Source: Talaromyces rugulosus
Taxonomy: Eukaryota > Ascomycota > Eurotiomycetes > Eurotiales > Trichocomaceae
Reading direction: 5' to 3'
Length of the DNA: 64,000 nt
Assembly (NCBI RefSeq): GCF_013368755.1
Contig: NC_049562.1
Coordinates: 2,356,001-2,420,000 of the forward strand
A program made the position numbers and the translations under genes. Position 1 is the stretch's first letter. The number at the start of each line of letters is the position of its first letter. Shown here in pieces: positions 1 through 64,000 of this stretch. Under the pieces are notes generated by a model. That model ran no database searches and was not told where the DNA came from. It saw nothing but the letters and a program-made list of their open reading frames with translations.

Positions 1-476
1 CTGAACAAGACACGAATGGTCACCGCCGGAACGGGGAATTGTAAAGATATCCAGTGCTTTCCTTATATGAGCACGGCCAGGGTGCCATGAACTCCCCTGA
101 TTTAGTTGCTTATATATTTGAAACTCTTCCTGGTTACCTTCGTCACGCGTGTAGATTTTGAGTGTCACATATTGGTGACATCTGATTGTGTTAGTGGGTC
201 AGTGTTTAGCTGAATAAGTAGAATATACTCAAGATCACGAGCGAACCATACTGTAGAAGTAGTCCCAAAACCAACTTTACCAATAATCTAGTATTTGGAA
301 CTAATAACGTCGCCAATATTAGCAGGATAATATTGTCCTTGTTTGAACTGCTCAAACCGTTCCTCGTCAAGCACCTCCGAGGGACGGACGGTTTCGAAGC
401 CGCGGGTTGGAAAACACATGGGAGGGGAAGGGGCCCGTCGAATCACATTTTTGGCCCATTTCATGAGTGTAGCCAT
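1..476 (-). pseudogene. SRPK-like protein kinase, N-terminal part, with in-frame stop; runs off the left edge
   Basis: The reverse strand opens with ATG at 476 and encodes the conserved lead-in of fungal SR-protein-kinase-like proteins (FPTRGFE, then YYPANIGDVISSKY). A TAG codon at 290-288 follows directly, and the same frame then continues into a glycine-rich ATP loop (GKVGFGTTSTVW) and ARDLE. A GT-AG intron with a CTAAC-type branch fits at 228-182, after which the frame reads VTLKIYTRDEGNQEEF and HPGRAHIRKALDIF to the window edge. The order matches subdomains I-III of the family. The stop sits where homologues have a Gln or Arg; CAG to TAG would be one C-to-T change. I call it a pseudogene because one stop removes the whole catalytic domain. 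Sequencing error or readthrough remain possible, since the downstream frame looks otherwise intact. Confidence 0.72.
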
Positions 477-1439
477 GATGGATGGGTGGAAAGAGAAGAG
501 GCTGATCTTTGTTGAGGTGAGAGGAGTTACAATTCAAATGATGACTCATCATATTGGGGCTGCACCCAAGTGCTCGTTGCGTCATAGGCTATTATTTCAC
601 TCAAACGCAGCGCTAAGAATATAGGAGTCAGCGAGTCTATCGATAGCTGTTGAGGCTGAATGGAATTGATATACCTTCCCGTTGACACTGCCTGAGTGAG
701 TGGCGGAAGAGTTGGCAGATTGACGGCCAAAAACAGCGTCGGCAGCGGCCGTTTTGGGCAGTCCATTTTCCGTCGTCTAGTTTAAATAAGTAGTTCATTA
801 GTTTATAAACGTATAGTGGTATATAGTAGTTTGTATTAGGTTAGTCCCTACATATATAAGTGAAGCGTCTGAGATAGCCCCACCTTCCGTTCTAACGCTA
901 CATAAAGCTTTCGTCTGTTCTTTTTCTAAGCTCCATCTCCATCGCCATCGCCATCTTCATCTTCGTCTTCATGCGACTTGGCTCCGTTGACGTTGTCTCG
1001 ACGCTGGTCTGGCCCAGGCTGCCGTCTCTAGGGACTGGCTGACTGTGAGACCTTGTATCTATCGCCTTGTTGGGTGTCCGCCATGTCATCTTCTTCGGCT
1101 TGTCATCTTCTATCGCCTTGAGTATTTTTTTGCTATATTTTTCTTGCGTTACATTAATCATTAGAAACCACTGTCTTTATTCTGTCTGCATTACTCGTTC
1201 ACTCGTTCACTCTTTCACTTGTCTATTCTGATGACTGACTAACTACACGGCAACCAGTCACTGATACACTCATTTCTCACGTGTATCGTCTGACTATTTC
1301 CGCTCATCTGGCTGGTCCAGCAGGAAAAAAAACATTTCTCTTCTTTTTTCCCTCTCCTTTGGCTTCTTGCGAGCTTTTACCAGCGGCACCGCAGCACTAT
1401 TGATATCCTGGCGAGGACGCATGTCCACCCTCGTTCAAG
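477..1439. other. Intergenic region, no supported gene
   Basis: No open frame here has a recognisable domain or convincing splice structure. The stretch just before 1440 is pyrimidine-rich, as expected of a fungal promoter and 5' leader for the secreted-protein gene. Confidence 0.5.
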
Positions 1440-2684
1440 ATGAGATACCCAGCGTTGTTGGTGATCATCGTGGCCCTTTTTGCATCTAGCAACTTGGGCA
1501 GTCCTATGCCACACAAAATACTGGAAAGACGCAGCCCTGATGGACAGACGACTCCATCTGGTTCTCCGACGCCGCCAGCTTCACCAAGTTCCGGCTTAGG
1601 AACGACTACTTTTAGCTCTGATGGACAGACGACTCCATCCGGCTCCCCAACGCTGCCAACTCCGCCAACTTCTGGCTTAGGAACTACTACTTCCCCTTCA
1701 AGGTCACCAAGTCAGTTCCCGCCTCCGTCAAAAGCAGTGTCTCCATCGCCAAGTTCGTCTGTGCCCCCTTCGCCTAGTGCATCAAGCAAACCGGTAGTTG
1801 GTGGTCCTCGGGGTAGTTCACAAGTTGGCCCGAATTCTCTTACAACGACCACTGCCTCCCCTACGCAACCACCTCCTCCAGGTACTATGCCAACAACTAT
1901 CACCACCCAGCCACCGCCTCCTTCAAATACTGGGCTAGGTACTACTATCCTAACATCAGCTCCTCCTCCATATACTGGACTGGGTACTACTACTCCAACA
2001 ACTATCACTACACCAGGGCCAGCTCCTCCAGAAGCTGGATCAGGTACTACTACACCAACAACTACCACGACGACAAGGTCACCTCCCCCTCCATATACTG
2101 GACCGGGTACCACCACTACCTCCGCTCCAGTTCCGCCTGCAGGTACTTCTGCAAAGACAACTACCACACCTACTGTGCTGGCTACAACTCCAGGGACTAA
2201 GCCAGGAATTACTACACCGACCACTTTCATCCCCCCTCCGTCGGCTACATCTGCAGGTCCTCCTACAACAGCCAGCAGCCGTCCTGCCCCTCCTCCCAAC
2301 CCTGCGCCAGATACTACGACACCAACCACCACCATACCTGCAACAACTGGACCTCCGGAAACAACGGGAACATCCGGCGGTGATACTTCGCCAGGTGCTC
2401 CTCCAAACCCTGGCCCAACTGACGCTCCGCAAAATCCCGCGAAGCCAGATGCGGAAACAGGGTCAGACATCACGACGACATACGTAACAATTGGAACGAT
2501 GACTACTTTCGTGAGCGCGGCTACTACACCTACCTCTCCTTCAGTAAACTTCAATCCAGATGCCAATTCGACTACTGACCCTGGTGAAAACTCGGGCGAC
2601 CAGGTCACAAAGTGGATGACGACAACAATGACAATCACAGTGACCGTGACTGCAACAAACTTCATAACGACCACTGTAACTTAA
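1440..2684 (+). CDS. Secreted Pro/Thr/Ser-rich mucin-like protein
   Basis: A single-exon frame of 414 residues. Residues 1-20 form a hydrophobic signal peptide, followed by ILERR (about 27-31), a plausible dibasic KEX2-type processing site. The rest is almost entirely Pro, Thr, Ser and Gly, with the element DGQTTPSGSPT at 34-44 and 61-71 and repeated GLGTTT or TGLGTT motifs, so it should be heavily O-glycosylated and extended. The C-terminus is Thr/Val-rich (TVTVTAT) but shows no clear GPI-attachment signal. No enzymatic domain is visible. A cell-wall or secreted surface role is inferred from composition alone. The gene converges on the Zn2Cys6 factor downstream. The long reverse-strand frame across it is a by-product of the repetitive codons. 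Confidence 0.7.
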   Translation: MRYPALLVIIVALFASSNLGSPMPHKILERRSPDGQTTPSGSPTPPASPSSGLGTTTFSSDGQTTPSGSPTLPTPPTSGLGTTTSPSRSPSQFPPPSKAVSPSPSSSVPPSPSASSKPVVGGPRGSSQVGPNSLTTTTASPTQPPPPGTMPTTITTQPPPPSNTGLGTTILTSAPPPYTGLGTTTPTTITTPGPAPPEAGSGTTTPTTTTTTRSPPPPYTGPGTTTTSAPVPPAGTSAKTTTTPTVLATTPGTKPGITTPTTFIPPPSATSAGPPTTASSRPAPPPNPAPDTTTPTTTIPATTGPPETTGTSGGDTSPGAPPNPGPTDAPQNPAKPDAETGSDITTTYVTIGTMTTFVSAATTPTSPSVNFNPDANSTTDPGENSGDQVTKWMTTTMTITVTVTATNFITTTVT

Positions 2685-3000
2685 CCCCAAACCCAGACCA
2701 CTTCTTCTTAGTCTTGGATGAATTCCAAATCATCTTTGAGTCTTTCATGGACTTCACTCTCTTTTTCTTTTCCTCTCTCTTCTTTCTTTTCCTTTTCTCA
2801 GTTTCTTATCTTGTTCTCGTACAACTCAGTGTATTTATTCATGCATTATAGGAGGTGGCTTTTCTTCTACATCTGCATCTATATATCCCAAACCCAAATA
2901 ATCATATTTATCAGACTTCTATTTCTATTTTTATTTTTTTTCCTCCAAAAACCCCCCTTTCCCCCCTCTATATCTCGATTGATATCTATTTAATTCTAGG
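2685..3000. other. Convergent 3' intergenic region
   Basis: T-rich and C-rich runs between two convergent genes, consistent with 3' untranslated regions. No gene seen. Confidence 0.5.
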
Positions 3001-5327
3001 CTAAATAGAGTACAAATGCCCCCCGTCCTCCATAAATTGCTTCTGAAACTCCTTCAAACTAGCCCATTGCCGTAGATCTTCCTCCTCCTCGCTACTCCCG
3101 CTCCCATAACTCATTGCACGGAAATTCGAGTCCGGGCTGGGAAACGCTGCAGCGGCAGCGGCAGCGGCATCAGAAGCCGCAGCCGTCATCATGGTAGGAA
3201 CGGTAGAAGCGGGAGGAGGAGCAGCAGCAGTAACAGTAGCCGTAGTAGATAATGGATGGAATGGACTGGTAATGATGGGGTTGATGTGAGTGTTATTATT
3301 ATTAGTGTTGATGTTATCAGCATTTGCAGTTGCAGTGGTGCCAGCGGCGTTGTTGGTGGTATTTGTTACTCCAACGCCCTCTAGACGAACGAGAATGTCG
3401 AGAAACGTGCGCAGATAGTTTTCGGCGTCGATAGTTGATAGTGGCTGAGGCCCTGTGGTTCTAGTGTTGTCAGTGGGCGTGTTGGCAATCGTCGCATCGG
3501 GACCGCGCGGTAGACTCAGGAGGGTGGATGCGATTTGGCGGACTTTGTTTGTCTATTATCTAGATGTTAATTTTTTTTAAAAAAAAATAAATGTCAAAAA
3601 AGAAAGAGCATACAAAACTAGCGCCGTTCGGTTCAATGTGGATTTCCTGCACGCTTTTCAGCAGACAGAGTAGGTCTTTGATGACCAGGCCTCGCTCCTC
3701 GCGCATAATTTGCCCAATATAATCTGTCTGCGCGTGCATGTCCACATCTGGGGTTGTTCCTCCACCAGGATCAGGTGCTGGTGCGGTCAATCCGTCCGGG
3801 GACGGCATCTGTGATGTCGTCATTAAAGGTTGTGCCTGAAATTCAAGTCGTTTGTGGCCCTCAAACAGAGTCCAGTATTTATCGACAAGGTAGGACCGAG
3901 TTGACAGCTGGGTTATGTATATGTTTGCTTTTTGAATCTCGTATTGGATCTTGCGCCGGTTGGCTTCCGTATCGTTCTCGCCTCGGTGCGGAAGAGTCAT
4001 GGATGGGGATAGTGTTTGGATCTGCGGAGTGAGTTGAAGCTCTGGAGGAAGCTCGGCGGTGATCTTCTTGGCCTCTTGGATGCTTTCCATTATCATCTGC
4101 CTCTGTCTTTCCCAGCCAAGGAACTCGTTGGTCCCAAATGCAATCTCCAACGCCGCCAGGGAATTGTAACACTGGAAAACGCGCACATTTGCATTGAACC
4201 CGGTCAGCTGGGGCACAACCCCTACCGGCTGGGGATCCATGTGCGTGGCAAACAAGTACTCATCATCGATCTCGACGGGCAGCGGAGGATACCGGTCCGT
4301 GGGGGTTTCTGGAGGCACGTAGATACGCCCGTCTGTTGCGCCAAGCTGATGCAATGTCTTGAAGCCGGAAATACAGACAAAGAAGAGTCGCCTGCCCAGC
4401 TCCTGCTCCAGAAGATTTGCCGTTGCCGCATGGGGTTCGCTAAACTGATCTGATGGGCCGCAGCCAGTCGTCGACATTGGAGACGCCGGCGTCGGGTTCG
4501 GGTCTGGAATCTGCTGGCAGGGCGCATACAGACTGTAGACACGGAGAATAGTCATGCACTCGCCGAGATACATGCGGCAGCGGCGCATGTTGTACACATA
4601 GCCAGAGCATAGCGACAGGTGGTAGCTGATGGCGGCGTCTTCGGTGGTGTTGCTCGTATCAAGATAGCCTACGCCCCGGGCCTGAACGGAGACATCATGG
4701 CACTGCTTGACCAGAGTCATGGAATTTGGGTACATGCGTCGTTCGGCATCTGTTCGAAGATGCAGCTTTGGGCGACGTGGGAAGGATGCCACCAGGGAGC
4801 CGATCATGGCGGCCAGCAGCGCCAGAAACCGTTTGTTAGTGACATCCTCTCGCCTGGCGAAAGCTGCTCGAAAGCTTGGCTCGTGGGGAACAGGGACCAG
4901 AGGGTGGATAAAAGTGAAGTAGTCGTCGACTAGCAGCTGCAAAGTCGGCAGCGGGCAGATGGACTCTCCAGAGAACGCATTGGTGGTGGGTAAAAGCACT
5001 GGTGGCGGAGGAGCAGGAGCAGCAGCAGCTTCGGGCACAGCAGAGGAAGCAGCTAGACTGCTCTGCGACACATCATCCTCGATCTTTTGCTTCTTGAGCG
5101 ACTCGGCGTGCCGGTTGGGCGGGCCTCGTCGTCGGCTTGGACGGTTGTAAGTGCACGGAATGTCCAGCGCAACGCAGGATTTGCAGGGTGGACCACCTTC
5201 GTCACACTGCAGCTTCGGAGTCAGCCTTCATCCGATGTTGTTTATTTGATGTGCCGTGTTTTTTCACCTTTACTTTCCGGATGCTGCATGCATCGCACGC
5301 TTTCCGAAGCCTGGTCTTGCCATCCAT
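3001..5327 (-). CDS. Zn2Cys6 fungal-specific transcription factor
   Basis: Three exons can be joined: 5327-5268, 5206-3614 and 3552-3001, with 61-nt introns of GT-AG type, giving 734 residues. Residues 11-38 hold a complete binuclear zinc cluster, C-X2-C-X6-C-X6-C-X2-C-X6-C (CDACSIRKVKC then CKSC); the first intron falls just before the third cysteine. A basic linker SRRRGPPNRHAE follows. The middle part (from LPTLQLLVDDYFTFIHPLVP) looks like the fungal-specific transcription factor domain. The C-terminal exon is low-complexity, with Asn, Thr and Ala runs and an acidic patch SGSSEEEEDL that could act in activation. A nuclear DNA-binding regulator is certain by family; the target pathway is not deducible. 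The start is chosen because it supplies the first half of the zinc cluster in frame. Confidence 0.88.
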
Positions 5328-6029
5328 GAACGTATTTTATGTGCGATACAAGGCATGCGTGCCTTCGGGTTCTATTCCCTCCGGCAGCAGCTAGCAGTCA
5401 TTATCGTCTGCTTGTCTTCTCTATCGAAGGACTTGTCAAGATAAACTTGGTTTCCGAAAAGGAATTTCCCGCAAAACCCTGGTGGAGTCGTGCTGTCGAA
5501 AGTGTATCGCGCTCGGAATAATGCAAACAAAGCTAATTTGTGCTAGGTTCCACGTGAGCTTCAACCTATGCATGCGACTACCCCCAGTGCGATCCTGGGC
5601 CGGATTGGGTTTTTTTTGACCAATTTTTCCCCCATCAGTTGTATGTATATGGGGGACCTGAAAAAACATGCAGATGGAGAAGCAGAGAAGTGTGCTGGTG
5701 CAATGTTGTTTGAGTGACGCAACTTCGGGGACGGAAAGGACGAGCGCTTCGGAAAAGCAATCCACTGGTGACCTGTAGCACCGTTTAAGATACAGTGCGC
5801 TTGTTATGTAAATTTAAATTTTACGGAGAAGGTGTTAAAATACGAATATACACTACACAGCATTTAAATCAGCAAGAAGCAGGCCGTGAAGTAATATTGT
5901 CCCGGTCTTGTGCAACCAGCAATGTTTGAATTTCATTTACTTTTCATAAAAAGTTGCAACATACTACTTACTATTAGTCCGCTACGTGTTGTTATCAATA
6001 TATACATGTCATCACCTCCTACTACGATA
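5328..6029. other. Intergenic region upstream of the Zn2Cys6 gene
   Basis: Contains the promoter of the reverse-strand transcription factor and the 3' flank of the EI24-like gene. No coding signal or RNA gene recognised. Confidence 0.45.
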
Positions 6030-6965
6030 TTATACCGGGTTATCCTGATACTCGGGGAGCCCGTCTTCGTCCCCCTGGTTCTCCAGGAACTGTTTCCGCT
6101 TCTCCATCTCTGCTGCCCACAGGGCCGAGCCAGCGGCGCTGGTGAGGAGGAAGAACATTGAAAAAAAGGGTATCAATTGTAACATCAAGGCCACCGTTCC
6201 GAACCTGCAATGAGTGAGCCGTTAGCCATACATATTCAAAGAGAAGGAGAAAGAAAAAAAGGGTTCTGCAAGCTTACGCTGTATATCTCAGCTGTCGATT
6301 CCGCACAAACAGTTTCCTCTCTTCTTTGGTGAAATCCATAAGCTGGAAATATCTCCAATGGTGAAACGGGCCCCCGCGGTATCCAGTCAAGACCAAGAAC
6401 ATTGGCACCCCGGCCACGGGGACGAAATTAAGCGGGAGAAAAACCACAAACTCGACTATTTGCCGCAACGAGAACGGCGCATAGACCGCGCTCGTTGTAG
6501 GCTTGCCGAGTTTCTTGACCGGGTTGTCGCCGTCCGGATGGATGACTCTCTTTCCGCTGATGAGCGTCTCCAGCCCTTCATTTAGCAAAACGGCGTCAAA
6601 GACGTCAACCTGGGTCTCATCGACGAAGAAGGCTTCGAACAGCAATGCGACTATGGCGGCGCCTTCTCCCAGCACCAATACTGCTCCGTTGATCCAAGCC
6701 CCATTGCCTTGGAAGATGGCGAGAAACGCAACTTGTGGCAGGTAGGTGAAGACAAACAGAAGCGTGTAGGCGAAACCAGAAAGCAGCGTAATCGGGATCA
6801 GGCGACCACGGAACAGAGGCCATAGGAAGGGATGCGATACGAAATACACGATGCCCTAGAAAGGATGCCGTCATTGTCAGCATGCGCCTGAACACAAGTA
6901 GGGGAAAGACTGACTCGGAGGGGGTGTAGCCAGGTCGCGTTGCGCAGTCTCATCGCGTCCGCCAT
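6030..6965 (-). CDS. EI24/RRT8-like multi-pass membrane protein
   Basis: Exons 6965-6915, 6855-6278 and 6204-6030 join in frame to 267 residues (introns 59 and 73 nt). The start MADAMRLRNATWLHPLRG leads into YFVSHPFLWPLFRGRLIPI, then several hydrophobic segments (FAYTLLFVFTYLPQVAFL, a central AIVALLFEAFF, then FVVFLPLNFVPVAGVPMF), RGGPFHHWRYF, and a C-terminal helix (VALMLQLIPFFSMFFLLTSA) ending in a charged tail. This pattern matches the EI24-domain family that includes yeast outer-spore-wall proteins RRT8/LDS1/LDS2. The short second intron removes a stop, and without it the last membrane helix would be lost. Likely an ER or lipid-droplet membrane protein; the molecular activity is not established for the fungal members. 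Confidence 0.8.
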
Positions 6966-7947
6966 TTTGGATCTGCCTCAAGCATGCCGCAATCTCGTCC
7001 AAAGAGATAATGCGCTTGAATATTCGTGAGTTTGCAATGGAACTATTGCTGGCGCCTAAGAAGCGGAATGATCTAAGCCTCGGCAAGAAGTCACGTGCCT
7101 ACATATCGCACAGCTGCACAGCTGCACAAGTTGGCTAACGCAACACTTTTAATAGCAAGAAACAATAATAAAAATTCTAAATAACAGCGATTACTTGAAA
7201 TTCGATAAATAACTTGCCCAAAGAACTACTGTAACAGAAGAGCGAGCGACAGTAGTAGATCATTAGGTCAGGTGCGCGGCTTATCGATAAGCACACGTAT
7301 AAGAGTCGATTTTTTTCGCGCCCGAAGATTCCTTCTTTCTTTTCTCTCTCATACATAAAACTACAACCCTTTCTATTCACTCTGATTTCCAATCTTACTC
7401 TCATGGATCTTCACGAGGGGAAATGAAAGGGAAGAGAGACTGTCGCTGCTACTTACCCCGAAACTTCCGATTTGCGTGGAGGATTTTGGAAATAATTACA
7501 GCGCAACATGCCAACTTGTTGTTAACTCGCATTGTGTTCTTCTACCCCCGAAGCAACAACATACAAGGGTCTACGTCAGTTTGCGATTGAAAATAGAATC
7601 GCCAATCTTTACTTAGACTCGTGCCAATTAGTCCGCGGTCTCAGCTGCCAGCGATCCAGCTACTCGTCGTCATTTTTCGACAGGTGGAAGGTATATACCC
7701 AACGGCGCTGCTGGCTTGTACTTCTAGACTTCATCGACCGTCGCAATATTCTTGAAATCGTGCTCTTGCACTGCGAAGTCTCCGGAGCGGAAGATGGAGT
7801 GAGTCCGTGGAGTATATATTTATTGTGTTTATATTCCCTAGGCCATGTGCTGAGAAATAAAAGTTCAAGTGTGGGCTTGTCCCAGGCTTAGTAGACGTGA
7901 ACTCAGATCTCTTAAAGCACTTTTGAGGAAATTCCGAGATAACTGTA
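6966..7947. other. Intergenic region, no supported gene
   Basis: AT-rich. A 119-codon forward frame at 7532-7891 has no recognisable domain and no support. The end of the stretch is the 5' flank of tRNA-Leu(TAA). Confidence 0.4.
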
Positions 7948-8118
7948 GTACAAGTGGCCGAGTGGTTAAGGTAGGCTTTCCCGGGTCCCTTGTGGCGTCA
8001 ACGTCCATCTAACATTGGATTAGGCGGAAGGCTTAAGCTAAATTAAGCTCCTGTAATTGTTACAATTACAAACACCCTTCTGACGCAAGTCTCGCGCGTT
8101 CGATCCGCGTCTTGTACA
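7948..8118 (+). tRNA. tRNA-Leu(TAA) with anticodon-loop intron plus GT-AG insertion in the D-stem
   Basis: Acceptor arms GTACAAG (7948-7954) and CTTGTAC (8111-8117) pair perfectly, with discriminator A at 8118. The T-arm is GCGCG-TTCGATC-CGCGT (8094-8110). D-stem 5' strand GCC is at 7957-7959, but the matching 3' strand GGC is split: G at 7970, then a 53-nt insertion (7971-8023), then GC at 8024-8025. The insertion starts GTAGGC, has CTAAC at 8009-8013 and ends TTAG. The anticodon stem is GAAGG (8027-8031) with CCTTC (8076-8080), loop CT-TAA-G, anticodon 8034-8036, and a canonical intron about 8038-8074. Without both inserts the tRNA is 81 nt with a type II variable arm. A T-run at 8122 onward is a Pol III terminator. 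An alternative GGC at 7974 could pair in the unspliced D-arm but leaves no usable anticodon arm. Confidence 0.85.
7971..8023 (+). other. Spliceosomal-type intron-like insertion in tRNA-Leu(TAA) D-stem
   Basis: 53 nt, GTAGGC at the 5' end, CTAAC branch-like motif, 10 nt to the terminal TTAG. Excision joins G and GC to rebuild the D-stem strand GGC. It lies 3' of the Pol III A-box core, so promoter elements stay intact but the A-to-B box distance grows. Confidence 0.75.
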
Positions 8119-8413
8119 GTACTTTTTTTCTTCCTTTTTTTTTGGGTGTTATAGGAAGTTAATGTTTGTTTAAAGCGAGAGGGTGCTGTAATGGAGCTTA
8201 AAAGAACGGAGGGGAATACACGTAGATTATGAAGGGCAAATTTTAGAAGAAACATCAGGGATGGAAACATATTTGAAACCCGCAAAATCCTCAATTGCTC
8301 TGTTCAATTGAAAAGGTACGCTCATTTCTATCTCATAAAAAAGAAACCTTAACGGACAACAAAACGCAGACATCATATTTCACCAAGACCACAAGCTTTT
8401 TTGTGGCATGCTT

Positions 8414-9368
8414 TCATTCCCCGGTAGGATTTACCCCGGTCTTCTCCTCGTCAGAATCGCTTTCATCGTCGCCAGGCTCCGAATCACTCCCACTGCTCGG
8501 CACACCCCAATGATATTTCTCCGTATCCAAAGCCTTGAGTTTCTCATAAACCTCGCGTCCGGTGGGACCGATTGGCCGATTAGTACTTCTCGGTATCTGG
8601 GGAGTCTCTTGTGTGGGAGCAGTATTTTTCACTACCCCAGTGGGTTTTGCAACGGACTTGAGCAAGGGCACTGAAGAAGCAGCTTTGGCGTTGTTGGTTT
8701 GTTTTGTGTTGGCACTCTTCTTTCTTGGTTTGGCAGGAGCTTTACGCTTTGGAGGCGGTCTTTTTGGGCCATTCTTCCTTGCGGCAGCGGTGGGTTTCTT
8801 TCCGTTTGTGACCACGACACTGCCTACACTTTCACTGTCCCCACAGTTGCTGGATGTGGCTGGGGTCAGTAGCGTAGATGTTGTTGTTGACGAACCAGCG
8901 TCGCTAGGGCATGGAATCTCCTCGACGAGATCATACTCTGGTGTCATTCGCTTGATGGACCGAGAAGAGAGTCCTGCGTTCATCTTGCATCCGTACCAAA
9001 AGGCGTCAAACATGCTCGTGTGGAGAATCTGCTCAAAACATATTGGACGTTAGCTAACCTATTGCTAACCATAATTGAAACGACAAAGTAAACAGAAAGA
9101 GGCTGCATACCATGCTAGTGCAAGCTATTTTGAATGCCAGTGAGAGTCCCTCATCCTGGTGGATGAGGCGAGTGATGTCCTTCTCAATTTTGGCGCGGCT
9201 GATGGTCGTCTTCTTGTTTTTGGAGACGCAGTCTTGGACCACGGAATTGGCATGTGTTACGTAAATATGGACGAGGTAGTTCTGTCAAGATGTCAGTCTG
9301 TGTTTGACCACTGAAGCCATCCGATTACATACTGTATGTTCGTAGCCCTCCGTTTTGAGGTTGTCCAT
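8414..9368 (-). CDS. Protein of unknown function with Lys/Pro-rich region and acidic tail
   Basis: Exons 9368-9333, 9281-9111 and 9028-8414 join in frame through GT-AG introns (51 and 82 nt) to 273 residues. The N-terminal third is helical and ordered (NYLVHIYVTHANSVVQDC, then KTTISRAKIEKDITRLIHQD and SLAFKIACTSM), and reads like an alpha-helical fold. The middle carries a strongly basic stretch (PKRPPPKRKAPAKPRKK), a likely nuclear localisation and nucleic-acid-contact segment, and the C-terminus is acidic (SDSEPGDDESDSDEE). I do not recognise the family. The start is the least certain point: the frame stays open upstream of 9368 (LKVDSLAQCFQESFPLALKSL), so a further 5' exon may exist. A nuclear role is inferred from composition. 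Confidence 0.6.
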
Positions 9369-10074
9369 CGTCCAAATGAGGATCGCGTTGAGCGATTTCA
9401 ATGCTAAAGGAAAGCTTTCTTGGAAGCACTGAGCGAGAGAGTCTACCTTGAGGCGAGACTGGCGTAGGCGAGGCGCAAGTTGACAGCAAAGCGAGGGTTT
9501 TGCAACAGGTAATCGCAGTGATATGACAGACGCAAAGAATGTGGGTTGAAGGGTAAGAGATAGAATGGGGCCCTTTTATGATGCGCTGAAGAAGAGTAGC
9601 GAGGTGGGCATGGGTGAGAGAGGAAGAAAGCAGTGGCTGAGAGAGAAGGTGAGGGATGGCTGGGTCCTTTCCCCAGGGAAGTTGGGTGCAACGCCTAAAA
9701 CATCAAACATCAAACATCAAACACCACAATGTGGCCTCACAATCCAGTGAATGGGTGAATTACCCCTGAATAGGTTTCATCTTGCATTGGATTCCGAAGA
9801 GCTATTCACACTGTGACTAGAGTATTGTTTTCCTTGGCAGCTGTCCAAAAATGAAGCACAAGACATGGATTCTGGTTTCCGCGCATTTGTGATTCTTCTA
9901 TAGACGACTCTTAGTAATACTCTCATAATTAGTTGGGTTGTTTCAGATGGGCCGTAACAAAGATACCAACCCCAAATGTCTTATCAAGCTAGTATCCAGT
10001 GTATATACCAACATTCACACACATAATAACCACTCCCGCCATTTCTCCTTTTTCTTTAAAAAAAAAAAAAGGTG
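9369..10074. other. Intergenic region
   Basis: Holds the possible missing 5' exon and promoter of the preceding reverse-strand gene and the 3' flank of the HNH gene. A poly(A) run lies near 10059. No other gene supported. Confidence 0.4.
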
Positions 10075-10915
10075 CTACCTAGCTTTCCAGCGAACTCTGC
10101 CAACCCACTTTGCCCAGTTCTGAACATCGTCCCTTTCGAGGATTTGATCTATAGTGTAGTACTCGCGCGCAAGCTCCTCGTTGCTCGCCATACGGTGCAC
10201 AAAGCTATGGCACGCGCGACACAGCCAAGCGACGCTGTTCAGCATCCACTCCTCATGCCAGCCACGCTTGAGCACCTTGTCATGGACTTCTCGGGGGATC
10301 AGATGGTGGTAGGACAGCGGAATCCAGTCCCGCTCGCATATTTCGCAGGCATCGACACGAGTAGACACCCATGCTGGAGGGCTAGCCGTGGCCGAGGCAA
10401 TGTAGTCTATCAGGACCGGCCGCGTGAATGTTGCAGTCAAATCGAGCGACTCGGGGACGATGCCATAGACCGACAACGACTCTGACACGGACACTGGAGT
10501 TGCCGCCGTCCAGGCCTCTATTACAGACGTCGGCAATTCAGAAGGGTCTTCGTATCGATCTGCCAGCGCTGCGTCGTTTTGGGTCTTTGAATATGACAGC
10601 GTCTGCAGCTCATCAGACAGCGCATAGAATATCTCTGATGCAATAAACTGTGGGCAGGGACAGTGTGTGTTAGCCTCTATTCGGCAGTTACAGGCTGAGG
10701 GAAATAAAAAAACGTACATCGATAAAGTCGGCCAGCTCCTCTGGGTTCTGCTTCTCTATTCTGCCATTGCTGCTGGTCTTGTCTGTCCCCGCACCGCCGC
10801 GCTGTCGGCCTCGAGTCTTTTTCTTTGCGGGATTCTTATGAGCTACTTCCGATCTTTGGACTATGGCCGCCGACACGCATTCTCGAAATACTTCGTAGTT
10901 GTTGCCGTCGGTCAT
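10075..10915 (-). CDS. HNH-type nuclease-fold protein
   Basis: Exons 10915-10718 and 10647-10075 (70-nt GT-AG intron) give 256 residues. The first exon is basic and low-complexity (KKKTRGRQRGG), compatible with nuclear targeting or nucleic-acid contact. The C-terminal third has the HNH/zinc arrangement CEICERDW, SYHHLIPREVHDK and LCRACHSFVHR: two CxxC pairs flank a His-His-Leu motif whose second His is the usual catalytic or metal-binding position. This is the fungal HNH-domain family; most members are uncharacterised, so DNA cleavage is a family-based inference. Spacing of the metal ligands looks complete, so the fold is probably intact. The end KWVGRVRWKAR is typical for the family. Confidence 0.75.
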
Positions 10916-11497
10916 TTAACAGAACATGAGGCTGTGAACAGTAGTGGTGGTATTGATGGTGCGACGGGGAGCGGAAGGAAACTTCGCAAACAGCGCGGAA
11001 AAGAGGGCGCTCGGGATCCATCCGAACCCCCGACTTAACATCAAACCCATCCCAAGTCGTCACCAGACTGGAAATTAGGCAGTGTTGAGGAGAGAGAATG
11101 CGGGGGTTATTATCATAGCCAACTCGTTCACGTTGCTCTATGATGCCGATAATTCTATACGTTCCATCTCAGTCGTCTCCGGCCTAGAATATTCAAGTAC
11201 ATATATATATATAATCCCGGGCCGGAACTTTGGATAGCAGCGACAAGAAAGAGACAACTTTGAGAAACACTTGCCACGACTTACACCAGCACATGCTCTT
11301 AGGAATGTAAATTGCCAAAACAGTGTAAGAGATTAAGAATTGGCCCTAAAACACAGCTTCCGGGGCCTGGTTCCGACATACGAACCATGTCAATTACGAT
11401 ACCTTGCCAGGTAATAATAATGAACCCTACCAATGGCCGAAGTTGGCTGGAATAATTTGGAAACCATCTTGTAGCACTTTTCCGAGGTTGTGCTCAA
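10916..11497. other. Intergenic region between HNH gene and tRNA-Leu(AAG)
   Basis: Promoter side of the HNH gene, then AT-rich sequence with a short TA repeat near 11201-11212. No gene recognised. Confidence 0.45.
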
Positions 11498-11651
11498 GGC
11501 AAGATGGCCGAGTTGGTTATGGGTAAGATCATCTCCGCATACATTCTAAACCACTCACTAACAAAATAATCAGCGTCAGGTTAAGGTCACACCTTAATAT
11601 ATGTCTCCTGATGGACGCAAGTCCGCGTGGGTTCAAATCCCACTCTTGTCA
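11498..11651 (+). tRNA. tRNA-Leu(AAG), copy 1, with anticodon-loop intron plus GT-AG insertion in the D-stem
   Basis: Acceptor GGCAAGA (11498-11504) pairs with TCTTGTC (11644-11650) with one G-T wobble; discriminator A at 11651. T-arm GTGGG-TTCAAAT-CCCAC. D-stem GCC (11507-11509) pairs with GGC formed only after removing 11523-11573 (51 nt; GTAAGA start, CTAAC at 11558-11562, ATCAG end). Anticodon stem TCAGG (11576-11580) with CCTGA (11607-11611), loop TT-AAG-G, anticodon 11583-11585, canonical intron about 11587-11605 (19 nt). Variable arm GGAC-GCAA-GTCC. Predicted mature length is 84 nt. A T-run follows from about 11655 as terminator. Confidence 0.87.
11523..11573 (+). other. Spliceosomal-type intron-like insertion in tRNA-Leu(AAG) copy 1
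   Basis: 51 nt, starts GTAAGATC, branch-like CTAAC followed by 11 nt to ATCAG. Excision joins GG and C to restore the D-stem 3' strand. Confidence 0.78.
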
Positions 11652-12126
11652 ACCTTTTTTTTTATAGAGGGTATAACTTTTTTATGATAATAATAGAGAG
11701 TTGAAATTCTAGTTCTTGTGTGCCGAGAACGGCAACCCTATTTTTTTTTGCGCTACCAAGTTACAAGCCAAGGCTTTGTCCCACGTACCATGTATTACTA
11801 TATTTCGCGTTCGCAAGAGAAAAGAATGTATAAACTAGTTCAATTCACTTTTTCAATTCCAATTCGGAGATTTTGTCCCATTACACCATTGACGTACATG
11901 TATGTATATACCATACCCTAACAGACTAAACAGACATCTAGACGAATGAATGCTATTGCAATGACAATGACCGTTTTGTCTAATCCCGGAACCACTTGCA
12001 AGAAATATGGATGCCATTCATGTGAAGAGAAAACCAAAAAACAAAAACCGAAGAAAATACCCATGCAAAGCCCGCTAAAGCCATATGCCAAGGTAGATGG
12101 AGTTTACTTTCGGCTCCCGACGATTT
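11652..12126. other. Intergenic region
   Basis: AT-rich with short forward frames lacking any domain; 3' flank of the mitochondrial carrier gene. Nothing supported. Confidence 0.45.
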
Positions 12127-13440
12127 TTAACCCATGGCCCGCATCACCAGTTCCACACTAGAGTAACAGGTTAATACCGATGTATACTTATCCAACCTAG
12201 AACAATTACTCACGTTGCAAATGTGCCTGCCGACACTGGCATGGCCCTAAGCAGGGTAGGACCCAGTCCCCTGAAAAGCGCGCCGAATCCCTCAGCCGCG
12301 ACTGTCTGCCGGAAACAATCGGTCATACTCTTGTATTTTTGCTGGGCACCGAAGCCGTCGGTCTGCATTTTGCTCTTAATCACATCAAGCGGATAGCTGG
12401 AAAGCCAGAGACCTTCGCCAGCCAGACCTCCGTAGGTAGCGACCTTGATACTGGAGATATCCTCTCGCTTGATGTTGTTACGCTTTGCGTCTTGATTCAT
12501 CAAATACTCAAAGGTTAAAAACCACACACCGTACGCTTGCGCTTCTCGGAAGATGGTGACCACTTCACCACGGTAGAGACCGCGGAGCACGCCGCCGTGA
12601 GAAGACAACTTGCGTACACAGTCTATGGGCCCATTGTACAGCCGACCGGCTCCATGGGGCTGGGCCTGCAGTCGGATACGGACATGCTCGATAGGTCCAG
12701 AAATGACCGAGTTGGTAACACCTGCAAAGGCACCAGCGAGGTAGTACTGTGAGTAGGAAAGACCAGGGTGCAGGGGAGAATTTTTCGAATTCCGCTCTTC
12801 AAAAAATCTCCGTGCCTGGTGGAAAGCACCGAACTGAACACTAACCTGTAGAATTGTCAGGAACGGTTAAAACACAATACAAATCTCGAGGAGACTACTC
12901 ACACAAGCACCAATTCCAATCAATGGAGTCAGCGTGCCTTTGTAGAAAGCCAAAGGACCTTCATTTTTGAAGATTTTCGACGCACAGTCAAGCGCATTGG
13001 AGTACTGTGATGTTGTCTGTAGCCGCACCTTGACGATATCTGTTGTCGAATTAGATGATTAATCGGAACCTCCTCTAGCAATCTAATATCCCATCACATA
13101 CCAAAAGGTTGGCCTGCATTCAAAGTTAGCAAATAAATCAATCCCATGATTTTCCGCCTCTAATGAGCAGACATGAAGCCCGGTCGGTCTCTGTGTGCTT
13201 GGCCAAATCTCATGAGGAGCGGGGTTGAGCATGTCAATCAATTGGCAGCAAGCAACGCCTAGCGACTTCTAGGACTGACACAATCATGCGTCTCGAATTG
13301 CGTGGGCTCAATGAAGATTCATATCACATACCCAACAGGACCTGAGTAATGCCGCCTGCAGCGCCGGCAAAGAGGTCCTTGGCAGTACGCGCCCAGCCAG
13401 CATTGGCTAGGTCGTCATCGATTTTCTCAAAGTCCTCCAT
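12127..13440 (-). CDS. Mitochondrial carrier (SLC25), YMC1-type, with a 12-nt micro-exon
   Basis: Five exons: 13440-13332, 13113-13102, 13039-12903, 12845-12214 and 12157-12127, spliced to 306 residues. Three carrier repeats are present. The first signature reads GQPFDIVKVRLQ, of which GQPF comes from the 12-nt second exon; the second region has GPIEHVRIRLQ, the third SYPLDVIKSKMQ. Glycine-rich helix ends (FAGAAGG, LAGAFAGV, YGGLAGE) are intact. KGTLTPLIGIGACVSVQFG is characteristic of yeast Ymc1 and its Aspergillus relatives, inner-membrane carriers linked to amino-acid and organic-acid transport; the exact substrate is an inference. Introns are 218, 62, 57 and 56 nt. The gene is head-to-head with mitochondrial IF2. 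Confidence 0.88.
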
Positions 13441-13760
13441 TTTCAGCGGGCAGAGGAGCGACAAGCAGATCGAGAAAAACTGGCAGGTTGAGAGGAAGGC
13501 ATCTTGTTCTTATCTGCAAGATGGACAAGACCATCGCTCGTCCCTGTCCGATTGCGCAACCCCGGGCGGCGCTGTAACTGGCCGGATTCCCCGAGTCACG
13601 TGAACGGGGACCCACCTTGGTGCCAAGCCCGGGCGGGAAGGTTAAACCGGAGCGCGCCTGCCCTCGGGGAAAAAAAACATAATGAGAATAAGTTCACGCA
13701 GCGCCGAAGACCCAATCGAGACAAGACAGGACGAGATGATGCCTTGAGCGTCCTCGCATC
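13441..13760. promoter_or_regulatory. Divergent intergenic region between YMC1-type carrier and mitochondrial IF2
   Basis: Only 320 bp separate the two start codons, so promoters and 5' leaders must share it. Both products act in mitochondria, which makes common regulation plausible. It contains a GC-rich stretch (CCCGGG-type sites near 13560 and 13630). No specific factor site can be assigned. Confidence 0.5.
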
Positions 13761-16700
13761 ATGCAAAGAAGAGCCCTGAGGCGGGTGAGTTGTCTTTGCC
13801 CTTGCGTTTTCCAGCCATGCTATGCCATTGCTTTGTTGCCGGATGCAGACTGACCACATACTTCTCTCCTCTACAGATATGCCGGCGTCCACACATCGAC
13901 TCGGCGTATACCGCGGCCGTGACGTGTCGGTCACAATGCCTTCGATTCCATTCGGCTTCACGTCATTTCCAATCTGGCGAGGCTGCAGCTGAGGCCAAAA
14001 GCAATGGCAGCGCTAAACCTTCGCCAGAGTCCTCACCCCAAACACCGCAAGGCAGACGGGGTGCTTCCAGCTCTGCAAACAACACCGCGGCCAAATCCCA
14101 GGGTACGCCCCCTCGAGCGCCAGCATTCGGAGCTATGCGGTTTGGCGGCATGAAATCTAGCGGCCAATTGGCTGCTCAGAGTTCGTCCGTGAAGAAAGTG
14201 GTGGGCCTTTCAGCCGCCGAACAAGCAAGCAGGAATGCAATCATGGCATCGCAGCCACGCAAAGCTTCACCCTTAGGGGATACATCAACCACCACGCCCG
14301 TTTCGCCAGAATCCCAAAGAGTGACGAATCAACGCTTTCAACCCCCGCCGAGTTTACGTACTCAGGACTGGGTGTGTCCCGACTGTGCTTATCCTTGCTT
14401 CGGCAAGAACGCTTACTGTCCAAAATGCCGTGCCACTCGCCCTGGATTGAACAAGGCCATTGAAAGCCTGAGAGACGCCAGCCAGCAGAAGACTACGCCC
14501 CGGAAGAACAGCCAGCCCAAAAAGCACCCCCAACCAGACACCGGTCTCAAGATTCGAAAGCTGGGGGCTGAGGCGGCACAGGCGTGGCGAGAAAATAACC
14601 GGGAGGTCACATTTCGCACGATGCTCGATAAGCCCCCTCCAAACATGGAAGTAAATGAAAATCGCGCAAAACAGCAACGTGTGAAGGAGCAAATTGCAAA
14701 GGACGCAAACTTCAAGATTAATTATGTCGAATTCAAGCCGCCGGATGGCGAACAGGATCCGGAGGATGCTACAAACACAACAACGACAACGGGTAAAAGC
14801 GAGGAAATTGAAATTGAAAGAGACACCCGGAGTAGGAGACGTGCAAAGCCAGTTAGGCGCGAACAGTTCTTTTACGAAGACGAGGACTTCGACCCTGAGG
14901 AATTAGAAGCGCGAAAACAAAAGCGAAAGCAACAGAAGAAACAAAAGGATGTTGCCCCGGCTCCGAGCCCATTGTATCTTCCTGAATTCATCAGTGTTAG
15001 CAATCTTGCCACCGTCCTCGGCGTGCGACAGGCGGACTTCATCTACCACTTGGAAGAGATTGGGTTTGAAGGAGTGATTCACAGTCATGTCTTGGATGCC
15101 GAAACAGCAGGGCTCATTGCGGCAGAGTATAACTTCGAGGCAATCTTTGATACGGGTGAACAGGATTTGAAGGCAGCCCCTGAACCCGAAGACAAGTCTC
15201 TATTGCCATCACGGCCTCCCGTAGTGACTATTATGGGACACGTTGACCATGGCAAGACAACGCTCCTAGACTGGCTTCGGAAATCCGCTGTCGTTGCGTC
15301 CGAGCACGGTGGAATCACACAACACATTGGAGCCTTTTCCGTGTCAATGCCATCTGGCAAATCTATCACCTTCCTCGATACCCCTGGCCACGCTGCCTTT
15401 TTGGACATGCGCCGAAGAGGGGCGGATATGACAGATATCGTTGTATTGGTTGTAGCCGCCGACGACAGCGTCAAACCGCAGACGTTGGAAGCGATAAACC
15501 ATGCCAAGCAGGCTAATGTGCCCATCATCGTGGCCATCAACAAGGTCGATAAAGACAACGTGAACATAGAAAAGGTTAAACAGGACCTGGCCCGCCATAG
15601 CGTTGATGTTGAAGACTATGGAGGAGACGTTCAGGCTATCCCTGTCAGTGGGAAAACTGGCCAGGGCATGTTGGAGCTTGAGGAGGCTATAGTGACCCAA
15701 TCAGAGCTTCTCGACCACCGAGCTGATACCGAAGGGAATGCCGAAGGATGGGTTGTCGAAGCCACGACCAAGAAGGCTGGCCGTGTTGCAACCATTTTAG
15801 TCAAACGAGGCACGATCTACCCTGGTGATATTCTTGTTGCCGGTTCTACGTGGACACGAATCAAGACTTTGAGGAACGAGGCAGGGATTACTTTGGAAAA
15901 GGCCACGCCCGGCTTACCTGTTGAAGTTGATGGCTGGAAGGAACAGCCGGAGGCAGGTTCCGAAGTTTTGGAGACGTCGACCGAACAGCATGCCAAAGCG
16001 GTTGTCGAATACCGCATGGAGCGAATGGACACCAAGAAATTGGGCCAGGACACAACCGCGATCAACGAAATCCGTCGTGAAACCATTGAACATAGGCGTC
16101 GCATGAGCAAAGAGGGCGATTTTGAAGCTCAAAAGGCGCCAGCAGGTCCTAAGCCTGTCAACTTTATTGTCAAGGCCGATGTCTTTGGGTCGGTTGAGGC
16201 CGTTTCCAGCTCGGTTAGTGGAATCGGCAACAACGACGTTTTCGCCCAGATACTGCGCTCCGGTGTTGGACAGGTCAGCGAGTTTGACATCACTCATGCA
16301 GCTACATCCAATGCCTCGGTGATCAATTTTAACAGTGATATCGACCCCATGATTTCGCGAATGGCTGAAAACCAAGGTGTCAAAATAATGAATCATAATA
16401 TTATCTACGAGCTCATTGACGACGTGAAGGCCACCATGAGCGAACAGCTGCCCCCCAATATCATCCACCGTGTCACCGGTGAGGCCGCGATTGGTCAGGT
16501 ATTCGACATCACCATCAAGGGCCGGAAAACGATGCCGGTCGCTGGTTGCAAGGTCCGCAACGGCGTGATCAGTCGCTCTAAGAAAGTCCGCGTAATGCGA
16601 GAGAAGGAAATTGTCTACGATGGTATGTTTAACATTCATTTCTGTTTCCAGAAAATACTAATCAGTATTAAAATGCACAGGCACTCTCTCATCTCTCAAA

Positions 16701-16835
16701 AACGTCAAGAAAGATGTCACCGAGATGCGCAAGGACAGCGAATGCGGCATGGGCTTTGAAGGCTGGTCTGCCTTTGAGGTCGGCGACCATGTTCAATCCT
16801 ACGAAGAAATCATCGAAAAGAGATACCTCGAGTGA
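13761..16835 (+). CDS. Mitochondrial translation initiation factor IF-2 with N-terminal zinc finger
   Basis: Exons 13761-13784, 13877-16622 and 16681-16835 join to 974 residues. The first exon gives MQRRALRR, which with the next residues forms an Arg-rich mitochondrial presequence. A RanBP2-type zinc finger (WVCPDC and YCPKCR, about residues 172-196) precedes a charged linker, the IF2 N-terminal helical module ([16 protein letters not shown]) and the GTPase domain: G1 GHVDHGKT near 462, G2 GGITQHIG, G3 DTPGHAAF, G4 NKVD. Domains II-IV follow ([41 protein letters not shown]). The last exon restores [19 protein letters not shown], conserved in IF2. The forward frame starting at 13790 is an intron reading. 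It brings initiator tRNA to the mitoribosome. The zinc finger is not part of bacterial IF2. Confidence 0.93.
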
Positions 16836-17282
16836 AAAGAAAAATACTCGGTCATCTGTCCCTCTTGACTTGGTTTACTAATATCTTCATGTGTACTTTT
16901 ACGTCTAGCACCTCACCTGCATTAATAGATGGGGGGAAAAACTATTTGTCTTGCATATTCGGAGTTGGGAGGATATTGACGATGTTATTGTCTGATACTG
17001 GACATGCCATTTTATCCTATCATGTATAAATATAAATACCACTATGCGCTTGGAAATAAATTGATTTTTTTATTAAAAAAAAGGCATGACCTGTTATGAG
17101 TTAGGGCTAAAATAGGCTTGATTAGCTTTGCATTTCCGGTGCTAGTCTTAAAACAGTTTAGCTTTTCTGTGTTCCTTTTCCTCACACAATATTTGAGCAA
17201 TCTTATCGATATTATTTATCATATTATTGCCACTAACTTTTCCCTACATAGACAAAAAATTAAGGCTACTTAAAAAAAGTAT
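16836..17282. other. Intergenic region
   Basis: AT-rich 3' flank of IF2m and terminator side of the reverse-strand tRNA-Leu(AAG). No gene seen. Confidence 0.5.
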
Positions 17283-17439
17283 TGACAAGAGTGGTATTCG
17301 AAACCACGCGGACTTGCGTCCATCAGGAGACATATATTAAGGTGTGACCTTAACCTGACGCTGATTCTTTTGTTAGTTGATGATTCAGGATGTGTAGTGC
17401 TGGGATGAGCATACCCATAACCAACTCGGCCATCTTGCC
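17283..17439 (-). tRNA. tRNA-Leu(AAG), copy 2, with anticodon-loop intron plus GT-AG insertion in the D-stem
   Basis: Reverse-strand acceptor GGCAAGA (17439-17433) pairs with TCTTGTC (17290-17284); discriminator A is 17283. The exonic sequence matches copy 1 except in the T-arm, which is GTGGT-TTCGAAT-ACCAC here: a G-C pair has become T-A, so pairing is conserved. Anticodon AAG is 17351-17349; the canonical intron (17347-17329, 19 nt) is identical to copy 1. The D-stem insertion (17414-17361, 54 nt; GTATGC start, CTAAC at 17376-17372, ATCAG end) differs from copy 1 nearly everywhere but its ends. Mature length 84 nt. A T-run follows on the reverse strand. Confidence 0.87.
17361..17414 (-). 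other. Spliceosomal-type intron-like insertion in tRNA-Leu(AAG) copy 2
   Basis: 54 nt, GTATGC start, CTAAC then 11 nt to ATCAG. Only the donor, the branch/acceptor block and a few scattered bases are shared with copy 1. Confidence 0.78.
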
Positions 17440-17688
17440 GTGATGATACAGACCCTGGAAAGTACATTAAGATCTTTACTGCAACGCTGCGCTCGTTGGG
17501 TGTTTAGCGCCAATTGTACCAGGGCTGTGTTTCCCGACTTCCGATGGAACGTGTACTAACTACCGTTGGTTGCTTATTATTTAAATTCTTGAAAATTTAC
17601 CGACGATGAGATTTTAATCACATCGACTTCTTAGGATCTGTATATTGTTTTATATAAAATTGCTAATACTTTCAACGAAAATTCAACC

Positions 17689-18567
17689 ATGAGCCACAGC
17701 GTCCGGCACTTTGCCGGCGATCTCTATGCCAATGCTGGCATCTGGAGTCCGCCGTCCAGCGCTGCAAAGTACGTGTTCAAAATCAAAAAAGGGGGGTCAA
17801 TAAGCAGATCAAGCATGGCTAATCAGGCAACACGAGCAGCTTTTGCGAAGAAGACTACGCTGTAACCATCTACATTGCCGAGTTTATCAATTCCCTCAGC
17901 AATCTGGTCTACAGTATGTCTCTACCCTCAGTTACATAGCAGAAGTTAATTCCAAACCTTAGTCTACTATGGCATTCAACAATACTCAAAATCCCGCTCT
18001 GTAGACACCATGTCCGCATCTCTTGTTCTCGTGGGTGTCTGCTCATTTATTTTTCACGCGTCTCTGCGCCAGACCATGCAATTTGGCGACGATCTCTCCA
18101 TGCTGTTCCTTGCCGGGTCGCTGATCCAGCGCTTATACTGCGCTGGACAGGAAGCGCCAACCAGGCGTCTCATCACAGTTATAGTCTACGCCACTGTCTG
18201 TCTGATGTCGGCATACTACGTGCAGAGCGGAAATATCGTTATACACACGTCCATGTTTGCTGTTATGTTGACGTTTGTCTGGCCACGCACTCTTTATCTA
18301 ATCAGCCGCCGCCAGGCGCAATCACCGCAAAAAAACGCCCAGGAAAAGGCGCGGCTCCGTTGGAACTTTAAAAAGGCGGTTGCATACCTGGTGCTGGGGT
18401 TCTTGGTGTGGAATATTGACCTCGAGGCGTGTCAGCTGCTGAGAAACTTACGCAATGCGATTGGCGTGCCGTGGGCCTGGGCGTTGGAGTTGCATGGCTG
18501 GTGGCATTTTTTCACGGCTTTGGGTGCTGCGGTGTACATGGATCTTATTAGAGATCTGTGTCCGTAG
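17689..18567 (+). CDS. Alkaline ceramidase (YPC1/YDC1 family)
   Basis: Exons 17689-17768, 17840-17913 and 17963-18567 (introns 71 and 49 nt) give 252 residues. The acceptor at 17839 is preferred over the AG at 17826 because only it restores SSAANFCEEDY, the family's conserved FCE motif. Then follow AEFINSLSNLVY, FHASLRQTMQFGDDLSMLF (conserved His and Asp metal ligands) and the C-terminal ELHGWWHFFTALGA, whose two histidines complete the zinc site. Seven hydrophobic segments fit the family topology in the ER/Golgi membrane. The enzyme hydrolyses (phyto/dihydro)ceramide to a long-chain base and fatty acid. It is divergent from tRNA-Leu(AAG) copy 2, 249 bp upstream. Confidence 0.9.
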
Positions 18568-18727
18568 ACAACCGACTGTTAAGTACATAATCTAGGTGGC
18601 AGGGATTTTTTTTTCCCCCAGTAATCAAATCCCAGTCGATCTTGTTTACAACTGTTCTCAATTAGAGGCCAGGAAAACGTACATAGAAACAGAAACGGTA
18701 TCTGCCGCACACAATACAATTCAATGT

Positions 18728-20876
18728 TCAATAAACATAAACAAAATCCTCGTTTTGCCAATCCGTTGCATCGTCCAAAGACCGATCCTCCTCCAGCGTG
18801 TTCGCGGTCGTCTTGGAATCAATATCATCGTCTCCGGCTTTGACGGCCGACATGGACTTGTCAACCACCTTTCTTGTCTTACCAACGGCTTCGCGCCTCT
18901 TCTCATGCCTGTGGTTCTGGATTTTCAAGATGATAATCTGTATACTGTGCTCTTCTGTATCAGTATGATGAGCCAAGAAAACGGTAATAACAAACCTACG
19001 CATAAATAATAATCAATAAAATAAAAAGAACAAGGTTGGAAACGAGGCCTCGACGGTAAAGAGGAGCTTCTTCGGTAGTGTACAAATTAGGACCGAGGAC
19101 CTGTTGTATCAATTGATTTTAGACTGGCAGATTTCCGGTATGTATCCAGTCCAAACACTCACGTTTCCAGCTGATTGGCCAACGATCATGATAGCCGTGG
19201 TGATTTTCTTCTTGGTCTCGCCAGCCGTGTTTGCAGCTTGCCACGAGTATATCAGGGGGGTGATTCCAGGGTATACTGAGATCTAGCGGAGGATTGTAAG
19301 TATACAGTATTAACCGCCATACACTCATACACTCAATGGCACTCACTAAATAGTATCCTACCAAGAGCGGACCTTTGTGAGCAGTGTCGTGACTTAGAAG
19401 CAATAGCATCACGCATCCGATGATTGGCGGGATTGACAGAAACATCAGGACGGGGCTTTTTAGCTTCCATATCATGGCAATATATGCCCCTCCCATCGTT
19501 GCAATCAACTGAACCGCACCAAAAGGCATGTTGAAAAGGATCGTTTTGAACTCGTTGTACCCAAAGCCCTTGATGATGAGCGGGCCAAAAGTCGAGATGC
19601 CGCCACTGGGAACTCTGTATGGTCCTCTGATTAGGGTTTAGTTCCGAGAAAATCAAAAGTATATGTCCTTACGATATCGAGAAAAGCATGGCAAACCACA
19701 GCCAGGTTTTGGGATCAAAAACGGCTTCTTTGACGTGATCCCATTTCCAGATGTCGTTCTTGATGCCTTGTTGATTGAGGCGCAATCTAGGAAGCACACA
19801 TGTAGTCAGTGCCTATTCATATCTCTTAAATTTCTCCTCTGTTTACCGCTCAACGGCCACCAGCTTGTCTTCTCCTTTGAGAAAATTTGTATCAAGTGGT
19901 GAGTCGGGCATAAAAATCCTAGAGCATAGTTAGATTCACATTAAATTTTTTGCTTTACTTTTTTCCAAAGTACTTACAATATAACAACTGAAAATGCGAC
20001 TGTAAGGACCCCGAAGAACAAAAATATGATCTGATATATCAATTATGCTCAGCACCAACTTGGCGAAAGAGATAAAGATAGGACAAACCTGATACGGGGC
20101 CAGCGTTGAGGAGCTAATATGCCCTAATCCCCATGAGATCAGGCTGCCAAACTATAAAACAGAACCTGTTAGATTTATCTAGAGACATAACAAAGGCTTG
20201 ATTTACCATGTTCGTTATACCGTTCATTGCGTACCAGGCCCCGAGTCTCACAGGCTGCTCCCGTCGTCGATACCACATTTGCGTAACAGAAATAAAAGCA
20301 GGCGCTGCATTAAACTATTAAAAACAGTACTTGAACAAAAGCCACAATGATCGAGGGAAACACACCAACACCGGCTTCAAAGGCACCGAGCAGGAGTCTA
20401 CAAACGAGGAGTCCAGCAAATCCGTTGGCAGCAGACATTGCAGCTAGGACGGCTCCCCAGCAAAATACTGACACTGCTAGGAACTTTCCCAATGGAACTT
20501 TGACGAGAAGATAAGCAACAAGAGGCTGACACACGAGCTGGGCGAGATAGACAACCGCGCCCAGCCATGAGTACTGCTGCCCGTGCAGATTAGTCTTTGT
20601 GACCAAGCCAAAGACAGAGCCGTAGGCAAGTGTAGTCTTATCCAAGGACTGAAGAAAATATATTCCCAGTACGATGGGTAGAACTCTCAAATCAATTAAA
20701 CGCAAAACTCGAGCGTTGTTCTCAGGCGTGAGTATGGCGCTGTGGCCGGCGTTGTGTAGCACTTCCGCCGCTCTGTCTTTACCACTATTTTCTCCATGGG
20801 CGTTGATGCAATGCTCTGGCGCATGCTCAATTGTTTCTACCCCGTGGTAATCTTGAGATTTTGTGTTGTCCGTCAT
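18728..20876 (-). CDS. MFS transporter, DAL5/allantoate permease family
   Basis: Ten exons can be joined in frame: 20876-20366, 20304-20207, 20151-20089, 20030-19978, 19918-19847, 19786-19673, 19626-19347, 19282-19163, 19100-19000 and 18944-18728, for 542 residues. After a hydrophilic N-terminus come TM1 (LPIVLGIYFLQSLDKTTL), the family motif YGSVFGLVTKTNLHGQQYSW, VCRLLLGAFEAGV, then MWYRRREQPVRLGAWYAMNG, FMPDSP and RVPSGGISTFGPLII, all typical of the anion:cation symporter (DAL5/TNA1) group. It ends KTRKVVD and DATDWQNEDFVYVY, the usual tail. Substrate (allantoate, nicotinate or another carboxylate) cannot be assigned. Introns are 46-64 nt. A decayed partial copy lies about 0.5-0.9 kb upstream of its start. 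Confidence 0.88.
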
Positions 20877-21359
20877 GACGATCGAGGGACTGTACACTCG
20901 CCACCAATCGCAGCTTTTGGAAAATATATCCACAAAAATACAGGGGCTCCAGCGAGCAGGGATCTGAGCTTTTGAGATTATTATAAGCGTGTTGGTGCCT
21001 GTATATACCATAGATTGATTGCCCAAGGGGCGACCTTTGGTTCTATGATGCGGTTCTCAACAGGTGGTTTTGGGTGTTTGGCAGACAAAGCGAGCAAGCT
21101 GCTAGCGGCATTCCGCACATGTCGCCGTAGGATGACAGGATTGGTGACACGACCCGGTGCTACGCGGCATACGAACACCATTATATGCCGCACTGCATTA
21201 TATTGAATATAGGCCGCCGGCTAGCGGGAGCTACAAGGCATTGACCCCCGGGGGGAAAATGCGGGGTTTCCTAGGGAATCTAGGGAAATGAGACAGTTTC
21301 TGTCAATTACCGACTAGCTTTCTCAGACACTACAAGATCTTTCTTGAATGTTAACTTGG
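20877..21359. other. Upstream region of the MFS gene
   Basis: Promoter region of the reverse-strand transporter. The frame is open upstream of 20876 to another Met near 21026, which I regard as leader. Nothing else supported. Confidence 0.4.
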
Positions 21360-21780
21360 GTATTGTATAGGTGCTTACGATATCGAGAGAAACATGGCAG
21401 CTAACAGCAACACTGCTGTCATGTAACTACGCGGTCAATATTGTGGGTAGGGATTTTATGAGATTAGACTACCAACTATAAAGCAGAACCATTAAAACTT
21501 TTGTTGGCAGCCACACAAAAAGACCAGAGGCCCGCTGGGCACTCAATCTATGGTATATAGGCCCAAAAAGCTCGGCTCGAGTAATAGGTATCAACTGTGG
21601 CTACCCATCCGTTGGCGCGGGGAAGATAGTCTAACAGTATTCATCTATCGGTAATCCGCATCTTAGATACTTATTATACGTTGGCGCCTGAGGATAAACC
21701 ATAGATTGACTGCCCAATGTCCCTTGGTACAGCTGTCATTATTATATCAATCACTTGCGCCATGTCGCCTAAGGTATAGC
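21360..21780 (-). pseudogene. Decayed partial duplicate of the MFS transporter locus
   Basis: Several blocks match the MFS locus in the same order and orientation. TTACGATATCGAGA...CATGGCA near 21375 matches 19669 onward. CCAACTATAAAGCAGAACC near 21471 matches 20147 onward. CCATAGATTGACTGCCCAA near 21700 matches the leader block near 21009. Intervening exons are missing or unreadable. The blocks therefore represent a deleted, mutated second copy, now non-coding. Alignment was by eye only. Confidence 0.55.
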
Positions 21781-22848
21781 CTGTGGAATCCCGCTCCCAC
21801 ACCTCGAAGATACCTTTTATTTTTTTATGTTGGGTTCCCGGTGAGCTTGCTCAACATACGAGCGAGGTGGACAAGGTAGACTGAAAAATAACATCTGTTG
21901 AAACCCAGTTGAGCTTCTAACTAAACATATTAACATAGAATAAACATACTTCAAAACAGCAACTCGTAGAAATCCTGCAGTTTGAGAGAGCTGATGGATC
22001 CGAATACGAATCAATTCCATACGGACATCGGTGGGTAGATCATCAATTATCATAGTAAAGGCGTCTAGGATCATTGGGAGTTTGGGGATGCGATCTTGAA
22101 TAAATCCTGGACAAGGGTCGACAGGAGTCAGGATGGCCATTGGTTCGAGAATGAAAAGATTGTCACCCAAATAGTGAATACGATCAACACAACGACAATG
22201 AATATTACGGGAAGGAAGGGTTATCTGTTGAGTAGACGTTTTCATAGTAGATCTTATGTTTGGACTTAGGGTGACAGAGCCTTAAATAATAATGCCAGGA
22301 AGACATAAACAATAGACAACAGATAGTAGACAATAGACCTCTAGCGACGAACAATCACGACCTGAACTTTAGACCCGCATGGAGGCATGGAGGCGCGGGA
22401 ATAATCCGGACCAGCCATTTTCAATAGTGAAGCTTGGTAGGGGTCGCGATTCAAAGCGTAAGAGGAAGTCGGGCTCCTTCCGAGAATCCTGGCACTCACC
22501 CCGAAAACCCTATAATACAGCACGCATTCTTGTGATGTCTTCTATATCCTTCTTTGTACTATAGTTTCGACTTCGAGGCAGTGCAATATCGACTTGGCTG
22601 TGGCAATTGTCCGTCAAACGAATAAGCCAACAACATACAAATTGTAGATAAAATCTTAATCATGACACGGGTAACGAATACAAGCACCAGGCACAAATTC
22701 ACATCCTTGTCTAATACGCGAAAACAGAGCTGACCTCAAAGACAGACACATAACGAACTACGCAGGCCAGTTTGTATGGGATCTGATGATGTATGTACTC
22801 GGCAATTTACTAAGAGTCAATGTTTGAGCTTAGGCAAAAATCGTCAAA
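21781..22848. other. AT-rich region with no supported gene
   Basis: A reverse frame of 142 codons (21817-22245) has no recognisable motif and no codon-bias support. The rest holds short frames only. The end is the 5' flank of tRNA-Leu(TAG). Confidence 0.35.
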
Positions 22849-23002
22849 GGCAACGTGGCCGAGTTGGTTATGGGTAAGCCAGACCTGCATCAACCATCGA
22901 GACTTAAGAATAAGCAACTAACAAATGATTAGCGTCACGTTTAGGCAAATTAAACATTGTCCGTGATGGGAAACCGCGCGCGTTCGAATCGCGCCGTTGT
23001 CA
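22849..23002 (+). tRNA. tRNA-Leu(TAG) with anticodon-loop intron plus GT-AG insertion in the D-stem
   Basis: Acceptor GGCAACG (22849-22855) pairs with CGTTGTC (22995-23001); discriminator A 23002. T-arm GCGCG-TTCGAAT-CGCGC. D-stem GCC (22858-22860) pairs with GGC only after removing 22874-22932 (59 nt; GTAAGC start, CTAAC at 22918-22922, ATTAG end). Anticodon stem TCACG (22935-22939) with CGTGA (22962-22966), loop TT-TAG-G, anticodon 22942-22944, canonical intron about 22946-22960 (15 nt). Mature length 80 nt. T-run from 23010. Acceptor and T-arms are identical to those of the reverse-strand tRNA-Leu(CAG) at 24307, and the 3' flanks are homologous. Confidence 0.86.
22874..22932 (+). other. 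Spliceosomal-type intron-like insertion in tRNA-Leu(TAG)
   Basis: 59 nt, GTAAGCC start, CTAAC followed by 10 nt to ATTAG. Same insertion site as the two tRNA-Leu(AAG) genes; the interior is unrelated by eye. Confidence 0.77.
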
Positions 23003-23310
23003 AAGATATCTTTTTTTGCCAATTATATATGGGCTTTTTTGGTCGATGTTTTATCGGTCGGATATTCGGCATATTTGAAATCGAGTACTGTTGTTATATA
23101 GGTAGAAGTAGAAAACAATGCGTGCACTTTTTTTTTGTTCAATGTATTTGTTCAGGCTAGATATCAGTTACTTTATGGTGAACATTTTGTTTGGGCCAGA
23201 TATCTAGCATATGGATTGTGCGCCCAGCGTCTAGTATCCGAACATGCAGTCCGGACACAAACATGACACGCGGTTTTATAAAAGCTCAGTTCTTAGGTTC
23301 CATAGCAGTC
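23003..23310 (+). repeat. Left arm of a diverged inverted repeat (3' flank of tRNA-Leu(TAG))
   Basis: Read forward, this flank aligns with the reverse complement of 24020-24306. Shared blocks include TTTTTTGCCA, GATATCAG-TACTTTAT-GTGA, TATGGAT-TTGTGCG and TTTTATAAAAGC, in the same order with many transitions and small gaps. Arm ends are approximate. Confidence 0.65.
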
Positions 23311-23704
23311 CCTTCATCGTCCAAAAAAGGGTTTTTCGAAAATCTCTGTCTGTTATGTGGTGCGAGATTGGGATTTCCGGTGACCCGGACGGATATCCGA
23401 TATTGTCAGTCAGGGCTTAGTTATAGCCTTTTTTTTAACAGAAACGAAAACAAAAAAAAGATCTTTCGATACTAGAATCCAAAGTGTACTTCGGGAAGAT
23501 TAAGACTAATCTTGAGTCTAGCGCCTGTTTGAGAATGAACGCAGTGAAGCTTATTGGTAACTCGCATCACACAATTCCACCTTTAGAATTAATCCCCCTT
23601 ACAGGTTAAGAACCCAACAATATTGCTACAAACCCTAGCTGCAAGGGGGGTTGATAAGGGGTTGACGGCGTACTTGCGCAGCAAGGCCTGCGCGGACGAT
23701 TTGG

Positions 23705-23800
23705 CCGATTTACCAGCGTATTCAGGAAGTTTGGAACCTTGGAACCCTGCAGCGAGGCCGGTTTGACTAATTTACCAGCGTACCCAGGAAGCTTGGGATT
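23705..23800 (+). repeat. Two diverged 26-bp direct repeats
   Basis: Units at 23709-23734 and 23771-23796 share TTTACCAGCGTA and CAGGAAG and differ at three positions, all C/T transitions. The surrounding GAGGCCGGTTTGACTAA and GACGATTTGGCCGATT also look related, so the true unit may be about 62 bp. Confidence 0.6.
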
Positions 23801-24019
23801 TGAAACTGCGTTCTGTGTCCTAACGTTTATGCGCCACTGACTTTGTATATTATAGCTCTATTGTATGTCCCCGTTTTCTTAGTCTTTATTGTTTATTTTC
23901 TATGGTAAATTATTTTATATATGAGTGTCGTAGCATGTAAACATTAATAAGATATAAAATACACTAAACACATTATACTTCAAATTTAATACGGCTAGTA
24001 AGCCCGAAGTTTACTAGAA

Positions 24020-24306
24020 CAGTGCTTTTATAAAAAGCGTATGTCGTTTTTTATTTCCGGACACTACATATTCGGACGCACAAATATCCATACACCGGAT
24101 ACCTAGCCCAAAAATATAATCACGATAAAGTAGCTGATATCCAGCCTAAAGACACATATAAAAAAGAACACGCCTTGTTTACTTCCGGATGCGTTGTTGC
24201 TTCCGAATAGACACCAGTACTACATTTCGGTACTAGATATGCTGGATATCCTGACCCACAAAATATCGGGCCAAAAAAAACCTATATTTGGCAAAAAGAA
24301 TGTTGT
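24020..24306 (-). repeat. Right arm of the inverted repeat (3' flank of tRNA-Leu(CAG))
   Basis: Reverse complement of the left arm at 23003-23310. The two tRNA genes sit at the outer ends and face each other. The interior (about 23310-24020) is AT-rich and holds no supported gene. Confidence 0.65.
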
Positions 24307-24421
24307 TGACAACGGCGCGATTCGAACGCGCGCTCAAATTGAACTGCGAAAAGTATCGTGCGAGAAGAGATCTTATCACATGATCCTGAACACAGCGCCT
24401 TAACCGCTCGGCCACGTTGCC
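24307..24421 (-). tRNA. tRNA-Leu(CAG) with canonical anticodon-loop intron only
   Basis: Acceptor GGCAACG (24421-24415) pairs with CGTTGTC (24314-24308); discriminator A 24307. The D-arm GCC-GAGCGGTTAA-GGC is uninterrupted. Anticodon stem CTGTG (24395-24391) pairs with CGCAG (24348-24344) with one G-T wobble; loop TT-CAG-G, anticodon 24388-24386, canonical intron about 24384-24350 (35 nt). Variable arm TCAA/TTGA, T-arm GCGCG-TTCGAAT-CGCGC. Mature length 80 nt. A T5 terminator follows. It is the natural control for the other four genes, because it folds without any D-stem excision. Confidence 0.88.
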
Positions 24422-24816
24422 TTGAAATTTTCTGTCTTGTTTTAACATAATGTCAACTTCGAATACCCGGGGTATCCTGTCAACGACTTCAAGTGTGCAA
24501 GGCTTTTGGTGTTTTATTTTTATTTTAATGTCGGTTCTCGTATACCCACAGCCGACTATATACCGGCTCAACTCTTACGGCGGTTGATCCGGCGAGAATA
24601 TCACGCTTTAGCCAGTGAGAAACTCCAATTCGACCACGATCGCGGATCGCAGCGACTCGGCGAGAAGACCAGTGCGGGGGTTGCACCATTTGTTGTCCAT
24701 GCATTGTCTATGTCATTGGAAAATGTCATTGGAAAATGTTATTTCTTCCTTGTGCTTGGAAAGAGACGGCTTGGTTCCCTGAATCGTGGCTAGATTGTAT
24801 CGTTTCGTGATTCGCA
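24422..24816. other. Intergenic region between tRNA-Leu(CAG) and the GH31 gene
   Basis: 5' flank of both genes. Contains a short tandem duplication (GTCATTGGAAAAT at about 24713-24736). No gene recognised. Confidence 0.45.
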
Positions 24817-27438
24817 ATGCCTCAAAGGGAGTTTGTGCCAAAGATATATAAACGTCATGGCTCTGGAGCCAGCTCATCCGTGCATCTCCAATCTACCAAC
24901 GACAAGGGGAAATTTGATTTCTCACTTGAAGCCCTGCACCCGAACCTGTTCAGAGTGAGGTTCTCGTCTCCAGACCACCCTCTACCGCCGTATCCCAGCG
25001 TCCCAGACCCAAAGCAAGAGGCGGATATCGGGTCCACCAGCTCAGCATCGGATGATTCCTGGAAGATCGAAGCGGGAAATGTAACCGCAGAGGTCAGGTG
25101 GGAGGGCGCTCCGGTCGTTGCGCTTTCGTGGACCGGGTCAGACAAGTATCTGCATCGTGATCTGTCTGGTCGATCGTATGTGGCCGACTCCGGTGGTGTT
25201 GCGCATTACAGTGTGCACGACAGAGAAGCCCTCCACGTTGGCCTCGGAGAGAAAGCAGCTCCTATGGACCTGTCTAATCGACATTTCATACTGTCAGCCT
25301 CAGACACGTTTGGGTACGATGTGTACCGTACAGACCCCTTATACAAGCACATCCCACTCCTCATCAAAGCCAATGCCGACGGCGTCGTCGCCATCTTCTC
25401 CTCCTCTCACAGCAGGGGCACATGGAGTGTTGGTTCGGAGCTGGATGGCCTGTACGGCGCATACAAGGTGTATCGACAGGATTATGGCGGCCTGGAAGAA
25501 TATTTTATTGTTGGCAAGACGCTGAAAGACGTCGTGCGCTCGTACGCCGAGCTAACCGGATTCCCGTTCCTGCCTCCACGGTGGGCATTTGGCTACATCT
25601 CTGGCGGCTACAAGTACACGATGATCGACGAACCTCCTGCAAACCAGGTGCTTTTGGAGTTTGCGGCCAAGCTGAAGCTCCATGGCATTCCGTGCTCAGC
25701 GCACCAGATGAGCTCCGGCTACTCCTTTTCTGATACCGAACCGAGCTTGCGAACTGTGTTTACTTGGCATCCCAAGAGATTCCCAGACCCCAAGAAATGG
25801 ACTGCCCAGTTCCACGCTACCGGCATGAGACTGCTGTCGAACATTAAGCCCTTTGTCCTCTCGTCTCACCCCGACTTTGAAAAGCTCAAGGACGCGGCCG
25901 CTCTGTTCACCAACCCTGACACAAATGCACCGGGATATATGGATGTCTGGAGTGCCGGTGGAGCCATGGGAGGTGAGGGCTGCCATATCGACTTTTCCTC
26001 CGAATTCGGCTTCAAGTGGTGGTACGAAGGGGTACAGAAATTGGCCAATGCTGGTATTGACGGTATTTGGAATGACAATAACGAATATACCTTGCCCGAT
26101 GATGACTGGGTGCTGAAATTGGACAAGGACGGCGTCAATTTGCCAGGGCGCCACGATGTTCCCAATTCTGTAGGCATCTGGGGCCGGAATATGCATACTG
26201 AACTGATGGGCAAGTCTTCACATGATGCCCTCGTGGACCTGCGGCCAACCATCAGGCCGTTTGTTCTATCAAGAAGTGCAACAGCTGGAACACTGAGATA
26301 TGCGGCCAGTTCCTGGAGCGGTGACGATGTCACTAGCTGGGAGAACATGAAAGGCGCCAACTCTTTGTCACTGAACGCAGGATTTTCTTTACTGCACTGT
26401 TATGGTCACGACATTGGCGGGTTTGAAGGTGAGAAAGATTACACTTCCATATATATATATCTTTTTTATCTTGCTAATATTTGAGTTTTATCAAAAGGGC
26501 CACAGCCATCTCCAGAACTTTTACTACGGTGGATTCAATTGGGCATCTACTCGTCACGCTTTGCGATCAACTGCTTCAAGACCTCGCCTACAGACAATCT
26601 GGTCGGGGATGTCATCGAGCCTTGGATGTATCCCGAAATCACACCTCTGGTCCGAGACACGATCAAACGGCGATATGAGATTCTCCCGTATATCTACTCA
26701 CTTGCCCTCGAAAGCCACTTGCAGGCTTCTCCACCGCAGCGATGGATTGGCTGGGGCTACGAGAGCGACCCCGAAGTGTGGACCAAGAAGCTCAAGCAAG
26801 GCGAAGAGCAATTCTGGCTCGGCGACACGCTGCTCGTTGGAGGTGTCTACGAGCCTGGCGTTACTATTGCAAAAGTCTACCTGCCGCGGAAAGCAGGCAT
26901 ATTATCATCTGGGTTTGACCACGGCTATGTGAACCTCACAGCACCGTACCAGTACCTTGCCTCTGGCCAATGGGTTGATATCACTTCCGAGTGGAAGACC
27001 AGCATCCCAGTCCTCGCTCGCATCGGCGGCGCCGTGCCCGTCGGCAAGAGTGTGGTCACTCGCACCCCCGGTGAGGCTCAGATCGACGAGGCAGCTGCCA
27101 ACCTCGAAGAAGACAACTACCGCGGTGTAGAGATTTTCCCACCCAGGGCGAGTTCCCACGGACAAATCTTTTCCACTACATGGTTCGAAGACGACGGCAT
27201 TTCGCGGGCTGCAGACGTGTCTAGCTTCACTATTACTTACAGTTCTACTGAAGAGAAGGTTACTATAGGGTTTAAAAAGGGCGAAAGCAACGGCTATACG
27301 CCAGCCTGGAAAGATCTCGATATTGTGCTTCCGCATGGAGATGCTAGGCATGTCGTATCTGAGCTTGGAAAGCCGCTGGAATACAGAGGTGTTGATCCTC
27401 GTGGCCGCTCTGTGTATAGACTGGTGGGAGGTCCATGA
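24817..27438 (+). CDS. GH31 glycoside hydrolase (alpha-glucosidase/alpha-xylosidase family)
   Basis: Exons 24817-26428 and 26498-27438 (69-nt intron) give 850 residues. The N-terminal beta-sandwich is followed by PPRWAFGYISGGY and the TIM barrel. The nucleophile is Asp420 in GIWNDNNEY, and the acid/base is probably Asp503 in SSWSGDDVTSWE. Other GH31 marks are RPFVLSRSATAGT, CYGHDIGGFEG and PWMYPEITPLVRD. No signal peptide is visible at the N-terminus (MPQREFVPKIYKRHG), so it is probably intracellular. The WNDNNE version of the nucleophile loop belongs to a fungal GH31 subgroup distinct from secreted maltases; the substrate linkage is open. The gene ends RSVYRLVGGP. It is transcribed away from the tRNA cluster. 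Confidence 0.9.
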
Positions 27439-27692
27439 AAGAGGGTTGAATTATTATTTGACTACCATGGGATCCGCATATAGATGAGCACTATGTAGGG
27501 GTTTTCCAATGGACGAGACTGTGAAGTTTAATTTGACATGATAATCTGATTACTCTAGCATCTCAAGCTCGCTACTATATTATAAAATGCCAATCAAAGT
27601 AATATTTAAGAAAAAAAAAAAGGGTCGAAATAGTACATGGAAAGAGAAATTTCGAAATACTAATACATAATCCACGTAAAGGGAAAACAACA

Positions 27693-28891
27693 TCACGTCT
27701 TAGACGAGCCTGCAATTTCGTCCCTTTTAAACTTGTTCAGTGGAACTGGAACGTACGTCAACGCTCCACGAGAAGCCTCCTGTAGTCTGCGGCGCTGGCC
27801 TTCTTCACCAGCCCGGCCGAGGACACCGGAAATAACCTCCAAGCAGGCGAGACTGTCATCGTTTGCAGGGATAGGATAAGTAACCCTAGTCGGATCGGCA
27901 TCCGTATCAATGACACCAATAGTAGGAATATTATTTAGTCCACACTCGTGCAACAAAACCTCATTCTCAACCGGGTTGAAACAGATAACCAAGTCTGGCT
28001 TCACAGCGGTCTCGAGGGCAATATTCTTGGTATACTCGGGCAGTTCCTTGTCCAGCGCGTTGACGGCCTTGACGGCACAGCCACCCAAGATCTGCTGACT
28101 GTTGGTCAGACTCCCCGGGATCCAGCGCTCAAAGATGTGATACCCCTTGGCCAACTGGGCAGCTCTGACGATGGCTCTCTTTTGGCCGGGGCGAGTGCCG
28201 ACAAACAGAATGAGACCGCCGCAGCGGGCTACCTCCTCGACCACCTTGGCGGCACGGCGCAGATATGCCGCTGTGACGTCGAGCGAGATGATGTGGATGC
28301 CATCGCGGATACCAAAGATGTACCGCGAGTTTTGCGGGTTCCAGCGTGACGTGGCGTGGCCAAGGTGTGATTGTGCGGTGAGAAGCAACTCGAGCGTGAT
28401 GTCGGACGGTTTGGGTGGGTTACGGAGGATACTGTCGACTTTGTGGGGTTGCGATATTTTCGTTCCTATGTTTCGTGATGCTCTATCTTTTTTTGTTGTT
28501 GTTAGGTCAGTCGGATTCATATAGATGATTCGAAACTGTAAAGATAACAACTTACTGTGTGCCTTTTCTGCAAAAAAAGATTTGGCGTTAGGTGCGGCAG
28601 AGCCGGACGTGGCAGGGGCCGACTCTGGAGCTGGCGTTACCCCGGATCCTGTCGTCTCTTCAAAAGCTTGCTTGAATAATTGTCTTTCATCCTGCGACAG
28701 CGCTTCTAGTGTTGCATCCAAGGTCTGTGTGGTCGTGTCGGTCGACGAAAACCGGGCGAGTCTTCGAGGTGTTTGGACGAGGAACGAGGCATTGCGGGCT
28801 GTAATATACGGCATTAGATTAAAATTGCACTTGAATCCCCATAAAAACCAAACAACTCACCCTGCCGCAGACAGAGCTGCCGAACAATCAT
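27693..28891 (-). CDS. Mitochondrial small ribosomal subunit protein uS2m (MRP4-like)
   Basis: Exons 28891-28861, 28798-28556 and 28486-27693 give 355 residues. The first exon supplies MIVRQLCLRQ, an amphipathic mitochondrial presequence continuing ARNASFLVQTPRRLARF. The second intron (69 nt, GTAAGT start, CTAAC branch) is a multiple of three without a stop, so unspliced mRNA would insert 23 residues. The uS2 core shows LELLLTAQSHLGHATSRWNP, GIRDGIHIISLDVT, GGLILFVGTRPGQ, RWIPGSLTN, KPDLVICFNPVEN, IPTIGVIDTDADP and YPIPANDDS, all family hallmarks. It belongs to the mitoribosomal small subunit. Its neighbour, the prion-like protein gene, is transcribed the same way. Confidence 0.92.
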
Positions 28892-29587
28892 TGCGTGATG
28901 GATGGATGTCTGGTGTTTTTTTTTTCCTGTTTGGAAAGGTATCATGAGCGGCTGCTTGGGTAAATCTTTGGTGTTTTAGACTAGCCGTTATTGGCTAGGC
29001 CGGTTCTCCGTATGCGTCCCTTTGTGGACTAGCGTGTATTTCCCTTGCTATATGGAAAGTGATAATTATTGTTAATATCGTTAAATAGTATATTGGCCAA
29101 AGTAATAGAGCTAAAGTAAATCAATGGTATTTGTGATCTGCAAGTGTTTGGTGTGCGGACACCCGTGTGATGCAACGGTACCTGACCCGAAGGGATTCGG
29201 GGATGCATCCGTAGACCATGGAATATTTAGAATTCACATATCAATTCTATTCGATCTCAATAGAGCGTTGATTTTTTATGAAACAAACTGCAGTCTTATT
29301 TAGTCTATCAAAAATCTTGATTCATATCAAATGAGAGGTACGGATTGCAGAATACTGGAACAACACGATAGTTATGAAAGACAGCCAGTGGCCAATATAA
29401 TGATTCATCAACACATAGACTAGAAGCTAATAACCATAGCAGAACAGGATAACCATAACGCCGGTACAAAACCTTCCCATGACCAATCCCTAGGGTCTAG
29501 GGGAATCAAACTAATAAAACAGCATGACGACGGCAGTCTTTAAGAAATCACACACACACACACAAGATCGCCCGTTCTCAAGCGCGC
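28892..29587. other. Intergenic region
   Basis: Promoter of the uS2m gene and 3' region of the glycine-zipper gene; a short (CA)n run lies near 29549-29562. No gene recognised. Confidence 0.5.
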
Positions 29588-30260
29588 TTACTTGTTGAAG
29601 TAGCCGCTGAAGCTGCTACCACTACCACCCTGGGGAGGGTTGGGGCTGTGGTCGCGCTTCTTGTCCTTGACAAAGTCCTCGGCAATGCTGCCCATGATGG
29701 CGCCACCGATTGTTCCCAGGATACCGTGGTTTGCCTTGTGGCCGGCGAAACCACCGGCTAGACCGCCGGCAAGAGCGCCACCGAGGCCGCGCTCGCCTTC
29801 TTGGGCGCCGTCTGGAGCACCTTGGTTGTCATAGCTGGAGGAATGTTAGTGTCTGTGGTAGCGGTGATCATGGATCATGTGCTGGATAAACTCACCTTTG
29901 ATGCTGTTGGCCATACTGGCCCTCCTGACCGTGTTGTTGCTGGCCGTACTGTCCTTGTTGCTGGCCGTACTGTCCCTCCTGGCCGTAACCCTGCTGCTGA
30001 CCGTAGCCGGGTTGTTGCTGGCCGTACTGTCCTTGTTGGTTGTAGTCACCGCCTTGCTGGCCGTAGCCCTGGTGCTGGTGGTGCTGCTGCTGGGAGTATC
30101 CCTCCTGGCCGTATGCAGGCTGCTGCTGGCCGTATTGTTGCTGGCCGCCGTATTGCTGCTGGCCGTACTGGTCCTGACCGCCGTAGCCAGCGCCCTGCTG
30201 GGAGTAGCCGCCGCCCTGCTGCTGGCCGTACTGGTTGTTGTACTGGTTGTAGTCGGACAT
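29588..30260 (-). CDS. Prion-like Gln/Gly/Tyr-rich protein with glycine-zipper domain
   Basis: Exons 30260-29896 and 29834-29588 (61-nt intron) give 203 residues. Residues 1-121 are built almost only from Tyr, Gly and Gln in YGQQQ-type repeats (MSDYNQYNNQYGQQQ onward), a typical prion-like low-complexity domain able to phase-separate. The second exon encodes a compact module GLGGALAGGLAGGFAGHKA and GILGTIGGAIMGSIAEDFV, a glycine-zipper with regularly spaced Gly, then KDKKRDHSPN and a Gly/Ser tail. Similar two-part proteins are common in ascomycetes and mostly uncharacterised. I use the Met at 30260 rather than one 60 bp upstream because MSDYN begins the repeat-rich region. The exon boundary separates the two modules cleanly. 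Confidence 0.8.
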
Positions 30261-31898
30261 GATGGATAGTATGGATGATATATGAGGTGGATGATAGAAT
30301 AAAAAGGGGTTGCTGGACAAAGGGGATGGAGACAGATGTTCTAGCGATGAAAGATGTGAGGGGTCAGAGTCAGGCGGGGTTGGCTGAGACCTTATATAGC
30401 AGAAACGTGCTGGTCCCGGGTCAGCCTGCCAGGGTCACGCCATGCCTGTTTTGGAAAGTCTCGGAAATGGCGATTAATTGCGCCTAGTCGGTTCATTCTT
30501 TTCTTTCTTTCTCGTGACTAATAAAAAGGTGGCTTTTCGCAGTTTTCGCGACAGTGTGTGGATGACGCACGAATATCCACGTTCGCGGCCAATAACGGAC
30601 TCGCTCGGCCCCTCGCGGGTGATGCGATTTCAGCTGGCCTTGGTCACCAGCCACGATTTGATATTACTACTACTACGTACTATGTATCATGCATGAGTAC
30701 TACTTCTTCGGACGTAGTACGCACTGCCTCGGCCGCAGGGCTGTGGCTTGGCAGTTCGTCGGTCTATAAATACGTAGCCCAATCAGATCACGCTTGTGTG
30801 GCTGTGACGTGGCTCTGCGTGGCTTAAACGCTGCCGGTTGTCCCGACCGAGGACTTCGAAAATTCGAGAATATTGCCTCTTTTAATTCAGCTACGACGTA
30901 GTGGTAATTAGACGCAGTCGGGGTTGCAACCGAGGGCTTGTTGCTGAGCGGTGCGATTTTCCCGAAATGGAATGCTCTGCGAATGCGATGACCGCAATCT
31001 CCAGGCTGAATAATATCAAAATATTAATGTCTTAATGTATTAATTACTCCGAGCTATAGTAGTACGTAGTACCGTAGACGATTGTGGATCTACTCCGTTT
31101 ATTTGGTAGAAAGTATTCGGTCTGTTTTCCGAGTTTGTACTATAGGACGCTAAACATGTACGTAAATGCCAACGCCGTCAGGACTGCGTTTTGTAGCAAC
31201 ATCATACCCCGCCTTTTAGTGTGTGATTTTTGTACTTTAATTCAATATTAGCTAGTAGTTCTGGTTTCATTTTTCTGGTCGATGGATATGTATGTGTGCA
31301 CTATTCCATACATACATACATGTACTTACTTTGACGTTGTAAAAAGTATAGATTGCTCAGTGAATGATCCGGGAGCCAGGCCGAACATAGAGCGGCGATC
31401 GCTTTTACGTAGGTATAGGCATGTCTACAGGGGCTAGCTTGATCTCGATTAGGCATACTCTTTAAAAAGCATATATGGTTCTTCCTAAAATCACCCATAG
31501 TATTCAGGGCGAGGGCACGGAAACGGCCTGCCTCACTTCTGCTGCCAAAGGCTAATGGCATTATTATCATCAGGGTCAACGGCTGATTTATCACGTGGTA
31601 TTATGTTAAAACTCCGTCTCTCTCTCTCTTTGTTTTTTTAAATTTTTTTTAACGTATATGCTACACAAGTTGGTATATGAGAGATATGTACACTGTTTAG
31701 GGTTATTTCGGCGATTCGGTGTCGGTGATTCGGTCTCCTGAGCACGACTCGGTAGTTGAGAAGAATGGTGCCAGGATTTATAAATGGCATTTTCAAATAT
31801 CTGTTTTATTCATTCTCTTTTGTTTGTTACATAAAATCGAGACCGTTTACATTTTCTACTAATATATTATCGTTGACCATCAACTCCACCTATACAAG
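30261..31898. other. Long intergenic region, no supported gene
   Basis: 1.6 kb of mixed composition. A 97-codon reverse frame (31301-31594) has no domain. T-rich runs near 31640 and an AT-rich leader precede the NmrA-like gene. No RNA gene recognised. Confidence 0.45.
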
Positions 31899-33099
31899 AT
31901 GGTTCATGTAGTGATTGTCGGAGGAGGCGGGAGTCAGTACCCAGCTCTATCCAGACTCACCTGTACCTTACATTTTCAATAGATGTCGGACGCGAGATCG
32001 TCAACGAGGTGGTTAGACAAGGCGAGCACCAAGTAACGGTATTCTCACGCAAGGTACGCATACTGTATATACAGCATACATGCAAACTCTCAAAGTCAAG
32101 CACTAAAAAAAAGATCGTTCATAGACCATCCCCGAACTCACCGACGCGGGAGTCAAAGTCGTCACTATCAAGAGCTACGAAGATCAGGACGAGTTGACTG
32201 CCGCTCTGAGCGGCGTGCACACGGTTTTGTCTTTTATTTCCTGGGATCCGACCCTAGTCGCCCAGAAGACTCTGATCCAAGCAAGTATTGCCGCAGGGGT
32301 AAAGCGCTTTGCGCCGACCGAATGGGGGATGTATGTCGATCTTTTCTATCAACGCATGTATATATCAATTGCTAACAAAAAGTGTGTCCGAACAGTCGCA
32401 GCAAGTCCGGATTCCCAGGCTATGCCAGCAAGGACCAAATACACGAGTACCTGCAGGAGCTCAACGCAGAAAAGACCGTGTTGGAGTACTGCCTGTTCCA
32501 GCCAGGCACTTTTACGAATTATCTGGCGTATCCGCTGCAGACTGCCGATCATTTGTACATCTCATGCACGTACCTGGACGTCGTCAAGAAACAGGCGCTC
32601 ATCATCGAAGATGGCGAAATCTGGCACACATATACCACTATTCAGGATACGGCCAAAGTCGTGGCCAAGGCACTGAGTTACCCTGGCAAGTGGCCAGAGA
32701 CAGGCGGCATTGTCGGTGGTAGGATCAAGGAAAAGGATTTGATAAAGCTGGCAGAAGAAATCCGAGGTACGTCATGGTCCGCATCTCGAAGCGTACACCC
32801 ATAAAACCATAAACATGTGCTCACAAACTTTTTCTTCCTCCCTAGGTGAACCTTTTGAGCGACACGTGTTGAAAATTGCAGACCTCGAAAAGGGCGAATT
32901 CAACTCTAGCTGGATCCCAGTCAACGATCATCCCAACATGCCTGCGGAAATGAAAGGGCCCGACCTGGTGAAGATATACATGCCCCCGTTTCTACTCGCG
33001 GGCGTGGGAGGCGCTGTAGATTTGCCCCCTGTTTGGAATTCTCTGTTGCCAGATCTTGAGCTGGAGGACGTTGAGACGTTTTTGCGTCGGGTGATGTAG
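31899..33099 (+). CDS. NmrA-like / isoflavone-reductase-type NAD(P)-binding protein
   Basis: Five exons: 31899-31932, 31983-32053, 32125-32330, 32396-32766 and 32846-33099, giving 311 residues (introns 50, 71, 65 and 79 nt). The Rossmann dinucleotide loop is split by intron 1 (HVVIVGGGG joined to NVGREIVNEVV). Then come QVTVFSRKTIPEL, the ALSGVHTVLSFIS strand-turn, AGVKRFAPTEWGI and YCLFQPGTFTNYL, which fit the PCBER/NmrA-like group of atypical short-chain dehydrogenases. Lys in SKDQIHEYL may occupy the catalytic position. Substrate is unknown; members include phenolic reductases and redox sensors. The last intron was placed from frame continuity (EEIR, then GEPFERHVLKI). Confidence 0.85.
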
Positions 33100-33498
33100 A
33101 ATAATTCTCATAGTGGATTCGGCCAATCAGCAAGGACGTCAAGTCCATAAACAGAATATCATATTATCGACAAGTCTCGAATAAGCAAATCGTAATGATA
33201 GATTGTCCAATAATCCATAACGTGATGTGATTGTGCAGAGTTGCAGTAATAATAAGAGCGGTGAAGCGTGCACGCCTGCCCATTTGAAGAGCGGAGACCC
33301 CACTAGTACACTAGCCGCGCCAAGATTTCGTGCCCACATCCGCTTTCCTCTTTTTTTTTTTTTTTCGCTTCATGTCGTTGAATCCAGATTCAACTTGATC
33401 CTTGAGCCGCTTGTCCAGTTTGGTCTCCATTTCCGCTACTGGATTTTGTCGTTTGACATTTTTGCATGGAAAGCGAATTTGCGGGATAATACCAAACC
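33100..33498. other. Intergenic region
   Basis: 3' flank of the NmrA-like gene and promoter of the SURF6-like gene, with a T-run at 33351-33365. Nothing else seen. Confidence 0.45.
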
Positions 33499-35215
33499 AT
33501 GGCTGACATTGAGGTGTGTGCATATGCCTGCACATTTTTTGCTTCGCCCCGGCTGATTTGCTATCTCTCTTTTAGGAACGGCTGCAAAGTCATTCCAACG
33601 CCTTCAGCGGGCTGATGTCCTTGATTCCCTCCAAGTACTACTATGGAGAGGACGTCAGTGTAAGTTTTCGCTCGGTCGAAATGATGATCACAAGCCGTGC
33701 TCACAGTGTTGGTGAACCTCTTAGGACCAATGGCTCAAGAAGAAGCAGACCAAGGAACAAGCCAAAAATGCAAAAAAGGCGAAGCTCGACCCTGATGCTT
33801 CAAAGTCTGCAAAGGATGTCATGGATGAAAACGCGCGGAAACGCAAGCGCATCGAAGATGGCGAAGACAATCACAGCGGGTCCTCTGACGGCGAACTGGG
33901 CTCGGAACTTCCTAGAGAAGGGTTGAAGCGTGCCGATACAAAGACCAAGAAATCAAAGCAATCACAGTCGACAGAGAACAGCACCGACAAGCCCAGTGAA
34001 AACGAAGAGGCCAAGGAGAAACGACGACTGAAGGCTGAGAAGAAGGCCCAAGAAAAGGCTGCTCAACGGGAGAAGAAAATGGCCAAACAGGCAACAAAAA
34101 AGGCAAAGCAACAGCAAAACGGTGATGATGAACAGCCAGCGCCCACAGAAAAATCGGCTGAGGCTTCAGACGCCGAATCACCAGAGGAAGAAGCACAGGC
34201 AAATCCCGATGTAGAAGATAATGATGAAGACGTAGATGTGGATGCGGTGGAAGGGTTCTCTTTGGAGACAAAAGATCAGACTTTGGATGACACATCTTCC
34301 ACACCAAATTCGCCGAGTTTCGAAATGTCGAATGACAACTCTGGTAGTTCATCGATATCCTCAATTGTGCCACCTAGCGATGGTGCATCGATAGCCGACA
34401 AACCTGGATCCAAGCCTTTGAAGACGACGCCAGAGGAACTGCGACAACGCTTACAAAAACGTGTTGCTGAACTTCGAGCAGCCCGCCACGCCGATGGCCT
34501 CGATGGCAAGCCTGCCCGAACCCGACAAGAGCTCATTGATGCGCGAAGGCGCAAAGCAGAAGAGCGAAAGGAACACAAAAAGGAGTTGAGGCGCAAATCC
34601 AAAGAGGACGAAGAGCTAAAGAAAGACGAGGAGATGCAAAGGCGGTTTTCGCCAGGCGGGACCGGCTCACTGCTTGCATCGCCCCGGTCTCCTGCAGAAT
34701 CACTTTCGTCAAACTCGAATAACTTTGCTTTTGGAAGGATTGCCTTCCCCGATGGCCAACACACGGACCCCACGCTCTCACGGCTGCTGGACGATAAAAA
34801 CAAACAAGTTGCTCGAGACCCTGCTGCTGCTCTCAAGGCCGCCGCAGCCAAAAAAGCCCGTTTCGATAGCTTTGATGAGGAAAAGCGGGCTGAACTAGAA
34901 GAAAAAGATATGTGGCTGATCGCTAAAAAGCGAGCCCATGGTGAGCGTGTCAGAGACGACACCTCGTTATTGAAAAAGGCACTCAAGCGCAAGGAAACCG
35001 CCAAGAAGAAGTCCGAACGAGAATGGAGGGAGAGGATTGAGGGAGTGTCCAAGGGCAAGGAGATACGACAACAACGACGCGACGACAACATTCGCAAGAG
35101 AAAAGAAGACCGAAACTCTGGAGGAAAGAAATCCGGCAAGGGCGGCAAACCAAAAGCCCGTCCAGGTTTCGAGGGAAGTTTCAAGGCCAAGTCTGCTGGA
35201 GGAAAGAAGAAATGA
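33499..35215 (+). CDS. SURF6/Rrp14-like nucleolar ribosome-biogenesis protein
   Basis: Exons 33499-33513, 33576-33659 and 33725-35215 give 529 residues. The N-terminus ERLQSHSNAFSGLMSLIPSK, then YYYGEDVSDQWLKKKQTKEQ, is the Rrp14 N-terminal module. The middle is highly charged with Lys/Glu coiled-coil blocks. The C-terminal SURF6 domain begins at LRQRLQKRVAELRAARHADG and contains RTRQELIDARRRKAEER, IAFPDG, DMWLIAKKRAHGERVRDD and WRERIEGVSKGKEIRQQRR, ending in a basic tail (KAKSAGGKKK). Yeast Rrp14 acts in 60S and 40S rRNA processing in the nucleolus, and the charged composition fits this. The first exon is only 15 nt. Confidence 0.9.
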
Positions 35216-35789
35216 TGGATGAAATCTTAAGTCAAATCTAGACTCGATGCATTGTAACCTGTGTGATGTCTTTTTCTCTCTCTCTTTCTCTTTTTCTATA
35301 TCATGAGTGAGTGAGTGACTTGTATGACAATTTTCATGTTCTGCAAAAAAGAGGAAGGAAAATGATCTTCGGTAGATTTTGTACAGCGGGCATATCGAAG
35401 GGACTTGTTGGATTTATAGCGTGCAGTCAACAATATGAACAAAAAAGTGATTCTTCAGTTTTATTCTTAATTAATCTATGGAATGCTACTTCTCATATGG
35501 TCAATATGCATGCTATAGACTTGCGCTAGAAACATGCAGAGATTAATTCATATTGTAAAATGTTCAGTAAATTTTTTCAATTATCAAAATACTACTGATA
35601 AACAAACATGAAATATAACGAACACAGCGTCTTTGTAGTATGACAAATGAAAAAAAAAAGAGGCAAGGAGGATAAAAGAGGCCACACTTTCTCGGCGCGA
35701 AATCCCCGCCTCATGGTGCTTTCTTTGGGTATGTACATTGTTGTTGATGTGGAAGTCAAAATCGCTAGGTGATATTAACTTGCACTTTT
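35216..35789. other. Convergent 3' intergenic region
   Basis: AT-rich sequence between the ends of the SURF6-like and NDUFS8 genes. No gene recognised. Confidence 0.5.
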
Positions 35790-36655
<866 letters not shown>

Positions 36656-36999
36656 TGTGCGAGAGAGCGACGAGCAAGAAGAGCAGTCGAGGAGGAGGAA
36701 GAGGGGAGAGAGAGGGCGGGCTGGAGGGGGGAGATAGACGTTCGTGGGCGTTTGAGCAACGGGCGAGTTTGGCAGGCGGCCGCAATCCGGCTTAGGTCAT
36801 TCCGTTCGCCCCGGTGCTGATTGGCCCGTGGCTCTACCGAGAGGAAAACGCCGGGAGCCGCGAGATCACCAACACTGCAAACACCAACCACGCAAACCTC
36901 TTTCTTTTCTTCGCTGCCCACTCCTCCCCCCCCCCAACAGCTGATCTCCATCTCAATCCTCAATCAAGCGCTAGCTTCACCTTCACCTTCACCCTCACA
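36656..36999. promoter_or_regulatory. Divergent promoter region of NDUFS8 and mitochondrial ACP
   Basis: 344 bp between the two ATGs. Contains CT-rich leader tracts on each coding strand and an ATTGG (CCAAT-box) motif on the ACP-proximal side near 36820. Shared control is inferred from geometry and function only. Confidence 0.55.
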
Positions 37000-37750
37000 A
37001 TGTTCCGCTCTGCCGTGGTGCGCTCCCTGCGAGCCTCGATTCCCCGAGCTGTCCGGGCCTCTGCTCCCTACCAGACCAAGATCGCCCCTGCTGCTCGCCC
37101 ATCGCAGATTGTCCCTGCTTTCCAGTCTCAATCCATTCGCTTCTACTCGGCCCCCGCTGGCCTGTCCAAGGATGAGGTCGAGGGCCGCATAGTCAACTTG
37201 CTGAAGAACTTTGAGAAGGTACGTCATGTCGTTTCTTCCACCTCACCCGCGAGAAAAGAGCTTGACTAAAAAAAATTTCCGTCTTTAAATAGGTCTCCGA
37301 TGCTAGCAAGGTTCGTTGTTATTCTGCATGACGCATCGCAAACTGCCGTGAGATCGGCCGATTCGAAATTTTTCTAACCAATTGGCTATATAGCTCAGCG
37401 GTGTTGCTCACTTCACAAACGACCTGGGCTTGGACAGCCTGGACGTTGTCGAGGTCGTGATGGCCGTGGAGGAGGTACGATCGCATTACATGTCATGATA
37501 TGCCCGCTGTTGAAGAGATGCTGATGTCGTTGCAACAGGAATTCAGCATTGAGATCCCCGATAAGGAAGCTGATGGCATCCACAGTGGTGAGTTTTGGTC
37601 TTGCCTCTACATTTCATGGTTGCTCTTGCTAACCCACGCATCCATAGTCGAGCAAGCTGTCAACTACATCCTCTCCCAGCCCGACGGTATGTATCCGCCT
37701 GTTGATGCGCCGGCGACAACCCATTACTGACGAGACATACAGCTCATTAA
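37000..37750 (+). CDS. Mitochondrial acyl carrier protein (NDUFAB1-type)
   Basis: Six exons: 37000-37218, 37293-37310, 37394-37474, 37539-37587, 37648-37686 and 37743-37750, for 137 residues. Exon 2 is 18 nt (VSDASK) and exon 6 is 8 nt and encodes only the last residues AH plus stop. A mitochondrial presequence (MFRSAVVRSLRASIPRAVR) precedes the helical ACP core. Ser94 in LGLDSLDVVEVVMAVEEEF is the phosphopantetheine attachment site, and EIPDKEADGI completes helix III. ACP serves mitochondrial fatty-acid and lipoate synthesis, Fe-S cluster assembly and complex I. Intron 2 has an unusual donor, GTTCGT, but a normal CTAAC branch and TATAG end. Confidence 0.93.
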
Positions 37751-38630
37751 ATGGAGACCAACACACCTTCCGACTGTGAGATCGAGTGGAAACCCCGCCA
37801 AAATAGTTAGAGATTGAGCGCTTTTTCCACTGGCGCCCTTTGTCTTTGTGTGATCCTAATCTATACCGTGGTTGTTTTTGGTACTTCTTCTCTCCCTGTA
37901 TATCACTTGCAAAATCCAGCATTTTACGAACAAGACTGCTCGGCTCCTGGGAGGATGCACGTGTCTGTCGTGCTTCAATTCCAAGAGAGCAATGTTTTTT
38001 TATTATGTTTTTCTTCTGGCAGCTTTGGTGAATTGATGAATTGACCTGGAAGCGCGCCACGTGTAAGCAGTGCAAACCACGTAAACGTAAAACAACACAA
38101 AAAGGAGCGCCATGCTTTCCATAACCAGCAATCCATACGCTGCAAAACAAGTCAGGCCATGCGTTGGCCCCCATCGTAAAATCGAACACTGTCCAACTGT
38201 GCTGCCTGACTGGTCCACCTGAAACGTGATTCACCCGCCGTGCCAAGGCTGCGCGGCGCAGCGCTCGCGGCAAGTCTGTCAGTTTTATTATTTAGCGACC
38301 TCCATCTTCAGCCCAGCAGCGCAGAAAAACCGCCAATACACCTCTCGACGGCGCCCAAAGACACAATTGGGCTGTGCCGCCGCCATTCGCAAGCCATTGA
38401 TTGACCGTTTCTCGCCTGTGCTCGTCTCATCGTCTTCGGGGGACACCGAGTGGCTTCGTTAGGTGTTCTCGTGCGCATTTGCAGAGCCTCTTCAGTCCCC
38501 TCTGTGTCGACCTTCTTCTTGCTCCTTAATCAACCTCGCTCGCTCACCGCGCGCAAATAGCGGTCGGAGCACCTCTTTGCCTCTGTCCCCCTCCCTCCTA
38601 TACCTCTTTCTTCCCGTACATCGCTTCTCC
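37751..38630. other. Intergenic region and Vps74 leader
   Basis: 3' flank of ACP, then a CT-rich 5' leader before the Vps74 start. A 214-codon reverse frame overlapping the ACP exons is not supported. Confidence 0.5.
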
Positions 38631-39882
38631 ATGTCCTCAGGCGGTCTGACACGCCGACGGGGAGGCGGCCGAGCCGGCGACGATAACGGCGATGGGAGTC
38701 GAGTTTCCTCCCCGGCGCCTAGGAATGGATCCGCATACGACAGTCGAGTTCCTGAGACGTCCTTCGCCGACGGTGAGAATGGCCACAAAATCGCTTTCGA
38801 CCCCAGAGACATCAGCGAGAACGAGGAGCGGACCAAGCAGCCCAAGCTGAACCTCATGGAGGAGGTTTTGCTGCTCGGACTCAAGGATAAACAGGTATTT
38901 TTTCTACTGCTATTTGGAAGTGGTACTTTTTTTATTACGTGGAAACTAATTTGACTTTTTTTCTCTCTCAAAATTAAGGGGTACCTGTCTTTCTGGAACG
39001 AAAACATCTCCTACGCTTTACGTGGCTGTATTGTTATAGAACTCGCTTTCCGCGGCCGTATAAGCATGCAAAAAGACTCCTCCCGGAGGCGATTCCCTCT
39101 CGCCGATCGCATTATCGAAGTGGTTGACGACTCGCTTACCGGGGAGGTCTTGCTGGACGAGGCACTCAAGATGATGAAGTCGAGCGAACAGATGAGCGTG
39201 AGCTCCTGGATCGATCTGATGAGTGGTATGTTGATATTGCCGTTAGCCTGGGTATTGTGTATATGCGTGTACTGATTGTGGGCAGGCGAAACCTGGAACC
39301 TGATGAAGATCGGCTATCAATTGAAACAAGTCCGCGAACGCACCATGAAAGGTCTTGTTGACAAGGGCGTTCTCCGCACCGAGAAGCGCAACTTTCTCCT
39401 TTTCGACATGGCCACTCACCCTGTCGCGGACTCGGGCGCCAAAGACGAACTACACAAACGGGTCCGCAACGTATGCAGCAATCGGACTGTGATCCTTAGC
39501 CCCAACCAGTGGCTTCCAGAAGACGTCGAGTTCCGGTACCTGCGAACAATTGTCATGGTGTGCGCTGCCTATGCAGCAAACGTGCTGGAGAACGCACTGA
39601 CCACGATGAGCCACGAATCCCGAGAACGCGGATTTGCGCAAGTGGACGAGTTGTTGGCTGAATACTCACAGTGGCCCTTTGGCCGACGGGCTGGTGCTGG
39701 TCAGGCTATTGGTGCCAATCTTGCCCAGGCAATCAATGATGAAATCGGTGGAAACGACCGGGAGCTCCAGCTAGAGGTAGGATTTTCCCCTACGAACTTA
39801 TCCTGTTGAGCTATACTGACGCACATTCTAGATTGTCGCGGCTTGTTTAAGCGTCTTCACACGGCTCGACTCCCTCCTTTAG
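38631..39882 (+). CDS. Vps74/GOLPH3 Golgi PI4P effector
   Basis: Exons 38631-38894, 38979-39225, 39286-39776 and 39832-39882 give 350 residues. A disordered Arg/Gly-rich N-terminus ([12 protein letters not shown]) carries a basic cluster of the kind used to bind coatomer. The GPP34 fold starts at [23 protein letters not shown], then [51 protein letters not shown] and [20 protein letters not shown], and ends [15 protein letters not shown]. The protein retains glycosyltransferases in the Golgi by linking PI4P membranes, enzyme tails and COPI. The last exon, 51 nt, is needed for the conserved C-terminus. The frame continuing past 39777 without splicing is spurious. Confidence 0.94.
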
Positions 39883-40642
39883 TCTCGATACATATAATTC
39901 AGCTTCCCAACAATTGCATTCCTCAACTCATACTCGATCGATTCAATGACAGGCGATTCATTACGTATCCTGACAAATACTCTTCTTTTTTATACTATTT
40001 CTGTTTCCTTGTCATCACATGGGTCCCCCTTTCTAGCAGGCGGTTATTGGAACTGTGTCCGCGTCCGCAAGCTTTTTTCGTCTTTGTTGTTAGTTTTGCG
40101 TCCAAAAGAATTTCGTCAAGATATTCCAACTTCCTCACTTTTGTAACTTTTCGATACGTGGCATTTTACTATCCCTCATTTTCCTTTCGTCTCTTTTCCT
40201 ATCTTTTTTTTTGGCGGCCGTCAAGATATTTCTTGGTCGGAAGAAACTTTCGATGCCTACCTCAACGTCTTACTTTCTTCCCCTACGCGTTCTGTACGAT
40301 GCTGTCGTCGTTTTTGTCTTGTCTGGAGTATGGATGGATGAGCAGTACTGAGAAGTGAGGATTAAATACCCAGTCGTCCAGATTGTCGATGGTAGGAAGT
40401 GGCCTTGGTGTCTTCACAGAGCTGACGTGCCAGACAAAACATTGAGTGTGAATCTTTCCTTCGCTTCGATGGACATGTTTTTTAGTTCTGTTGACGGCTT
40501 CTTTTTTTGTTTTCCCTTTTTTCTTTTCTTTTTCATTTGATGTTGATTTAATACTATAACTTTTAAACGAGGCCAGAATGCATTGATATTGCACATTGAT
40601 ACATATACCCATTCTTGTATAGACAATTCCCTGTATATCCTA
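39883..40642. other. Convergent 3' region
   Basis: Very T-rich sequence between the convergent Vps74 and MDR genes, compatible with a long 3' untranslated region. No gene supported. Confidence 0.5.
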
Positions 40643-41890
40643 CTAATCCAGGGCAGGATCTACTCGCAAAACAGCCAGACCTTGAGCACCACTCGCCCTC
40701 TCGGCCTGTATCAACGCCTCTCGCCCGTGCAGCAGATCCTCGACTCGCAGAAACTCTGCAGCCTTCAACACCCCTTTCTCTATCAACTTCGCGATCGCGG
40801 TCAATTGTTTTCGATCAGGCTTGGCCCGAATCACCTCACTCGTCAGATTCCTTGTGCGAATCTCTGCCTGCTCCTCCATCTCAGCGGGCTTTTCCGGATG
40901 CGAAGAAGGAGGGCGACTCGGCGTGATAACGTGTCCATGATCCTTGACCACCACGGGTGAATGAACCTGACGCAGCGATGCTCCGCCGACTGCAAGACAA
41001 TCAAACACAATATCGACTGGATCCCATCCATTCTCCCGAAACGCAGCTGCGATATCTGTGCCCGCTGTTACTGCATCTGCGCCGAGCGTCTTTTGTAGAT
41101 ACTCGTGTTCGTCGCGCGTCCCCGTTGCGCATATCCAGACAGCCGACTCGGCGGCTTTGCCAGCTTTGCCCATCATATGCGCGCAATGCTCAGGAAACAG
41201 AGACCGACACTGTAGCAGACGCATTACCTGCCTCCCAACCTCGGAACTAGCAGCATTCGTAACCAGCACTCTCAAGGGTCCATCTGCTGGCCTATTGCAC
41301 GGCCCGTCGTCTGGATCAAGATTCGCATAACAAAAGAGCCCCTGCCATGCCGTCAGACTCGCAAAGGGTACTGTGGACGCCTCGGCGGCCGAGATATTCT
41401 GCGGTTTACGTGCTAGTTCGTTTTCCGTGGCGAGCACGTAGTCTGCAGCGGCGCCGTCGTGGCTAAAGTCGAGGAGGCCGATTACGTCGTCTTCTACTTT
41501 GAATAGGGGCCCCGTGGAGCTGCTATGGTCTTCCTTTGGGGTACTTATCACTATTCCGCAGAATTCGCGGCCGGGTATGGGACCATGGGTTTTGAATTTT
41601 GTTGCTTTTGTTGGTGTTGTTGTTGGTGTTGTTGCTGTTTTTGCTGCTGCTGATGAAGCTAGACTATCCCCATCACAAACATCGGCTTGTACCTCGCTGA
41701 CATGCACGGTGGTAGCCTTGACCTTGATCAGATACTCTCGAGCTGAGGGTTTTGGTACGGGGATGTCCATGCCATAGATTAGCGAGGACGGTCCGCCGGG
41801 GATGGTTTTGTCGTAGGGTCCAGGAGGGAGATGTAGAGCTTGCATCAGCTCCGGGATGCGCTTTTGCTCGCTCAAGGTGTTGGACGTCAT
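40643..41890 (-). CDS. Medium-chain dehydrogenase/reductase (quinone-oxidoreductase-like)
   Basis: A single exon of 415 residues. The GroES-like N-terminal domain (MQALHLPPGPYDKT; YLIKVKATTVHVSEVQAD) is interrupted by a Thr/Ala low-complexity insert (about residues 82-97, ATTPTTTPTKATK), then GPIPGREFCGIV. The Rossmann domain has SAAEASTVPFASLTAWQGL, VLVTNAASSEVGRQVMRLL and a divergent coenzyme loop (NAASSEVG in place of the usual AxxGxxG). There is no structural-zinc cysteine cluster and the catalytic-zinc ligands are not evident, so it belongs to the zinc-independent MDR branch. Likely an NADPH-dependent reductase, possibly of a quinone or enoyl substrate. It converges with Vps74. Confidence 0.82.
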   Translation of the reverse strand: MTSNTLSEQKRIPELMQALHLPPGPYDKTIPGGPSSLIYGMDIPVPKPSAREYLIKVKATTVHVSEVQADVCDGDSLASSAAAKTATTPTTTPTKATKFKTHGPIPGREFCGIVISTPKEDHSSSTGPLFKVEDDVIGLLDFSHDGAAADYVLATENELARKPQNISAAEASTVPFASLTAWQGLFCYANLDPDDGPCNRPADGPLRVLVTNAASSEVGRQVMRLLQCRSLFPEHCAHMMGKAGKAAESAVWICATGTRDEHEYLQKTLGADAVTAGTDIAAAFRENGWDPVDIVFDCLAVGGASLRQVHSPVVVKDHGHVITPSRPPSSHPEKPAEMEEQAEIRTRNLTSEVIRAKPDRKQLTAIAKLIEKGVLKAAEFLRVEDLLHGREALIQAERASGAQGLAVLRVDPALD

Positions 41891-42387
41891 CTTTTCTCAC
41901 AGATAATATCTAGGTTGTTTGATCAGTTATATATGCTTTCGCTTTCTAGCGTTGTGTCAAGTTTATGCCCGGGCTTAGAAATCACCTATCGGTTGCATTT
42001 AATTCATATTCGTCTCGTCACAAAGGATATGTACAAGTAGCAGATGTGCAAGCTTCCAATACAAAAATAATTACATGTAGAGAGAGATAAGAGAGAGAAA
42101 GTCGAGAATGCGGTGGTTTAGGGCTAGGTCTCCACACACCCAATCTGACGTGTAAATGATGCCAACAACGCCACAACAACTCGTGTCGCCACCCAACTTA
42201 CCCGCGTGGAATGGTAAATAAACCTCAGTTCTCACAAGGGGTTGATAGGATATCATAAAGGAAGGATTCAGGATAGGCAGGCTGGAAGTATGATGGGTGT
42301 TTTTCCTTGCGAGGATGAGCGGGAAAACCCCAGCCCAAATCTCGCTCCGGGATTGAATTCCGTTGTTGTTTGTAGCCACAACGTTAT
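41891..42387. other. Intergenic region
   Basis: Promoter of the MDR gene and 3' flank of the App1-like gene. Nothing else recognised. Confidence 0.5.
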
Positions 42388-43659
42388 TTATGCAGTTGTT
42401 TCGTTAATCTTGAGCCCGTCCACCAGCTTATACAATTCTTCAGGATGCTCAAACACAGTCCAGACATTGCGCGGTATCCCGTCAAATGCCTTTTCAAATC
42501 TAGATTCCGCGTTTTTGTCTTCCATGTTTGGGATGTTGGTCACCTTGCGGATATAGATTGCTCGGATCCATGCTGGATATTTCCGATACAGTTCTGCGTA
42601 GGCCTCCGGGTCACTTTGCGTCGAGTCGCCAACGCATAGCACTTTACGCTGTGGTAGCCAGCCATGGATCTTGTCGATTCGGTCCGCCTTGTAAGCCTGA
42701 GTGCCCATGCTGTAAGACTTGAGGAATCCTCCAAGATCATGCCAGGAGTTCTCCCGAAGGATCAATGTGCCAGGGTGGTAATAGGCGTTGAGAAACTCTC
42801 GCAGGAACTGGTAGAGATTGTACGGAGATGCCGATAGGTATACCCACACTGGCTGAAGTTGTCTTTCCACGAACTTGTAAAAATCAGGCATGCCGTCAAT
42901 CGGCCGTGGCTCTTCTGCAAATGTTGTACGCAGAATTCCCGTGGCGTCTGACGTCTGCGTCACCTTGATCGAGTCGTCAATGTCTGATATGACCAGCCAC
43001 CCTTCTGGCACAGCAAATGTTGTTTTCATTGCCACGGTGTTTTGGGATCCCACCAAATGAGAGGTGAGTGCGACTCTGTCTGTGGTAAACCGATGTGGAG
43101 TCGAGACGGTCTGAGATATAATGCCATCGCTATTCGTCGGGCCTAGGCCATAATGATGAACCCTACTGTCTCTGTGGCTGCTTGAAGGTATTTTGATATT
43201 CATGGTAAGAGAAGGAGCGACCGAGTACAGCAACGGTCTGAGCCGCTGTTCGATGCGCTTTTGGATCTCAGAGTTGTCGCCTAGTTTCCCATCTAGACCG
43301 AGGTGATCGGCGATAGACGCGATATACTTGCTGATATCATTGTGTCCTTGAACAAACGCACAAGCCACGACCTCGACTTGCCATCGCTGAGGTTCGCTAG
43401 AAGAAGCGGCCGAGTCGGCTTGTTGTTGTTGTTGTTGATAGGCGACATTATCAAAAAGCCACACAATATTCTCCGAGTGATCATACGGCTGCGACTCGGT
43501 GGTTTTGCCACGGAGCACCGTGGATACTGTGCTCCAGATGCCAGATGCAGTTCGTGGAAATCTTGTTGGCAGCTTGCCTTCGACAAGAGGGAAACGGCCA
43601 GCGCGGCGCGCTTTGACCTCGGCTGGTTTCTCTTGTGCGTATTGTTTCAGCCTCTCCAT
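42388..43659 (-). CDS. App1-type phosphatidate phosphatase (DUF2183 domain)
   Basis: A single exon of 423 residues. The HAD-like catalytic motif is WLVISDIDDSIKVTQ with D226, D228 and S230, matching the DxDx(T/S) active site of yeast App1. Motif II and following segments are PVWVYLSASPYNLYQFL, LKSYSMGTQAYKADRI, then RKVLCVGDSTQSDPEAYAEL and WIRAIYIRKVTN, which complete the DUF2183 fold. The N-terminal half contains a short poly-Gln (about 75-80). App1 converts phosphatidic acid to diacylglycerol at cortical actin and endocytic sites; this shorter fungal paralogue lacks the long C-terminal tail of yeast App1, so localisation may differ. Ser in place of the commoner Thr is tolerated in HAD phosphatases. 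Confidence 0.87.
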   Translation of the reverse strand: MERLKQYAQEKPAEVKARRAGRFPLVEGKLPTRFPRTASGIWSTVSTVLRGKTTESQPYDHSENIVWLFDNVAYQQQQQQADSAASSSEPQRWQVEVVACAFVQGHNDISKYIASIADHLGLDGKLGDNSEIQKRIEQRLRPLLYSVAPSLTMNIKIPSSSHRDSRVHHYGLGPTNSDGIISQTVSTPHRFTTDRVALTSHLVGSQNTVAMKTTFAVPEGWLVISDIDDSIKVTQTSDATGILRTTFAEEPRPIDGMPDFYKFVERQLQPVWVYLSASPYNLYQFLREFLNAYYHPGTLILRENSWHDLGGFLKSYSMGTQAYKADRIDKIHGWLPQRKVLCVGDSTQSDPEAYAELYRKYPAWIRAIYIRKVTNIPNMEDKNAESRFEKAFDGIPRNVWTVFEHPEELYKLVDGLKINETTA

Positions 43660-44857
43660 GTTACAACAACTGCTGGGTTTTGGTGCGTGTGTTCAGTTAA
43701 ATCTGATATCAGAGAGAGTATTATGATGATATCGATCTCGACTTTGGCGATCGGAAGATTTTTAAGAAACATCGAGATGGATCCGCAGTAACATGTGCGG
43801 CAGGCACGAACTACCACTAGGGGCAGCCCTGGGGCCTATTATATCAACATATCAATACCGGACACTAGTGAAGCTGAATACATTTCAATAAGGAAATAAA
43901 ACAAACCCGTGTCTTTGTCATTTCCTGAGTTAGCGTGAGGCAGACGAGATCATTTTCTCGTCCCCCTGAGATTGCGGCTCAAGATCAACTCGTTCACATG
44001 ATGTGTGCGCACTAAACACTAGGGGTTGTCAGCTGATAGAACATTTCGAACATGGGTTCGATTAATTTAGATTTAAAAAGCCCACGTGCACGTTATTAAG
44101 GAAAGGCAGACTTTATTTCGCTGCTGTTTCTGTATAACGGGTCGTGGTAGGGATGCATCATGCAGGCGGGCAATGCAAATGGCAGCGCTTGGCAAGGAGG
44201 ATTAATCCTCGATATGGATTTGATACACGCACGCCAAAATAGAATTTTCCGAAAACTTTCCATGCCAGTCATGCGCACAGTTTCATGGGACAGGTCAACT
44301 ATGTAGAAATAGGGGGCCGTGATAGTGTTGTGTGAAGCCAAGGTGCTTGTAGTTTGACATGGTTATGTTGAAGAAAATCGCTTGCTTTAGAAGAAAGAAG
44401 GAAATAAACCAGATAGGAAATCTATTTAAAAATAAACCTTCAAAAAAACCTCGTCAGGATGGGTTGCGATGCCTGGGTATGTAGCGCGCATCCCTAGGGT
44501 AGGGCTTTGATTACCCAATCGGGAAATACTACTGGTCCTGGACAACGTTTAAGTGCTTGACCGCCTCAAACCTAAATTTCTTTCTTCAGCAAAAACAGAC
44601 GCCCTGTTGATATTTAAATATAATTCTTCAAGAGAAATGACTGCCTTGACTTCCACACATGTATATGATGGTCAGATGATGGCGGGTTGTTGACGTCTCT
44701 TTTGTTGCGATCGTCTGCGTGCTCTTCGTAAGCTGCTCTGCTTGGGTACGATGTTATACCTTAAACAAGATGCTCCTGGCAAGAAATTTCATATACAATT
44801 AATTAATTTGTTATATAAACATCATATATAAAACAAAACCAAAAATACTTGGTATTA
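43660..44857. other. Intergenic region, no supported gene
   Basis: 1.2 kb; promoter of the App1-like gene and 3' flank of the coiled-coil gene. An 81-codon reverse frame at 44096-44341 has no recognisable feature. Confidence 0.45.
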
Positions 44858-45917
44858 TCAAAGCCAACTTCTAGGTTGGTCTTTCAAAGAAGCGTCATCG
44901 ATACGCCCTGTTGTCTGAGAAAAATTTCTCGAGTGATACAAACCGGCTTTGCTCCCTTTCCTTTGTTTAACTGTTGTTTGGGAGTTTGCTGTAGATGCTT
45001 TTGCAGAAAAGCCGGATGAGGTGGAAGTGATAGTTTGGGGAGACGACAACAAAGTGTCGTTATTAAGAAGCTGTATAATCTTGGTGTGCAGTGCCGTTAT
45101 CTCCATGTTCTTGTCATTGAGTTGCTGTGTGAACCGTCGTCCGTCATTCTTGTACCCCTTGACGTCTTTCTTGAATAGCCGAATTTCGTCTCGATATTGC
45201 CGAACTTTACCCTCGAGAGCCGCGTTGACGTATTCCAGTTCTACTATGCGGAATTTCAGAGCGGAAACTTCGCTATTATCGGATGAGGGGTCCTCAAAAG
45301 GATTATCCCTATCATTATCAATGTTAGGATCATGATGCTGTCCTAGATAGTCCGAGAACGCGTTCGGTTCGACATAGAAACTCGTATGGGGGGAGGGTCG
45401 TGTAGGTTGGATTTCACTAATGGAAATCCTCTCGTCTAGATTACTTATTCGATGGCAAAATCGCGGACTGGCGAGACTGTTGCTGGAGTCGCTATTAAAC
45501 GATAGCGCCTTGGTCCTCAGCTGATCAGGAATGTGTTGGTATGACATTGGAGAGGTATTGGGAGTGCCGTCATCGTAATCGTGATCAAAAGGGGAGGTTT
45601 CAGCTTGATCGTAATTTGAATCTGTATCCTTCAAGAAGGGTTAGGGAAATTTCTACATTAAAAGTCCCAGAAACTCGTTAGCTTACACTGTGCAACTCTT
45701 TGGCATAGGAATCACGCCAGGACCTATTCACAGGTGAACCACCCATCTGTTCGTGGATTTTCATATCTACCAGTGACTGGACTTGTAGAGTCGGTAAACA
45801 TTCCCGTAGGGCCTTGTGGTCACGGTTTTCTTTTGTCGCCTCGCTCAAAAACCGAATTAATTCTTCCGGCTCCTGGGGTTGAAAAGATCCGTGGGATGAT
45901 GAGGTCATGTCTGACAT
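44858..45917 (-). CDS. Coiled-coil protein of unknown function
   Basis: Exons 45917-45687 and 45628-44858 (58-nt intron) give 333 residues. The N-terminal exon is a short helical region (PEELIRFLSEATKENRDHKALREC). The central part is acidic and Ser/Asp/Asn-rich, followed by a predicted coiled coil of about 70 residues (VSALKFRIVELEYVNAALEGK, then the lysine-rich IRLFKKDVKGYKND and LNDKNMEITALHTKIIQLL). The C-terminus is Ser/Thr-rich and basic (TTVKQRKGSKAG). I do not recognise a named family; the layout resembles fungal structural or polarity proteins. A Met 72 bp further upstream (45989) would add a hydrophobic stretch; I prefer 45917. Confidence 0.7.
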
Positions 45918-47050
45918 GGTCAAGAGCCCGACAGAGAACCTGAAAGGGGTTTGAAATAGTAATATTCCTTGTATGAAAGCTAGAGCCACCCAGTCTGAGA
46001 CGTGCTCTTTGACCTTGAAGTCGCAGTTGCCACCTCAAGACACTCCAGCCCCTCAATGGACAGTATTTCCAAATGTGCAAGAGAAGCATGCATGTCGGAG
46101 AGTCATGGTATTTGAACCGCTGTCTCAAGACTGAAGAAGAACTAGCACATGCTGTCTCATGGTTCTGGGAAATGAACCGGATAGCTTTCGTGGGTCTTTT
46201 GATACGTGATAAATGATCTCTGGCCTTTGATTGCTCGAAATCATCCTTAGATTTTCTTTATTTGTATGCAAATCCCACGAGGAAGGTGGAGGTGTCTTTG
46301 TTCCGGAGAGCAGTCTCGCTTCCAATAGACAAAGAAAACCCGACTGGAACCAACGATCACAGATGGTCAGCTGCTCCATGTTTGGGTGTAAACATTGGAT
46401 ATGCATCCAATCGGCTAAGATTGCATCTGAGGTTGGAGTTAGATATAGAAGAAAAGCTTATGATAAAGGACTGGTATCGAGGGGCGACGACTTTGTCCAG
46501 ATTGTTTTTTTTTTCTATTGACGTAAAGGAGACAATGATTCTGTGGCTATTTTATATCGACAAAACATTTCCATTCAGTATGGCTCTAGGAGCTGTTGGT
46601 GCAGTCCAAACTTTCGACCAGGATCTGAAAAGTAGAAAAGACTGAGTGTCGATATCGTCATGCATCGATAACCGGATCAGTGAAGATCCTCACAGGACAG
46701 TCTTTTTTTGGGTTTCTCAAAGGTTGAAGCTATCGCCAGATTCTGTATTGGAAAAAAGAAAAAAGAGAAAGAGCGACGTTTTTCAATGTTGCCACGGCGG
46801 TCACGTGTATAATCGGCGCGTCTTTACCGACATTTTTGTCACCACGACGACAAAGCGTGCAACATCCAAGACAACTGCGGATGACCCAGTCGCCCAGTTG
46901 AAATATCGACCATTGTTGGGGCACCTGGCCGGCAATATTTTTCTCTTTACAGGTCGCCATGGGAAATAGCTAAAGCCTTGCCGTTAGAGGCTACACAGGT
47001 ACAGTGTTTTGTTTATAGACCGTCGGAACGATCTGGTTTATGCTCAAACT
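45918..47050. other. Intergenic region, possible unrecognised 5' exon
   Basis: Promoter of the coiled-coil gene and upstream region of the forward gene at 47051. A forward frame at 46262-46645 lacks features. An acceptor-like TTTATAG before 47019 leaves room for a 5' exon of the next gene. Confidence 0.4.
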
Positions 47051-48195
47051 ATGACGGGCCCGGTGCCAAGTTTCCTCAAAGGAATGTCTGGAATCACCTG
47101 GGAACACGAGTCCCCCTTTCTCGAGGTGGATTATGAGGAACGTCACCCTCTAGGCGCGCCGAGCTTGAAGCACTTGGCCATGAAGCAGACGCTTCGCGAC
47201 CAACGGAGCTTGAGTCAATCGCATTTTGTCGATATTCCTTGGTTAATTGCCAAAGAGATATGGGATTATCTCAGTCGGAGGTAGGTGTCTTTATTTCTTG
47301 ATATTTTGATCGACAGCTAGATAACATTTTGGTCTATAGTGGAAAGCGAACACTGCATATGTGGAAAATCTTCTGTGCTTGCTACCCCATCGAGTTCCGG
47401 CAAGTTTCACCATTTTGCCGAATGACAGTGGACAAGCCTAGCTTTCTCATGCGAGATTATCTCAATCTGGTGAAGAGTACAGGCTGCGACTGGGCCACTC
47501 AACTGGTCCTCTGGACCGAGTACGCATTTACCCCGGAGCTGGTCAAGATTGCCGACGTGATTAACCTCGTGTCCTTGGAAGTAAATACAGGTATGACGGT
47601 TGCATACCAGGATGAGAACATAAACGAAGCGATTTCAACTGTTGACGATCGTATTCTTCGCACGTGGACGGAGCTTATTGAAAGCTCGGAGGCCTTTCGC
47701 CACTTGCGAATATTGAAGTTAAATGCACAGCGGCATCTGACGACAGCCTCATTTCGCTACTTGTCTAGATTCCCTTCTCTCGAATACTGCATTGTGGCCA
47801 TGTGCGACGCCCTGACGAGCAAGTCTGCCATCACGGCCGCCGAGGCACACGGGTGGCAGATTTGCCAGGATAAACCCAAGGGGGCCTTGTACGATTTTTC
47901 AGAGAGAAGAGTTGAATTACAAATGAAATGGAGAGACCAGGTCCCAGACGGTTTAATCCCACCTTCGCTACCGAAGGATATCCCAGTTCTCGAGTATATC
48001 GTCGGACAGATGCGGGAGAGACTAGCGGTTGGGTCTTTTGTTTACGTTTTTCGCCGCAATCGTACAAATACAAGCGAGACGAATAAGAGAAAACCTGAAG
48101 ACCGACTGCCACCCAAAGGGGGCCGCAAGATGAAGAAGCCTGCGATGAAGGGGCGTGGCAAGGACCTGTCGGGTCTTTTGGGAGAGTTTATGTGA
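47051..48195 (+). CDS. F-box-like / leucine-rich-repeat-like protein of unknown function
   Basis: Exons 47051-47280 and 47340-48195 (59-nt intron) give 361 residues. The segment VDIPWLIAKEIWDYLSRSGKRTLHMWKIF resembles a degenerate F-box helix set. It is followed by short repeat-like segments (INLVSLEVN, FRHLRILKLN, FRYLSRFPSLEYCIV) that read as a few leucine-rich repeats. The C-terminus is strongly basic (KRKPEDRLPPKGGRKMKKP). If the F-box assignment holds, it would be an SCF substrate adaptor, but evidence is weak. The open frame continues upstream of the chosen ATG to a possible splice acceptor, so the N-terminus may be incomplete. Confidence 0.62.
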
Positions 48196-48688
48196 TCAAC
48201 TGGATGAGAAAACCGCAGGAGCAAAAGACTCCATTTATATTTTGTAAGAAACATGGAAGTTTACAGAGGCCTATACGTACAACCTTGCCAAAACTCGTTT
48301 TGTTACTATTTTGTTTTTCTTACCACAGGCATTTAACCTCTGTATTTGTAGGAGAACTAAGCTGGCCTGTTTTACCAGTATTGCTGGAATTAGAAGCTGA
48401 ACCTAGGGAAGTTAAATTATCTTTAATTACTATACGATTAGCCTGGCGTACCTAACTCCGGAGGAATAATAAAGTTGTATATAACCACTTCGGCCCACTT
48501 ACAGCACCTAGTAAAGACTAACAATTTGGAATAATAAATCAGCGAAATCATAGATATTTGTAAAAGATCTGCAATATCTTCCAATTTTCGAGTATGTATG
48601 ATGTAGTAGTGTGTAGTGTGTACTACCTGAACTGCACCTGATATCTAATTATTGTGCTTGTTACACCAAGGCTGAAGAGCAAGCAACA

Positions 48689-48691
<3 letters not shown>

Positions 48692-48730
<39 letters not shown>
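48692..48730 (+). repeat. 39-nt poly(A) homopolymer
   Basis: An uninterrupted run of 39 A, the longest homopolymer in the window. Directly right of it lies a sequence whose reverse strand looks like a decayed tRNA D-arm (GGCTTAGCGGTTTAAGAGC). Confidence 0.9.
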
Positions 48731-48732
<2 letters not shown>

Positions 48733-49820
48733 TGCATGCATGGTGTTACTCGTACCAAGCTGCAAGGGCCCCAGGCGGCCAGCCAATGCCATTGGCGGAT
48801 GTCACGCTCTTAAACCGCTAAGCCATAGATAGATTAGTGGGTTTTCGGCGATTCTTCGGTTGTTTCGGCCGGAGGGCTCCTGGAGCTGCTGATGCTCCTG
48901 ATGCTCCATATAATAATTAATATGAAATTTAAATATATGGATGCACTCGATGAAAAAGAGTCATTCGCAAACGGCCAATTGCCATGTCACTGGTGCCTTG
49001 ACTCTACTAGCTCGTATGTATAGTAATAACGGCCATCCTATAACAGGCGGACTATTGATTGGCGTACATGCTTAACGTCACCCAAGGATCCACATCCATT
49101 TTTGACTGTTGGGCTAACTCTACCTCAATTTGATGCCTGACGCATGCATCTAATCAAATACAATATATTGATGGGGGTACTCGAAATGCCCCGAGAGTCA
49201 GTAGTACCAAGTGAGTCGTAGTAGTCTGACGGCAGAAATGCATGCACGACCCAATGCGGCCTAGCGCGTCTGCACGGGGCCGATTTAGCTTCGTGTTGAA
49301 CGATGGAGCACGGCCCAATGCGGCCTAGCTCGGGCCGTCGCTTAATTGGCAGCGGTTATTGGGCTCTCTCAGCTTCTCATTATTATTCCAGAGGGCTTAA
49401 TGAGTGGCGAGAAGAGCAATAAATCATAATAATAAACGCTTCTAACTTTTTCTCAATGCCCAATTGGGTGTGTGCAAGTATATTTAGATTATACATGCCG
49501 CCGGACTGTATGAACTATGTGGCGATGCACCAGTAGTATGGTAGTATCGTGAGAAGCGTCAGGGTTGAGTTTTGCGTCCCTCGCAACACAATAATCAACT
49601 TTACTTTCGACTAGCACAATAATTGAGAAATGGGCAGACGAGAATGAGGGCTAAGCACTTGGCAATATTTGGCAATGCTTGCTATCAGTGAGGCAGGCAG
49701 TAGTGACCTTTCTGGATCAGTGATATGGAAATGCCGCACAAGAATATCATCATCAATATCATCATCATGATTGACGTCCCACCACATTTGTTGAGTCGAC
49801 GAGACTGGCCAATCGAGGAG

Positions 49821-49853
49821 TGGCCGCCATCGATCGGCGATCGTTGGCGGCCA
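49821..49853. repeat. Near-perfect 33-bp hairpin
   Basis: TGGCCGCCA-T-CGATC, loop GGC, GATCG-T-TGGCGGCCA: 14 of 15 stem positions pair, with one T-T mismatch. No adjacent gene explains it. Confidence 0.8.
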
Positions 49854-51713
49854 GTCTGTCAAAGTTTATACATGCTAGCTTGCTTTGGAGCGAAACTAGC
49901 TCGTTGATTTTGTACGTGCATAAGGACAGGACTAGCCGAGCGTCGTGATACGTCGTTGACGTTGACTGCACAAGAAAACAATTGCCATGCAGCCACTCAT
50001 TCGCCACAGAGGTGAGCGACGAGTCAATTCCGTTTCGAGGCAAAATATGCTAATCGCCCTCGCTGTGCTGTTCATGATCCATAAAACGACTGCATTGCGT
50101 TGACGCTGGTTCCTGCCGAAGACATTAGCGTCCATAGCGGATCTCGTTGGGTTGGATGCGCTCACGACTCGTCATCAACTAGTCGTAGTAGCAGTAGTAG
50201 CAGTAGTATGCATCAGACATCAGACAACAGACAGCGCTAGTTCCATGGGACAAGATGTTTTGCCTTGCGGGGTTGGACTGTTCCAAGTAGCAAGAATTGT
50301 CGAGAAAGTCTTGTCGGAAGCAGAGAGTCTGTTTCTCCTTTGTCTAAGCGACGGACGAGATTGCTGACCCGCACAGACTGGAGCCAATCAGCGCTTTTAT
50401 CCGAGCGGCCTGTGGGGCCGCCAAGCGATCACTGGCCAGGTGATTGGCCAGGGGAGCTCTAGGGCGGGTCTAGTGGAGCATAGCTGGGGCTGTCGAGCCT
50501 ATCAGGTCTTGGCGGGTCGCGCCAAACCCTGTGTTGGCCCACTTTTATACGGCCCTCAGCCAGTCAGCGCGTGCAGACCCGGGCCCACATGCCAAGCTTA
50601 TCAGTCAGTGATTCACTTCTCTTCCCAGTTCCAGCTGATGCCTCAGGCCCCGTTCCGTGGTTCTGCGTCATCGTCGAGTCCTGTAATAATAACCACCAGC
50701 ACCACCAGCACCACCAGCATCTCCAGCAACCAGCTCCAGCTCCAGCATCCGGGTTGCCCGCAAAAGCCACCAACCTGCTTAATTAATAGTATTCACCCAT
50801 GGACATGGGCACGGCTGCACGACGCCGCTCAGCGCCCACAGACCACCAGCTATCCGGAGCTAAGTTTTCTAGGCCCTGTCACACTCGCCCAAGTGTACTA
50901 CGGTGCAGGTGGCCACTCATCATCACCCGAATCGCTGCTGCTGGCCTTAGCCTCTTAGCTGTAGTTTCTACTATTAGTTTAATAAGAATTAATAACAGAC
51001 CTCCTAATAGTACTAATAATAATAAAGTCCTAGCACCAAGGGCATGCGCTGCTGCCAATACCCGCCGCCCCTCCACCCGCCTCTTTCCTCATTTCACCAG
51101 TGCGACCTGATCTTCTCCCCCCGGCAAACCTCGCGGCCAAAAAAACCTCCACCTGCAACTCCTCCACCGCATCCCCCGTCCTTTCATTATTGTACATTCA
51201 TCGTTGTGCTTCGAATTGCTCGTCTCTCTCCTGTCTACCCTACCAGCGCTTTTCCGCCGTCTACGCTCTCACCTCTCTTTCCCGCGGAGCCACCCCCGAG
51301 CCGGCCCTTCCCAGCGCCTCCTCCCCCAACGAGCTTGCGCCGACTCCGAAGAACAACAAGGCCATGCTGCCTGTCGTCTATCCTCTGACTCTGTACAATA
51401 CTTGATACCTCGATCAAACGTCCTTGCTTCGTCTTCGCTCATAAACCGCGTTTCCAACTCGGCCCCCCCCACCACCAATTTGCGCCGCCGCAAAGACCCA
51501 ACAGAGAACGGATCAGCGTCGTCTGGTATATAATCACTGCCCTTGGATGCGTCTATCGTGTGCGCCCTCTCTTTTAAAGGAATGAGGGCACACTTTCCTG
51601 GTGACTCGGAAACGATCTCCTACAAACACCAAGTCGGTGCGCCCTAAGCTTGTCTCAACTTGGGAGAAATGTACCGGTCGCGGAACAGAAACTGTCGATA
51701 GCATCTTTTCGCA

Positions 51714-54700
51714 ATGGGGTTGTTTGAGCGGCGCTCGTCCAAGGCTGGCCTGGAAGACATCGAGCGATCAGATGCTCCTCCTCGCCCCGACTCTGGCACC
51801 CCTCCTCCGCCGCCGCCTCTACCTTCTGCTGCCGATGCTCCCGTGAGAGCCGGCGAACCACCCGAGTCGAGCCTGTCCTTTGCAAATCGGATGCTGGCAT
51901 CCAAACATGCCTCGAAGTTGTCTGCGAAAAACGACTCGCATTCAATACACCACCCCTTTCATTTTATCCCCCACTCATCTAGTAACTCGAGGGCTTCCTC
52001 GACCAAAACCTCCTCCAGTTCTTTGCAGGCCTTGAACGAGGATTCAGTCACCGATAACTTGAACAGAGTTGATCACTACTCCTCCTCCTCGCCTATCGGA
52101 CGACGACTGTCTCAGCAGCTGGATCACAATCAACACCCGATAATCCATTCCATCAATACTTCGGCCGACTTACCCGTATACCCCGATCAGTCATACGCCG
52201 TCCTGCAATCTCAAGTCTATCCGCCTCCATACAAACCTTTTCTACGTGGCCGAAGCTCATATCCTTCACACGTAGATTACTCCCGACAACACGACCATTC
52301 CCTCTCGTTCGGTACTCGGACGTTGGATAACACACCCATCTCGACTCCAGGGCTGTTTGCAGGCCGCAGTGCCCGCACTTCTCCTTCAGTCGGCTCTGAT
52401 GACGAAGCCTTTGCCTTCAGTCCTTCTCTACACCCAACACACCTTCATCCTCCCAAAGAGTAAGTTTTAATGGCTTGGCATGCCGCATAGCGCTTTTTTG
52501 TACTAACTTTTCCGTACTCAGAACCCATACCGCTGAAGTTGAACGCGATCTCCAGACCGGGAATAAGCTTATCAATGACTACGAGGTGCTTGAAGAGATT
52601 GGGCGTGGAGAACATGGCAAGGTCAAGCTTGGCCGCCATTTGCCCACCAAGCAACCTGTCGCGATCAAAATCGTTCAGCGCTACTCCAAACGCCGCCGCT
52701 TGGGAAAACTAGGAGACCCTGAAGACAAGGTCAAAAAGGAGGTGGCTATTCTCAAGAAAGCTCGTCATCCGAATGTAGTCAGTTTGCTAGAAGTGATTGA
52801 CGACCCAAACCGCCAAAAGGTTTACATTGTTTTGGAGTTCGTCGAACATGGAGAGATCAAGTGGCGCAAAAAGGGTACCAAAGAAATCATCCACGTTGAT
52901 AAACTCCGCCTGGAACGAGAGAAGAATGGCTCTCCCGACTCGCCCTTTTTCGAGGAGGAAGGTCAACAGATGGTCCGCAGTCTCCAGACCCAACGACGTT
53001 ACAGGGAAGCAATCCGTGAAAGACGCCGCGCGCAAACTCAAAGCAACAACCAACAACAGGTTCCCGCCTGGAGTTTGGAACATGGCGGGGAATCCGATGA
53101 TGAGGCTGGCCCAGAATTGGCATTGGCACGATCTTTCAGTCGCAATTTTCCCTTCCACGAGGCCGGTGACAATCACGTTTCTCCAAGTCAGTCGTACGCT
53201 AGCTCCGTCTCCGAATTCGACCGTCACATGCGTGATTCCAACCTGGCTGCCATTGAAGGAAGTATGTATGGGGCGTATGCCTCGGACTACTCGTTTGAAC
53301 GCCGGTACAGCACAGCCTCGAGTTTGTTCGGTTATACCTCGTCCGAGACCGACTTTCTCAATGACGATGACGATATGACATATGTGCCCTGCCTAACCAT
53401 CGAGGAAGCCCGCAATGCTTTTCGTGATGCAGTCCTGGGGTTGGAATATTTACATTACCAGGGCATTATACATCGTGATATCAAACCCGCAAACCTACTC
53501 GTCACCTCTAAAGGACAGGTCAAGATTTCTGATTTCGGCGTGTCCTACCTCGGGCGACCAATTCGGGACGAAGACGAAGAGCAGGTGACCGAGACCGATG
53601 CAACTGAACTGGACGATGCCCGTGGTGAATTGTCCAAAACTGTCGGCACACCTGCCTTTTATGCCCCAGAGCTGTGCTACAGTGGTGACGACTATGTCGA
53701 TGTCAATGGCAAAGGGCCTAAAATTACTGGCGCTATCGATATCTGGTCCCTCGGTGTTACCCTTTACGGAATGATTTTCGGCCGGTTGCCGTTTGTCTCG
53801 GACGACGAATACAATCTCTTTCAATCAATCGGGAAAAACGAGTTATTTATTCCTAGCAAACGCCTCAAGCCCGTCGAGGTCGACCTGATCAGAACCAATC
53901 AGGACCAGCGTCCGTCAGTAATGAACAGCAACAAGCGCCTGGACAATGAGTTTGTATATGAGGACATCGATGAGAAACTGGTGGATCTTTTGCGCCGTCT
54001 ACTAAACAAGGATCCCCAAAAACGCATCACAATCAAAGAAATAAAGACCCACGACTGGGTCCTTGAAGATCTGAAAGAAGACCCAATTGACTGGGTCCAA
54101 AAGACTGATCCGCAGAGCAGGGGCAATCGAATTGAAGTCTCGAACGAAGAAGTTACGAGCGCTGTCAGCAAAGTCCCCTTTGTCGACCGCGTCCGGTCGC
54201 AAGTGGCCAAGTGGTCTGGGTACATCGTGGGTTCTCGCCGTGGGCACCCTAAGCGGACTGCAAGCGCTGCAGGAACCAGCGCAGAATCGCTCGTGTCTTC
54301 TAGAGATCGGATCAGTGGCCGTCGAGCCAGTTTACGAGGAGACGAAGACCACCACCGGCCCCAGAGGACTGCAAGAGAATCCGAGCATCCGCTATCTCAG
54401 AGTGTGGTTGCCAGTCCTGATGATCCACCAGATCGAACGTCCTATTTCAAGGACATGCAGAACACCTCTTCTTCGTCATTATCTGCAACCCATCAAACTA
54501 CACCTCGACCCCGTCTTCCTGGACGGTTCTCATCATCGATGTCAAGTGCTACTTCGACAAGGACCGTGAGACCAGCATCTCCAGACCGACGATTTCCAAC
54601 ACTTGCTGAGACCTCTCAAGAAATCGCTCATTCTAGTTCACCTCATGTTAGCGGTCTCTTCTCCGGAGCTGTCAACCGACTATCAAAGGGCAGTAGCGAT

Positions 54701-55423
54701 GAAGAACAGCAGCCATTGGAACGATGTCGATCGACGGATCGAACTATCGCTGAGGGCGATGCTCATTCAGAGCCCAGTCTGGCATGGAACGCAACCTCGG
54801 CCACGGGCCATGTTGTGGCCCCTAACCGCTGGAAAGAGGACGGTCGGCCTCGTAGCCAAGATGAAAACACCACTGGGTTTTCGCCCTCATCGGGACACCG
54901 TCGCAACCGATCAGAACAGATGGGGCATGAAACCGATACTGATTATTTCCACCTCGCCAAAGAAGCCCTGTTACGTCAAAGAGACGAATACTCTCACTCG
55001 CATGAGAACGAGGATGGGGGCTCTAGCCAGGTCAGCCCAGCCGATTCCACTCATAACGTTGCGAGTGGCGGTCTTATCATGACTTCGCCGCCGTCAGCGG
55101 CAACAATGTCAACCGCCTCGATGGATGAATGTGCGAGTGAAACGTCTCGCAGTGCTTCGCATCCCAGTATACCTTCTGTTGTTTCGGGGGCTTCATCTCT
55201 TTCGAACGATGGGCTTCATATCCATATGAAAGAGCGAGAAAAGGAAGTAGACGCAACTGCGTATGTACCTCCCATTCTGAGGACCGGTGATACGATTACA
55301 GCTCGGAATTTTCGGCAACATCGGTCAGCAGATGATGAAGAATATCGCTACGACTGCGATGACGAAGATGGTGATTCAGAAGACGAAGGCATCGTTTTTG
55401 GCAAAAAGAAAGCAAAGGCTTGA
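51714..55423 (+). CDS. CaMKK/Sak1/Ssp1-type serine/threonine protein kinase
   Basis: Exons 51714-52459 and 52522-55423 (62-nt intron) give 1215 residues. The kinase domain (about 269-760) has the loop GRGEHGKVKLG (276-286), VAIK (Lys298), HRDIKPANLL (Asp568), DFG (586-588) and the activation-segment end VGTPAFYAPE (Glu632), which is characteristic of the CaMKK branch that includes yeast Sak1/Tos3/Elm1 and fission yeast Ssp1. An unusual insert of roughly 175 residues (about 362-538, Gln/Ser/Asp-rich) separates the hinge from CLTIEEARNAFRDAVLGLEYLH. N- and C-terminal tails are Ser/Pro-rich and disordered, ending in an acidic patch with GIVFGKKKAKA. Expected role: activating SNF1/AMPK-type kinases in stress and carbon signalling. 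Confidence 0.92.
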
Positions 55424-56954
55424 TTTTGCCGTATGCCGCTAATGTCTATATCTCGGTTGCCCTTGTGGACTCTTTTAACGGGTTTGATGACTTTTATTTT
55501 CCTATTCTTACGACGAGTGGAGTAAAAATTCCACTTTTTTCGACGATATTTAAGACAATTTATTTTCGCACCATGGACTTCGGGCTACCGTTGGAGCAAA
55601 AGTCTCCATGTCTCCTCTCTGTGTGCCAATATGTACAGTACGATAATGACGTGTTCCATCCATCCAGCTAGTGACGGACATGTCTCAATGAGGTTGGCAC
55701 AATCTCGTTGTATGCTATTATTCTCTTGTCTTTTTTGGTTTTGGGTTTTGGGGCAAAACTTGTGGATTGATGGGTCTGTTCTCGCATTGGCGGCGTTATT
55801 TTTTTTTCTTCCCTTCTGATTGCGTTTTCTTTAATTGTTCTTGTAAATATTGCGCGATGTGGATATATCGCATTTTAAACTCCTTTTCTTTTTACCTGAA
55901 TTTGCCAGGCGACCGAGTTTCTTTTTATATTTCAGCATTGATGAAGGGGAGAGGAAACGAAGGGCGAGGAAGAGGAGAAACATTTGAATACTGTGCTTGA
56001 TATTTTGCTCAGTTGATGTAGAGTATTTTTACTATCGTTGGAATATAGACTGCGTCGTGGTTTTTGGCTGTTAATTCACTTTAAAAAACAATACATGTAA
56101 TAATTATCAGTATTTGCTTTCGTGGATGTTTTAACTGGTAGATACGGTACCAGGTAGCGTAAAGGGTTACATGTGTATGAAATGGATGTCTCAATCGGTA
56201 TCAATCAGGTCACCTGATCGCACTTCTCCTGAAGAAGCACCGCCTTGCGCACAAAAGAAATTTCCCCCCTTGATAGTTTCAAGTCTTTTAAGTAATTAAA
56301 ATCATAATATTCGTTCCTATTCCGAAACTTTATGCAACCTCTGGTCTGTCGTCTATCGACAGAGATAACCCAGAAAATTTCCCAAGGATGCTAGGATATA
56401 TCTTCACATTTTGTGGAGAGAAAAAAAGATCCTAGTATATTCTGGTTATACACGTGGGACAGGCATCGGTCTTGAGTGACGGAATGCAACATCATAACGA
56501 TCCTATTTACCGACACAAGCACCCGTCTCTGCATTATACCATGTATGGGATTCAGCAGAGGACATAAAAATCAACTTTTGTTACCCTTGCAAAGTACGAC
56601 AAACCTCAATGCGAAGAGGAGGAGCAGTTGATTATGAATTTGGCTGAGAAATGTGGATGTGCCTGATTATGGGGACCTTTTCATTTGGATGAGTTTCTTT
56701 CAATGACGTGAAGCCATCATATTATGGTCAGGTACTCATCTCAATGTTGCACTTCCGCTTTGGCAAGGCTTCAACGATGAAACCGTCCAAGAGGCAATTG
56801 GGTGATAGACACGCTTTCGAGGAGTGTCATCACTCTTTCGGCCCCGCATGTTCGAGCGTGAGCTGCAGACACCGGGGATGCATACAATGACTTAACGCAA
56901 CTCGCCGAATCCAATACTGGTCATAGACGAGATCCACGACAAATTTGCACGCGC
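55424..56954. other. Intergenic region, no supported gene
   Basis: T-rich 3' flank of the kinase gene, then AT-rich sequence. No intact coding or RNA feature. Confidence 0.45.
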
Positions 56955-58023
56955 AAGGCCGGATGGGTTTTGTACGGGCCCAGCTCCGACTGGTTTCCCA
57001 GTTTTCTTCGTAACTTGGAGATGGGCCGAAGGCCCGGATGGTCCATGTCAAAAAAGGAAGAGTTTGTAACGGACATTCGGAGTGGAAACAAGGCATCAAT
57101 CAAAGACGTTTATCCGATGCCATCGCAAGAAGAAATAATTAATATGTCAGCCGGCTGCACATTTATTTCTACTGTCGACGCAGTAGCGATGTTCTTCCAA
57201 TGGAGAATCCGAAGGGAACATTACGACCGGGTGTGCGTTGTATCACATCGCGGTCACGAATTCTACAAGGTAGCACCCATGGAATATTTGAATAGTCCCG
57301 CATACGTACAGAGAATTATGGATAACCTTCTCCGCGAATTGAGTAATTATCGAAGCAATTACTTGAAAGCATTCGAAAAGGCACGGGCCACTCAAGGATT
57401 AAAGAAGACTGAAAATGCTAAATACCATCTGGAAGGAGTTTTAACAAAAGTCATACAAGAGCATTATTATACCCAAGTTAGGTGTGGAACCTATAAGTTT
57501 ACCATATCAGCCAAACTGGGGCTTGGTCTTTAAGATGGTGATCAAGTTACTGTTCAATATCACCTCACAGAGACGCAACATCCTTATCCATATACTGTTG
57601 AAGCATTGCCAACGGATCCTGCCGCCCGCCTAGGGGTCTCCATTCGCGGCCACAATTCTGGGGGACCATTTCACTGTTGGTTAGTGGCAGGTGGACAATT
57701 GAATGTCATGAAAATGAATTCATTGGTGGACTGTCTAGAAGGTTTGTCTTTGGAAGAAACCAAGAATTTCTCCCGACGATGGTATTGTACGAAAGCTGGA
57801 ATTGCTAGAAGTAGGGAAACCATATACACCTAGAGAAATTGATCTAGGGCAGTTGAAGAGAAGAGCATCGAACATATTCATAGATGAAAATCACAGGGCA
57901 GATATGGTACAAATAAGAGACGAATACAACCACCTGGCCCGTTATGTCAGCGGTAGACAGCTTGATTTCAGCGAATGGGACTCTAGTCAATCCTTTTTTG
58001 CTTCGGCTTTTACGTGTGTTTGA
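56955..58023 (+). pseudogene. Relic of a Ty3/gypsy-type reverse transcriptase with unrelated 3' part
   Basis: The frame up to the TAA at 57531-57533 contains reverse-transcriptase motifs of fungal gypsy elements: VYPMPSQEEII, FISTVDAVAMFFQWRI (first catalytic Asp region), CVVSHRGHEF, VAPMEYLNSPAYVQRIMDNLL. The expected YxDD box is missing. After the stop the same frame continues (RLGVSIRGHNSGGPFHCW), then shifts by one near 57800 to another open stretch ending at 58023. That downstream part does not look like RT, RNase H or integrase. There is no ATG at a sensible start, and no terminal repeats were seen. A remnant transposon fused by decay or insertion to something else is the best reading. 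Confidence 0.68.
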
Positions 58024-60022
58024 AATTATTTATTTGAAATAATATCAATGTTCTTAAGTGGGAAGGAAGGAAAGACAGGAATTGAAGAAAAAGAAACACT
58101 GCGCTAAACCCTTTTCAGTCAAACTGTAGTATATGTATTTAAATTAACTGACATTGAATTACAAACAAATTTTGTATATAATTTACTAGGAAAAACGCAA
58201 CACTCGATTTAATATTAATTCTACTTGGTTGTAACTATTTCTTTATTTCTTAAATGTGTCTTTTGGTGCAAAATTTGTTTGTTTCCCCCGGCGGGCCCCT
58301 TTTAACCTGAGAATGGGATTGTTCCGTCTGGAATAAACAAGCGCCAACTTCAAGGATTCAGTCGATCACTGTTACAGCAATCAATATCTGAAACACACTT
58401 GAGAAAAAAAAGCAAGTACTAACGTATCACAAAAGCGGACTTTGATTGGGGCAGGCAGCAATGTAGAAGATGGCAGTGCAGCGGAACTGTGGCTGAGCAA
58501 GCTTCCTTAGCTACTAGTTAAGTACTAACAGCGCTTACGTTTTTGGGTGATTGTTATTTGATCTGGCTAAACTTGGATTGGGTGCTACTATAATTAATTG
58601 CACCATGCAGAGAACAGGACGAGAACAAGGTCGAGCTGAAAGTTTCACGTAGATTGGTGGATCTCGCTGGCCTTAGGCAGCAGTATTAATTGTAGCTGCT
58701 GTCGGCTTCGTAGTAGATAAGAGTTTACAGGTGTATGTGAAATGATGTCAATTGAATAATCAATATTGCTATTTTAGAATATATGGGACTATAACCTCAC
58801 CACAACTACGTAGTTACAACGTATAAAATTACTACCTTGGCTCTAGCTCTAACTAGCGCCCAACGGCAGCCATATGCCCTAGCACAAAGTTAACTTCCCC
58901 TGGTGCGTTTGGCATTTGTACATCCCCCATTATTGAAAATTCGAGGTTGCATGCCCAAGACCGCGGATGGATACCTGATCTGGGCCAGTTCAAAGACCGG
59001 CCCAATGACAACTTGTAGAAGCCGTGGAATACTAGAATTTGCGCAGGTCCCTTGCTGAGCCTCGCTGGCTTTGGGGGATCGTCCTCGATGATTTGTGTGT
59101 GGTGAGGATTGCCGACCACCGTTTGAGATGTCTTCTAGCGTCAACAGGCCAAGTTCGCGCTAAGGCTGTTTCCTTCTTATCCTGAGATGCATGGCTAGCT
59201 CCTCGCATCCTGGTTCGTTAGTGATTATTGGGCTGTTCAGCTAGCTAGCGATGACACATTCGTGCCCGCAATCAAGAGGTCTGGACACGGACGATGATGT
59301 TCTGTGTTGTTGCGACTGAGGGAAATAGTAATAATAGTAATGGATGCGCCCACTGGTGCTGAGCGGGGGTGGCATTGTGCACTTATAACCGGCGTTCCCT
59401 GCTGGATTTGCAAACTCGTCACTGCATCTTGAGTGTTGTCGAGAGTTGAGTGTGTCGAGACTCGAGAGTCAAATCAAGGCGTTCCCCGCCAACGACAACC
59501 GCCAAGGCCGCACTTTCCTCTGCCAACTCCTCCGTCCTTGTCCATCGCATAACCCAAACCCCCCATCCTCTGCGCGCACCCTTTTGCCCAAATCATCGCA
59601 GCGTCGGTGCGGCTGATAGTCCCAAGTCTTAGAGTGTGTCAGTGTGGTTCGCTCGTTAGGCTAAGGCTGACCGCAAGGCGTACTCGGTCTGGTCTCTCCC
59701 CTCCGGCCCCCCTCTCTCTGTCTCTCTCTCTACATACCACCCGATTCGACACCTGTCTCCCCAGGCCAGACACTTATCTTTCTGCTTCGCCCCTCCCCCA
59801 GGACAGCCAACCACCCCGATACTTTGCTTGAAGTTGACCCGGCCTCGGAGAAGCACCACACGTGCTCGGCCTCGCCCCTCTATTGTCCGCTGCTGTCGGG
59901 CCCGAGCGTGCTCCATACTGCCTCTCTCGCGTTCTGCGTTGGCTGGCATCATCATCCCAGCCTTGCTTCCACTCTCGCGAAATCTCTTGCTCGTTCCTGA
60001 CAGCCGCCGCTGACCAGTCGCC
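58024..60022. other. Intergenic region and CrzA-like leader
   Basis: The first 1.4 kb is AT-rich with no supported gene (an 88-codon reverse frame at 58853-59119 has no domain). From about 59450 the sequence becomes C/T-rich with several short upstream frames, compatible with a long 5' leader of the zinc-finger gene. Confidence 0.5.
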
Positions 60023-62324
60023 ATGGACCCCCATGGCCAATTTTCGAGTCGCGGTCGGTCTCCGTCCGCGGGCGTCAAGAGTCGCAATGTCAGCCCCTCA
60101 CCGCACGCGCATTACCAGGACGTAGCTGGTATCTCTTCGACCTCGGCCCTGTCACTCGACCCTGCTACCATGGCCTCTACAGCTGGACCTTTCCCCGACG
60201 TTTCATACACATCCGCAATTCTAGATTCAACCGGCGGCGCCGATACCTATGCCGTGAATCAGTCCTATCTGGCCGCACAACAACAACACCCGTCCCCCCA
60301 CTCTGACAATGCCTTTGCGCAAGCCCAACAGTATTCGCCATCCTTTGCGGCCAGTTTCAGCAACCAGCTCGAACAGTCGTCGGGCCATCAGGATGAAAAT
60401 TTTTCGAGTTTGTTGCACTCGAACCCCACCGATTTTGACTTTACGCAGTACCCGGCAGAAGCTACCGGGGTGGCCACCAACTACGACCCTTCTCTGTTGC
60501 AGTCGCAACAGTCGCAGCAGGGAAACCAATTGATGAATACAGGCGATATCACGGGCCAGATGGGCTCTCCTCACTTGCTGGCTCCCGAGCACCGCTCTTC
60601 GCCCGGCCATAGCCACACATCTCCTCCCTCGTTTTATTCACCACAGCATTCTCGCCATACTTCACTGGACCCAGTTAGCGCGGCCTTTATGACGAACCAA
60701 CCCCAGACCGACTGGCAAGGAATGCTGGGAAACCCTGCTTTTCAAGGTCATCGTCGTGCTCCGTCTGAACATTCGGATGTCTCTTCGGTCTCTCACCATT
60801 CTCCTTATACCGGCCACCAGGAATCTTTTGAAACCGTTGACGGCACGTCCCCTTCGCTGGTCGCTCAAAGTGACCCGGCTCTGTATGAAAACGCTCTGGG
60901 AATTGAAGCGTTTACACTCTCGGAGCAGCAGCAGCAGCAACAGCAACAACAAGGGTTGAGCCCTGGTCACAGCCCCTACGTCTCACCACAGCTTTCTTCG
61001 CAGGATCTTAGCAATGATGGGTTGTTTCTTGCCAGCCAGCAAAACACTACTCAGTTTCCCGCCATGCCCAATGACATCTACCAAGGTTCCAATGAAGGTG
61101 TCATGCAGGCGCCAGATCTGCACCTTACGGATTCTCAGCTGAGCAACATGGCGCCGCCACCAGCTATCAATGTGGAATTTGCTCCCCCCTCTAGAATACC
61201 CAGTTTTGGACCCGGAAACGACGCTGATTTTGATGGACTCTCGCCGCCGTCTCGTAAGTTTCTTTTTTAACTTTAACAAATTATGGTAGCCCTTACTGAT
61301 ATATAAACAAGGCTCTCGTGGAAGAAGTAAGTCCGATCCATTCGGACGTCCTCCTGCAGTTAATCGCCCACACTCTTCGTCTGTTTCGTCAACCAGCAGT
61401 ATGGATCCGGCCGTAGGCTCAGCTCCACGTTCCCTATCACCGTTTGACTCCATTGGTGGTGGGTCGCGCAGTAACCCTGCGTCACGGGATGCATCACCAT
61501 CATCTAAAGGTAATGGTCGCAGACTGTCGACTTCGTCTATTGAAAGTCGCAATTATATCCTTGATCTGGCCGATCCTCAGCGATCCGGGGCGTCACCGAA
61601 CGAGTCAAAACGGACGCAAAAACACCCAGCGACGTTTCAGTGTAATCTCTGTCCCAAGCGCTTTACTCGGGCGTATAACTTACGTTCCCATCTCCGAACC
61701 CACACGGATGAGCGACCATTTGTTTGTACGGTATGTGGGAAAGCCTTTGCGCGACAACACGACCGGAAGAGACACGAAGGTCTACACTCTGGCGAGAAGA
61801 AATTCGTCTGCCGTGGCGAACTGTCCCGGGGCGGTCAATGGGGGTGTGGACGGCGCTTTGCCCGTGCAGACGCTTTGGGCCGTCATTTCCGGTCCGAGGC
61901 TGGCCGAATCTGTATCAAGCCACTACTCGACGAAGAAGCAGACGAGAGGAATAGAACCATGATGGAGCAACACCAAAACCAACAAACCGGACACCTACAA
62001 GCAGTCCAGCAACCCATGATAATCCCCGGGTTGGACAACCAGCCCGGTGGCGGCTTCACGCTTCCTGCAGCATTGCTCGCTCAATATCCAGCTTTGCAGA
62101 CCTTGCAATGGGATCAAATTGCAACAGGCGAGGACCCTAACGATATAAGTGGCCGGAGCAGTTTTGATGCCAGTTCAGGCGGAGAATTTGGATTTGACGA
62201 CGATGATCTTGGCGGAAATTATAATGCTGCAGGGCCCATGTACGGCATCAATAATCCTGGATCCCAGAACTTTGGCATGAATCCGGCAAACCCTAATTTT
62301 ACTGGCCAGGAATGGAATCAATAA
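60023..62324 (+). CDS. crzA: CrzA/Crz1-like calcineurin-responsive C2H2 transcription factor
   Basis: Exons 60023-61253 and 61312-62324 (58-nt intron) give 747 residues. The N-terminal two-thirds is a Ser/Pro/Gln-rich, phosphorylatable region with a nine-residue poly-Gln (302-310) and PAINVE (380-385), which resembles the PxIxIT calcineurin-docking motif. Two classical C2H2 fingers follow (CNLC...HLRTH, about 519-541, and CTVCGKAF...HEGLH), and then an atypical third, [26 protein letters not shown], which is a hallmark of fungal Crz1. After calcium influx calcineurin dephosphorylates such factors and they enter the nucleus to induce stress and cell-wall genes. The C-terminus is acidic (FDDDDLGG). 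Identity as CrzA is strong by finger layout. Confidence 0.93.
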
Positions 62325-63151
62325 CCTACTTATTTCAAAAGTAGATTATATTTTTTGGTACTTTCTTAATGCTTTTTGTTTTTCGGGATTTTATAGAACG
62401 GAATGGCGTATATGGTGGGACGGGACGGGAAAATGAGATTGAACGCTCAACAAGTTCAACAGGATCTGATTATTTTATCTATTTTTTTTTTTTGTTTACA
62501 CGGATTTGAAAGGGTTACTCATATATGTGTGGGCAAGATTGTTTTTTGCTCACTTACGGTTTGCACGATCTGTGATGACACTTTTTTCTTTCTCTCTTTC
62601 CAACCTATTATATTTGTTTTTCTTGGTTGTTTACAACAATACCCCCTCATGATTATACCCGGGGATTGATGTTTTTTCCTTCTTGGTTTATAAAATGGAT
62701 TTTTGATTTTTTTCAACTCTTGATTAGATTATTGTTTATTGTTTATATACCAGTTGACATCACATGACGAGAGGGATATCAATATCTAGCTTTTTTTTTT
62801 ATAGACTTGAATTGAATCTGAGATGGTTCAAAAATGCTACATCATATCTTGAAGTAAACCAAAACTGACTGATACCTGTCGAAATGGATTCGGAAAAAAA
62901 CATCGAGCATGGTATATATGTATTTCTTTCAAATGTAGGGCAATCATTAATATCAAAGACATCCTCACGGAGTTTTATATTATTTGTCTGTACAATAGTC
63001 TAACGCAGAGATGGGAATTTTAAAAACAAACAAACAAACAAACAAACAATCCAAAAGTGAAAAAAAAGCAAAAGGATATAAATACACTTGACAACATTTG
63101 AATTTGATAATTATTATCTATTCGACGCAAGAGAGAAGGAAAGCAAAAGTT
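62325..63151. other. Convergent 3' region
   Basis: T-rich 3' flank of the zinc-finger gene, then AT-rich sequence with an (AAAC)n microsatellite at about 63022-63048. No gene recognised. Confidence 0.5.
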
Positions 63152-64000
63152 CTACGTCTTTGTCGATTTCGCCAGCCGGCGCTGCTGAGAAATCAACTTC
63201 TCAAGTGCAATGAGCCATTTGCGTCCAAACTCTTCCTCTGTGAAACGCAACGCAGACTTGCGGGCACGTAGACGCATGGCGACTTTTTCTTCCTGCGGAA
63301 GAGCCAGAGCAGCCTCAAAGGCGGCAGCGAATTCGTCTTCGGTCGTGGCGCGGAAGCCCGTTGCGCCGTCGCCCATATCAATCACGATGTCTTCGCGCGG
63401 ACCGCCCGAGTCATGGACTACGCTGATGAGTCCGGCGGCTTGGTACTCAACCACGCCGATCCCGAAATGCTCGTTCCACATGGCATTGGTGCCAATGGAA
63501 GACGTGCCTAGGTGTGAAAGGATTGTCGGCCAGCTGGCGTCGCATATGAACTCGGTTTGTTCTCGGATATGTAATTCATGTGCCAGGAGACGCAGGTTGT
63601 AGATGTGTGTCTCGTCGGGGCTGGCATGTCTGACGGACCCGATCAGAATGAGCTTGGGGGTTGGGAGGGATGCGTTTGCAGGGTCCTTGCGTCTCTCGTC
63701 AAGAAACTGAGCGAATGCACGGAGCACCAACGAGTGGTTCTTCTCTGGCCGGAACTGTGCTATGTAGAGAATGCTTGGTTCTCGAGTCGCCTCACTCGCA
63801 CTGTTCACTTCGATTGAAGAGTGTAATTCGGAGACAGCGGTTGGCGGGAACACGACTGTGACCTTTGCGTGCTCTAGGTTTTTTCGTGAAGGTCCCCAGA
63901 GAGAATCAATATGGGCTGAAGTCCATGACGAATTGGTCATGACCACATCGACCTTGCTGCCAATCCAGCCGTACAATCTAGCGAATAACTTCCAGTACCT
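63152..64000 (-). CDS. ALG11-type alpha-1,2-mannosyltransferase, C-terminal part (truncated by window edge)
   Basis: About 282 residues are visible; the frame is open to 64000 (YWKLFARLYGWIGSK). Motifs are DVVMTNSSWTSAHI, ILYIAQFRPEKNHSLVLRAF, LILIGSVRHASPDETHIYNLR, IGTNAMWNEHFGIGVVEYQAAG and HDSGGPREDIV, which together are diagnostic of GT4-family ALG11. The Glu of the EHFGIGVVE segment is the GT4 EX7E-type motif. The enzyme adds two alpha-1,2-mannoses to the lipid-linked oligosaccharide on the cytosolic face of the ER. No intron is seen in the visible part. The N-terminal half with the membrane anchor lies outside the window. Confidence 0.92.
   Translation of the reverse strand, partial: RYWKLFARLYGWIGSKVDVVMTNSSWTSAHIDSLWGPSRKNLEHAKVTVVFPPTAVSELHSSIEVNSASEATREPSILYIAQFRPEKNHSLVLRAFAQFLDERRKDPANASLPTPKLILIGSVRHASPDETHIYNLRLLAHELHIREQTEFICDASWPTILSHLGTSSIGTNAMWNEHFGIGVVEYQAAGLISVVHDSGGPREDIVIDMGDGATGFRATTEDEFAAAFEAALALPQEEKVAMRLRARKSALRFTEEEFGRKWLIALEKLISQQRRLAKSTKT

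Follow-up and report, generated by a model that had tools for sequence, protein, structure and literature searches.

Twelve of the 72 tRNA loci that we located in the 35.8 Mb Talaromyces rugulosus genome carry altogether 13 insertions of 50–60 nt, which very probably represent major-spliceosome GT-AG introns in nuclear tRNA genes, to be cut from precursors made by RNA polymerase III (Pol III) while the ordinary intron at position 37/38 would be left to the TSEN endonuclease. tRNA and mRNA introns are taught as separate worlds, handled by separate enzymes. The inserts found here resemble mRNA introns and, if they are removed as such, tRNA production would need the mRNA splicing machine. The presence of spliceosomal introns in tRNA genes had been proposed in an initial annotation of the window, i.e. 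the whole 64 000 nt stretch of DNA analyzed here, and that proposal is supported by the recurrence of the splice signals among the 13 inserts and not in ordinary 37/38 introns. The annotation knew of no earlier description, and our searches of the open-access literature likewise found none of such introns in tRNA genes.

Within the window, insertions of 51–59 nt were confirmed in the 3′ D-stem strand of four tRNA-Leu genes (TAA, AAG, AAG and TAG), all having GT-AG ends and a CTAAC motif, with 11, 12, 12 and 11 nt following the branch A in Leu(TAA), Leu(AAG) copies a and b, and Leu(TAG), respectively. An ordinary 37/38 intron was found alongside each of these insertions, as had been claimed, and also in the fifth Leu gene of the window, the uninterrupted Leu(CAG), which the annotation had overlooked. 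The features were located as follows.

7948..8118, + strand: tRNA-Leu(TAA) gene, interrupted both in the D-stem and at 37/38
7971..8023, + strand: GT-AG insertion of Leu(TAA), 53 nt, junction 23/24, GTAGGC..ATCTAAC..TAG
8038..8074, + strand: intron of Leu(TAA) at the ordinary site 37/38; 37 nt, with an approximate end register
11498..11651, + strand: tRNA-Leu(AAG) gene, copy a
11523..11573, + strand: GT-AG insertion of Leu(AAG) copy a, 51 nt, junction 24/25, GTAAGA..CACTAAC..CAG
11587..11605, + strand: intron of Leu(AAG) copy a at the ordinary site 37/38; 19 nt, with an approximate register
17283..17439, − strand: tRNA-Leu(AAG) gene, copy b, an inverted duplicate of copy a
17361..17414, − strand: GT-AG insertion of Leu(AAG) copy b, 54 nt, junction 24/25, GTATGC..AACTAAC..CAG
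17329..17347, − strand: intron of Leu(AAG) copy b at the ordinary site 37/38; 19 nt, with an approximate register
22849..23002, + strand: tRNA-Leu(TAG) gene
22874..22932, + strand: GT-AG insertion of Leu(TAG), 59 nt, junction 24/25, GTAAGC..AACTAAC..TAG
22946..22960, + strand: intron of Leu(TAG) at the ordinary site 37/38; 15 nt, with an approximate register
24307..24421, − strand: tRNA-Leu(CAG) gene, an uninterrupted relative that has the 37/38 intron but no insert in its D-stem

Once the D-stem insert is taken out of the four interrupted genes along with their 37/38 intron, type II tRNAs of 80–84 nt with GCC/GGC D-stems remain, as the annotation had stated. A Leu covariance model derived from the spliced forms matched all five window genes over the full length of the model at 58.7–74.9 bits, leaving 52–60 nt unaligned where each of the four interrupted ones has its insert; because the model was trained on the same Leu genes, this match indicates fit and not independent support. 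The expectation that standard finders would miss or misfold these genes also held, with ARAGORN reporting no tRNA in the window when run without introns, and when run with introns calling three of the four interrupted genes Gly, His and Pro while missing the fourth. Rfam RF00005 matched only Leu(CAG) (24307–24421) in the window. An Rfam tRNA search of the whole genome listed none of the 12 insert-bearing genes and ARAGORN gave either the wrong isotype or nothing for them, and existing tRNA annotations may thus have gaps or errors in such fungi.

Elsewhere in the genome, the same type of insert, also overlooked in the annotation, was found in Leu(CAA) and in non-Leu genes, these being Asp(GTC), Ser(GCT) (two inserts), Ile(TAT), Met(CAT), His(GTG) (two genes) and Trp(CCA). 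The 13 inserts are thereby spread over seven amino-acid classes and seven tRNA junctions (14/15, 18/19, 23/24, 24/25, 26/27, 32/33 and 33/34, in our own numbering), none of which is the canonical TSEN site at 37/38. Paralogues with an empty site are present in the same genome for Asp(GTC) (two genes) and Met(CAT) (one gene), as is the case with Leu(CAG). If the inserts are spliceosomal introns, this coexistence of intron-bearing and empty paralogues (Asp, Met) would provide a system for the study of spliceosomal intron gain. Upon in silico excision, ARAGORN gave the assigned anticodon for 10 of the 12 genes (Leu(TAA), both Leu(AAG), Leu(TAG), Asp(GTC), Ile(TAT), both His(GTG), Trp(CCA) and Ser(GCT)), the two discordant ones being Leu(CAA), called Leu with anticodon CAG, and Met(CAT), called Trp. 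His copy b can alternatively be parsed as Trp(CCA) with an insert of 43 nt, having CTAAT too near the AG.

All 13 inserts start with GT and end with AG in one register, although the junctions were placed using tRNA structure together with GT-AG as guides and alternative registers exist for 12 of the 13. Position 5 of the 5′ site is G throughout, position 3 is A in 11/13 (A or G in 12/13) and position 6 is a pyrimidine in 11/13 but T in only six, which agrees with the longer 5′ consensus that can pair with U1 (GTRNGY); weak sites (GTAGGC, GTACGA and GTGGGT) also occur. A CTAAY motif, with 9–14 nt following the branch A, is found in every insert except that of Trp. In dinucleotide shuffles, CTAAY 6–20 nt before the end was expected in 1.06 of 13 inserts, giving for the 12 observed a P(≥12) of about 1.6e-13 under an independence that does not hold, as the five Leu inserts are related and the cases number about nine and not 13; chance as the source of the signals was rejected on this test. 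As a negative control from the same genome we used ARAGORN's models of genes having a 37/38 intron, 40 distinct ones in all and some of them mislabelled, none of which had GT-AG ends in any of three registers; CTAAY was found in one of the 40, although with only 21 of these introns being at least 20 nt long there was less room for the motif. The positive control was small. An intron in the IF-2 gene of the window, with flanking exons read against the T. islandicus homologue, has GTATGT..ACTAATC..CAG, and the mitochondrial-carrier introns of the window have GTATGT or GTGAGT, CTAAC, CTAAT or CTGAC, and CAG; the carrier gene model required such signals, however, leaving the IF-2 intron as the sole independent positive control.

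With regards to transcription, the insert-bearing loci fit the pattern of Pol III tRNA genes, having A and B box regions inside the gene and, downstream of it, a T-run as terminator. Runs of T5–T9 were found about 2–20 nt after all 12 genes, a feature that was partly selected for outside the window since five of the eight insert-bearing genes there were found only by patterns requiring a T-run, and no run of T4 or longer occurs within the 13 inserts (2.8 expected from mononucleotide shuffles). Among the three mechanisms considered in the annotation (Pol II transcription, a spliceosome acting on Pol III RNA or a novel D-arm-cutting activity), these runs make the second the best fit. Should Pol II instead transcribe the genes, with mRNA-style intron removal followed by tRNA end processing, the introns would be in their normal home, and inserts do interrupt the A-box region of two genes, His copy a (14/15) and Asp (18/19), in the latter at the end of the region. 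In the Leu genes, by contrast, the A and B box regions are uninterrupted, as are the T-arm and, as far as position 22, the D-arm, which together with the position of the T-runs directly 3′ of the genes and their absence from the inserts makes transcription by Pol II very unlikely. U6 RNA, moreover, is made by Pol III. Spliceosomal introns are found in fungal U6 genes, which also speaks against Pol II, and in those of U3 (PMC5832005).

If the inserts are indeed spliceosomal introns in Pol III transcripts, Pol III would transcribe the entire interrupted gene from its internal promoter, U1 would recognize the GTANGY 5′ site, U2 would pair with CTAAY about 11–12 nt upstream of the AG and the spliceosome would join the D-arm or anticodon-arm exons, with the ordinary 37/38 intron being removed by TSEN and tRNA ligase through the usual protein route. 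A single precursor would thus need two unrelated splicing machines, and could serve as a natural system for studying the order in which they act on one molecule.

An explanation of about the same low probability as that of Pol II transcription would be that a protein endonuclease, either TSEN or a variant thereof, recognizes structure and cuts the D-arm and the other sites, with tRNA ligase joining the products. Cyanidioschyzon merolae and cryptophyte nucleomorphs also have additional introns in the D-, anticodon- and T-arms of tRNAs besides those at 37/38; for C. merolae, cleavage by a protein endonuclease that takes bulge-helix-bulge structures as substrates is discussed, and those of nucleomorphs are removed by an unknown route (PMC3978253, PMC4090602). 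The GT-AG junctions of the Leu inserts fall at 23/24 in TAA and CAA and at 24/25 in AAG and TAG, but the AAG and TAG inserts can also be placed at 23/24 if their ends need not be GT-AG. A single junction would then serve for all five, which is what might be expected of a nuclease guided by structure. Using a strict bulge-helix-bulge geometry, scored without a positive control, we found that Leu(CAA) had a score of 7/10 that was reached by 5% of shuffles, whereas the scores of the other 12 inserts were reached by at least 53%, and bulge-helix-bulge introns were thus rejected as being above shuffles in at most one of 13. Such a nuclease would furthermore have no need for the GT-AG ends, the G at position 5 or the CTAAY motif. 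The ectopic introns of Guillardia are 3–24 nt long, and in the parts of the sources consulted we found no description of GT-AG ends and a branch site for the C. merolae or Guillardia introns (PMC3978253, PMC4090602).

It is extremely improbable that the interrupted genes are dead copies, with the cell being supplied by uninterrupted genes elsewhere. The acceptor and T stems of the Leu genes are intact, and the two AAG copies differ outside the insert at three of 103 nt, two of these together converting the last T-stem pair from G-C to T-A, which is a compensatory change. The two inserts themselves agree in 42 of 55 aligned columns, yet over their last 17 nt, which include the branch site and AG, they differ at one position. 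Splice signals would not be expected to persist in dead copies, and pseudogenes were rejected on their preservation together with the compensatory change. Group I and II self-splicing introns were rejected too, since their ribozyme core exceeds about 200 nt and inserts of 50–60 nt are too short to hold it; Rfam also gave no match across the four inserts of the window.

The annotation had named intact Leu(AAG), Leu(TAA) or Leu(TAG) genes elsewhere as evidence that would count against it, and none, nor any uninterrupted Leu(CAA), was found by two D-arm patterns or among the B-box matches listed. The first D-arm pattern gave 14 places, six being Leu genes and the other eight, when read, not tRNA, and the second gave 12, one being Leu(CAG) and the other eleven lacking a B box as well as an acceptor partner. 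B-box patterns gave 43, 46, 38 and 67 places, each of which was a known gene or was scanned for a T-stem, an acceptor stem and an ARAGORN model; a further one had 131 matches, listed up to a point in contig C4, with the rest being covered only by the 46- and 67-place patterns. No uninterrupted Trp D-arm was found within two mismatches. These targeted searches were confined to Leu(AAG), Leu(TAA), Leu(TAG), Leu(CAA) and Trp. A DNA search with Leu(AAG) missed the other Leu genes and is therefore poor evidence of absence, and both the own-genome patterns and the Rfam tRNA searches are lower bounds on an inventory that is incomplete (Met-i, Val(AAC) and Val(TAC) were not located), which would favor dead copies. 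We consider it likely that most Leu tRNAs, together with the His, Trp, AGY-Ser and AUA-Ile tRNAs, are obligately spliceosome-dependent Pol III transcripts, with two machines acting on each precursor, and that introns were gained repeatedly at different tRNA sites.

Should the spliceosome remove these inserts, the rule of two worlds would be broken for essential tRNAs and decoding itself would depend upon the spliceosome, with the genes offering a natural system for studying whether the spliceosome acts on Pol III RNA having neither a Pol II tail nor cap. Precedents exist among genes for other structured RNAs. The mRNA splicing machinery removes introns from fungal U6 snRNA and U3 snoRNA, and a 2017 paper names these two as the sole small structured RNAs in which an intron was known to be frequent (PMC5832005), while the present hosts are tRNA genes, with several junctions and with transcripts that also contain a TSEN-type intron. 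Lichen fungi have short spliceosomal introns in Pol I rRNA, also a structured and non-Pol II transcript though not a tRNA, and these were correctly removed when placed in yeast rDNA, the yeast test intron being 57 bp (PMC8527467).

With regards to related loci, the exact Leu D-arm junction pattern had no match in viral or in bacterial and archaeal genome contigs, and a search of viral contigs with the IF-2 protein found no relative. Two further loci in the genome, L046 and L116, were called Leu(CAA) by ARAGORN but were read by us as tRNA-Lys(CTT), having a short variable region and a body nearly identical to that of L051, which ARAGORN called Lys(CTT).

The window occupies C2:2356001-2420000 (C2 to C5 denote contigs of its own genome) in a genome of 35.76 Mb on six contigs, and it is fungal, its IF-2 protein being 91% identical to that of Talaromyces islandicus and 99% identical to a JGI protein (481 residues compared). 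Five tRNA-Leu genes, all between positions 7948 and 24421, are present in the window. Here, 'insert' denotes a GT-AG insertion outside position 37/38, with 'ordinary intron' reserved for those at 37/38.

tRNA-Leu genes of the window (window coordinates, strand, gene, interruptions).
7948-8118, plus strand: tRNA-Leu(TAA), insert and ordinary 37/38 intron
11498-11651, plus strand: tRNA-Leu(AAG) copy a, insert and ordinary 37/38 intron
17283-17439, minus strand: tRNA-Leu(AAG) copy b, insert and ordinary 37/38 intron
22849-23002, plus strand: tRNA-Leu(TAG), insert and ordinary 37/38 intron
24307-24421, minus strand: tRNA-Leu(CAG), ordinary intron only, without insert

All four tRNA-Leu genes for which the initial annotation had claimed GT-AG insertions in the D-stem beside an ordinary intron could be located in the sequence, with each insert following position 23 or 24, within the D-stem's 3' strand. 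Its expectation that standard tRNA finders would miss or misfold such genes agreed with the behavior of two programs. Rfam RF00005 matched tRNA-Leu(CAG) alone in the window, and ARAGORN reported no tRNAs there when run without introns; with introns allowed, it labelled three of the four insert-bearing genes as Gly, His and Pro and missed the remaining one. Five of the six tRNA-Leu genes located in the genome lie within these 16.5 kb (7948-24421). AAG copies a and b form an inverted duplication, in two pieces, with arms at 11494-11662 and 17272-17443, and the TAG and CAG genes are 83% alike, in inverted orientation, over 48 nt that take in the 3' end (22976-23023 and 24286-24333).

Searching the whole genome with RF00005, with 63 of 941 first-look candidates scored, gave 46 matches, 45 of them above the cut-off, with no insert-bearing gene among them. 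Further tRNA genes, missed by RF00005, were found using D-arm and B-box patterns followed by reading of the fetched regions. The resulting 72 tRNA loci (the 45 from RF00005, 21 further ARAGORN loci, five interrupted Leu genes and copy a of two tRNA-His(GTG) genes) are a lower bound, as the searches did not recover Met-i, Val-AAC or Val-TAC. Twelve of them hold 13 inserts, namely the four Leu genes of the window and eight genes elsewhere, for which the coordinates below were converted from those of the fetched loci and the tRNA numbering is our own.

Inserts in tRNA genes outside the window (genome coordinates, strand, gene and fetched locus, junction).
C5:3237105-3237156, minus strand: Leu-CAA (L043), junction 23/24
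C2:5477995-5478048, plus strand: Asp-GTC (L073), junction 18/19
C3:1985449-1985502, plus strand: Ser-GCT insert 1 (L081), junction 26/27
C3:1985509-1985558, plus strand: Ser-GCT insert 2 (L081), junction 32/33
C2:1097803-1097855, plus strand: Ile-TAT (L096), junction 26/27
C5:2909588-2909642, minus strand: Met-CAT (L112), junction 23/24
C2:2678201-2678252, plus strand: His-GTG copy a (L097), junction 14/15
C2:1090620-1090671, plus strand: His-GTG copy b (L095), junction 33/34
C2:4273044-4273103, minus strand: Trp-CCA (L115), junction 24/25

The located tRNA genes are few (72 loci, a lower bound), with at least 40 distinct gene models carrying an ordinary intron; so few tRNA genes, with so many interrupted in this manner, are unusual for a Eurotiales genome. 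Two tRNA-like loci of the same genome (G000), at C4:2781854-2781926 and C3:854895-854966, have by our reading an organellar-looking sequence and are possible nuclear copies of mitochondrial DNA; of the 45 RF00005 loci, one or two look organellar, and that at C3:854895 is without an ARAGORN model.

The inserts are 50-60 nt long and, given some freedom in placement of the junctions, all 13 run from GT to AG with a G as fifth nucleotide; position 3 is A in 11. The branch sequence CTAAC or CTAAT occurs in 12 of the 13, having its branch A 9-14 nt from the end (11-12 nt in nine), and the Trp insert is without CTAAY but has a T/C-rich end. Dinucleotide shuffles predicted CTAAY in 1.06 of 13 inserts against the 12 observed (P ~ 1.6e-13, treating inserts as independent); because the five Leu inserts are related, the independent cases are reduced to 8 of about 9. 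Ordinary introns of the same genome were represented by 40 distinct ARAGORN models having an intron and no insert (some with wrong isotype labels; 21 introns of at least 20 nt), of which none was GT-AG in three registers and one contained CTAAY. The inserts share their signals with a protein-gene intron of the window, in IF-2 (GTATGT..ACTAATC..CAG), for which the exons on both sides of the junction were compared with the T. islandicus protein. At the insert of His copy a (L097 190-245), a direct repeat of GTGG on both flanks gives five equivalent junction registers, and this repeat could be a trace of intron gain.

Signals of the GT-AG/CTAAY type are read by the U1 and U2 snRNPs, and the tRNA endonuclease TSEN does not need a strict bulge-helix-bulge (BHB) at 37/38 in eukaryotes. 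A strict BHB test, run without a positive control, placed 12 of the 13 inserts not above shuffles and that of Leu-CAA at 5%. Runs of T5-T9 were found some 2-20 nt downstream of all 12 genes, although, of the eight genes lying outside the window, five came solely from patterns requiring a T run, so that the terminators there are partly selected. No insert has four T in a row (0 of 13, against 2.8 expected from mononucleotide shuffles), which together with the terminator runs fits Pol III transcription. Because of the U1/U2-type signals, the negative BHB test and the T runs, we hold, on sequence evidence, that the spliceosome would remove the inserts from Pol III pre-tRNAs and that TSEN would remove the 37/38 intron. 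The earlier proposal of spliceosomal introns in tRNA genes is supported by those signals, by the BHB test and by excision in silico.

Upon such excision, ARAGORN gave the assigned anticodon in 10 of the 12 genes, being Leu(TAA), both Leu(AAG), Leu(TAG), Asp(GTC), Ile(TAT), both His(GTG), Trp(CCA) and Ser(GCT). Leu-CAA was labelled as Leu with anticodon CAG and Met-CAT as Trp, which we put down to the program's choice of 37/38 register. As anticodons and junctions had been assigned jointly, this result is a consistency test. Paralogues with an empty site exist in the same genome for Asp (two) and Met (one). Outside the insert, AAG copies a and b differ at 3 of 103 positions, two of these together being a compensatory substitution in the final T-stem pair, where T-A is also present in tRNA-Ala(AGC) genes. 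Within the insert, 42 of 55 aligned columns are identical, and the final 17 nt contain a single difference. This pattern suggests constraint on exons and splice signals and less of it on the remaining insert sequence.

The initial annotation had also raised the alternative that intact Leu(AAG/TAA/TAG) genes supply the cell. Two patterns for an uninterrupted Leu D-arm, with every one of their 14 and 12 places read, yielded CAG only and thus none of these three, although the inventory is incomplete. A DNA search with Leu-AAG matched the two AAG copies and no others; since it also missed the other Leu genes, it says little beyond AAG. No uninterrupted Trp D-arm was found with up to two mismatches, the single match being Arg-TCG. 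Both located His genes, the only located Ser-GCT gene and the only located Ile-TAT gene are interrupted in this lower-bound inventory. Should the inventory be right for these anticodons, removal of the inserts would be essential to the fungus.

There is precedent for each half of the proposed mechanism, as extracts of the respective papers describe spliceosomal introns in fungal U6 and U3 genes (PMC5832005), and spliceosomal introns removed from Pol I rRNA of lichen fungi, also when one was transferred into yeast rDNA (PMC8527467). In the portions seen, the known eukaryotic tRNA introns outside 37/38 belong to C. merolae and nucleomorphs and are either related to BHB and splicing endonucleases or left unexplained (PMC3978253, PMC4090602, PMC9602550); the string 'spliceosom' is absent from the main text of the review PMC4090602. 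Excerpts of a 2026 review of non-canonical splicing present tRNA splicing without the spliceosome (PMC13149111), and those of another paper describe tRNA-gene introns as being of archaeal type or group I (PMC11782384). Among the matches listed from the open-access literature, with subscription papers and preprints outside this scope, we recognized no description of spliceosomal introns in nuclear tRNA genes in the text available, in keeping with the initial annotation, which knew of none.

Two minor features of the window were also seen. Upstream of tRNA-Leu(TAA), positions 7350-7511 on the plus strand gave a sub-threshold Rfam match to the H/ACA snoRNA snR8 (30.6 bits, cut-off 45, E 0.077). 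Positions 21365-21408, upstream of a transporter-like gene, resemble part of that gene (19659-19702, 82% over 44 nt) and are perhaps a decayed partial copy of it.
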